From Planctomycetota bacterium (lineage in GTDB: Bacteria > Planctomycetota > Planctomycetia > Planctomycetales > Planctomycetaceae), in the NCBI GenBank assembly GCA_003670925.1, contig QWQG01000172.1, forward strand, positions 1-42,149: DNA of 42,149 nt. The letters are read 5' to 3'. A program made the translations under genes and the position numbers. Shown piece after piece: positions 1-42,149 of the stretch (position 1 is its first letter; every line of letters begins with the position of its first letter). Under the pieces are notes generated by a model. That model made no database searches, was not told the origin of the DNA, and was given only the letters and a program-made list of their open reading frames with translations.

Positions 1-25
1 AAAGTGCGGCCTATGAATTTCTGAA

Positions 26-1027
26 TTACTTCGCATGACTTTTGTAGATCACTTCGTTGGTGTCTGGCAATGATTCACCGCGAACCGTGCGCTGAATTGA
101 TTTCCATGAATATCCATGATTGTCGAGTCGCTTGATTAAATTCACTGCGGTTGTGTTATGGCCATCAGCCCGCGTACCTTGAATTTCCGTCGCCCAGCCA
201 TTTTCGATCGGTGACCAAATGCCAATCGCATAGCCGCCATCTGAACTGAAGTTCCATGATTGGATCTGGCCGAGTTGTGGATTGAAACCGATCAACTGAA
301 TACCCGAGGTGACTGACTGATCATGATGTGTGACCGTGTAAGTGCGTTGCACGAATCTTTTATTTGCCAACCAACTGCAGACTGATTCTGTACTTGAACC
401 TTCCTCTTCGGCGACCCAAGTGCCAATCAGCCACTCCAGATCGGCCATGTTGCGATACGATGATGAAACCTCAATGCGCGTGTCCCGCACAGAGGACATG
501 AGCCACTTACCATCGATTTTCACATGCACCGCAGTGTATCGCGTCGACAGCGGTGTACTTGTATTTCCCTGATCGAGCGTAAAATGGCCGTCTTCGATGG
601 CTGCGCTATCACTCAGAAGACGCAAGCTATCGATCACGATTCCAATCTGATGCCCGGGGTTCGCGGCAAAGAAGGTTGTGTATTCATTCTCAATTGCCGT
701 ACGTCCGGAAAAGACGGATCCCGTTTCTGAAATGTATTCGCCGTCTGCTGTCCAGTGAGCGGCCACTGCTGCAGCGTCACCTTTGTTAAACGCCGCTGCG
801 AATTCTCCTGCCGCCTGCCGGATGGCGGCTAGATCTTCGTTTTCTTCTCCGTTCGCCGCGACTTCCGGTGTCGTCACTGCCGGTACTTTGACTGCTGGCT
901 CGGTCGCCGCTGGTTTTGCCACCACTGCCTTTTTCGCAGGGGGTTTTACTGCGGGAGGTTGAGCGCCAGATTGCCCGACGGAAATTGCCAAAATTATCCC
1001 ACACGCCAAGAAGATCGTTCGTTTCAT
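26..1027 (-). CDS. Secreted two-domain protein: NTF2/SnoaL-like domain plus lipocalin-like C-terminal domain
   Basis: A 333-aa protein with a clear signal peptide: a basic start (MKRTIF), a hydrophobic stretch to about residue 20, and a likely cleavage after SGA. A Pro/Ala/Lys-rich linker (about 23-58) follows, then an NTF2/SnoaL-like domain (about 64-185; 'AFNKGDAAAVAAHW', 'YTAVHVKIDGKWL'), as in the YybH/SgcJ group. Residues 195-330 start with 'LEWLIGTWV' and look like the beta-barrel domain seen in DUF1579-type proteins. This two-domain layout is common in exported planctomycete proteins. No enzymatic function can be assigned, since NTF2 folds also serve as ligand pockets or adaptors. It stands alone on the minus strand behind its own promoter-like site (1181-1209). 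The start is the ATG directly before the signal peptide. Confidence 0.75.
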   Translation of the reverse strand: MKRTIFLACGIILAISVGQSGAQPPAVKPPAKKAVVAKPAATEPAVKVPAVTTPEVAANGEENEDLAAIRQAAGEFAAAFNKGDAAAVAAHWTADGEYISETGSVFSGRTAIENEYTTFFAANPGHQIGIVIDSLRLLSDSAAIEDGHFTLDQGNTSTPLSTRYTAVHVKIDGKWLMSSVRDTRIEVSSSYRNMADLEWLIGTWVAEEEGSSTESVCSWLANKRFVQRTYTVTHHDQSVTSGIQLIGFNPQLGQIQSWNFSSDGGYAIGIWSPIENGWATEIQGTRADGHNTTAVNLIKRLDNHGYSWKSIQRTVRGESLPDTNEVIYKSHAK

Positions 1028-1352
1028 CCGGGTAGCCTCAAAAGCAAGGCGCAGTCAAGCGCAGACGCAGAAATAGAAAGGGGGGGGTCACCGATCGGCC
1101 TGAACTGTGAACACGGCCAAATTAGGTCATAAATCACCCAAAATCGGACTCGATTCACGAAAGTTCTTTACGACTCCGCGATAATACACCTCGCTTGAGA
1201 CGTTTTCAACAAACCGAGGCACTTGACCGAAAGATCGCTACGGAATGCTACCCGTCGGAAGGCATGCCGATCGTGCGCCTCGGCTTGGTAATTTCGGCAA
1301 ATGCCGCCCCGTGAGGTGCGTGCCGCAGTGCATTGTGGTTTAGCGTAGTTCG
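1028..1352. other. Intergenic region with a promoter and a G8 run
   Basis: No credible gene is present. It separates the secreted protein (26-1027) from the 3' end of epmA; both are on the minus strand. It holds a run of eight G (1080-1087) and a sigma70-like promoter pointing left (1181-1209). A small hairpin (arms 1340-1345 and 1351-1356) overlaps the epmA stop but has no T-tract. Confidence 0.6.
1181..1209 (-). promoter_or_regulatory. Sigma70-like promoter for the secreted NTF2-like gene
   Basis: Read on the minus strand, TTGAAA (1209-1204), a 17-nt spacer and TATTAT (1186-1181) form a near-consensus -35/-10 pair. It lies about 150 nt upstream of the start codon at 1027. No other gene reads leftwards from this gap, so the target is clear if the promoter is real. 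Confidence 0.5.
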
Positions 1353-2381
1353 CTAAGCGCGTTCTTCTGGAAATGCTAACACTTCACGAATATGTTCTGA
1401 TTCCGTCGCCACCATCACGAGGCGATCGAATCCAAGGGCAACTCCGGAACATGCAGGCAGGCCAGACTGCATAGCCGCTAGTAATCGAGGTGCACCGGGC
1501 AATTGCTGTGATTTTTCACCGCTCCGTCGTTGATTCTGAACTGCGTCACGGCGACTTAATTCCAGCTCATCTGTGAGTTCTTGGTATCCGTTGCATAATT
1601 CCAAACCTTGTATGTACAGTTCAAAACGCCGCGCCACTGGTGGAGACGTTTTCGACACAACGGCGAGCGCTGCCTGAGCAGGTGGATAGTCGTAGAGAAA
1701 TTCTGGACGAATTCCACCATCATCCGCCATCCCCCCCAATTGAGGCTCAATGGCAAACGCCAGCATGACGTTTAAAATGTCATCGAAATGGTCTTCCCGC
1801 AAATTGCTTGGCAACGGAATATCCAAGCGGCGGGCGTCATCCAAGAGTTGGTGTCCGGAACAATTAAACACATCAATCCCAAACACACGCTGAAATGCGG
1901 TTGCATACGTTGTGTGTTGAAATGTTTTGGAGCTCCAATGATCCGTAACGTTACGACCGGTCACACGAGCGGCCGCCGCCGTTGCCGTTCGCACCAACGA
2001 TTCGGTGACTTCAAGCTGCTCTCGCCAAGTCGAGCCAACACCATACCATTCGATCATCGTGAATTCAGGATTGTGCTGCTTGCCACGTTCCTGCTGTCGG
2101 AACACACGACTGAATTGAAAGATCGACCCAACTCCAGTCGCCAGCAGACGCTTCATATGCGCTTCCGGTGAGGTTTGCAGAAACCATCGCATACCGCGCA
2201 CGTCAATGACAAACGGTTCCAAGCATGCATCAAGGACAATGTCGCGAGAAAGGCACGGTGTCTCGACTTCTAAATAATCACGGTCCCGAAAAAAATCGCG
2301 AATTGCACGTGACATTTCCGCTCGAACATGCAGCATCTGAGTCGCACACGAGGGGCGCCAATCAGCAGACACTGGCGTCAC
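1353..2381 (-). CDS. epmA: EF-P--(R)-beta-lysine ligase EpmA (GenX/PoxA, class II LysRS-like)
   Basis: EpmA is a stand-alone lysyl-tRNA-synthetase-like catalytic domain that attaches (R)-beta-lysine to a lysine of elongation factor P, which eases ribosome stalling at proline runs. The protein is 342 aa (E. coli about 325) and lacks the LysRS anticodon-binding domain. Visible are the EpmA-type N-terminus 'WRPS', 'FLEVETP'-like motif 1 region, motif 2 ('FRQQERG...HNPEFTMIEWY') and motif 3 ('GVALGFDRLVM'). I chose the GTG at 2381. It overlaps the upstream aminotransferase stop as GTGA and has AGGAG 8 nt ahead. A longer in-frame start at 2432 would overlap that gene by 55 nt. A start at the first internal ATG (2336) would lose the conserved WRPS. 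Neither epmB nor efp is in the window, so the exact substrate is inferred. Confidence 0.87.
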   Translation of the reverse strand: MTPVSADWRPSCATQMLHVRAEMSRAIRDFFRDRDYLEVETPCLSRDIVLDACLEPFVIDVRGMRWFLQTSPEAHMKRLLATGVGSIFQFSRVFRQQERGKQHNPEFTMIEWYGVGSTWREQLEVTESLVRTATAAAARVTGRNVTDHWSSKTFQHTTYATAFQRVFGIDVFNCSGHQLLDDARRLDIPLPSNLREDHFDDILNVMLAFAIEPQLGGMADDGGIRPEFLYDYPPAQAALAVVSKTSPPVARRFELYIQGLELCNGYQELTDELELSRRDAVQNQRRSGEKSQQLPGAPRLLAAMQSGLPACSGVALGFDRLVMVATESEHIREVLAFPEERA

Positions 2382-3730
2382 CGCACAGTCTCCTGCGATT
2401 GAGGTTGCTGCGACTGTGTGGCGAGAGCCCAACGAACAGCAGACGCAAGTCGCCGAATACCTTCCTCAATTCCTGCCACATTCTGCACACCAAAACTCAA
2501 TCGCATTTCGCAACGCGGCCGATCCTGCCAGTTGGCGGGATAGCTCAACTCACCAGGCACATACATCACCTTGTCAACTTGGGTTGCGCGGTGAAACAGG
2601 GCACTCGTAAATCCTGTTTCAATATGCCGGGGCAACCGCATCCAAACATACATGCCACCCTGCGGTTTGAACCAAGATACACCGACGAATCCGGCAAATT
2701 CGCGTTCGACCGTCGCCACCATCGCGTCGCGTTTACGGCGATAACTTTCACACACGCTACCGACATGTGCGGCATACTGGCCGGTTTGAATTGCGTGGGC
2801 CACAATATGCTGATTCAAATGTGCCGATCCGAAGTCTTCGTTGCCCTTCAGGTCTGTGACGGCTTTAATCAGACACCGTGGCAAGACGCCCATTCCGACG
2901 CGAATGCCCGGCGAAAAACTCTTTGAAAACGTCTGAGCCAGAATGACCGTTTCCCGCGTCGTGTCGAGCGACCAGATGCTCGGGATCGCTTCGCCGTCAT
3001 AGCGAAGTTCACGATACGCGCAGTCTTCAAGCAAGAAAATGCGGCGATCCGCTGAACGCTCCTGCACAATCTTGAGAAGTTCGGGCCGCCGTGCTGCCGA
3101 GATACTTACGCCCGACGGATTGTCGAAGTCGCTGACCACGTAAACTAGTTTCACCCGGTCCAGCTTGCCCGCTGCTTCAATCTGTGCAAAAGCGGCAGCC
3201 AGTGCATCCGGTCGCATCCCGTTCGCGTCTGCGATCACCGGGACAATTTCTGCGCCGGCAGCCTGAAGCACATCGATGTACACAAAATAGGTCGGCGCAG
3301 CGACAAGGCAGATGTCACCAGGATTGAATAATGCTTGCGTCACGAGTGACAAGAGTTGCTGGGATCCGGTCGTCATGACAAGGTGTGAGAGTGGCAGATC
3401 CTGCAGCTCATCAGTCCGTTGCTCCAGTCTGGCCAGATTTATCCGAAACAACCGTCGAAGTAACTCTGGGCCGGGTGTGATCCCGTACTGCAGCAAGCGC
3501 CGGCCTGCATGGGAGTCCGACAACAAGTCGGCAACCGCCTCACGCACGATTCCCACGGGCAGAGACTCTTCGTCAACCAGCCCAGCGGCGAGCGAAATGC
3601 AGTCGGCGTTTTCAACAGCCTGCTGCATGAGGAAACCAATGGCCTGATCTGCCGACCGCCGTGCGTGCTCGCTAAGAGACGCCTGATCGCCTGCATAAAC
3701 TTGAGCGCCGCGCTGAAATCGCGAATTCAT
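2378..3730 (-). CDS. PLP-dependent aminotransferase, class I/II (LysN/MocR-type catalytic domain)
   Basis: A 450-aa fold-type I aminotransferase without the GntR helix-turn-helix of true MocR regulators. Visible PLP-site elements, numbered from the chosen ATG at 3730, are 'TGSQQLL' (phosphate-binding turn), N204 in 'DFDNPSG', D236 in 'EDCAYRELRY', and the Schiff-base lysine K270 in 'TFSKSFSPGIRVG'. The same segment carries a phosphate-binding arginine. The relatives I know are 2-aminoadipate or other amino/keto-acid transaminases; the substrate cannot be read from sequence. It begins 7 nt after the Lys/Pro-tailed protein and ends in a GTGA overlap with epmA, so the three genes probably form one transcript. 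A longer in-frame start (3781) overlaps the upstream gene and adds no conserved sequence. Confidence 0.82.
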   Translation of the reverse strand: MNSRFQRGAQVYAGDQASLSEHARRSADQAIGFLMQQAVENADCISLAAGLVDEESLPVGIVREAVADLLSDSHAGRRLLQYGITPGPELLRRLFRINLARLEQRTDELQDLPLSHLVMTTGSQQLLSLVTQALFNPGDICLVAAPTYFVYIDVLQAAGAEIVPVIADANGMRPDALAAAFAQIEAAGKLDRVKLVYVVSDFDNPSGVSISAARRPELLKIVQERSADRRIFLLEDCAYRELRYDGEAIPSIWSLDTTRETVILAQTFSKSFSPGIRVGMGVLPRCLIKAVTDLKGNEDFGSAHLNQHIVAHAIQTGQYAAHVGSVCESYRRKRDAMVATVEREFAGFVGVSWFKPQGGMYVWMRLPRHIETGFTSALFHRATQVDKVMYVPGELSYPANWQDRPRCEMRLSFGVQNVAGIEEGIRRLASAVRWALATQSQQPQSQETVR

Positions 3731-3737
3731 GTGAGGT

Positions 3738-4319
3738 CTATTCTCTGGGGCGTGACAACAGTTCCTGAAACTCCAGAGCAAACTGTTCGTCGTTCGAAAG
3801 ACAGCGGTTGTTCATGGCTAAAATCTTGCGAATCCGACCCACGGTTAATTTTGCTGGGCCCGTCAAACGGAGCACCAAGTCATCGGGGTTGAAATGTTCC
3901 AGATCTCGAATCGAATGAATCCCAAGGAACATGAACGCTTCGCGCGCCTGAATGTCGTTTTGAAACACCACGTCCAGCGGTGCGTCAATCGGAATGCGGG
4001 AACGTCCAAGTTTTCGAGATGGATTGTCTTCGTGAATGCCTGAAGAAATGGTTGCTTTTCGAACACCTTTCTTGCGTTGCGCCAGTTCGAGTTCCGGAAC
4101 TGGAATCGGAACCGGCTTTCGAGCAACTGTCACAGGTTTTCGGGCGACCATCAACGGTTTCCGAGCAATGGGAGCCTTTTGGGGGGCAAGTTTCTTTGGA
4201 ACAGGCTTCTTTTTCGCCACGGTCTTTGGGGATTTTTGTGCTACTTTCGCCACGCGGGAGGCTGCTTTCGCTGGCTTTACAGGCTTGGCCGCTTTTTTGA
4301 CTACCTTTTTCTTTGCCAT
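3738..4319 (-). CDS. Histone-H1-like Lys/Ala/Pro tail fused to an alphaCTD-like helix-hairpin-helix domain
   Basis: A 193-aa protein in two parts. Residues 1 to about 85 are a strongly basic Lys/Ala/Pro tail with three spaced 'ARKP' units ('ARKPLMV', 'ARKPVTV', 'ARKPVPI'), resembling bacterial H1/Hc-like tails. The rest (about 110-185) has the pattern 'AREAFMFLGIHSIRDLEHFNPDDLV' followed by a second helix ending 'VGRIRKIL'. This resembles the paired helix-hairpin-helix of the RNA polymerase alpha C-terminal domain. The likely role is DNA binding in the nucleoid, inferred from composition and fold pattern only. The start at ATG 4319 has AGGA about 9 nt ahead; a longer frame to 4355 has no better signal. 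It is the first gene of the aminotransferase-epmA cluster. Confidence 0.62.
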   Translation of the reverse strand: MAKKKVVKKAAKPVKPAKAASRVAKVAQKSPKTVAKKKPVPKKLAPQKAPIARKPLMVARKPVTVARKPVPIPVPELELAQRKKGVRKATISSGIHEDNPSRKLGRSRIPIDAPLDVVFQNDIQAREAFMFLGIHSIRDLEHFNPDDLVLRLTGPAKLTVGRIRKILAMNNRCLSNDEQFALEFQELLSRPRE

Positions 4320-4439
4320 GGGTCCAGTTCCTTTTCCGCTGTGCAAGCTCAACAATCGTCGAATCCCGACGAAGTCTCATGCCCCGCAAACGGTATTCTC
4401 GATCTCAATTCCACTATCATAGCGGCTGAGGGCCTTGAC

Positions 4440-5063
4440 TTACCCTAACAGACCCGGTTGTTCCTCAAAAAAGAAGCGAAGGATATCTTGTTCCTCCTCA
4501 GTGAGCAGTCCAGTGGAGCCTAGAATGACGTCACCAGAGGCTCTCCAACATCCGACAACGTTCAACAATTCTGCCATCGGGTCCAACGCTTCGGTTGCTG
4601 GAAATGCTGCTGATACGGGGGGCTGATCGTCTATTTTTTTTCCCAGTCGTACCAATTCGCTTGCCATTTTTTGATCCTGCGTCAGTTGCAACACACGCAC
4701 TTTTGATGTCAACCAATGATCACGGGCTGTGGTCATCAATTTGGGGCCATTCCAGACACTACACAGGGCCGAACATGTCGTTAACTCTCCCATCTTCGCC
4801 AGAGCCTCACACGCCGCATGGATTACGCCGTGGTCAAATGGCGTCAGTGATTTATCAATTTCCTGGAGATGTCCCCAGGTCAGCAGGAGGCATTCCAGTT
4901 GAATCTGGGGGGCTGTTCCATGAAGAAGCGGATAGACATCCAAAAATCCACCGGGCTGAGCAATCGGATGCTGTTCACCCAGAGAATCTCGCAACATGCA
5001 ATCCATTGTCAGGACAAACGCCGTTCGGAAGGCGGCGTAATGAATTTCATTAGTAAGCTCCAT
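4440..5063 (-). CDS. Hypothetical protein, helical, cytoplasmic
   Basis: I do not recognise this family. From ATG 5063 it is 207 aa; the frame stays open to a TTG at 5135 (231 aa), so the start is uncertain. It has no signal peptide or membrane segment. It appears mostly helical and acidic, with short Leu-rich stretches ('ECLLLTWGHL', 'AELLNVVGCW') and a very acidic C-terminus ('LLTEEEQDILRFFFEEQ'). It lies in a minus-strand row between the 540-aa hypothetical (5213-6835) and the histone-tail-like gene. There is no contextual clue beyond co-orientation. Open across the full length with no competing gene opposite, it is probably a real, lineage-restricted protein. Confidence 0.5.
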   Translation of the reverse strand: MELTNEIHYAAFRTAFVLTMDCMLRDSLGEQHPIAQPGGFLDVYPLLHGTAPQIQLECLLLTWGHLQEIDKSLTPFDHGVIHAACEALAKMGELTTCSALCSVWNGPKLMTTARDHWLTSKVRVLQLTQDQKMASELVRLGKKIDDQPPVSAAFPATEALDPMAELLNVVGCWRASGDVILGSTGLLTEEEQDILRFFFEEQPGLLG

Positions 5064-5158
5064 TGAGGTGTCCGATGTGCTAAAGGATCGCGGCAGAAGA
5101 AGCGTTGATCCTGACACAAAATCAAGCAGACTCAAGCCGCATTTCCGCTAAATTGAAC

Positions 5159-5183
5159 CGTTGCATGTAACCGAAATGCAACG
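5159..5183 (-). terminator. Candidate terminator hairpin after the 540-aa gene
   Basis: A perfect 8-bp stem (CGTTGCAT / ATGCAACG, 5159-5166 and 5176-5183) with a 9-nt loop sits about 30 nt past the stop of the gene ending at 5213. Only a weak T-rich stretch follows on the minus strand, so termination is uncertain. Confidence 0.35.
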
Positions 5184-5212
5184 AATCCGAGCAATCCATT
5201 TGGATTTTCCCC

Positions 5213-6835
5213 TCAGGACTCGCGCTCGTTTGGCACGACAATCACCTGCCACTCGGTTTGCTTCTGCACGATCGAACGCGATTCTTTGGTATCAACAAAC
5301 ACCACTACTGCCGCCGGCGGCAACTTGTGCAACTGTATATTACCCACGAGTCGCCATTCACGCTCATCCTCTGTCCAGCCATCACCCGACCCGACATTCT
5401 GAAAAAATGGACGTGCACCTTCAGGCGTCGTCTGCCATGTTTCTTCGTTGCCATATTCAACCGGACGGGCACCCGCAAGCGCCAGCAGATCACGGCGAAT
5501 ACCGATGCCCCATGGTTCAAAGTCATAACGTCGACGATGTTTTCGATATGCCCTTCGACGGCGAAAATCATGCAGCGGAACCTCAGTAAATGAGACCACT
5601 TCGAAGCCGCCACGGATTGTTTCTGACGAGGCCCATAAATGTCCCTCAGTGACGATTCGCAACAGTGTTGCAAGTACGGATCGATCAGACGAACGGCACT
5701 TTAAAATGAGTTCGTCATGGAATTCCTGTTCATCCTGATGAGGCCACGGACCGACTGTCGAGCGAGTCCAGTGCAGAAGCCACGCATCCGGATCCGTTAA
5801 CAGCGTTGAAACCGCCGATGAGTCCTCCGCAGTGGGTGTGCAACCTAGTGTGCCACCTGATGCCTGACCGTCCTTGATGCTGCTCGGGAAATGATTGTGA
5901 GGAGTAACCTCAATGCTTGAGGATTTAAGGAGCCACGGAATCAAGCAGTCATGCGTTTCCAGTTCAATCGCAGGTATCTGTCCGTCCGCATCAGATGCCA
6001 GCATCACAAGCGAATTGCACCTTTCCGAATCCTGTACATGCTGCATCAGCAATGCTTGTACCGCGCCGCCACGCCGGGCACGCAGCACTTGCAAACGCTC
6101 GCCCGCCGCGAACAAAATTCGATCAGCAATTGGCTGCTTGCTCCATTGCCGTATCTGGCCGGGAAGTGCGTCTGACTTCGCAGAATTGTCGGGCAGCGTT
6201 ATTCGAGGCGAAACAAAGACAGACCAGTGCGTTCCAGCAGCGTAGCCTTCGACGGCCGGGGGGTGCGAGACCATATCCTCTTCAGGGATGGCTGATGAGT
6301 CCCTCACCACACAATTTCCCGTTTCAGCCAGCCATGCGACAATGTCAGCGTCCGTGCCGGGTAGATCCCGCGCGTCCACTTGAAATTCCAGCAAAGATCG
6401 TCCAAAAATCTCGGCCGCGCGACGCACAAATCGGTGTGCTGCAGTGCCTGTAACAGCACACAAAATATCGGATGTCGGATGACTGCGCAGTGTCGCCGTA
6501 CGAAGGAGATCGAACCACCACGATTCTTCATCCAAGCGTTGCTTCAACCTTGAGGAAATAAGGGAAACTCTGTGCCCCCCCGGAATTCCTTGCGGCCAGA
6601 AGAACAAGCGTGGGGCCAGCCAGCGGAGCGAACAATCTGCTGATAACCAAGGTAATCCGAGTGACACTGTCGGCCCGACCGAACCGCGGCTAAATTTGGC
6701 GTTCGACTGCAGGTCTTTATCGAAGAGCAACCAGCGCCAGTGGTCTGACTCTGGAATACCTTCACTCAGACGCTGAAATCGCAAGATGGCCGCTGCGAAC
6801 GCCCTTAAGTTCTCAGTATTCGGCAGGTCGATCAT
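5213..6835 (-). CDS. Hypothetical 540-aa protein with an AbiGi/DUF2971-like C-terminal motif
   Basis: I cannot name this family with confidence. The protein is soluble, with no signal peptide or membrane segment, and is Trp/Arg-rich. The C-terminal third contains 'VVSFTEVPLHDF', then an Arg/Tyr-rich stretch, 'FEPWGIGI' and 'GARPVEYG'. This spacing (FTE-x-PL ... GIG ... PV-x-Y) is reminiscent of DUF2971 and AbiGi-type proteins. The match is by eye and weak. ATG 6835 was chosen because GGAG lies about 8 nt ahead (CGGAGTGAGCACG); the frame also extends to a TTG abutting the plsY stop. The gene is 18 nt downstream of plsY and is probably the last gene of that transcript. Confidence 0.6.
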   Translation of the reverse strand: MIDLPNTENLRAFAAAILRFQRLSEGIPESDHWRWLLFDKDLQSNAKFSRGSVGPTVSLGLPWLSADCSLRWLAPRLFFWPQGIPGGHRVSLISSRLKQRLDEESWWFDLLRTATLRSHPTSDILCAVTGTAAHRFVRRAAEIFGRSLLEFQVDARDLPGTDADIVAWLAETGNCVVRDSSAIPEEDMVSHPPAVEGYAAGTHWSVFVSPRITLPDNSAKSDALPGQIRQWSKQPIADRILFAAGERLQVLRARRGGAVQALLMQHVQDSERCNSLVMLASDADGQIPAIELETHDCLIPWLLKSSSIEVTPHNHFPSSIKDGQASGGTLGCTPTAEDSSAVSTLLTDPDAWLLHWTRSTVGPWPHQDEQEFHDELILKCRSSDRSVLATLLRIVTEGHLWASSETIRGGFEVVSFTEVPLHDFRRRRAYRKHRRRYDFEPWGIGIRRDLLALAGARPVEYGNEETWQTTPEGARPFFQNVGSGDGWTEDEREWRLVGNIQLHKLPPAAVVVFVDTKESRSIVQKQTEWQVIVVPNERES

Positions 6836-6853
6836 CGTGCTCACTCCGCACAA

Positions 6854-7510
6854 TCAGGTTTTTTTCTCGATTTCCGATCCCACTTTCATCTTCTGTTCGT
6901 CGCCACGCAGCATCCGAAGAATGTTGGATCGATGCTTCCACACAATTAACGCAGGAACCATCGTAGAAAACAGTGTCAACGGCAGTTGGCCAATCAAAAA
7001 CACGTCTTGCCCCATGAATGTCAACTGCGTTATCGCAAAGCAGATGACCGACACAATCGAAGCGAGTCCGACGATTCTTAACGTGCCAAACACAATCAGA
7101 AACGTTGCTAATGCAACTCCGGATGCGAGCGGTGCGATGACTAAGATGACGCCCAATGCCGTGGCAACCCCTTTTCCGCCACGCAGTTTCAACCATATCG
7201 GGTACATGTGGCCGACGATACAGCTGATACCCGCCAGAATCGCCCCCAGATTCACTAGCTCCTCACTGCCCCGCCCCTGCAGACAAACTTTGGTGGCAAG
7301 AGTCGGCAACAGTCCCTTAATGGCGTCCAAAAAGAGCACAACGAAGCCCCACTTCCAGCCCAATAATCTAGCAACATTGGTCGCGCCGATGTTGCCGCTG
7401 CCGTGTTTCCGAATATCATCTTTGAGGAGCACGCGGCCCAAGAGATACCCAAACGGAATTCCACCCACAAGGAATGCAATCACACAGAACGCACTAATCA
7501 CAAAATCCAT
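6854..7510 (-). CDS. plsY: Glycerol-3-phosphate acyltransferase PlsY
   Basis: PlsY transfers an acyl group from acyl-phosphate to sn-glycerol 3-phosphate in the membrane, the first step of phospholipid synthesis. The 218-aa protein shows the family motifs in order: 'GSGNIGATN' (G3P/acyl-phosphate site), 'GHMYPIWLKLRGGKGVAT' with the catalytic-loop glycines, and 'KHRSNILRMLRGDE' near the C-terminus. It has five or so hydrophobic helices. ATG 7510 was preferred to the longer frame start at 7528 because it matches the usual hydrophobic N-terminus. The partner gene plsX is not in the window. Neighbours are an M19 dipeptidase upstream (about 115 nt gap) and the 540-aa hypothetical downstream. Confidence 0.95.
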   Translation of the reverse strand: MDFVISAFCVIAFLVGGIPFGYLLGRVLLKDDIRKHGSGNIGATNVARLLGWKWGFVVLFLDAIKGLLPTLATKVCLQGRGSEELVNLGAILAGISCIVGHMYPIWLKLRGGKGVATALGVILVIAPLASGVALATFLIVFGTLRIVGLASIVSVICFAITQLTFMGQDVFLIGQLPLTLFSTMVPALIVWKHRSNILRMLRGDEQKMKVGSEIEKKT

Positions 7511-7626
7511 CTGCCGCCTGCCTGACACTCAAACATTCGTCTCCTCCGCCTTTCAGCAAGTCGGAGTATATCGTTCCGTCGCGTTTGCACGATTGCGACG
7601 CGTGCACCCCGCGGAAAGAGTGGCTG

Positions 7627-8688
7627 CTACTCCGGCAGCACTTCGGAAAAAAATCGTCGCCAATTCCCATGCATGATGCCCGCAATATCCGCCTCCACGT
7701 AACCCCGCTTGCGAAGCAGATCGGGAATTCGTTGCAGGTCGGAAATGCGGTCGAGATCTGACGGCGTTTGCTCCACTCCAAAGCCACCATCTAGATCGCT
7801 GCCGATTCCAACATGTCGAGTGTTGCCTGCCAATTGACACACGATGTCGATGTTCTCCGCGACGCGGTCCATGGTCACCGTCACTTCGCTAACATGACGT
7901 ACGTAACCTGGCTGCAACATGATCACATCAAGCGCCATCCCGATCACTCCGTTGCGTTCAATCACGGCTTTATACTGTTCATCCGAAAACTGTCGCTGCC
8001 ACGGTGCCAGCCTCCGAGAATTCTGATGACTCGCATGGATCCGACCATCGAATCGATCTAGTACCTGCCAGAATGCCACGTCCGACAGATGTGTCATATC
8101 GACGGTGATCCCCAACTCGCTGATCCGCTTCAGTAACGGAATCGCATCGATCGCGAGCCCCACTTCCGACAACGTCCCGCCTCCATATCGGTTTGCCCCA
8201 TAATGCGTCAAGCCGATGGCCCGCAGGCCATGCTCGTGGAATTCATCGACTGTGTCCGGCACCAACAACGGGTCAGCCCCTTCCATCGTCTGGATGAAGC
8301 CCAATGGTGTGATGTCCGGATTTGTCGCATAGTTCTGAAAATGTTGCTCGAGGTCCGAACGGGTGCGAATCGCACACAGATATCCGGTACGTTCCATCGC
8401 CCGGTGCCAAGCCAGATGGGCATGTGCCATCGCGTAGCAGGTGGCGGGCGAAGTCCAACCAAAGCTATGATTGATTTCACGTTCCTGTCTTGCCAGTAGC
8501 GTCGACAGGCATACACCAATTTCACCGCGCCGCAATTCGGGAAAGCTGAGCGTGCAGCCAGCGCGGCCTGGGTCTTTCATGCCCAACGCCCTTTCCTGGG
8601 CTCGCAATTCGGAGACATCACACCGCAGGTCGCGATTCCAGTCCACGCCATTCAGGGCAAGGTCGAGATGCGCGTCAAAAATGAGCAT
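7627..8688 (-). CDS. Membrane-dipeptidase-family (M19) metallopeptidase
   Basis: A 353-aa member of peptidase family M19 (renal dipeptidase), zinc hydrolases acting on dipeptides, often with D-residues at P1'. The expected metal ligands are visible: H7 and D9 in 'DAHLDL', the bridging E136 in 'TMEGADP', H200 in 'VDMTHLS', and H221 in 'ASHQNSR'. The acidic 'GSDLDGGFG' loop is at about 296-304. There is no signal peptide, so it is probably cytoplasmic. It follows the metallophosphoesterase by 15 nt and lies downstream of murE-murF. Recycling of D-amino-acid dipeptides from cell-wall turnover is therefore plausible but inferred. Confidence 0.88.
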   Translation of the reverse strand: MLIFDAHLDLALNGVDWNRDLRCDVSELRAQERALGMKDPGRAGCTLSFPELRRGEIGVCLSTLLARQEREINHSFGWTSPATCYAMAHAHLAWHRAMERTGYLCAIRTRSDLEQHFQNYATNPDITPLGFIQTMEGADPLLVPDTVDEFHEHGLRAIGLTHYGANRYGGGTLSEVGLAIDAIPLLKRISELGITVDMTHLSDVAFWQVLDRFDGRIHASHQNSRRLAPWQRQFSDEQYKAVIERNGVIGMALDVIMLQPGYVRHVSEVTVTMDRVAENIDIVCQLAGNTRHVGIGSDLDGGFGVEQTPSDLDRISDLQRIPDLLRKRGYVEADIAGIMHGNWRRFFSEVLPE

Positions 8689-8703
8689 TAAATTCTCCGG
8701 AAA

Positions 8704-9492
8704 TCAGGTGCTTGGCGAAAATCGTGTCACAGGAAGTCTGCACACATTCGTGGAAAAACCGTCGTCAGTCAATTCAATCACGCGATAGCCGGGCGGTTCC
8801 GCCACAAATGTCGGCTGACTGCCCGTAGGACTGAATTGCAATCCCGTGGCAGGCGTGGTGTAAATTTTTGCGTTACCAACCTGACTCCAGAACTCGTGAT
8901 GCACATGACCGCAGCAAACCAACTCAATCCGCCGTTCGGAATTAAATAATTCATGCAGCAACTCTTTGCCGGATAGTCCTATTCGATCCATCCAGAGACT
9001 GCCAATATCGACAGGCGGATGATGCATGAATAACGCGATTCGCGCTGGATTGATTGACTGAATCTGCTGGCGGATCCAATCAATCTGCGCAGCTTCGATT
9101 TTTCCCGGCACGGCACCGGGCACGTGCGTATCAACCCCAAGGCATAACCATTGTCCGGCACTGAATGAGAACGTTATACGATCCTGTCCCACACCACTGA
9201 CGCGATCTCCGAAGACCGATCTCAATCCCGCTCGATCATCATGATTTCCCGGCACCTGCCATAGCCGATCAAGCCACGGACTCAAAATCTGGCGGACCGC
9301 CTGATAACTCTCCGGCATCTCATCATGCGTATGATCCCCCGTGACAACCACATGCTCAAAGGTCTGGCCGGACTCACAGATATGCCGTACCACATCTGCC
9401 AGAAGTTCCCGCGTCGGGATTCCCTTCAGACACGCTTCCGGATCTTGGAACACATGCAGATCGGTAAGTTGCAAAATTCGCACTGTGACCAT
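8704..9492 (-). CDS. CpdA-like metallophosphoesterase (class III cyclic-nucleotide phosphodiesterase type)
   Basis: A 262-aa calcineurin-like phosphoesterase. All five metal-site blocks are present: D11 and H13 ('LTDLHVF'), D53 ('TGDHTHD'), N83-H84 ('PGNHDD'), H157 ('MHHPP') and H196/H198 ('CGHVHHE'). Length and block spacing fit the CpdA group, which hydrolyses 3',5'-cyclic nucleotides in E. coli. Relatives also act on other phosphodiesters, so the substrate is not proven. The protein appears cytoplasmic. It sits 191 nt downstream of murF and 15 nt upstream of the dipeptidase. The ATG at 9492 gives the normal N-terminus directly before the first metal block. Confidence 0.82.
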   Translation of the reverse strand: MVTVRILQLTDLHVFQDPEACLKGIPTRELLADVVRHICESGQTFEHVVVTGDHTHDEMPESYQAVRQILSPWLDRLWQVPGNHDDRAGLRSVFGDRVSGVGQDRITFSFSAGQWLCLGVDTHVPGAVPGKIEAAQIDWIRQQIQSINPARIALFMHHPPVDIGSLWMDRIGLSGKELLHELFNSERRIELVCCGHVHHEFWSQVGNAKIYTTPATGLQFSPTGSQPTFVAEPPGYRVIELTDDGFSTNVCRLPVTRFSPST

Positions 9493-9683
9493 GAATTCTG
9501 GGTCTTAAGCAGCGGTGAGTCTGTAGCTTCGGGTTCGCGGCAGAACTGGGCGACATTTTTGAGGTGTGCCCTGTGGCGTCCCCCACAAACGGAAAACTGG
9601 AGGTCTAACGTGCGATGGGCGCGTTTACAACTAGCAGCCCACATGACAAGGGTGAATTCTCCGCTGGGAGTGCAGTTGCGGTG

Positions 9684-11132
9684 CTATGCGGCCGAGCGGC
9701 GAGCCGGAATTTTAGAGCCGCACAACGCCGTCACAATACGTTCCATGCGCATGCTGCGGGAACCTTTGACGAGCACCGCGTCGCCGGGGTTAAGGATGCA
9801 GTCGAGCATGACGTTGAGATTGGCGATGTCGCGGAAGACTGAAAGGCGATTTAGAGAGACTCCGGCGGCAAGCGCCCCAGCGGCTACGGTGTCGGCAAAT
9901 TCGCCGTAGATCAAGGCGTGATCGATCTGCGTATTCGCCAACGCACGTCCGACTTCTCGATGGAATTGAATCGCCTGCGGACCGAGTTCCAGCATGTCAC
10001 CCAAGACGAGGATCCGTTTTCGGGCGGAGACGCAGTCGTTGAGCGTCTGAATTGCCGCGAGGACACTGGCTGGGCTGGCATTATAAGTTTCATCAATCAC
10101 AGTGTGCGGCTGCTGTTGCACGATTCGACCGCGTCCGGCGTCAGACTGATAGGTCGCGAGACTCTGAGCAATTTCGGACAGACTCAGCCCCGCCATCCGT
10201 CCTACGGCAATCGCGGCCACAGCTCCTATGACCAGATGCGCGCCACCTTGAAGCTGAAATGCTTGGCCATCCACATTGAACTGGCACCTGCCATCCCGGG
10301 AATGGATCGACGTCGCCCGAAAATCGGCGGCGGCGCGCGTTCCGAACAGCACAATATTCGCCGACGTAGATTGCGACATTGAGACGACGGCCGGATCGTC
10401 GGCGTTCAGGAACACGGTACCGCCTGCCGGCACTGCAGCCGGCAGCTCCATTTTTGTCTGACGAATTGCCTCTAGATCACCAAACGATTCAAGATGCGTC
10501 GGTGCCACACGCGTCACGACTGCAAATTCCGGGCGCACGATGTCGGCCAAAAAAGCGATGTCGCCAGTTTTTCCTGCTGCCATTTCGAGGACCGCAAAGT
10601 CATGCTCAGGTTGCAGTTGAAGTAGCGCGAGCGGCACCCCAAGTTCATTGTTGTAGTTGTGCTGACTCTGGACCCCGGAAAAGCGGGAACTCAAGACCTG
10701 CGTGAGCATTTGACGAGTGGTAGTTTTTCCGACGCTGCCGGTGACACCCACCACCAACGCACCCGATTGCTGACGATTCCAGCGTGCCAATTGCTGCAAT
10801 GCGATGACCGAATTGGCTACGCGGATCATACAACCGTCGGTTTCCGCAGAATCGAGCGCAGCCAAGGATGGCATCGCAAAAGTCGTTTTTCGCAGATTCA
10901 CAGAAGATGCAGCAGAGTCTGTCACGACGCAGGCGGCACCTCGCGCAATGGCCTCATCGGCGAACAGCACGCCATGCGTCCTATTTCCGCCGAGCGCGAA
11001 GAAGCAATTGTCGGCTGCGATCGTTCTCGAATCAATGCTGCCTCCCGTGATACGTTGCTGTCCATAGCTGGCGTCTGCGAGAACTCCCTGCGTGATGTGA
11101 GCCAATTGAAACACTGTGAGTGGAAACGTCAT
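9684..11132 (-). CDS. murF: UDP-N-acetylmuramoyl-tripeptide--D-alanyl-D-alanine ligase MurF
   Basis: MurF adds D-Ala-D-Ala to the UDP-MurNAc-tripeptide, completing the cytoplasmic peptidoglycan precursor. The 482-aa protein has an N-terminal substrate domain ('SIDSRTI', 'FFALGGNRTHG'), the ATP loop 'GSVGKTT' at 132-138, 'NYNNELGVPL', 'LEMAAGKTGDI', 'FLNADDP', and the C-terminal 'ETYNASPASV' and 'LGDMLELG' blocks. Its ATG overlaps the murE stop as ATGA, so the two are almost certainly co-translated. mraY, murD and ftsW, which usually follow, are absent; a metallophosphoesterase comes next. Its presence supports a normal peptidoglycan pathway in this organism. Confidence 0.96.
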   Translation of the reverse strand: MTFPLTVFQLAHITQGVLADASYGQQRITGGSIDSRTIAADNCFFALGGNRTHGVLFADEAIARGAACVVTDSAASSVNLRKTTFAMPSLAALDSAETDGCMIRVANSVIALQQLARWNRQQSGALVVGVTGSVGKTTTRQMLTQVLSSRFSGVQSQHNYNNELGVPLALLQLQPEHDFAVLEMAAGKTGDIAFLADIVRPEFAVVTRVAPTHLESFGDLEAIRQTKMELPAAVPAGGTVFLNADDPAVVSMSQSTSANIVLFGTRAAADFRATSIHSRDGRCQFNVDGQAFQLQGGAHLVIGAVAAIAVGRMAGLSLSEIAQSLATYQSDAGRGRIVQQQPHTVIDETYNASPASVLAAIQTLNDCVSARKRILVLGDMLELGPQAIQFHREVGRALANTQIDHALIYGEFADTVAAGALAAGVSLNRLSVFRDIANLNVMLDCILNPGDAVLVKGSRSMRMERIVTALCGSKIPARRSAA

Positions 11133-12637
11133 GCCGATTTTGCGCTCCGCTGTAATTCCGACTGCAGCGGTGCATCGGACAGGAGTTCCAAAAGAAGTCG
11201 GCGTGTTACACGGCGATCATCAAAACTGATGCGTCGATCTCTGATATGTTGAGTTTGTTCGTGTCCGCGTCCAGCAATGATGACGACATCGCCAGGTTGA
11301 GCGACTCGAAGCGCCGCTCGAATGCCGTGTTGGCGATCAACACACGTCAGCACTCGATCAGGCGAATTGAAACCAACAAGAATGTCAGCGATGATCTGGC
11401 CGGGAGGCTCGAATCTTGGATTATCGGACATCACGACAATTTCATCTGCGGCCTCAGCGGCTTGTGCCATGAGTGGCCGCTTGTGGCGGTCGCGATCACC
11501 CCCGGCGCCAAACGCCAGAATGACTTTGCCGGACGTTAATAGCCTTGCGGTCGCGATACAATGCGCGATGCCGTCCGGGGTGTGAGCATAATCGACAAAC
11601 ACGGCAAACGGTTGGCCGACATTCAGGCCTTCCATGCGACCTGGCACCTGCATCACGTGTTCTAGACCGGAGCGGATATCAGATGCTGAAACACCAGATT
11701 GTTCTGCGAGTGCAGCCGCGACTAATAAGTTCAATGCGTTGTGCCGACCGACCATCGCTGTCCGAATTTCGATGGAAGAACTGTCCAGCGAAAGGCGTAT
11801 GGACTGTCCTGCTGGTGAACACGAAAGTGTCTCGACACGCATGTTGGCATCAGCCGAAAATCCAAACGTGATGACATTGCGTTCCGCGATCAGGGTCTTT
11901 CGGATTGCCTGACACCCCGCGTCATCGATCCCAAGCAGAATCGGTTTGTCACACGCCAACAGGGACGCGATACGCAATTTGGCTGCACGATACTTGTCTG
12001 CATCCCCGTGATAATCGAAATGATCCCGAGTGATATTTGTAATGGCCGCCGCGGATAGTGTGAGTCCCGCACAACGTTGTTGATGAAGGGCGTGGCTGCT
12101 AATTTCCATCACACATTCCGTGACTTGATTGCGCGCCATCCGCCCTATGTAATGCGCGAGTTGTTCGGCATCGGGAGTTGTGAGCGATGGGTGTTCAGTC
12201 GTCCGACCGTCGAAGTATTCCAACGTCCCTAGCAAGCCGGTTGTTCGTCCTGCTGTTTCTAGAATTGAACGCAACAGCCATGTGGTGGTCGTCTTGCCGT
12301 TTGTGCCTGTCACGCCCGTGACATTGATCGCGCGCTGCGGGGACCCCAAACGTGCCATGCAGATTCTGGCGAACGCAAATCTTGTGTCTGCGACAACGCA
12401 TTGAGGCACGTTAATGTGTGACAGTGGCCGCTCAACAATCACACTGACCGCTCCCCCCGCAATCGCCGTGTCCAGATGTTGATGTCCGTCGCTTCTTGAT
12501 CCACGCAATGCCACGAAGACATCGCCCGGTTGAACCCGGCGGCTATCGCAACAAAACTGCGATGCGACGATATCACCGGTGCCGACAAAGCTGACGGCAC
12601 CGAGCGAAGCACGCAAACTAATGGATCTGACTTCCAT
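11129..12637 (-). CDS. murE: UDP-MurNAc-L-Ala-D-Glu--meso-2,6-diaminopimelate ligase MurE
   Basis: MurE adds the third residue of the peptidoglycan stem peptide. The 502-aa protein contains 'DSRRVQPGDVFVALRG' near the N-terminus, the ATP loop 'TGTNGKTTT' (about 110-118), 'SSHAL', 'YRAAKLRI' (the carbamylated-lysine region), 'DYAHTPDGI' and 'GAGGDRDRHKRP'. The specificity motif D-N-P-R at 405-408 is the form established for meso-diaminopimelate rather than lysine. ATG 12637 was chosen; a TTG three codons upstream (12646) is also possible and neither has a strong ribosome site. It heads the run murE-murF-phosphoesterase-dipeptidase. The 409-nt gap upstream is a divergent promoter region shared with the S1 gene. 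Confidence 0.96.
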   Translation of the reverse strand: MEVRSISLRASLGAVSFVGTGDIVASQFCCDSRRVQPGDVFVALRGSRSDGHQHLDTAIAGGAVSVIVERPLSHINVPQCVVADTRFAFARICMARLGSPQRAINVTGVTGTNGKTTTTWLLRSILETAGRTTGLLGTLEYFDGRTTEHPSLTTPDAEQLAHYIGRMARNQVTECVMEISSHALHQQRCAGLTLSAAAITNITRDHFDYHGDADKYRAAKLRIASLLACDKPILLGIDDAGCQAIRKTLIAERNVITFGFSADANMRVETLSCSPAGQSIRLSLDSSSIEIRTAMVGRHNALNLLVAAALAEQSGVSASDIRSGLEHVMQVPGRMEGLNVGQPFAVFVDYAHTPDGIAHCIATARLLTSGKVILAFGAGGDRDRHKRPLMAQAAEAADEIVVMSDNPRFEPPGQIIADILVGFNSPDRVLTCVDRQHGIRAALRVAQPGDVVIIAGRGHEQTQHIRDRRISFDDRRVTRRLLLELLSDAPLQSELQRSAKSA

Positions 12638-13046
12638 GTCAGCCAAGTTTGATCAGCCCGAATTGAGGAAAGGGAAAATTCGTCTGCGGGATTGTCTTCT
12701 GCTTTGAAAAGTCGGTCAATTGCAGTTTGAGCGGCTAGGAACATCGCTAACAATGGCAATTCTTTCCAATTTTGATGATAAAGAGCTTATGAAATCTGAA
12801 GCACATGGGCTCCCACGCTTGGCGAAGCCGTCCGTGTTTGGATATCCTTCGGATCGGCAGGATGTGGTGGCCTGTGCATTTTGAATGCACAAGTCAACGT
12901 GTCAGCCTTCTTGGGACGTGCGTTCCCGGAAGAAAAATTGTGAAATTGTCCTCAGAGTTTGAAGTCAGACGGGCTTCTGGGGAATTCTGATTGGTCTCAG
13001 TTGTGACGATGTTCCAGCTTGACCGGCTCTGACAGGACCAGATGAG
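12638..13046. other. Divergent promoter/leader region between murE and the S1-domain gene
   Basis: No gene is seen. It must carry the promoters for murE (left) and the S1 protein (right), but I could not pick a convincing -35/-10 pair for either. The half nearest the S1 gene has two hairpins. One is a perfect 8-bp stem at 12873-12891. The other is an imperfect one at 12908-12934, with GGGA/TCCC extended by TTCTT/AAGAA across a two-base bulge. A ribosome site AGGA (13034-13037) precedes ATG 13047. Confidence 0.5.
12873..12891. repeat. Inverted repeat in the S1-gene leader
   Basis: TGTGCATT (12873-12880) and AATGCACA (12884-12891) are exact reverse complements separated by TTG. It could be an operator for a dimeric repressor or an RNA hairpin in the 5' leader. 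The tight 3-nt loop and the second hairpin just downstream slightly favour RNA. Confidence 0.5.
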
Positions 13047-14795
13047 ATGACAACGGATCCACAGCAACCAGAATCCCATTCCCCTACAGCATTTTCGGAT
13101 GTTCCTGCCGCGATGGCCGCGCCAGCATCGGAGACAGGGGCCCAGCCTGAGGCAACAACGTCGCCGGAGACTGTCACTTCAGCCGTTCCCATCGCAGAAA
13201 CCGGAGGCGCACCGGGCGCCACAATGCAGCCGCAGATTGAAACAATGCAGCCGCAGATTGAAACAATGCAGCCGCAGATTGAAACAATGCAGCCGCAGAT
13301 TGAAACAACGCAGCCGCAGATTGAAACAACGCAGCCGCAGATTGAAACAATGCAGCCGCCGGAAGCAAAAATATTCGCGCAGGCAGATGCCGCGATGTTA
13401 GCCGAGGGGGGGGCGATCACACGCGTACGCGAGAAAATGGCGGCCGCATCTGAAACACAGCCACAACAACCGGAACATGTGACTCCGCGCCAAACGCAGG
13501 GCCACAAACCGGCTGCGATTGAAATCCCGACAGCGGAGGCTCTGGACGCAGAGGTGGAAGCAGAAATCTCTGCGGCACTTTCTGATAATGCAGGGGCAAT
13601 GCCAGAGGCTGTCATTATTCCGGGTGGCGAAACGGATAATGACGGGGATCCCAAAACTGTCGTCCAAGGAACTAAGGTTCGCGGAACGGTTCAGGCTATC
13701 CACGGCGGCGAAGTTTTTCTGGATGCCGGACTGCGACACAACGTGGTGCTGTCTCTTACGCAGTTTCCAAACGACAAGCATCCTAACGTGGGTGACCAAC
13801 TGGATGTCATCATTGATGCCAAAGATGCAGATGGACTCATTAAAGGTCGCATTCCACGTGCGCGGCATCGCGCTGGTGGCAACTGGGATTCACTGGCTGT
13901 CGGTCAAGTTGTCGATTGCCATGTCTCTGCCGTGAACAAGGGCGGCCTGCAGGTAATGGTCAGTAACCTTCGCGCATTTCTCCCCGCAAGTCAGGTCGAA
14001 ATCGGTTTTGCGGGAAACCTCGAAAGTTTCATTGGTCAGAAACTCACCGTTCAAATCACAGAGGTGAACGCCAAGAAACGCAATTTGGTGGTGAGTCGTC
14101 GAGCGTTGCTGCAAGCGGAACGAACCGAAGGGGAAGGGGAATTCTGGGCGAAGGTCGAAGTGGGACAGGATCACAGCGGCACAGTCAAGACGCTCAAAGA
14201 TTACGGCGCGTTTATTAATATCGGTCCCGTCGATGGCTTCTTGCATATTGGCGAAATCAGTTGGATGCGGATTAATCATCCCAAAGACGCGTTGACCGAA
14301 GGACAACAGGTTGACGTCAAGATCCTAAAACTGGATCTGGAGAAGAAACGGATCAGTCTCGGTATGAAGCAACTGGCTCAAAACCCATGGAGCAGCGCCA
14401 CCGAACGTTACGCAGTCCAAAGCACCGTGTCGGGGACAGTGACACGGATTACCGAATTCGGGGCGTTTATCGAACTGGAACCTGGTTTGGAAGGTATGGT
14501 GCACATCAGTGAGCTTGCGTGGCGACGTGTGGGCAGTGTGGGTGAAGTGCTAAAAGTCGGTGAAGCCCATGACTTTCAAGTGGTTGAAGTAGACTCGAAA
14601 CGCAAACGGGTTTCGTTGTCGCTAAAGGCATTGGAAAAACGACCCGAACCGCCACAAACTGAACGCCAGCGGACCCCTGAGCCAGAAGCACCACCTGAAC
14701 CAAAACGTCCACGCAACGAAAATCTGCGAGGAGGCACAGGGAAGCCCGGCAGTGGTCGGGGAATGTTCGGCAATCCTTCGGATTTCACAGGGTAG
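13047..14795 (+). CDS. S1 RNA-binding protein: four S1 domains with a heptad-repeat N-terminal tail
   Basis: A 582-aa protein with four OB-fold S1 domains at about 208-275, 283-355, 369-443 and 455-528. The last two match best ('GTVKTLKDYGAFINI', 'VDGFLHIGEISW'; 'GTVTRITEFGAFIEL', 'EGMVHISELAW'). S1 domains bind single-stranded RNA, as in ribosomal protein S1, which has six. Residues 1-200 are disordered-looking and Pro/Gln/Glu/Ala-rich, with a seven-residue unit TMQPQIE repeated six times and a degenerate seventh (59-107). The C-terminal tail is Pro/Glu-rich, then Gly/Arg-rich. It may be the main S1 or an accessory RNA-binding factor; bacteria of this phylum can carry several S1-type proteins. 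AGGA lies 9 nt before the ATG. The pseudokinase gene follows after 24 nt. Confidence 0.82.
   Translation: MTTDPQQPESHSPTAFSDVPAAMAAPASETGAQPEATTSPETVTSAVPIAETGGAPGATMQPQIETMQPQIETMQPQIETMQPQIETTQPQIETTQPQIETMQPPEAKIFAQADAAMLAEGGAITRVREKMAAASETQPQQPEHVTPRQTQGHKPAAIEIPTAEALDAEVEAEISAALSDNAGAMPEAVIIPGGETDNDGDPKTVVQGTKVRGTVQAIHGGEVFLDAGLRHNVVLSLTQFPNDKHPNVGDQLDVIIDAKDADGLIKGRIPRARHRAGGNWDSLAVGQVVDCHVSAVNKGGLQVMVSNLRAFLPASQVEIGFAGNLESFIGQKLTVQITEVNAKKRNLVVSRRALLQAERTEGEGEFWAKVEVGQDHSGTVKTLKDYGAFINIGPVDGFLHIGEISWMRINHPKDALTEGQQVDVKILKLDLEKKRISLGMKQLAQNPWSSATERYAVQSTVSGTVTRITEFGAFIELEPGLEGMVHISELAWRRVGSVGEVLKVGEAHDFQVVEVDSKRKRVSLSLKALEKRPEPPQTERQRTPEPEAPPEPKRPRNENLRGGTGKPGSGRGMFGNPSDFTG
13221..13367 (+). 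repeat. 21-bp tandem repeat (six copies plus a degenerate seventh) inside the S1 gene
   Basis: The unit ACAATGCAGCCGCAGATTGA plus a final A (21 bp) is repeated without a break from 13221 to 13346; copies 5 and 6 have ACG in place of ATG. Copy 7 (13347-13367) diverges in its second half. The unit is a multiple of three, so gain or loss of copies keeps the reading frame and changes only the length of the tail (TMQPQIE per copy). Near-identity at DNA level suggests recent expansion. Confidence 0.97.
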
Positions 14796-14819
14796 GCGTC
14801 GCAGCTCGGTGAGACAACT

Positions 14820-15797
14820 TTGGTGACCGACTTCGACCTGAGTGATTTCGAGATCAGTCGCGAACTGCGTTCCATGCCCGCGCGACGGGTGGTAACAGCA
14901 ACGCGGCGTGACACGAGTGAAACAGTCCAGCTGACCGTGTTTTCCGGGGAGATTTCGCAGCGTGCGGAGTTTCGTCGTGCGATCAAGATGGATCGCACAA
15001 TGCTGGCCATGCTCCAGCATCAGTCAATCTTGAAGTTGCTGGGCTACGGGGAGTCCGGCGGTGTTCTGTTTCTGGCGATGGAATCGAGTGATTCTGTGAC
15101 GTTGTCGGAACAACTCACAAAGGGTCGCTCTTTCTCTTCAGAAGACATGATTGAGATTGGCTGGCAGGTGTGTTCCGCCCTCCAGTTGGCGCACAATCTG
15201 GGACTGGCGCACGGCGGGTTGTCAACGGAAAGCATACTGCTTTCTGACAAACTGCAAGTGACGGTGATCGATTTTGGAGTTGCTCGATGGCTGCGAGCTG
15301 CAGCGGCAGATAATTCCGCGAATTTGGGCCCCGCAGTAGTCACAGTCAGTGCCCTTGCATCGCGGGAAGACATCGAACGGGATCTGCGAGATTTCGCCAG
15401 TCTACTGAATCGACTGCTGCAGGCGTGTCATGCCGAAGAAGACCCTGAAACTGGCAAAGTGACGACCCGCGTGATGCTGGAACGGTTGCTCGTGAGATTT
15501 GAATCAACCGGCGCTTCCGGTGGCCCACAAAGACCGTGGAGTGCGCGGGAGTTTCAGGGAAGATTGGGTGAGATCCTGATTGGGACGGGCGATGATTCAA
15601 TGCCACTGGTTGATCACCGTAACGCGGCCACCACGTCGCGACGTTCAATTGTGGTGGAGTTGTTTGAGCCACCTGAATCATCTCTGCACGCAGACACGGC
15701 GGAACATGCACCGGCAACTTTTGCTTGGCGAAGGCAAATTTTGCCGATTGTCGCGGTCTGCGTAGGTCTGATTGTCCTGTGGTTGCTTGCCGGTTAA
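14820..15797 (+). CDS. Membrane-anchored Ser/Thr protein pseudokinase
   Basis: A 325-aa protein with a kinase-like domain (about 5-260) and one C-terminal membrane helix (about 307-324, 'ILPIVAVCVGLIVLWLLAG'). The fold is recognisable: 'LQHQSILKLLGYGESGGVLFLAME' (hinge region), 'LAHNLGLAHGGLSTESILL' (catalytic-loop position) and 'VIDFGVARWL' (DFG). Key residues are missing. The ATP-anchoring lysine position reads T39 ('VQLTVF'). The HRD motif is HGG (131-133), so the catalytic Asp is Gly. The loop Asn is Ser138. DFG (151-153) is kept. It probably cannot phosphorylate and may act as a binding scaffold. Start is TTG 14820 or GTG 14823; GGTGAG at 14808-14813 suits either. It is 24 nt after the S1 gene, hence likely one operon. 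Confidence 0.75.
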   Translation: MVTDFDLSDFEISRELRSMPARRVVTATRRDTSETVQLTVFSGEISQRAEFRRAIKMDRTMLAMLQHQSILKLLGYGESGGVLFLAMESSDSVTLSEQLTKGRSFSSEDMIEIGWQVCSALQLAHNLGLAHGGLSTESILLSDKLQVTVIDFGVARWLRAAAADNSANLGPAVVTVSALASREDIERDLRDFASLLNRLLQACHAEEDPETGKVTTRVMLERLLVRFESTGASGGPQRPWSAREFQGRLGEILIGTGDDSMPLVDHRNAATTSRRSIVVELFEPPESSLHADTAEHAPATFAWRRQILPIVAVCVGLIVLWLLAG

Positions 15798-15910
15798 TTG
15801 TGGTCAGCGGCGAAAGTGGCCGATCAGCATTTCGCATGTTTGTCCGAATGTGAATTGCATCCAAACTTGAGTCAATTTCCAATTTTCTTGCAGGCCTTCA
15901 GCGCGTAATC

Positions 15911-15997
15911 TCCTCGGATCTCACCTTCCGACGGGATATCTCTCTGGCATTCGCCCGGAGCCTGTCGTCTCCTGAATCCTCTCTGTCTCTCCGAGGA
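15911..15997 (+). promoter_or_regulatory. Leader with a possible anti-Shine-Dalgarno pairing
   Basis: TCCTCGGA (15911-15918) is exactly complementary to TCCGAGGA (15990-15997). The latter contains the ribosome-binding site GAGGA, 7 nt before ATG 16005. The 71 nt in between are rich in C and T, so would compete little for pairing. If transcribed together, the leader could hide the ribosome site of the secreted Met/Cys-rich protein. Confidence 0.35.
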
Positions 15998-16004
15998 AAC
16001 CTAT

Positions 16005-17432
16005 ATGAGACTCCGCATCAGAACTTTGCTGCTGACGGTCGCTCTTTTGTGCTCCCTGACATCGACTGGCCGTGCTGGCATCTACTGCCCAATCCTGAAT
16101 CCGTTTTACTGGCTGTTCGGCGGTTGCGGTGGCTACGGCGGTGGAGACTATGGCTCCATGAACACTGGCCACAACTACGGTCATGGTCCCAATCCTTATG
16201 GTGTCAGCCGCTGTATTGATGACTGGCTCGGCTATGGCTATTTACGAAATCAAGAGGGAACCCTCGGGCATTATCCAGGTCGTCCGTTTTCGTGCTACAA
16301 CCCCGCCTTCCCGTGTCTGCTGAATCCGTGCTCTTGGTTTGCCTCCTGCCCCCTGTTCGCGCCCTCGGGACCGGCTTGCGGCTGGACATCTCCGATGGTG
16401 GCACCGCTCGCTCCCCAAATGCAGATGCCTTACCAAGCGCAGTGGCAAAATCAGGGACAGATGCCGCAGCCAAGCATGCTGAATCCTTACGATGGAAACT
16501 GCAATGATCCTTGCGGGTCACAATGCATGCCGCAGCCAATGATGCAGTATCAACCAGCCCAGATGCCGGTACCGACATGGCGTCCAATGACCGTCGACCG
16601 GGGCCATTGGCGTTGGCAAAGAGTCTGGGTTCCTCGTCCCCAGACCATGCTGGTTCCGCAAATGCAGTACGCCATGTCGCCACAAGCCATGCCGATGTTT
16701 CCGGATTCCATGATGCAGTCCGGCTGTGGTGATGATTGCGGCAGTGAATGCGGCTGCGGCGGAGACATGGCAAACATGCTGCCGGGTTCCGAGTACATGC
16801 CGGGAACTGAGATGATGCATGGAAACAGTTACCCGAACGTGAATTCAGGTTCAGGCTGCTGTGGCTCGGAGAGTGGACTTCCGCAATCGCGATCCGAGGC
16901 TGGTTTCCCTGTCCTGCCACAGAGCACCATGTTAATGTCGCCGAGGTCCATGCCGATGTCTGGGATGACGATGGGACAGCCGCCCAACATAGCGCCATAC
17001 ACTTCGATGAGTCGCTGGTACGCGCATCCTAGTTACTCGACCGCGGGAAACAATCTGAGCTACCGCCACGCACTGACGCAGCGTCCAGCTTACGGAAGCG
17101 GTATGTACCATCAGCCTTCATCTCGTCAGTTCGCCTACAACTCGGCAAGGATGTCTATGCCTCAAGCGACTGGTTGGCAGACTGTTCAGACGATGCCCCA
17201 ACAATTCCCAGGCATGCGGTCTCAACGAACCATGTCCCCGCAGATCGGCAGTCCAGTTTACGCTCACCCGATGGTTGCGGGAGACATCCACGGCGACCAC
17301 GAGTGGGGCGGACCAACCGCTGTACCAGTCGTCCTGAATTCGTTCAACGGACGGCCTCCCATTCAGCAAGCATCTTGGTCGCAGCCGACGCGAACCACAA
17401 GTACTCGACGGTATCCAAATTCCGTGCAGTGA
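16005..17432 (+). CDS. Secreted Met/Cys/Pro/Gln-rich low-complexity protein
   Basis: A 475-aa protein with a signal peptide (basic 'MRLRIR', hydrophobic 'TLLLTVALLCSLTS', likely cut near GRAG). The mature part opens with 'IYCPILNPFYWLFGG', then becomes low-complexity. It is very rich in Met, Pro, Gln and Gly, with cysteine clusters ('NCNDPCGSQC', 'SGCGDDCGSECGCGGD', 'GSGCCGSE') and a 'GHWRWQRVWVPRPQ' segment. No enzyme domain is seen. Exported Cys/Pro-rich proteins are typical of planctomycete envelopes; a disulfide-linked wall component or a metal-binding protein (many Met and Cys) are both possible. GAGGA sits 7 nt before the ATG. An intrinsic terminator follows 66 nt after the stop. Confidence 0.72.
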   Translation: MRLRIRTLLLTVALLCSLTSTGRAGIYCPILNPFYWLFGGCGGYGGGDYGSMNTGHNYGHGPNPYGVSRCIDDWLGYGYLRNQEGTLGHYPGRPFSCYNPAFPCLLNPCSWFASCPLFAPSGPACGWTSPMVAPLAPQMQMPYQAQWQNQGQMPQPSMLNPYDGNCNDPCGSQCMPQPMMQYQPAQMPVPTWRPMTVDRGHWRWQRVWVPRPQTMLVPQMQYAMSPQAMPMFPDSMMQSGCGDDCGSECGCGGDMANMLPGSEYMPGTEMMHGNSYPNVNSGSGCCGSESGLPQSRSEAGFPVLPQSTMLMSPRSMPMSGMTMGQPPNIAPYTSMSRWYAHPSYSTAGNNLSYRHALTQRPAYGSGMYHQPSSRQFAYNSARMSMPQATGWQTVQTMPQQFPGMRSQRTMSPQIGSPVYAHPMVAGDIHGDHEWGGPTAVPVVLNSFNGRPPIQQASWSQPTRTTSTRRYPNSVQ

Positions 17433-17497
17433 TCCCTCAGACAATCCGTTCAAACGGCGTGTGGTCAATTGGGCGACTCGGTCTGCTTTCTTGGAAC

Positions 17498-17535
17498 GGC
17501 TTGCCACGAGTGATCGTGGCAGGCCATTTTTGTTT
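17498..17535 (+). terminator. Intrinsic terminator of the secreted Met/Cys-rich gene
   Basis: A 12-bp stem (17498-17509 with 17514-17525, a single G-U pair, GTGA tetraloop) is followed after one A by TTTTTG. It is a classic rho-independent terminator 66 nt downstream of the stop codon. Confidence 0.85.
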
Positions 17536-17572
17536 GGCCTAGGACATGGATATAGTCTCCGAAAACACACGT

Positions 17573-17593
17573 CCACTCAACGCCATTGAGTGG
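17573..17593. repeat. Perfect inverted repeat
   Basis: CCACTCAA (17573-17580) and TTGAGTGG (17586-17593) flank a 5-nt loop CGCCA. There is no T-tract on either side, so it is not an obvious terminator. Confidence 0.5.
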
Positions 17594-17757
17594 CGAGTGG
17601 GATGCTCCGCGCGGGTTTGATTGCGATGTTTTGGTGTCGCCGAATTCGTCAGAATTTAGCAATGAATCCCCTGCACCTCCGAAATGCGAGCGCATCTGGT
17701 CACACGCCACGTGAACCCCACGCGGCACAAATTTCAGTGGCAGTGGGACCACGGAAC

Positions 17758-17779
17758 CTCAAGCGGCGGGGCCGCTGAG
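17758..17779 (-). terminator. Hairpin just past the SDR stop (possible terminator)
   Basis: On the minus strand CTCAGCGGC pairs with GCCGCTTGAG around a 3-nt loop: nine pairs with one bulged T. It begins right after the SDR stop codon. There is no T-tract, so it could be an mRNA 3' end stabiliser instead. Confidence 0.3.
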
Positions 17780-18586
17780 TTACATCGGTAGGTTCATCCA
17801 TTCTGGTGGTGGATCTGGTTGTTGCCAGATGCTCATGCCGCCATCGATTAGGAGCATTTGACCATGGATATGCTCAGCCGCATCGCTCAAAAGGAACACG
17901 GCGGCGCCCCGGCAGGCTTCAGCACCCGGGACAACTCCGTTTGGCGTATGCAATTCCATCCACTGCCGCGCGCGAGGATTTTGCAGAGCAGGCTCGGTAA
18001 GCGGTGTGCGGATCAGGCCGGGGGCCATGCCGTTGACCCGAATGTTGTAAGGTGCCAGCGCTACGCAGAGCGAACGAGTCATGGCGTCGATTGCGCCTTT
18101 TGATGTGTCATAGGCCACATGCGTCGGCTCTGACAGGCAACCGTTGATAGAACCGATGAGCAGAATCCTGCCGCGAATGCCACGCTCTACCCAGAATCTC
18201 GCGAAGTGTTGGATCAGCACGTACTGGGAATATACGTTGAGCTTCAACGTACGATCAAAAACTTGAAAATCCATTTCCAGAAACGGCTTGTCAATAAATG
18301 TCCCGGCATTACAGACCAAGGTGTCGATGTTTGGATTCAGCCGGAGGGCTTCTGATGCCACGTGCAGTGGCCCCTGCGGCATTGGATCCGCAAGATCACC
18401 GATGACCACCTGAACAGTCGCTGGCAATTGATTTTGCAAACGAGCATCGCGGAATGCATCTCCGTCAGTTCGTCTCCCATGGAGGATCACACTGGCCCCG
18501 GCCTCGTGCAGGGCTTTGGCGATCTCGAGACCAATCCCCTGCGTACTTCCCGTAATAAGGGCATGTCGTTTGCTGAGTGCCAACAT
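17780..18586 (-). CDS. SDR-family oxidoreductase
   Basis: A 268-aa classical short-chain dehydrogenase/reductase. Motifs, numbered from ATG 18586, are the cofactor loop 'TGSTQGIG' (13-20), 'CNAG' (about 92-95, the NNAG motif), N117, S146 in 'LIGSINGC', and the catalytic Y159 and K163 in 'YDTSK'. 'HGRR' after the second strand suggests NADP(H). The C-terminal 'LLIDGGMSI' closes the core, followed by a short Trp/Pro-rich tail. The substrate is unknown. The frame also opens at a TTG (18592) overlapping the upstream 4Fe-4S gene stop as TTGA. Either way the two genes are translationally adjacent and likely one operon. Confidence 0.85.
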   Translation of the reverse strand: MLALSKRHALITGSTQGIGLEIAKALHEAGASVILHGRRTDGDAFRDARLQNQLPATVQVVIGDLADPMPQGPLHVASEALRLNPNIDTLVCNAGTFIDKPFLEMDFQVFDRTLKLNVYSQYVLIQHFARFWVERGIRGRILLIGSINGCLSEPTHVAYDTSKGAIDAMTRSLCVALAPYNIRVNGMAPGLIRTPLTEPALQNPRARQWMELHTPNGVVPGAEACRGAAVFLLSDAAEHIHGQMLLIDGGMSIWQQPDPPPEWMNLPM

Positions 18587-18588
18587 AT

Positions 18589-19389
18589 TCAATCCATGAA
18601 GATGCGTTGGTAATCACGAAACATGCAATCAAGTAAATCACGACCTTCGTCAGTGGCCTGATAACGCACAAAACCTTCGCCGGTTTCCGCATCCGCCTTC
18701 ACGATTCTGACATTGTCATCGTCGCTGTACATCCACGCATCTTCCTGTAGGAGACGGAAAATTTTATGGAGAGATTCTTCTGCCGCGGGAAGGAAAACTT
18801 CGCCGTCAAGAAATAACTGGTAACCATACTCTTCCAGTTTTGGCCATGGAAGTGCATTACCCGATCCACGGTAATAAGGTTCCAGAATCGATTGTGCATC
18901 CGGCTTGACGTTCGGGTTGTGCAGCATGTCGATCGCATTCCACGGACAGATCGTCAGCTGGTATAAGTCGCTACTGTCGTTCGGCGATCGATAACACATC
19001 TGGCAGCCGATACAGCGACTCGTATCGATCTGATGATAACTTTCAGACGGTACTGGGCTGACGACTTCATAGATACAATCGACAGGGCATACGGTTGCAC
19101 AGGAATTGCAGGACGTACAACTGTCCTTATTGATCACGTTAAGGTAACGAGTTTCTTTTTTTCGATCCGCCTCGCGGGTTCGAAAATAGTCCGTCATTGA
19201 GATAGTCATCGGATCGTAACTGCCTGTAAGTATTCGTGCGATCCCGCGAATGATGTCAGCGGTTGCAAAATCGTATCGCCCGTTTGGCTCTCCGGCAGTG
19301 AAGATCGTCCATTTTGACTGTCTAGCCGCATGATTTCCTGCCTCTGGGAAGAACACACACTGTCGAAAAACATCATGCTGGCACCTCAC
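18589..19389 (-). CDS. 4Fe-4S dicluster protein with an unusual spaced second cluster motif
   Basis: A 266-aa soluble iron-sulfur protein. The first cluster motif is canonical (C-x2-C-x2-C-x3-C, 'CTSCNSCATVCPVDC', about 90-104). The second is stretched: 'CIGCQMC' followed by a 14-residue insert and then 'CPWNAI'. The C-terminal half (about 150-266) has no Cys motif and reads as a separate domain ('ESLHKIFRLLQEDAWM', 'FVRYQATDEGRDLLDCMFRDYQ'). Long-spaced clusters occur in ferredoxin-like electron carriers with altered potentials. The partner is probably the SDR encoded immediately downstream, but this is inferred. The start GTG 19389 is uncertain; an internal ATG near 'MTISMTDYF' would drop about 60 residues that look coding. 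Confidence 0.7.
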   Translation of the reverse strand: MRCQHDVFRQCVFFPEAGNHAARQSKWTIFTAGEPNGRYDFATADIIRGIARILTGSYDPMTISMTDYFRTREADRKKETRYLNVINKDSCTSCNSCATVCPVDCIYEVVSPVPSESYHQIDTSRCIGCQMCYRSPNDSSDLYQLTICPWNAIDMLHNPNVKPDAQSILEPYYRGSGNALPWPKLEEYGYQLFLDGEVFLPAAEESLHKIFRLLQEDAWMYSDDDNVRIVKADAETGEGFVRYQATDEGRDLLDCMFRDYQRIFMD

Positions 19390-19612
19390 ATCGGCAAAAA
19401 ACGCCGCTCAGGTCATCTGTGACTCAAGGATTTCGCCGCGATCCCAATTGGAGCGATCTTCACCGTAGACGCGTTTCTAGAAGTGTGTTAACTTCCGAGA
19501 CCCTTGACGTCGAAGCCAGCAGATGGCTTGGTCAAAGTTGAAAGCGAAACTCGCTCAAAACTCTGATCTGACGTTTGTGATTTTTTTCGTTCTATTCGGC
19601 ATGGAGGCCGCA

Positions 19613-20176
19613 ATGGGATTGAAGCGCACAAGTCAGCAAATAGCTGTTACGAACAACGTTCCTGCGATTGATGCATCGCGTACGCAGATTCGTTGGTTGA
19701 TCCGTCGTGATATGGATGAAGTGCTGTCGATAGAACACGGCAGCTTTCAGTTTCCGTGGACAGAGGAAGAATTCCTCTGCTGTCTACGGCAACGCAACTG
19801 TATCGGGACGGTTGCCGAACTGGATCACAAAATTGTTGGATTCATGATCTATGAACTCCACAAATCCATGCTGCGGATCCTTAACTTTGCGGTCGCTCCG
19901 GATGCTCGTCGCCACGGCATTGGACGCCAAATGGTTCAACGGCTCGTCGACAAACTTTCGCAACAACGCCGGCGGGAGATCGTGCTCGAGGTGCGGGAGA
20001 CGAACGTGCCTGCTCAGTTGTTCTTCGGACACAACGGCTTTCGCGCGATTACAGTCCTGCGGCAACACTACAATGACACCTGCGAAGACGCTTACTACAT
20101 GCGGTACTGTCTGACTGAAGATGCCACGATTCCGTTTGTCCCGCACAACCGCATTTCGGAATACGACGCGGCTTGA
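19613..20176 (+). CDS. rimI: Ribosomal protein S18-alanine N-acetyltransferase RimI-like
   Basis: A 187-aa GNAT acetyltransferase. It shows 'FQFPWTEEEF' (the RimI-typical region after the first helix), 'NFAVAPDARRHGIGRQMV' carrying the acetyl-CoA-binding R-x-x-G-x-G, and 'LEVRETNVPAQLFFGHNGF' (the 'E-V-R-x-x-N' signature of RimI). RimI acetylates the N-terminal Ala of ribosomal protein S18, though relatives have other targets. ATG 19613 was chosen because a perfect GGAGG (19603-19607) lies 5 nt before it. The frame extends to 19523 but that part is hydrophobic and non-conserved. A short C-terminal extension follows the GNAT fold. A strong terminator lies about 60 nt downstream. Confidence 0.8.
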   Translation: MGLKRTSQQIAVTNNVPAIDASRTQIRWLIRRDMDEVLSIEHGSFQFPWTEEEFLCCLRQRNCIGTVAELDHKIVGFMIYELHKSMLRILNFAVAPDARRHGIGRQMVQRLVDKLSQQRRREIVLEVRETNVPAQLFFGHNGFRAITVLRQHYNDTCEDAYYMRYCLTEDATIPFVPHNRISEYDAA

Positions 20177-20234
20177 CCCCGGGGGCGCTCGACCATCAGT
20201 CCGCTAGCCTTCCGAATCCGAAAACTTTGACGAG

Positions 20235-20268
20235 ACCTGCCCGAAGCTTTTTCGAGCAGGTTTTTTTA
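20235..20268 (+). terminator. Intrinsic terminator of rimI
   Basis: ACCTGC (20235-20240) pairs with GCAGGT (20256-20261). The stem is extended inside by CGAA/TTCG after one mismatch, and a run of seven T follows. It lies about 60 nt past the rimI stop. Confidence 0.85.
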
Positions 20269-20373
20269 TCAGCCGAACGTCATGCGACTTTCGTGGGAGT
20301 GGACCGGTTTTACCGAGCTTGCTTTTTAACCACGATTGGCAGCAGTCCACAATCGTGTTGGGAACGGTAGCCC

Positions 20374-20402
20374 CAAGAAAAGCGGTGAACCAGTCACCGC
20401 AC
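20374..20402 (-). terminator. Intrinsic terminator of the sulfite reductase gene
   Basis: Read leftwards, GCGGTGA (20400-20394) and TCACCGC (20388-20382) form a perfect 7-bp stem with a 5-nt loop, followed by TTTTCTT. It sits about 25 nt past the stop at 20426 and faces the rimI terminator. Confidence 0.75.
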
Positions 20403-20425
20403 TTCAACAAGCAATCTCCTCGTAT

Positions 20426-22126
20426 TTACGCCGGGTATGCTTCCAGAGCTTCCTGACCTTTACGAGTGCAGAAATCGCCAAAGGATTCAGGGCCTTTGCG
20501 GTCAGTCTTATAAGCTATGAGCAGGGGCACCAGTGTCGGCACGATGTCTTCCATCGGCAGCATATCCTTGTAGATAAATCCGAGGCGAGTGCCTTCGGGG
20601 TTGCCACCGAGGAACATCGTGTATTTGCCCACGGCCTTGCCCACGAGCCCAATATCTGGGGTATAAGGCCGAGCGCACCCATTTGGGCATCCTGTCATGT
20701 GCACGGCAATTTTATCAGACTGCATGCCGAGCCGTGCAATTTCTTGATCGAGGTCATCAATAATCCCCGGCAGTGCGCGCTCGGCTTCGGTAATCGATAA
20801 GCCACAAGTCGGAAAGGCGGGACAAGCGATGGCGTAGCGTCGTAACAGCGATAATTCTTCGGCATTCTTCATGCCGTGCTCAGCCATGATGCGATTGATT
20901 TCAGCCTTATCATGCGGATCAATGTTGCACAGAATGACGCTCTGCAACGCTGTCAGCCGCGTCTCCATCCCGAATCGCCGCAGCAGGACTCGGAGGCCAG
21001 TTTTGATTTGTAATGTGCCTTCGTCCTTAATTCGGCCGTTCTCGATGTTGACACCCAAAAATAATTTCCCATCTCCCTGTTCGTGCCAGCCAATGTGATC
21101 ATCGACGCCAGTGACCTCCGCCGGATGTGGATCAGGCAGTCCCTTGCCGTAATATTGTTCGACCATCGCCCGGAATTTCGGAACTCCCCAGTCGGCGATC
21201 AAATATTTCAATCTCGCAATCTTACGGTCCTCGCGATTTCCGAAGTCCCGTTGCACCTTCACCACGGCTTCGCTGACCGCCACGACCTGATCCGCCGCTG
21301 CGTACGCAATCCGATGAGCCAGGGCAGGGAACGTTTTTTCGGCGCTCGGTGTGCGGCCCATACCTCCACCAGCGAGGACATTGTAGCCTACGATCGATCC
21401 ATCTTCGACGATCGCCATCAAGCCAAGATCCTGTGTGTACAAGTCAACGCAGTTGTCTTCTGGCAGAGCTATCCCCATCTTGAATTTGCGGGGTAAGTAA
21501 CGAACACCATAAATCGGCTCTTCGACAGGTTTGAATTCGGTCGTATCGACTTCTTCGCCATTTTCATCTTTCAGCCACAGGTCATAGTAGGCTCTAGTGC
21601 GTGGCTTAAAGTGTTCGGCCAACTCCTGTGATAATGCCTGCATTTGTTCGTAAACTTTGGTCTTGTACGGAGCCGGACAGGCCATCACATTCCGATTGAC
21701 GTCTCCACAGGCAGCCAGCGTTGTAAGCTTTGATTCGTTGATGGCACGAATGGCCTCCCGCAGATCGCCTTTCAACACGCCATGCAACTGGAATCCTTGG
21801 CGACTGGTGATTCGCAATGTGCCATTGGCCAGTTTTTCACACAAATCCAACTCGGCCAAGAATTGAGCCGCAGTGACTCTCCCACCCGGGATCCGCGTCC
21901 GTACCATGCACGAGTAATGCTTGCCTAAGAGTTTGCCGTCTGTGCCCTTCGCCTTTCGAGTATCACGATCATCCTGCAGATACGAACCGTGATGTTTCAA
22001 CAGCGTGGCTGCATCGTCCGAAAACTCGGGCTTGTCATTCTGGATTTCTTCGCCGAGTGTGCCGCGCAACTGGTGAGACGCGGCTTTGAGCAGTTCAACT
22101 TTGCTGAGTTTTTGTTCTGCAGACAT
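20426..22126 (-). CDS. Assimilatory sulfite reductase hemoprotein (siroheme/4Fe-4S; nitrite/sulfite reductase family)
   Basis: A 566-aa siroheme enzyme that reduces sulfite to sulfide with six electrons. Two homologous halves are visible. Motifs include 'LRITSRQGFQLHGV', 'GDVNRNVMACPAP', and the cluster/siroheme cysteines C435 and C441 ('CPAFPTC') and about C480 and C484 ('GCPNGC'). After the last pair, 'ARPYTPDIGLVGKAVGKY' and 'LGGNPEGTRLG' are more like sulfite than nitrite reductase. Electron donor (ferredoxin or CysJ) is not encoded nearby. ATG 22126 ('MSAEQKLSK') fits family N-termini; the frame runs open to 22450 but that 108-residue stretch is unlike any sulfite reductase. It is divergent from the 1156-aa gene across a 266-nt gap. 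Confidence 0.9.
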   Translation of the reverse strand: MSAEQKLSKVELLKAASHQLRGTLGEEIQNDKPEFSDDAATLLKHHGSYLQDDRDTRKAKGTDGKLLGKHYSCMVRTRIPGGRVTAAQFLAELDLCEKLANGTLRITSRQGFQLHGVLKGDLREAIRAINESKLTTLAACGDVNRNVMACPAPYKTKVYEQMQALSQELAEHFKPRTRAYYDLWLKDENGEEVDTTEFKPVEEPIYGVRYLPRKFKMGIALPEDNCVDLYTQDLGLMAIVEDGSIVGYNVLAGGGMGRTPSAEKTFPALAHRIAYAAADQVVAVSEAVVKVQRDFGNREDRKIARLKYLIADWGVPKFRAMVEQYYGKGLPDPHPAEVTGVDDHIGWHEQGDGKLFLGVNIENGRIKDEGTLQIKTGLRVLLRRFGMETRLTALQSVILCNIDPHDKAEINRIMAEHGMKNAEELSLLRRYAIACPAFPTCGLSITEAERALPGIIDDLDQEIARLGMQSDKIAVHMTGCPNGCARPYTPDIGLVGKAVGKYTMFLGGNPEGTRLGFIYKDMLPMEDIVPTLVPLLIAYKTDRKGPESFGDFCTRKGQEALEAYPA

Positions 22127-22195
22127 CTGAATGCGGTTCCGGTACACAAAAATAAGGGGAAATCTGAGCCCGTAATCTGACACCACTAGCGTTCG

Positions 22196-22201
22196 AGTAT
22201 A
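22196..22201 (-). promoter_or_regulatory. Possible -10 box of the sulfite reductase gene
   Basis: TATACT on the minus strand, about 70 nt upstream of ATG 22126. Only a poor -35 match lies at the right distance, so this is tentative. The 266-nt gap must also carry the promoter of the rightward gene, which I could not locate. Confidence 0.3.
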
Positions 22202-22392
22202 AGACGAGTCGTTTTCCTTGAACAGCCGTGCGGAGGTGAACGTTCTCGACAGACGGAAATCAGCCTGCACCTGAGAAAATTCCGGTTCAGCAGATTCACA
22301 GCGAATGCCACGATGTGCTGAAATCCGTGCACTTGTGTCAACCGACGGAAAGGTTTGCACTGTGTTTAGGAAGCTACGTGGGGTGTAACGCA

Positions 22393-25300
22393 ATGTCTTG
22401 GCGCGATCTGGAAGAATCCATTGGTTTCGTAGTCCAACAGTCCGGAGCACAGAAAAAGGAATCTCGAGACAGCATTACCCGCTACATCGTGCTCAAGCTG
22501 ATTGCAAACGGGCTACCGATTCCGAAGTGCTTCGAGGACCACGACCGGCTCGGCGCGCCACGGTTGCTTAGCACCTACCACCATCGACTCAAGCGACTCG
22601 ATTCGATCCACTGCCCTGTGGACGCGCGCATCGAGGCGTTTCTGCGGCGATACTTCGATCGGGTCAAGGGGTGCAGCGGGTTACGGCTACCGGACCTGAC
22701 GGTGATTCTGGACCGACATGGAATCGCACGTGAGTTGTCACTCCCGCACAATGGCGACGAGTATCAGAACGAATTTGGCGCATCTTATCGTGTCCGAAAC
22801 GGGGTCCTGCACAATCCGGCAAATGATCGCCGCACGACTGAAGGCACGTTCCACATTACCGAAGGTGGCTTGCCAATTCCCCGTGACAAAAAAGTCGTTC
22901 CAAAAGCCACATTCGCGGCGCTCTTTAGACACGCGATGAATCCACCTGACAGCCTGTTGCAATTGCCATTTACGCATTCCGAAGCCAATCCAGCCAGTGC
23001 TTTTGTCTCGTTACTCATTCGCCCAATTCTGTGTCCTGAAGTCGCAGGCTATTGTCCGCAGCAGTCGATGGAGATTCGCCTCTTCGTCCCAGGAGCACTG
23101 GTCAGTAATCTGGACTTTGTCGAATCCATTTTTGGCAACGCAGGCGATCCCTTTCTACCGGCTCACGATGCGGCTCTGGATGTAGAGCAATGGAGCGGGC
23201 ATACGGGCTGTGTAATTCTGGCTCCGCATCTGGTCGGAGTTACCAAAAAAGATGTTGGTCTGCCGTCGCATGAAGAAGCCAGCGAGCGTCAGCGGGAAGA
23301 CGGCATGTGCTGGAAATCTGAAGATGAGAAGTACAACGATGGTGTTCCGTTTAAGCTAACCTGTCGCGACGAAGAGGGCGTAATTGTCACGTTGATTGCC
23401 GATAATTATTACGGTTACTGTAAGAAGGAAGTCAAGACTCAACTCAGTTATGCGGCCAATCTTGGCGGGCAGGTCGAGGAAGAACATGCGGGGGGGGCGA
23501 TGGCGTTTGCCAGTTTTAATCTGGGCGAGGAATTCTCGGCGGACAGCAGACGCTACAACAATCGGACATTTGCGGATGTTGCTCGGGATTATGCAGCAAT
23601 TATGCATGTGCAGCCAGAAGGCTACGCGATCGATGCCACACATCCGAACGTGATTTATGTCGCTGAAAATGCACGCTTCACCGTCGCCGATCAGCGGATT
23701 ACGTGGCATTCCAGCAGCGGCATGCATAGCATCCCACTGCGTCTTGGCTACATTTATATCACCCCCTCCGGCTACAAAGTACGGTTGGAGAAGCACCCCG
23801 CGGCACCATCTTGGCGACTCATCGGAACATTGTTCGAAGGTGTTCTTTGTCACAAACCCTGTACTGTGAGCGGTGGTGGCAAAAGTGAAATCAGCAAGTC
23901 GATTGCTGACTATCTCCTGCACGGCCCAGTCTTTGTAGCCGATGCCGAAAATGATCTGAATCTGATTCAGCAGATCTTCGATCGCAATTATGCCGATCGC
24001 TGGAACGCCACTGGAAGTGTGCAACCGGATTATGTGAAGAAGGCAACTCGCAAGGTCCTCGAGAGTACCAGATCGCTCGGCAGCGTCATTAAGCTGCTGA
24101 CACCATCTAGCGACTACACTGACGCATACAACGAATGGCTGGAACAGATTCCTGATCATATCTACGCGATCGTGTTTATCATTAAACGGATGCACACCGG
24201 TGCTCCGGACGAATGGCGGCGGCATTTTTCCGTAGACATAGTGAATGGTCATCCTGGCCATGAACTCAAATATGGCGACCGAAAATTGGTTGGCACATAC
24301 TTGCGGGTCGGGTTATTTGGCGAAAGCACGTGGAGGACTTACAAGTTGCGTCAGGACTTTGCGCCGGCTCAAAAAGTTCAGACAGAAGATGACATCACCG
24401 CGTCGGTAATCGTCCCCCGCCGCGCGCTGCAGTATTTGGGAAATGTGGTGACGGAAGAAACCAGTTACAAGTTTGTCCAAAACTGTGAATATCGGCTCTT
24501 CCAACGTCCCGATGATGCCGTGCATCGCGGTCTCGATAAGCAGACGGAAGCCGATCTTGCGAGGTCGGACAACTTCATTGTTAACTTTGAACCCTTGTCG
24601 CGAAAACGTGTCGACGAGATCTGCGACCGCCCTGTCGATTTGAGCCAGTTTACAAACCCGATGCAGCATCTGCTCCACGAAATGCAGCAGGCCGACGATA
24701 GCTACGTTGTGTGTTCCAATACACCGCGAATGGTGAATGGCGAACCGAGTCGCAATCCCCGATACCTGCAACCTCGACCGAGCCTGATTGATCCTGTGAA
24801 TCAGTATGTCGGTGAGATGGGAATTCGGCTTTCCCGCGCGGTCCCGGTCGATAAAGCTGTACACACTCCGGTGCAAGCAATCCTGATCGGCCGCCGCAAT
24901 AATCCGCCTGAACCTGCGCGAGGAATCCGCGCCCTGTCAGTCTACAATCCAATTCACTATCAGGAGTTGCCCGAACTTTTCATGGATTTTGTGAGTGCGC
25001 TCACAGGCAAAAGTCCCTCTACAACCGGTGCCGGCAGTGAAGGTGCGTTGACGAAAGGACCCTTCAATTGTTTGCGTCCGATCACCGATTTGAACAACGC
25101 TCTTGTGAGCTACATTCTTACGGGGCTGGCGGGATTTTCGACGCCGGCTGGACACATTGGCAGTCGCGTCCGCGTCGATCATGATATCAGCCTGCTGATT
25201 CCGGAAATCTGGTGTCGCCTGAGTCCTCAAGAGAGGTCTCCGGAATTCCTGATTGCTGAACAATTACTGGAAAAGATGGAAGACTATGAATTTGGTGCTA

Positions 25301-25863
25301 GGTTAATTCCGGCCAGTCGACTTGGCTGGCGGATCTCCACACGCTTTATTCGCCGATTCGCTGGACGCGTATTCGACAATCCAAATAGAGTCTTCGATAG
25401 CGAAATTTTACAGCCGGAAACTCAGGACCCAGCAACGTTTGCCGATGGGATTCTGTATATTGCCGAAGCACAAAAGCGGGTTGCCAAGATGTACTTTGAG
25501 GACGGATCAATCGAAATCGCCTGCCCGCCGTTGAAGGCGCTGCTTCATATTATGGTCGATGGTGAATTTGAAAAAAAATCGATTCGTGACGCAGAGATCC
25601 GGAAACTGTTTACGAAAGAATCTTTGCTCGCATCTGACTGGTACATGGATCGGCTGCGTCTGCGGCAGTTGCGCGAACAGCAGTTGTGGCAACGACACGT
25701 CCAGTCACTCGAGACATTTTTCAACAGCAATGAGTTCCCTGATGAAAAAATCAGTATGAACATCTTGGGGCGACTGGAAAAATCCCGTCAGCAATTGAAT
25801 ACCGTGTTGTCAGCCCAGTATTTGGTGGACTTGCAGGGAACACTCGGAGCCGACCAATTGTGA
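22393..25863 (+). CDS. Candidate PPi-type phosphoenolpyruvate carboxykinase (very large, 1156 aa)
   Basis: This enzyme type interconverts PEP + CO2 + Pi and oxaloacetate + PPi, so it uses pyrophosphate in place of ATP or GTP. Size is the first clue: PPi-PEPCKs are about 1100-1200 aa, roughly twice ATP- or GTP-PEPCK. Second, residues 493-503 read 'SGGGKSEISKS', a P-loop-like element where other PEPCKs have their kinase-1a loop. Third, a highly conserved-looking block at about 870-892 ('LTGKSPSTTGAGSEGALTKG') fits my memory of the family. The protein is soluble, with no signal peptide. ATG 22393 ('MSWRDLEES') was preferred to the frame start at 22315, which lies in the divergent promoter region. 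The gene is monocistronic. If the assignment is wrong, it is a large conserved protein of unknown function. Confidence 0.55.
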   Translation: MSWRDLEESIGFVVQQSGAQKKESRDSITRYIVLKLIANGLPIPKCFEDHDRLGAPRLLSTYHHRLKRLDSIHCPVDARIEAFLRRYFDRVKGCSGLRLPDLTVILDRHGIARELSLPHNGDEYQNEFGASYRVRNGVLHNPANDRRTTEGTFHITEGGLPIPRDKKVVPKATFAALFRHAMNPPDSLLQLPFTHSEANPASAFVSLLIRPILCPEVAGYCPQQSMEIRLFVPGALVSNLDFVESIFGNAGDPFLPAHDAALDVEQWSGHTGCVILAPHLVGVTKKDVGLPSHEEASERQREDGMCWKSEDEKYNDGVPFKLTCRDEEGVIVTLIADNYYGYCKKEVKTQLSYAANLGGQVEEEHAGGAMAFASFNLGEEFSADSRRYNNRTFADVARDYAAIMHVQPEGYAIDATHPNVIYVAENARFTVADQRITWHSSSGMHSIPLRLGYIYITPSGYKVRLEKHPAAPSWRLIGTLFEGVLCHKPCTVSGGGKSEISKSIADYLLHGPVFVADAENDLNLIQQIFDRNYADRWNATGSVQPDYVKKATRKVLESTRSLGSVIKLLTPSSDYTDAYNEWLEQIPDHIYAIVFIIKRMHTGAPDEWRRHFSVDIVNGHPGHELKYGDRKLVGTYLRVGLFGESTWRTYKLRQDFAPAQKVQTEDDITASVIVPRRALQYLGNVVTEETSYKFVQNCEYRLFQRPDDAVHRGLDKQTEADLARSDNFIVNFEPLSRKRVDEICDRPVDLSQFTNPMQHLLHEMQQADDSYVVCSNTPRMVNGEPSRNPRYLQPRPSLIDPVNQYVGEMGIRLSRAVPVDKAVHTPVQAILIGRRNNPPEPARGIRALSVYNPIHYQELPELFMDFVSALTGKSPSTTGAGSEGALTKGPFNCLRPITDLNNALVSYILTGLAGFSTPAGHIGSRVRVDHDISLLIPEIWCRLSPQERSPEFLIAEQLLEKMEDYEFGARLIPASRLGWRISTRFIRRFAGRVFDNPNRVFDSEILQPETQDPATFADGILYIAEAQKRVAKMYFEDGSIEIACPPLKALLHIMVDGEFEKKSIRDAEIRKLFTKESLLASDWYMDRLRLRQLREQQLWQRHVQSLETFFNSNEFPDEKISMNILGRLEKSRQQLNTVLSAQYLVDLQGTLGADQL
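23490..23497 (+). repeat. G8 homopolymer inside the 1156-aa gene
   Basis: Eight consecutive G within the codons for His-Ala-Gly-Gly-Ala. A one-base slip would truncate the protein early. A second G8 lies in the S1 gene (13406-13413), and runs of eight and nine G lie in spacers at 1080 and 34008. Confidence 0.9.
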
Positions 25864-25937
25864 TCCCGATTTGCGTTTTCCGTGTCTTGAAACTCACAAT
25901 TCATAGCTTCCCAATGCCAGGATGGGATTCCAGCCAG

Positions 25938-25965
25938 TTGCGTCTCGTGGGGTCAGTCCTATAAT
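25938..25965 (+). promoter_or_regulatory. Sigma70-like promoter of the nuo block
   Basis: TTGCGT (25938-25943), a 16-nt spacer and a perfect TATAAT (25960-25965), about 80 nt upstream of the nuoI start. This is the best promoter match in the window and lies in the only long gap before the nuo run. Confidence 0.6.
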
Positions 25966-26046
25966 TCAATAACGACTGTTTTCAAAGCCAGATGCTGCGC
26001 TTTGATCGATTCAACAGCAAGGCCGCGCGACCGAGGGTCGATTCAT

Positions 26047-26598
26047 ATGTTGGAATGGTTTCGGAACGTTTGGATGTCGGTGACGACAGTGCTGCAGGGC
26101 ATGTACGTCACGCTATTAACGATGATGAAGACATATCAGCGCAGGACGTTTACAGAAGTTTACGAATATCCCGAAGTGCCGCTCAAAGTGAAGCCCCGTT
26201 ATCGTGGATTTCACAGATTTGACCTCACCACCTGCATTGGTTGCGACAAGTGCGCTGTTGCCTGTCCGGTTGATTGCATCTATATCGACAAAGAAAAAAG
26301 TCCCGTCGGTAAAGGCTTTCGGATCAACGGCTACACGATTGATTATACAAAATGTATGTTCTGTGCACTCTGCGTGGATCCATGCCCCGTCGATTGCATT
26401 TTCATGGGTTCGGTGCACGACTTAAGCTGCTATAGCCGTGACGGATGTATTGTCGATTACGCCAAACTTCCCTTAGAGATTGCATGGGGAAGAGCGTCGT
26501 TAAATCCGACTGTGGTTTCAGAGTCAAAAGTGCTCCATCAGGCAGTCTGGGTAAAGGGTGAGCCAAGTCCGTTTGAATTTGCTAACGCAGAAAAGTAG
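26047..26598 (+). CDS. nuoI: NADH-quinone oxidoreductase subunit I (NuoI)
   Basis: NuoI is the 8Fe ferredoxin-like subunit of complex I that carries clusters N6a and N6b between the NADH arm and NuoB. The 183-aa protein starts with an amphipathic/hydrophobic helix ('[19 protein letters not shown]') and has two canonical motifs, '[15 protein letters not shown]' and '[15 protein letters not shown]', separated as in the family ('[11 protein letters not shown]'). ATG 26047 has GAGGG about 9 nt ahead; the longer frame (26002) does not match family N-termini. It leads the nuo run here, placed before nuoA instead of after nuoH as in the common gene order. Confidence 0.93.
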
Positions 26599-26739
26599 GA
26601 TTTTCCACTGGCTTTGTGTTGTTGATCTCGTGAGTGACCGACAGGAAGTTGGTTTCGTGAATCTTACCATCGATCTGGATTTCGATCATTGATTGAGACA
26701 AATCATTGAGTCAAACCCTTGAGTAAACGGATGCGGAAC

Positions 26740-27207
26740 ATGGTGGCTGAAGAAACAATGCTGACGATCGAAGCTGTCAATCAGCGATTGCCATTAGTAC
26801 GCACAATTGTTCGCGACATCATGGAACTGTCTCGTGACATCGCGGTGCGGAAACAGCGTTTGAGTTCTTTGCGAGAGCGTTACCCTATCACTGGCGGTGA
26901 CGATTCCGTTTACGAGCAAGAAGTGCTGCAGATGGAAGCTGAGCTACCTCGCGACGAAGTAAGGCTGGATGAATACGTACGGGAACTGCATCAGATCGGG
27001 GGAAGGCTCACCGACGCGCAGTTGGGGACGGTTGATTTTCCAAGTGATATGGATGGTGAAAAGATTTGGCTATGCTGGCAGAGTGACGAGCCTGAAGTGC
27101 TGTGCTGGCATCGCGGTGACTGCGACAAGAACAATCGGGTTTCGGTCTATCACGAACTGAGCAGCGGTGGATATCCTGCAGAAAATGGACGGCAGCAGGA
27201 TGCGTAA
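26740..27207 (+). CDS. DUF2203 family protein
   Basis: A roughly 155-aa member of the DUF2203 family. It begins with the typical 'LTIEAVNQRLPLVRTIVRDIM' pattern and a helical coiled-coil-like middle. It ends 'GTVDFPSDMDGEKIWLCWQSDEPEVLCWHRGD', matching the family's 'G-x-V-D-F-P ... LCW ... E ... WH' block. Family function is unknown. It lies between nuoI and nuoA on the same strand (141-nt and 125-nt gaps), so it may be co-transcribed with complex I genes. The start is uncertain: TTG 26719 and ATGs at 26731, 26740 and 26758 are all in frame and none has a strong ribosome site. Confidence 0.75.
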   Translation: MVAEETMLTIEAVNQRLPLVRTIVRDIMELSRDIAVRKQRLSSLRERYPITGGDDSVYEQEVLQMEAELPRDEVRLDEYVRELHQIGGRLTDAQLGTVDFPSDMDGEKIWLCWQSDEPEVLCWHRGDCDKNNRVSVYHELSSGGYPAENGRQQDA

Positions 27208-27332
27208 GATTCATTGATTGGGATGTGTTAGATCCACGTACGGTGTGACACCATGATGGAATTTTTGTTGATTTCACGTGCGATGATTCAGATTTCGGTG
27301 GGAAGCGTATTCAGGAAGCTAGGGTTGGATCG

Positions 27333-27875
27333 ATGACGGATCTCGTCGGACATTTTTTGATTTTTGCCGTCGTGGCCATTGGCTTTCTGATGGTGCCGTT
27401 AATTGTTGGTCGTCTGTTGCGACCAAAGTTGCCGACTCCCGAAAAAGATGCAATCTATGAGTGTGGCGAACCTGCCATTGGTTCCAGCTATATCCAGTTT
27501 GACCTGCGATTCTATGTGGTTGCCTTGCTCTTCATTATCTTTGACGTTGAAGTTGCTTTCTTTTTCCCGTGGGCGTCAGTCTACGGGAGCACAATGCAGT
27601 TGGCTGATACCCAGTTGTCTGATTCAGCTCGGACAGAACTGAGCGCTCGTTTGTTGAGCATTGATCCCGCTACGATTAGTCCCGCACAGGTGATTGACGC
27701 TCAGACAGCGTTGCAGCTGGGCTGGGTCGGTTTGGCCGATATTCTGGTCTTCTTCAGTGTGCTGCTGGTTGGATTTGCTTACGTCTGGAAACGTGGCGAT
27801 CTAGACTGGATTCGTGCCTTATCAAAAAAAACGACTCAGGCAGCCGATCAGACAGTGGTTTCGGTTCGTGGCTGA
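27333..27875 (+). CDS. nuoA: NADH-quinone oxidoreductase subunit A (NuoA), with enlarged loop
   Basis: NuoA is a small three-helix membrane subunit of complex I near the quinone channel. The 180-aa protein has helices at about 8-28, 61-80 and 130-155. The conserved loop is 'PTPEKDAIYECGEP' with 'QFDLRFYVVALLFIIFDVEVAFFFPW', including the Glu/Asp residues of the E-channel. It is longer than the usual 120-150 aa because the loop between helices 2 and 3 (about 85-128, 'SDSARTELSARLLSIDPATI') is enlarged. Part of this loop resembles a helix facing the periplasm or cytoplasm. nuoC follows 49 nt downstream; nuoB, which normally sits between them, is absent. Confidence 0.92.
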   Translation: MTDLVGHFLIFAVVAIGFLMVPLIVGRLLRPKLPTPEKDAIYECGEPAIGSSYIQFDLRFYVVALLFIIFDVEVAFFFPWASVYGSTMQLADTQLSDSARTELSARLLSIDPATISPAQVIDAQTALQLGWVGLADILVFFSVLLVGFAYVWKRGDLDWIRALSKKTTQAADQTVVSVRG

Positions 27876-27924
27876 TTGACATTTCATTCTCACGCTGCAG
27901 TTCAGAAATTTGGAAGACATCTTC

Positions 27925-28458
27925 ATGGATATTCAGGGCATCCATTCGATTCTGTTGGAGAAATTTGGTGCTCACGCAGTCGGCGTGGCAACACACCCCG
28001 CGATCGATCCTTGGATTCAGGTTGAGGCATCTTTCATTTTGGAAGTTGCAAGGTTCCTGCGGGATGATGAGCGTTTGCTGTTCAATCATCTCAACGATTT
28101 GTGCGGCTGTGATTATCTAGAAACCGATCCCAAAAAAGTTGCGAAATTCGGTCATGAACCTCATGTGGAAGTTGTGTATCAGCTCAGCAGTCTGAAGTTG
28201 CGGCATCAGATCAAGGTAAAGGTTGTCGTCCCACGTTGGAGGAACGATGTGCCGGGTGAGTTGCCGGTAGTTCCTTCCGTCAGTTCTCTCTGGGGGATTG
28301 CCAATTGGCATGAACGTGAAGCCTACGATCTTGTCGGCATTCACTTTGAGGGTCATCCGAATTTGCGGCGCATTTTGTGTCCAGAGGATTGGGTGGGGCA
28401 TCCGTTGCGAAAAGATTATGCTTTCCCGCTTGAGTACCATGGTGTCCGTGGTCGGTAA
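27925..28458 (+). CDS. nuoC: NADH-quinone oxidoreductase subunit C (NuoC)
   Basis: NuoC is the 30-kDa-type peripheral-arm subunit of complex I. The 177-aa protein carries '[14 protein letters not shown]', '[19 protein letters not shown]', '[23 protein letters not shown]' (the WxExExxDxxG signature) and '[19 protein letters not shown]'. It is a separate protein and not a NuoCD fusion. ATG 27925 was chosen because GGAAG lies 8-9 nt ahead; a TTG at 27910 is also in frame. nuoD follows after 51 nt. Confidence 0.94.
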
Positions 28459-28509
28459 TTGAAGTTGCGTTGAATTGGGCGGCGAGTTCCGACCCGGAGC
28501 AGTTCGGTC

Positions 28510-29748
28510 ATGAGTATGCAAATTGAAGATCCGCGCGTCGTTGAATTTGACGTTCAAACGGACGAAATGCTGGTCAACATGGGCCCGCAGCACCCAAGCA
28601 CGCACGGCGTGTTGCGTCTGCTGCTGCGAACAGACGGCGAAATTGTCCACGAATGTACGCCGCACATCGGCTACCTGCATCGCTCGGCTGAGAAGATTGG
28701 CGAAAATCTGTCGCCCCCGCAATACATTCCGTACACAGATCGGATGGACTATCTTGCCGGCATGAATATGAACCTCGGCTTTTCGCTGGCCGTGGAAAAA
28801 TTGATCGGGATGAAAGTTCCCGAAAGGGGCATGCATTTGCGCGTCTTGATCGCCGAACTGGGGCGAATCGCAAGTCACCTTGTCGGGATGGGAACATATG
28901 GCTTGGACCTTGGTACTTTCAGTCCTTTCCTGTACGCATTTCGCGAACGCGAAATCATCTTGGATTTGTTTGAAGAAGCCTGCGGGGCAAGGCTCACCTA
29001 CAGTTACTTAACGGTTGGTGGGGCAACGCATGACCTGCCAGACGAGATTGAGATCCCTGACGGATTGGCATCACTCACCGGTCGGAAGCAAGGTGAGCGT
29101 TTTCCGTTTACAGATGTGATTGAGATGTTCTTGCAGTGGCTGGAACCCCGCATCAAGGAATATCACACCCTGCTGACGCGGAATACAATTTTCATCAAGC
29201 GCACGGCTGGACAGGGAATCCTGACGCCTGAGATGGCCGTCAGTTATGGATGTACGGGGCCGGTCTTGCGGGGAAGCGGCGTTGACTTTGATCTGCGACG
29301 TGACGGCGAACCGATTTACACAAATATGTATAAGGACTATGACTTCGACGTCATCGCAGCACCGTTTAAAGATGCGCCTCGCGAAGTGGTACTTGGCGAC
29401 AACTGGTGTCGCTTCTATGTGCGAATGCTAGAAGTCGTCCAAGCGATTCGACTTGTGCGCCAAGCGATCCCTAAGTACAAAGCTGCCACGGGTAGTTTTC
29501 GTGAAGTGTTTAAACTCAACAGTAAACTGCCAAAGGATGAGGTCTACCTCGAAACCGAAGCACCTCGGGGTCAGATGGGATTTTACGTGGTAGGGAATGG
29601 CGAAGGAAATCCGCTCCGCGTTCGCGCCAAGAGCAGTTGTTTCTGCAACGTAGCCATCACTGACCAGATCTGTCGAGGTGTACCACTTGCCGATATTCCG
29701 GCGATCGTTGGTTCACTCGACATCGTGATGGGCGAGATTGACAGATAG
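28510..29748 (+). CDS. nuoD: NADH-quinone oxidoreductase subunit D (NuoD)
   Basis: NuoD is the 49-kDa-type subunit, which forms the quinone site with NuoB and NuoI. The 412-aa length is typical. Motifs include 'NMGPQHPSTHGVLRL' (quinone-site His/Asp region), 'CTPHIGYLHRSAEKIGE', 'YTDRMDYLAGMNMN', 'GVPLADIPAIVGSLDIVMGEIDR' at the C-terminus, and 'GCTGPVLRGSGVDFDLR'. GGAG lies about 10 nt before the ATG. It is the last nuo gene here; E, F, G, H, J-N and B must lie elsewhere if the enzyme is complete. Confidence 0.96.
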   Translation: MSMQIEDPRVVEFDVQTDEMLVNMGPQHPSTHGVLRLLLRTDGEIVHECTPHIGYLHRSAEKIGENLSPPQYIPYTDRMDYLAGMNMNLGFSLAVEKLIGMKVPERGMHLRVLIAELGRIASHLVGMGTYGLDLGTFSPFLYAFREREIILDLFEEACGARLTYSYLTVGGATHDLPDEIEIPDGLASLTGRKQGERFPFTDVIEMFLQWLEPRIKEYHTLLTRNTIFIKRTAGQGILTPEMAVSYGCTGPVLRGSGVDFDLRRDGEPIYTNMYKDYDFDVIAAPFKDAPREVVLGDNWCRFYVRMLEVVQAIRLVRQAIPKYKAATGSFREVFKLNSKLPKDEVYLETEAPRGQMGFYVVGNGEGNPLRVRAKSSCFCNVAITDQICRGVPLADIPAIVGSLDIVMGEIDR

Positions 29749-29815
29749 CGTAAGGTCGAGCTTGCATTTCCTGCGTCCTGAGGTACGCGGTCGGCACGCA
29801 TTTACCGGATCTGAG

Positions 29816-29834
29816 TTCCTGAGAACATCAGGAA
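29816..29834. repeat. Hairpin in the nuoD-metH gap
   Basis: TTCCTGA (29816-29822) and TCAGGAA (29828-29834) pair perfectly around a GAACA loop. The same direct repeat CCGGATC lies on both sides. No T-tract follows, so it is not a clear terminator. It may be a processing or regulatory element ahead of metH. Confidence 0.5.
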
Positions 29835-29869
29835 AAGCCGGATCTTTGTGGCAACATGCGAGATGCCCG

Positions 29870-29899
29870 TTCCAAGATATGCGTGTCAAACCGTATAAT
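29870..29899 (+). promoter_or_regulatory. Possible metH promoter
   Basis: A perfect TATAAT (29894-29899) with TTCCAA 18 nt upstream (29870-29875). It lies about 70 nt before ATG 29971, so metH may be transcribed separately from the nuo genes. I saw no SAM, SAH or cobalamin riboswitch core in the leader. Confidence 0.5.
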
Positions 29900-29970
29900 T
29901 CGGGGACGGCACCATGGTGCTGGATCACGTCGCTCCGATTTGCCTCAACCACTTCACAACACGAATTCGC

Positions 29971-32900
29971 ATGATTTCTCACCGACCTGACATCCGGAAC
30001 CTACTTGAAGAACGCATTTTGATCATCGACGGCTCAATGGGAGCCCTGATCATGTCCAATAACCCGGACGAAGCCGGTTATCGAGGCGTGCGTTTTAAAA
30101 ATCATACGGTTGATATTAGAAACGCCACCGACCTGCTTGTGCTGACTCAGCCAAAGATGATCAGCGACATTCATCACCAGTATCTGGATGCAGGCGCTGA
30201 CATCATTGAAACAGACACGTTCAACGCGAACCTCGTGTCCATGGAAGAGTTTCAGTTATCGCACCTCACGCATGAAATCAACAAAGTGGGGGCTGAACTG
30301 GCTCGTGCAGTGGCCGACAAAGAGACCGCACGCAATCCCAATAAGCCGCGTTACGTCGCCGGAAGCATCGGGCCCACGAAGGTGCAGTTATCGATGAACG
30401 CCGACAAACCCGGCAGTCGCCCTTTTCAATTTGACCAGATGGTCGAATCCTACGCCGTGCAAATCCGAGGACTGATGGACGGCGGTTGCGACTTGTTGCT
30501 GCCGGAAACGAGCTTCGATACGCTAAACATGAAGGCCTGTTTGTTTGCCATTTCACAGGTGTTCGGTGAACAGGGACGGGAGATTCCCGTCATGATTTCC
30601 GGCACAGTGTTCACGGGCGGCGTGACGCTGCTGGGCCAGTCAGTAGAAGCCTTCTATGCGGCAGTGGAACATTTCCCTGCCCTCAGCGTGGGCTTTAATT
30701 GCGCGCTAGGCCCGAAGCAAATTAAGCCCTACCTAGAAACCCTCTCGAAATTAGCAACAACCTACGTCAGTTGCTATCCAAACGCCGGCATGCCAGACGG
30801 TATGGGTGGATTCGACACGAACGCCAGCGACTTTGCCGAAATCGTGCGATCACTAGCAAAATCCGGACTGTTGAATATTGTCGGCGGCTGTTGTGGCACA
30901 ACACCTGAATACATCAGGGCTGTGGCGGAGGCGGTGAAAGGCATCAAGCCTCGCAAAATCCCGCAGGGTAACGGTTGGTCTACCTATTCTGGATTCGATT
31001 ATTTAGCGCTGCGACCAGAATCGAATTTTATGAACGTCGGCGAGCGCACCAACGTCGCGGGTTCACGAAAATTTCTGAGACTGGTACGTGAAGACAAGTT
31101 TGACGAAGCTGTCAGCATCGCGCGCGATCAGGTCGAAGGTGGCGCTCAGGTGATCGATGTGAATATGGACGAAGGCCTGTTGGATGGGCCGCGTTGCATG
31201 GAGAAATTCCTGTGGCTTCTGCACGATGATAACATTCGCGTGCCCATCATGATTGACAGTTCTGACTGGAAAGTCCTTGAGGCAGGGCTGAAGTGCGTTC
31301 ATGGGAAGAGCATCGTTAACAGTATCAGCTTGAAAGAAGGCGAGGCCGAATTCCTGCACCGCGCGAAACTCGTCCGGCGTTATGGAGCAGCCGTGATCGT
31401 GATGGCGTTTGACGAAACAGGTCAAGCCGCCACTTGCGAAGAAAAGGTGCGGATCTGCAAACGGGCGTACAAGTTGTTGACCGAAAAGGTTGGCTTCCCG
31501 CCCACGGATATCATCTTCGATGCCAACATTCTGACGGTTGGTACAGGCATGGAGGAACACGCCAACTACGCAGTCGAATTCATCGAGGCCGTGCGCCGTA
31601 TTAAGCAAGAATGCCCCGGTGCGAAGACGTCCGGTGGCGTCAGTAACGTATCGTTCTCGTTTCGCGGGAACGATGTCGTACGAGAAGCGATGAACGCGGC
31701 TTTTCTGTATCACGCGATTCAGGCGGGGCTCGACATGGGCATCGTCAATCCGCAGCAATTGGAGGTATATGACGAGATTGATAAAGAGTTATTGGTCTAC
31801 ATTGAAGATGTGTTATTGAATCGTCGAACAGATGCCACGGAACGGATGGTTGATTACTCCGAGAGAGTCAAAGCTAAAGCTAGTGGTAAAGACAAGGTTG
31901 AAGAATGGCGTGCCGGCACCGTTGAACAGCGTCTCCAGCATGCACTCCTGAAAGGGATCACGGATTACATCGACGGCGATACCGAGGAAGCTCGCATAAA
32001 ATATGGGCGCCCGCTGGACATCATTCAAGGGCCGTTAATGGACGGCATGAACATCGTCGGTGAACTGTTCGGTGCCGGTAAAATGTTTTTACCTCAAGTT
32101 GTTAAGTCTGCACGCGTTATGAAGAAGTCTGTCGCGTGGCTTGAACCATTCATGGAAGCTGAAAAGGCCGCAAAGGTCAACGGGCGACTCGAACAATTTA
32201 CAGACATTGGTCTGTTCACCGGCACTCGCGATGAGGCGGTCGCGTTGGCCGCAGCAGCGGAACTGCTGGCCGATCCGAATGCCGTTGCAAGTAGCACCCG
32301 AGGCACATTTCTAATCGCAACGGTGAAAGGTGACGTGCACGACATTGGCAAAAACATCGTGGCTGTCGTCTTGCGATGTAATAATTTTAAGGTGATTGAC
32401 CTCGGCGTAATGGTGCCGTGTGAAAGAATCCTAGAAGAGGCCATTAAACATCAAGTCGATATCATTGGACTGAGTGGCCTCATCACGCCATCGCTGGAGG
32501 AGATGATCACTGTCGCACGCACAATGAAAGAGCAGGGGTTTAGTGTACCGCTTCTCATCGGAGGCGCCACAACCAGCGCGAAGCACACGGCAGTCAAGAT
32601 TGCACCAGCCTACGATCAACCGGTGGTGCATGTGGGCGATGCGTCTTTGTCGGTTGGGGTGGTCGAAGCATTGCTGGATGCCGATCGCAAGCCAGCGTTC
32701 GTGGTCAAGAATCTGGAAGCACAGGTCAAAGCGAAGGCTTCGTTTGATCAGCGTCAGCAGATCAGCTTGATGCCGTATGCGGATGCGTTGGCAAAGCGGT
32801 TCACAATCGATTGGGCCAACTACGTTCCACCAAAGCCCGAGTTCTTGGGGACTCGGATCATTGCAGACCTGCCGTTGGAAGAACTGCTCCCGTACATCGA

Positions 32901-33861
32901 CTGGTCGCCGTTCTTCAGTTCATGGCAACTGATCGGCAAATATCCAAAAATCCTTGATGATGCGGTGGTTGGTGAAGAAGCTCGCAAGCTGTTCGCTGAC
33001 GCTCAGGATGAGTTAAGGGGACTTCTCGGGAATAAAAGTATCAAGGCCCGCGGCGTCTATGGATTCTGGCCGGCGAATTCTGACGGCGATGACATCGTGT
33101 TGTGGACTGATGAAACACGGATGCAGGAACTCATGCGATTCCCCATGCTGCGGCAACAATGGGAACGCGTTGGACAGAAAGACTTTCGCTCGCTAGCGGA
33201 TTACGTGGCACCAAAAGGTGGCGGGCATGCTCTGCGTGATAAACCTTCCCCAACGTCCGCGCACACATCATCGCCCTTAGATTTTCAAAAACATCCCTCG
33301 GAACTCGTCACACGGGATGATGACAGCTACGTTGATTACATCGGGGGCTTTGCGGTCACGGCTGGTGAAGGCTGTGACGAACTTGCCAAATCCATTGAAG
33401 CCGCGGGTGATGATTATCGAGCCATCATGATCAAGGCGCTTGCAGATCGCTGTGCAGAAGCGTTCGCTGAATACCTACATGCGAAAGTTCGCCGCGAGTG
33501 GGGTTATGGTCGAACTGAAAATCTGACCAGTGCCCAACTGATTGAAGAAGAGTACGACGGCATTCGTCCGGCATTTGGATATCCATCGTGTCCTGACCAT
33601 CTTCCAAAGGGTCCGCTCTGGAAATTGCTGGACGCGGAGAAAGCCACAGGCATGACTCTGACCAGTAGTTTCGCCATGTGGCCAGCGGCTTCGGTCAGTG
33701 GGCTTTATTTCAGCCTTCCCACACGTTTGCTCCCCGGCTCCCGTTATTTTAGTGTGGATCGCATCACTAAGGACCAAGTTAAAAACTACGCCGCTCGCAT
33801 GAACATGACTGTCAAGGAGATTGAACGCTGGCTGGCACCCAATCTTGGGTACAATCCGTAG
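29971..33861 (+). CDS. metH: Cobalamin-dependent methionine synthase MetH
   Basis: MetH methylates homocysteine using methyl-tetrahydrofolate through methylcobalamin. The 1296-aa protein (E. coli 1227) keeps all four modules. The homocysteine domain has zinc ligands C244 ('NCALGP') and C307/C308 ('[11 protein letters not shown]'). The pterin domain begins near '[16 protein letters not shown]'. The cobalamin domain has H790 in 'DVHDIGKN' and '[12 protein letters not shown]'. The C-terminal activation domain includes '[15 protein letters not shown]' and '[15 protein letters not shown]'. Extra length is mostly a low-complexity insert in the activation domain (about 1085-1120). ATG 29971 ('MISHRPDI') was preferred to the frame start at 29914. 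It needs B12 and SAM-based reactivation; no B12 synthesis genes are in the window. Confidence 0.96.
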
Positions 33862-34414
33862 GGTGCAGGAAACAAACATCCAGACTGTTCAGAAGATTTA
33901 CGCCATGCTTAGAAATGAAAATTTGTGGCTGGCTGCGGCTTAATGTTGTAGCATCCTCGCGGCTGCAAGCACTCACAGACAGTCTGCGGCAAAGTTACCG
34001 TCAGGTTGGGGGGGGGCTTAAGACAACACCGTTGATCTGGACCTGATCATTAAGGGCGAACGCGCTGCTGATGTCCGGGAGTTGCTCGAGGTGTCCGACG
34101 GGTTTTGGGGCTTTTGCCAACAGAGTCGAGGGTTTGATATCAGTATTGTCGCGGGATTTCTGAAATCTGCGGGGGCTGGTTAACGGCAATCGGATTCTCA
34201 AGTCATAAAACAAACCGCTGAGCCCTGCACGGATCCGACCCACCAACATGGCTTGAACTTGTGGGCGGAAGTGGGGAGACTTCCTACCCGGGGTATGGAA
34301 CAACAGGTTTCCATGTTAGATCCCGTGTTTTGGCCCGTCTTTACCCGCAGCAGAGCAATCAATGCCAGCAAATTGGAACGAAATGAACTCGACCTGCGTC
34401 GGCAGGGCCTCTGC
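33862..34414. other. 553-nt intergenic region, no clear gene
   Basis: It separates metH from the sigma factor. It contains a run of nine G (34008-34016). A 100-codon open frame exists on the minus strand (34001-34303) but ends in the poly-G tract, lacks a ribosome site and resembles nothing I know. The sigma factor frame is also open back to 34253. It could be gene debris, and I see no hairpin or promoter I would defend. Confidence 0.4.
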
Positions 34415-34960
34415 ATGACGAACGCGAGTTCAGGAAAAAGCAGTGATTTTGAACCCGACCGGGATCAAATCATTGGTCAGTACTATCGGACACATTCCCG
34501 TGAATTGTGGGCGTTGTTTTATGCGATGTGTGGTGATCGGGAGCGTGCGTACGATGCGGTGCAGGAATCCTGCTTACGTTACTATGACTACAAAGGGGAA
34601 CCTGTTCGCGATTTGCGGGCATGGTTGTTGCGGGTCGGGCAAAACTGGTTACGGGATGTCGCTCGAAAAAAGAGCAATTCCTGTCGCCTGCTGTCTGGCC
34701 TAGACGACTTTGCTGGGAAACGAGATTCTGCGGAAGAGCTGTTGATGCTGTCCGAAAGGCAGGGCCAAGTACGTGGGGCATTGAGTGTACTACATGAAGA
34801 CGACCGAAAAGTTCTAGTCATGAAGTATTCGATGGACTGGTCAGCCGCGCAGATAGCGACTGTCATGGACTGCAGCCCTGCTGCTATTGATATGCGATTG
34901 TCGAGGGCACGACGCCGTCTCGCCGAAATTCTTATGGAACAAGGATTTGACTATGAATGA
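34415..34960 (+). CDS. ECF-type RNA polymerase sigma factor
   Basis: A 181-aa sigma70-family factor with only regions 2 and 4. Region 2 (about 15-90) reads 'IIGQYYRTHSRELWALFYAM', 'AYDAVQESCLRYY' and 'LRAWLLRVGQNWLRDVARKK'. Region 4 (about 120-175) is a helix-turn-helix, 'VLHEDDRKVLVMKYSMDWS', 'QIATVMDCSPAAIDMRLSRARRRL'. ECF factors direct transcription in response to a signal, usually restrained by an anti-sigma. ATG 34415 has AGGG 7 nt ahead; an in-frame extension to 34253 is possible but not conserved-looking. The next gene overlaps its end by 8 nt (ATGAATGA), which is the usual arrangement for a sigma/anti-sigma pair. Confidence 0.85.
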   Translation: MTNASSGKSSDFEPDRDQIIGQYYRTHSRELWALFYAMCGDRERAYDAVQESCLRYYDYKGEPVRDLRAWLLRVGQNWLRDVARKKSNSCRLLSGLDDFAGKRDSAEELLMLSERQGQVRGALSVLHEDDRKVLVMKYSMDWSAAQIATVMDCSPAAIDMRLSRARRRLAEILMEQGFDYE

Positions 34961-35411
34961 CAATTCTACCACCAACGGCGGTCAGAGGCGATTAACGTCT
35001 AATGATCAGATGGATTCGCTGCTGCGTGATTTTTTTCGCTTGGAAACACCGCTGGAATTAAATCAACCGTTGCGTCGCCATGGATTGCCGATTGCCGCTG
35101 TGGCAACACTGACGCTGGCTCCCGAGCATCATGTTGAGCAGCTACGGCCTCGATCCAGTCGCGTTGTCGGCGTGGCTGCGTCGGTCGTAGCGATGGCTTT
35201 GGCAGGACTCGTGCTGGTCTCCGGAAATCATGAGCTGCGATCAAATGGCAACGGTTTCGCAGGTCGAGCGCCTCTCGCCACTCCGCCTGAGATCGACAAG
35301 CCAATGCTCGTTTCACCACAAGGCGACTCCCGCGGATCAACCAAGGCCATTGGCCCTGACGGCGTGACGCTTGAAGAAACCGACAGCATCGAACTGCATT
35401 CGCCGAAGTAG
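34953..35411 (+). CDS. Small single-pass membrane protein, candidate anti-sigma factor
   Basis: A 152-aa protein whose ATG lies inside the last codons of the ECF sigma gene. The N-terminal 65 residues are polar with a short helical part ('QMDSLLRDFFRLETP'). One membrane helix follows at about 69-90 ('VVGVAASVVAMALAGLVLVSG'), then a Pro/Gly/Ser-rich outer tail. There is no zinc-binding HxxxCxxC motif, so it is not a ZAS-domain anti-sigma. The role is inferred from coupling and topology only; similar small membrane proteins follow ECF genes in planctomycetes. Confidence 0.55.
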   Translation: MNDNSTTNGGQRRLTSNDQMDSLLRDFFRLETPLELNQPLRRHGLPIAAVATLTLAPEHHVEQLRPRSSRVVGVAASVVAMALAGLVLVSGNHELRSNGNGFAGRAPLATPPEIDKPMLVSPQGDSRGSTKAIGPDGVTLEETDSIELHSPK

Positions 35412-35462
35412 CGGTGAATGTCCGGAAATTTCTGTGTCAGACAAAGCTCTGCACGACCGTTG

Positions 35463-36481
35463 CTACCTCGTTTCACCGGCCGCTTTCCTTTTCCACGTCC
35501 CCAGCGGCAGGACTTTTGCGCGTGCGGCCCATGCGTCCCATGCTGCAGCCATTGTTGCAACAAGTTCGGGTTGAGTTTCCGCAAGATCAGCCTGTTCTCC
35601 GCGGTCTTTCGCCATGTCATAGAGTTCCCAGGGTTGATCTTCTTTTCCAACAAGTTTCAAATTCTCTCTGCGAACGGCACGGTTCCCTTCGTGTTCCCAG
35701 AAGAGTGTGCGTTTTGCAAAGGGCGGTGTACCGGATGGCAAATCAGACGGATGCAGCAGTGGCTTTAAAATCTGGCCTTCAAGAGGTGGCACATCATGAG
35801 CATTGAATTGCCGGGGATACTCAGCGCCCGCCACATCGACGCAAGTCGTCATGATGTCGATCAAGTGTGACGGTTCCTGCACAAGTCTGCCTGTCGGAGT
35901 CTCATTCGTTGTTGTCCGTTGAATGCCAGCGGGCCAGTGTACGATCAGTGGTGTGCTGATGCCTCCTTCGTGAGTCCAGTGCTTAAATTCCCGAAAGGGT
36001 GTATTGCTGACGTTTGCCCAGCCGCGACCATAGGCGATGTAAGAATCGTCCGGCCCCGGCATCATCTCAGGCCCTGTGCGAACCCACCGACCGTCGCGGG
36101 TCTGCATCGGAGCACTGATGCGAGGTTGCAGACCGTCGCGACCGAGTGGCTGCAAATTGCCAGCCCTGATCCATTGTCTTTGCGTCCGACCCCTTCCGCG
36201 CAGCCGCCGTTGTCCTGCAGAAAGAAGATCAGCGTGTTGTCCAGGTCCCCGGTGGATTCCAGTTGATCAAGAATCCGCCCGATGCCCTGATCCATGTCGT
36301 CTGACATGATCAAAACAATATTTGGCCGAGAGTTGACTGCGTCTGTCTTCAAAGGCTCCTCTGCGTACAGAAGATCACCTGCAACGAAGCCCAGCATCGT
36401 CGCCAACGCGAAACAAAATCCACTGTATCGTTCCAAGATTTGAAATACCTGCATGTCGGAAATTTGCCTTGGATCGGGCAT
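35463..36481 (-). pseudogene. Arylsulfatase pseudogene (catalytic core deleted, frameshift)
   Basis: The 5' frame (36481-36062) has a signal-peptide-like start and the sulfatase opening 'RPNIVLIMSDDMD'. It then jumps directly to 'QGIGRILDQLESTGDLDNTL' and 'FFLQDNGGCAEG', which belong about 250-300 residues later. The missing part includes the formylglycine motif C/S-x-P-x-R and most metal ligands. The join is near 36288-36300. The reading then shifts frame at about 36140-36180: the 3' part (35463-36155) continues in another frame with 'YGRGWANVSNTPFREFKHWTHEGGISTP' and a normal sulfatase C-terminus ('LYDMAKDRGEQADLAE'). Both lesions are inactivating. Convergent with the sigma/membrane pair. 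Confidence 0.85.
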
Positions 36482-36686
36482 TGAGTACGACGAAGTGATG
36501 AGAAACCGGCAGACTTTGGGTTGCGGCTCCCGTTTTTCAATCGATCAACCGAATCTTTTGTTCGCATGCCGCGTTTACGACTGACAACCGTTGAAAACTG
36601 AAATATCCTGTCGATTCTAGTCTGCTGTCCCGGACGAATTTTTGGGGACACCTTGGAAGTATCTACGCAAAGCCCGAGCACGTTTT

Positions 36687-38255
36687 ATGGCAACTCCAGA
36701 ACCATCTGACAACTTAAACCGCCCGTCCGGCGATCTTAGTAATCTGCGGATTGGCGAATTTCTGCTGTTGCGGCTACTGGGCAGTGGCGGCATGGCGGAC
36801 GTGTATCTAGCCGAACAGACGTCACTTCATCGTAATGTCGCCGTAAAGATTTTGAAGAATGATGTCATCACTGGTGACCGCGATGTCATGCTCAAACGCT
36901 TCGAACAGGAAGCGCGCGCTGCTGGCGCTTTAAGTCATTCCAATCTCGTCCAGATCATCACCACCGGCCGTGAAGGCAATATTAGCTACATCGTCCAAGA
37001 ATACGTGGCCGGTGTGAATCTCAGCCAGTGGATCAAGAAGCACGGGCCCCCGGACTACGGCACAGGATTAAAATGGATGCAGCAGATTGCGGCCGCATTA
37101 CAGGCGGCGTCAGACGCTGGCATTGTGCACCGGGATGTGAAGCCCGAAAACGTTATGATCAATCGTAGTGGCATAGCCAAAGTCACGGACTTTGGGCTGG
37201 CGCAGTTGAATCAGCCTTCAAGTCCAAAAATGAATCTGACGCAAATGGGGACTACGATGGGGACGCCGTGGTACATGAGCCCCGAACAAATTCAGGGTGA
37301 GAAACTAGATCATCGCAGCGACCAGTATTCATTCGGCGTCACCTGCTACCACATGTTCGCGGGACAGCCACCGTTTCCGGGAAAGAACGCGATGACAGTC
37401 GCCGTGCAACACTTGAAAGAAGAACCGACACCACTGAACACGTTTAGAGCCGACTTGCCGATTGCTCTGTGCGCCGTCATTCATCGCATGCTCCAAAAAA
37501 AACCAGACGATCGCTTTCAAGATGCGAAGGAACTAGAAGCCGAACTGAAACGTCTCGATGCTGTCCCACTGAATACTAAACTTGGCGCCACCAAAAGTCT
37601 CTTTGGACAGTGGATGCCTCGCCTCCCGGAAGTTAAACACGTTTCGGTGGGATTCTTAGCCGTGCTGGTCGTCTCGTATGTTGCAGGACAGCGAATGGAA
37701 CAGACCGTTCAAATTCCTGATCCGGAACAGACAGTGGCTATTAAAAAAGAGGAGACCGCGGAGGCGCAATTTGCCGTCGCAATGCGGCAACCATTGCGGA
37801 CAGCTGCATGGCGAGCCGTTATTTCAAATTTCAATGACAGTTCATTGGCCGATCTGGCCAGACTGCGTCTGGGCGTTGCCTTGATGGCTGGCGCCGTACC
37901 CGATACGAAAAAGTCACTCGAGGAATTTCGTAAAATAGAAGACGCTAGTGGGCTGGGTCCAGAAAAGAGTCACCTCAAACTCTTGGGTAAGGTTGGGCAA
38001 CTTTGGGTCATGGAACAACGGCCTCGGACCGATGAGACCGCTCAACTAGTGCGTGAGATCCAGGCAGTGGTAGACAGTTACGAAGATGCAGATGAAATTG
38101 AAAGTGCCCTCAATAAGGGGCCGCAGGAATTAAAGTGGTTCTTTGAACGATCGCAATTTGGATTGACTTCGCCAACTGGCTTCGCGTTTGGGATGCCGAG
38201 TCCAGGGCCGCAGCAGCCGCGTGAACGTCGCCCAGGAAATCTACGCAATGAATAG
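36687..38255 (+). CDS. Membrane-anchored Ser/Thr protein kinase (active-site complete)
   Basis: A 522-aa bacterial Hanks-type kinase. All catalytic elements are present: the Gly loop 'GSGGMADVY' (32-40), K54 in 'VAVKIL', HRD at 148-150 with 'VKPEN', DFG at 168-170, and the activation segment 'GTPWYMSPEQ'. One membrane helix follows the kinase domain (about 318-334, 'VSVGFLAVLVVSYVAG'). The roughly 190-residue outer part is helical, TPR-like in feel ('DLARLRLGVALMAGA', 'LEEFRKIEDASGLG'), and ends in a Pro/Arg tail. The signal and targets are unknown. ATG 36687 ('MATPEPS') was preferred over the frame start at 36642. Its stop overlaps the start of the broken mtnA by 8 nt. Confidence 0.9.
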   Translation: MATPEPSDNLNRPSGDLSNLRIGEFLLLRLLGSGGMADVYLAEQTSLHRNVAVKILKNDVITGDRDVMLKRFEQEARAAGALSHSNLVQIITTGREGNISYIVQEYVAGVNLSQWIKKHGPPDYGTGLKWMQQIAAALQAASDAGIVHRDVKPENVMINRSGIAKVTDFGLAQLNQPSSPKMNLTQMGTTMGTPWYMSPEQIQGEKLDHRSDQYSFGVTCYHMFAGQPPFPGKNAMTVAVQHLKEEPTPLNTFRADLPIALCAVIHRMLQKKPDDRFQDAKELEAELKRLDAVPLNTKLGATKSLFGQWMPRLPEVKHVSVGFLAVLVVSYVAGQRMEQTVQIPDPEQTVAIKKEETAEAQFAVAMRQPLRTAAWRAVISNFNDSSLADLARLRLGVALMAGAVPDTKKSLEEFRKIEDASGLGPEKSHLKLLGKVGQLWVMEQRPRTDETAQLVREIQAVVDSYEDADEIESALNKGPQELKWFFERSQFGLTSPTGFAFGMPSPGPQQPRERRPGNLRNE

Positions 38256-39310
38256 GATTTCCAACTTGTACAAGACGCTTTACTGGATTGGCGACGCCAA
38301 CGGACAGCTGCATCTGCTTGATCAGACTCGGTTGCCTTTGCATTTGGAACACACTATCTGCAGAACCGCCGAAGAAGTCTGGCAGGCTATTAAAGTTCTG
38401 AAAGTCCGCGGCGCGCCAGCAATTGCGGGTGTCGGCAGCGTATGGTGTGGTGATCGGTCTGCAGGCGTCTCGTCACGCTGCGGCCGATGATTTCCTCCGG
38501 GAAGTCGAACGCGTGGTGAGGTATTTAGCAACCCGTCGGCCAACAGCGATTAATCTCGGCTGGGCGTTGGATCGCATGCAGGCGGTCGCTTGCAGCTGTG
38601 CCGCGATTACGGCGGCTGAAATTCATGATCGATTGCTGGCAGAAGCGCACAGCATCGAACAGGAAGATCTGGCAATGTGTGCGGCGATTGGGCGACATGG
38701 GAGCACGTAGCTGAAATCGGGCAGCTCGATCCTGACCCACTGCAATGCGGGCGGGCTTCCGACGGCAGGCGACGGCACCGCACTTGCCGTGATGTTTCAG
38801 GCTGCCGCCGATGGAAAAAACATTCATGTCTTCGCCGATGAAACTCGCCCGTTGTTGCAAGGCGCGCGTCTCACGACGTGGGAACTGCAGCAGCGAGGAA
38901 TCCCGGTGACCTTGATTTGCGACAACATGGCCGCGCAAGTGATGAAGGAAGGCCGTATCCAGATGGTTATGACTGGTGTAGATCGTATTGCCGCAAATCG
39001 AGATGCGGCCAACAAGATCGGAACCTACAGCGTCGCTGTCTTAGCTCACTATCACGGTATCCCGTTTTACGTGGCGGCTCCGTCGAGGACCTTTGATCTG
39101 AGCCTTGCGGACGGTAGCGGCATTCCGATTGAGCAGCGTGCCAGCGAAGAAGTGACCTACGGTTTTGGAACGCGAACGGCACCTGAAAACACGGCCGTCT
39201 ATAACCCCGCCTTTGACGTATCCCCGGCTGGCCTGATCACGGCCATTATCACTGAACGCGGCATTATGCACTCACCAACAAAGCGGGCTGTCCGCGAGCA
39301 CTTGGCGTGA
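38248..39310 (+). pseudogene. mtnA: Methylthioribose-1-phosphate isomerase (mtnA) with a frameshift and a nonsense codon
   Basis: MtnA isomerises 5-methylthioribose-1-phosphate in the methionine salvage pathway. The family pattern is unmistakable across three pieces: 'LLDQTRLPL' and 'KVLKVRGAPAI', then 'SAAYGVVIGLQ' and 'TAINLGWALDRM', then '[10 protein letters not shown]' (catalytic Cys), '[15 protein letters not shown]' and '[19 protein letters not shown]' (catalytic Asp). Two lesions separate them. One surplus G in GGG (38427-38429) shifts the frame between 'APAI' and 'AAYG'. An in-frame TAG (38708-38710) follows 'IGRHGST', after which the same frame continues normally. The active-site residues themselves are intact, so decay is recent or the lesions are sequencing errors. 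The start overlaps the kinase stop (ATGAATAG). Confidence 0.85.
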
Positions 39311-39329
39311 ATGCCGCTCGCCGTTGTCA

Positions 39330-40679
39330 CTATGAATTCAACGCATCGGCGACGTTGGTGCGATAAGCGGTCATTGCGGGCAGGAATCCGACAAGTGCGG
39401 CAAGACCGACCAGCACTGGAAACAGTGTGGCTTCCCACGGGTTAACCGCCCAAGGGTTGATGAGCAATCCCGTCTGTTCAATTAACCACGGTGCTGCGAT
39501 CACGGCCAGACCATGGCCGATCAACCAGCCCAGCAGTCCGCCACCGACGCACAGCAATGTTGATTCGGACAGCACGATCCCAAAGACATGCATCCGGCGA
39601 GCTCCGAGAGCGCGCATGATGCCGATTTCGCGACGACGATCCGACATCGAATTGTAGATGCTCACAAAGATCCCGACGCCGGACACCAGAATAATGATTG
39701 CGGTCAGTGCGACCAGTGCTTTCTGAATATTTCCCAGCAGTCCGGTTACCAGTTTCTGAATCGGGCGCACGGGATTCACGGCCATCGCCTGATATCCCTT
39801 CTGTAGTTCGGATGTCAGGCTCAAGGAATCGAAAGGTGTGTCAGGGCGAGTCCTGACCAGGATCGCCGTGACTTCTTTCATTGCATCCGGTGTTGCGTGA
39901 TGATGGTGTGCATGGTCGTGTCCTGCACCTGCTTCTTCCGCTTCCAATTTCTTCTGAGCTTCCAGCTGCGCCATCGCGGTGGCCAGTCGCTCAGGATCTG
40001 CAGCATAGAAATCCCGCAGACGCTGTTCGTATTCAACGACGGGCTTACTGTGCCCTGCGATCGCGTAAAAGCCTTCGAGATTCAGAAACACGGTCCGGTC
40101 ATTCGCTGTGCCTGTCGGAGCCAGCACGGCGACAACGACGAACTTTTCATCATGCACATGCCCACTGTCCGCACCGCCGTGAACGATGGTAAACGTCGAA
40201 CCAATATCCCATTTGTTTTTCCGAGCGACCTCGAATCCGATAATCGTATCGAGCAAACCGTTGACACGGGTGCCGCGAATCTTGAACGCTCGTCCCGGCA
40301 TGTAGTCGTTTTCGAAATACTCGGGCGTTGTGCCAATGATTGGAAATGAACCCTCCTGAGTCACATCACCAAACGCCAACGGTACGGCCGAAACCACCCG
40401 CCGATCCTTCTTGAGTTGTTCTAGATACAGATAAGGCAGGTTTTCAATCGGCGGCTGCATGCGATAGACAGCGCTCAGGACCAATTGCAGATCGCTGCCT
40501 TTTGGCCCGACAATCAAATCGTACGCAATACTTCGCTGCGTGAATGCACTGTCAACCGCTCCGAATATCACCAGCACCAGCACCATTAACATTACGCCGA
40601 GCGCGATACTAAAGGCGGTGAGACAGGATGCCAGACGACGCTGTTTCAGACTCTTCCATGCAATACTGATCAGATTCAT
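39330..40679 (-). CDS. ABC transporter permease, FtsX/MacB/LolC type
   Basis: A 449-aa permease with the type VII (MacB/LolCE) layout. One membrane helix lies near the N-terminus (about 17-42, 'LTAFSIALGVMLMVLVLVIF'), then a large periplasmic domain (about 43-310). The last 140 residues hold three helices, including the coupling signature 'SDRRREIGIMRALGARRMHVF'. Such pairs do not usually import; they power lipoprotein release or efflux across the envelope. Odd feature: a His-rich loop 'AGAGHDHAHHHH' at about 250-263, possibly metal-binding. It overlaps the ATPase gene upstream as ATGA, so the two form one operon. It ends 19 nt from the convergent mtnA pseudogene. Confidence 0.9.
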   Translation of the reverse strand: MNLISIAWKSLKQRRLASCLTAFSIALGVMLMVLVLVIFGAVDSAFTQRSIAYDLIVGPKGSDLQLVLSAVYRMQPPIENLPYLYLEQLKKDRRVVSAVPLAFGDVTQEGSFPIIGTTPEYFENDYMPGRAFKIRGTRVNGLLDTIIGFEVARKNKWDIGSTFTIVHGGADSGHVHDEKFVVVAVLAPTGTANDRTVFLNLEGFYAIAGHSKPVVEYEQRLRDFYAADPERLATAMAQLEAQKKLEAEEAGAGHDHAHHHHATPDAMKEVTAILVRTRPDTPFDSLSLTSELQKGYQAMAVNPVRPIQKLVTGLLGNIQKALVALTAIIILVSGVGIFVSIYNSMSDRRREIGIMRALGARRMHVFGIVLSESTLLCVGGGLLGWLIGHGLAVIAAPWLIEQTGLLINPWAVNPWEATLFPVLVGLAALVGFLPAMTAYRTNVADALNS

Positions 40680-41365
40680 GCGGACTGCTCCTGAAGACAG
40701 AGTTCAGGACGATTGAAGTCCTTGAGATTTTCGATGCGTGCAAACTTCCCAGCGACATCCGAGGAATGGGTGACCATGAGCAGTGTTACATTGTGATCGC
40801 GACAAGTATCTCGAATCAAATCAAGGATCAACTGCTGATTGGCCAGATCGACGTTGGCTGTCGGTTCATCAGCCAGTAACAGGATCGGCTTGTTGGCAAG
40901 TGAGCGGGCGACCGCGACACGCTGCTGTTCGCCAACGGATAGTTTCTGAGGCGAATGATTCAGACGGTGTCCGAGGCCCACACGTTCGAGCAAATGTTTT
41001 GCAAACACCTTATCGACGCTGCGTCCGGAAAATGACATCCCCAGCAGCACGTTTTCCAGAGCCGAAAATGCTGGCAACAGGTTAAACGTCTGGAACACAA
41101 TTCCGATCTTTGCCGCGCGGAACCTGTCTCGCACGACTTCCTGTTTGGACGCGATATCACTGCCATCCACCACGACTCGACCGGAATCAGGCGTCAGGAT
41201 CCCGGAAATAATGTTGAGCAACGTCGTCTTGCCGCCGCCGCTGGCCCCAATGAGCGCAACCTGTTCTCCCTGATCCATGGCAAAACGTTCGATCCCGAGC
41301 ACCGGAATCCGGCTTCCTCCAGGTTCGCGATAAGATTTCCGAATTCGTTCGAGCAAAAGTGACAT
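40676..41365 (-). CDS. ABC transporter ATP-binding protein, LolD/MacB type
   Basis: A 229-aa ATPase subunit. Walker A is 'GASGGGKTT' (40-48), the Q-loop 'FQTFNLLPAFSALENVLLGM', the signature 'LSVGEQQRVAVAR', Walker B 'LLLADEPTANVD', and the switch His in 'VTHSSDV'. The 'FQ-x-F-N-L-L-P-x-x-S-A-L-E-N-V' Q-loop and the ADEPT-N-D spacing are typical of the LolD/MacB group. ATG 41365 was chosen: GGGAAGG lies 4-5 nt ahead and the protein then has the usual length. The frame runs open to 41512 but that extension is unlike an ABC ATPase. Confidence 0.93.
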   Translation of the reverse strand: MSLLLERIRKSYREPGGSRIPVLGIERFAMDQGEQVALIGASGGGKTTLLNIISGILTPDSGRVVVDGSDIASKQEVVRDRFRAAKIGIVFQTFNLLPAFSALENVLLGMSFSGRSVDKVFAKHLLERVGLGHRLNHSPQKLSVGEQQRVAVARSLANKPILLLADEPTANVDLANQQLILDLIRDTCRDHNVTLLMVTHSSDVAGKFARIENLKDFNRPELCLQEQSA

Positions 41366-41754
41366 GCAGCCTTCCCGGGCGATGAGTTGCAGCGTGAAAA
41401 ACACGCGTGTACCGAACTGTACGCGAAATGGGGCAAAAACCTGAATTGCATTTTGGCGATTCCCGCAGCATGACTGTTTAGGATTAGAAGGCGATTCATG
41501 TACCTTGGACATTCATGTCCGAGGTTGCCATCGTAAATTTGTGGAAAGGCTAGTACTTTGTAAGTCGTGTATTGATGTGTGCCACTGGCTCTGCCCAATA
41601 GTGTCCGGGAAATGGTCGGTTTGATTGAAAGTGGTTGGCCGCCTTCGATTTATTGAAAGCGTCAGTGAAGAGTCGTCGGATTTTGATGGTTTGGTACAGA
41701 CCTCAGCGCATGCAGCGGCGGAGGGCTGACTGTAGATGAACAGCTGCCTGACTA
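41366..41754. other. Intergenic region upstream of the ABC operon; flank of an IS remnant
   Basis: No gene is seen. It must contain the promoter of the ABC operon. The sequence ACCGACCATTTCCCGGACAC (minus strand, around 41602-41621) could be an insertion-sequence end, but without a second end or target duplication in view this is a guess. Confidence 0.35.
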
Positions 41755-42057
41755 CTACTGAATTTTCTTTTTTGCACGTCTCCGCGCGGCACTTGCGCGG
41801 TCCAGTTCCTTGCAACGTTCGCGTTCTCGAAGAATCGGAATGATCTCCTCAAGCGTTGCTGCACCGGACGCCACAAGGCTCAGCATTGCGAACATGTATT
41901 TACTCGGACGCGATCCGGTGTGCAGATAGGTCAGCAGCACGGCAATAATCGTGACATAAAGATGAGCCAGCACACCGTCACGGCAATGACTGATCAAATG
42001 GCCGAAATGCCCTACCGACTTGAACCATCTGAAAAATAATTCAGTGTCCCACTCATA
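41755..42057 (-). pseudogene. C-terminal remnant of an IS4-type transposase
   Basis: An open stretch of 100 codons reads 'YEWDTELFFRWFKSVGHFGH', 'LISHCRDGVLAHLYVTIIAV', 'TGSRPSKYMFAMLS' and 'AATLEEIIPILRERER', then a basic tail. 'ELFFRWFK' fits the E-x6-K end of the IS4-family YREK signature, with the Y just upstream, and the rest is the usual C-terminus. An in-frame TAG (42058-42060) precedes it and more stops follow. The sequence beyond does not read as transposase in any frame, so the catalytic N-terminal and middle parts are lost. It is non-functional unless the window edge hides a rearrangement. Confidence 0.75.
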
Positions 42058-42149
42058 CTACCCCCAAAGTCGCGTCTTTTATCATTGTCGGAAGCGTTGG
42101 ATTTCATTGTCTCGTAGACCTTTCTTCGGAAGTTTTCAGGTGGAAATGG

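Follow-up and report, generated by a model that had tools for sequence, protein, structure and literature searches.

The window analyzed here, a stretch of 42,149 nucleotides from a planctomycete contig, contains a giant gene whose product was suggested by an original prediction to be a pyrophosphate (PPi)-driven phosphoenolpyruvate (PEP) carboxykinase (PEPCK). This raises the question of whether the protein belongs to that family and, if so, which way it would run the step between PEP and oxaloacetate. The gene lies at 22393..25863 on the plus strand, and the predicted 1156-aa reading frame is real, as translation gave 1156 residues in one frame from an ATG start to a single terminal stop, TGA. 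A chance open reading frame was rejected: composition alone gives 1156 stop-free codons a probability of about 2e-23, and the gene, when shuffled 200 times, stayed open for at most 225 codons. GC content at codon positions 1, 2, and 3 was 0.596, 0.410, and 0.565, respectively. Internal stops were found in 0 of the 116 aligned rows (described below) when these were translated from the matched regions; the TGA in one of them, L024, is its terminal stop. The mechanical reading frame can be extended to a GTG at 22315, upstream of the ATG, which gives a frame of 1182 aa. The ATG at 22393 appears to be the better start because 52 of the 80 named relatives (the best 80 of at least 582) match from residue 6 or earlier and because L037, the nearest relative among the matches listed, has an in-frame stop six codons upstream of the same methionine.

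Family membership was examined with sequence and profile searches. The primary paper on the PPi-PEPCK family is reportedly that of Chiba in 2015. A phmmer search of the PDB sequences aligned the protein nearly from end to end with both solved PPi-PEPCKs, 6K31 (AiPEPCK; 1117 bits, query residues 29-1153, E = 0) and 8E1U (PPi-dependent PEPCK; 1065 bits, query residues 26-1153, E = 0), while none of the seven remaining rows had an E-value below 0.36. We take these two enzymes to come from Actinomyces israelii and Propionibacterium freudenreichii, respectively. Identity to 6K31 was approximately 50%, or 547 identities over 1097 query residues, counted from three piecewise alignments with 202 (query 29-382), 173 (419-798), and 172 (791-1153) identities; 8 residues are shared by two pieces, and the pieces do not cover residues 1-28, 383-418, and 1154-1156. 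The length of 1156 aa is within the range of approximately 1100-1200 aa for PPi-type PEPCKs and close to the 1153 and 1131 aa of the solved members, from which the protein differs by short length differences and by being a planctomycete protein known here from its sequence. Pfam and NCBIfam scans of the 1182-aa frame returned no family at E <= 0.001, and at this threshold there was no profile match to ATP-PEPCK (PF01293; Pfam and NCBIfam) or GTP-PEPCK (PF00821; Pfam). According to the available part of a 2020 review, no InterPro family had been described for PPi-PEPCK (PMC8100219), which would explain the empty scans. Since neither collection matched this protein, annotation through Pfam and NCBIfam alone can miss PPi-PEPCK and wrongly call a genome PEPCK-less. 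The same empty scans are all that favors a large protein of another family with a superficial likeness to PPi-PEPCK, and this idea can be discarded given the near end-to-end alignments of more than 1000 bits to AiPEPCK and the PPi-dependent PEPCK. Placement in an unrelated family, one of the outcomes that had been named as refuting the prediction, did not turn up, and the identity was upheld at the family level. The product is therefore very probably an active PPi-type PEPCK (PEP carboxytransphosphorylase; EC 4.1.1.38 by homology), as predicted from these alignments.

Relatives were collected in order to compare the protein with its family. A scan of contigs confirmed at least 582 coding stretches, of which the best 80 were kept; sorted by record title, these comprised 51 from Planctomycetota, 24 from Pseudomonadota, 2 titled 'bacterium', and 1 each from Ignavibacteriota, Acidobacteriota, and Hydrogenedentota. 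Together with 30 genome loci (the window's own included) and 6 more distant sequences, they form an alignment of 116 rows. A clear match was found in 54 genomes of the planctomycete sample (see below), and 36 of these are represented in the alignment. The window protein is 48.6-91.0% identical to the other 115 rows, and 171 of its 1156 positions are invariant when gaps are set aside. A quick tree was built from 112 of these rows, leaving out four partial ones, and several long branches in it were flagged. The protein clusters there with L037 and L038 amid rows from planctomycetes, most of them Planctomycetaceae. All 24 proteobacterial rows fall into a single group separate from it (SH-aLRT 100), and a recent transfer from Proteobacteria is thus not supported. 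The assembly consists of 259 contigs, and a contaminant or chimeric contig carrying a gene foreign to the planctomycete could be imagined, but the genome is 99.51% complete with a contamination of 0.98, the adjoining nuo genes match those of two close relatives at 92-98%, and the protein nests as just described, which makes such an origin scarcely credible.

The alignment was also used to examine candidate catalytic residues. The original prediction had pointed to a loop and a block, and both were found where it had put them. The loop, GGGKSEISKS (codons 494-503, 23872..23901, plus strand), is a predicted P-loop-like phosphate-binding loop in which GGGKSE (494-499) is invariant, with G494-S498 counted in 116/116 rows. 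The block expected near 870-892 is the family signature GKSPSTTGAGSEGALTKGPFN (codons 872-892, 25006..25068, plus strand), where most residues, not all, are invariant in the 116 rows, and S876, T877, T878, E883, and K888 are the same in all 115 rows that cover them. These phosphate loop and signature blocks are common to the solved members: TVSGGGKSEISKS is identical in the 6K31 and 8E1U chains, and residues 872-892 are nearly identical. Upstream, Y-x-G-x-x-K-K (codons 339-345, 23407..23427, plus strand), whose Y339, G341, K344, and K345 are identical in 116/116 rows, is the proposed counterpart of the ATP-PEPCK YxGxxKK segment with its substrate/metal lysine; both this correspondence and the role are inferred. 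His365 (23485..23487, plus strand), present in 116/116 rows, is a proposed metal ligand on the basis of motif order, and D521 and R560 are likewise the same in 116/116 rows. D517 was rejected as a metal ligand because it is not conserved (D in 83, N in 23, and E in 9 of the 116 rows). These residues bear on whether the protein might be a homologue in which the PPi reaction was lost or changed, leaving a nucleotide-using, regulatory, or inactive protein. Roughly half of its residues differ from 6K31 and sequence cannot tell substrate choice with certainty, but, apart from D517, each candidate catalytic residue checked is the same throughout the 115 or 116 rows that cover it, TVSGGGKSEISKS is kept in both solved enzymes, and the nucleotide PEPCK families give no match in Pfam or NCBIfam. 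We consider such a change of function very improbable.

ATP-PEPCK and PPi-PEPCK catalyze the same kind of reaction, and a common core can be proposed. The YxGxxKK pattern is invariant in 6/6 ATP-PEPCK rows, and the order YxGxxKK, H, P-loop, D, and TR in the window protein would mirror the ATP-PEPCK (PF01293) core, with approximately 110 extra residues before the P-loop. ATP-PEPCK is under half the size of the window protein (the model has 465 positions) and gives no profile match to it. An hhalign comparison of 44 PPi rows with 6 ATP rows paired residues 491-509 only, at 37% identity and a probability of 4.2%; because only these 19 columns at the P-loop were aligned, the correspondence of motifs is offered as a proposal. 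Such a PEPCK-like core would carry out phosphoryl transfer, with PPi replacing the nucleotide, and by homology the enzyme would interconvert PEP + CO2 + Pi and oxaloacetate + PPi with a divalent metal.

Next, the window's own genome, which has one match to the protein, was searched for other enzymes of PEP and PPi, as the original prediction had recommended for the nucleotide PEPCKs and PPi-PFK. One ATP-PEPCK was found by family search on contig C137 (698.7 bits; it also passes the cut-offs of pckA TIGR00224 and of PRK09344.1-2), whereas GTP-PEPCK had no match anywhere in the genome. PEP carboxylase also gave no match in this family search. Pyruvate carboxylase, pyruvate kinase, pyruvate phosphate dikinase (PPDK), and membrane pyrophosphatase all had family matches, as did a soluble pyrophosphatase, which would drain PPi. 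Phosphofructokinase (PFK) matches lie on three contigs. The one on C97 is a full reading frame with GGDG and KTIDND; those on C79 and C50 are contig-end fragments whose proteins are nearly alike where they overlap, and the contig ends have no exact overlap. The larger fragment, on C79, has GGDD and KTIDND, and we take GGDD and K-TIDND to be marks of PPi-PFK. The top NCBIfam model for both fragments is PPi-PFK, far under its cut-off of 550 bits, with a narrow lead over the ATP-PFK subfamily model for C79 (164.9 vs 161.1 bits) and a wide one for C50 (147.3 vs 96.6 bits). From the marker residues and these two fragments, a PPi-PFK in the genome is probable.

These findings bear on the direction of the reaction, for which two readings have to be weighed. 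The conversion of oxaloacetate + PPi to PEP is near equilibrium according to the available text of the review, at +3.9 ± 6.2 kJ/mol (PMC8100219), and its direction would therefore follow concentrations. We lean, with slightly better than even confidence, towards an enzyme that works chiefly as a carboxylase of PEP, replenishing oxaloacetate and conserving the phosphate bond of PEP in the form of PPi, because ATP-PEPCK and pyruvate carboxylase are present and no PEP carboxylase was detected. PPi saved in this way could feed the probable PPi-PFK or the membrane pyrophosphatase. The same enzyme could instead mainly decarboxylate, with waste PPi from biosynthesis turning oxaloacetate into PEP for gluconeogenesis, and we regard this as a serious possibility, held at somewhat less than even confidence. 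The near equilibrium allows it, and extracts of a methanotroph with this enzyme class formed PEP from malate in a reaction that its authors, in the portion of the paper available, took to be reversible (PMC6860931). Decarboxylation would also fit the 17 of 54 genomes without a strong nucleotide PEPCK match, where the enzyme may be the only PEPCK (see below). Here, though, ATP-PEPCK is already able to make PEP, PPDK is present, and the soluble and membrane pyrophosphatases compete for PPi. Since the genome has ATP-PEPCK, the PEP/oxaloacetate node need not depend on PPi. The original claim that PPi drives this node thus stands as one of two directions, and the PPi-making direction is at least as likely given that no PEP carboxylase was detected.

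The gene's surroundings were compared with those of other loci. The placement of the gene beside sulfite reductase was correct for the window, where the divergent neighbor (20426..22450, minus strand) is an assimilatory sulfite reductase (NF010029, 743.7 bits, cut-off 457) that is not part of the system. Because its family match starts at residue 106 of the reading frame, its true start is probably near 22135, leaving approximately 250 bp between the divergent genes. The remark that no glycolytic gene is nearby holds among the eight large reading frames scanned with Pfam and NCBIfam, as six of the seven others matched families outside glycolysis and the seventh matched none. A search for 12 other genes of the window covered 110 PEPCK loci and L137. 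Apart from the window's own locus (L001), the only one of these loci with sulfite reductase next to the gene was L038, from a close relative, where the nuo genes lie on the other side. The 30 whole-genome loci had flanks of at most 1.5 kb and several named contigs are short, so misses there mean little. When flanking reading frames of at least 100 aa were clustered across the 80 named loci, no family occurred in more than 8. Gene order gives no support to the idea that PPi-PEPCK is linked to the PPi that comes from sulfate activation, as the arrangement recurs only in L038.

PPi-PEPCK in planctomycetes is already in print. In the available part of one report, three Rosistilla strains of the same phylum are each listed with a PPi-type PEPCK (EC 4.1.1.38) under a separate locus tag (CA51_45950, Mal33_31650, and Poly24_48970; PMC7716947), and the window gene is an ordinary further member of this known family. 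By these annotation listings, the strains resemble the window's genome in also having ATP-PEPCK and PPi-PFK, the latter being probable in the window's genome, and differ in listing a PEP carboxylase, for which the window's genome gave no match (PMC7716947). In the accessible tables of three other papers, the 4.1.1.38 row bears the same tags as the gpmI rows (PMC7716862; PMC7716917; PMC7716918), which looks like a table slip and makes these entries weak evidence alone. At the level of sequence, the window gene confirms this PPi-linked step in the central metabolism of a planctomycete, and the frequency of the gene can now be given for a sample of the phylum.

The gene was found in 54 of 392 sampled Planctomycetota genomes, the window's own included, and the description of it as a rare enzyme type does not suit this phylum, where it is not very rare. 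A total of 55 genomes had matched, and G163 was dropped because of its weak match (E = 2.3e-4) and seven internal stops. Membrane pyrophosphatase occurs in 359 of the 392 genomes and, therefore, does not single out the owners of PPi-PEPCK. Among the 54, a strong ATP-PEPCK match (E below 1e-200) was found in 22, a GTP-PEPCK match in 15, both in 0, and neither in 17. In four of the 54, PF01293 matched more weakly (E between 5.8e-4 and 6.8e-56), and these matches were left out of the strong ones; G004, G051, and G354 belong to the 17, and G036 has GTP-PEPCK. Because several of the 17 are incomplete genomes, the absence of a nucleotide PEPCK there is weak evidence. In Entamoeba histolytica, the PPi enzyme is the sole PEPCK according to the review, as far as its available text goes (PMC8100219). 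We tentatively suggest, as a possibility that we rather doubt, that some Planctomycetota have the PPi enzyme as their sole PEPCK and run the PEP/oxaloacetate step wholly on PPi, and that in the window's lineage it serves as a PPi-producing PEP carboxylase. Genomes with PPi-PEPCK as the apparent sole PEPCK would allow PPi-driven metabolism to be tested directly in bacteria. Six of the 17 (G024, G137, G194, G028, G040, and G064) lack even a weaker ATP-PEPCK match and are listed with a completeness of 90% or higher and a contamination no higher than 5%, and one of these, G024, is a single contig.

Two types of phosphoenolpyruvate carboxykinase (PEPCK) were found side by side in one genome of the Planctomycetota sample. 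In G279, the PPi-PEPCK gene (contig stretch L123, 1819-5268, + strand) and a GTP-PEPCK gene (5317-7158, - strand) are direct neighbors, arranged tail to tail with 48 bases separating their stop codons. Family searches of the phylum sample were also examined for family f14, where 20 genomes have a PPi-PEPCK match. An ATP-PEPCK match was found in none of these 20 genomes, a GTP-PEPCK match was found in 12, and 8 had a match to neither type.

Outside the phylum, 24 proteobacterial rows were aligned, lying between L082 and L116 and drawn from the best 80 of at least 582 contig-scan matches. Going by the record titles, 19 of these 24 come from sulfur-oxidizer taxa. A PEPCK working in the PPi-making direction could supply PPi for ATP sulfurylase running in reverse in the proteobacterial carriers.

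In genus g3, all nine genomes of the phylum sample with PPi-PEPCK have a metH-like match approximately 300 bases from it (loci L008-L010, L015, L016, and L018-L021). This match shows 47-49% identity over approximately 400 aa and is ended by the locus edge. In the window, metH (29914-33861) lies 4 kb downstream of PPi-PEPCK.

The contig of L037 is titled Candidatus Kuenenia stuttgartiensis; its protein is 91% identical to the window PPi-PEPCK and its nuo stretch is 92-97% identical to that of the window. This record is probably a mislabeled Planctomycetaceae bin. In tables of PMC7716862, PMC7716917, and PMC7716918, the EC 4.1.1.38 entry carries the same locus tag as the gpmI entry, which is apparently a table error.

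The window also contains a 475-aa ORF (16005-17432, + strand) that matched no family in Pfam or NCBIfam at E <= 0.001 and is glycine-rich near its start, after a putative signal peptide. Elsewhere in the window's own genome, nearly alike PFK fragments are found at the ends of contigs C79 and C50 (stretches L131 and L133), and these contig ends lack an exact overlap. The fragments represent either one gene that is split and varies between strains or two separate gene copies.
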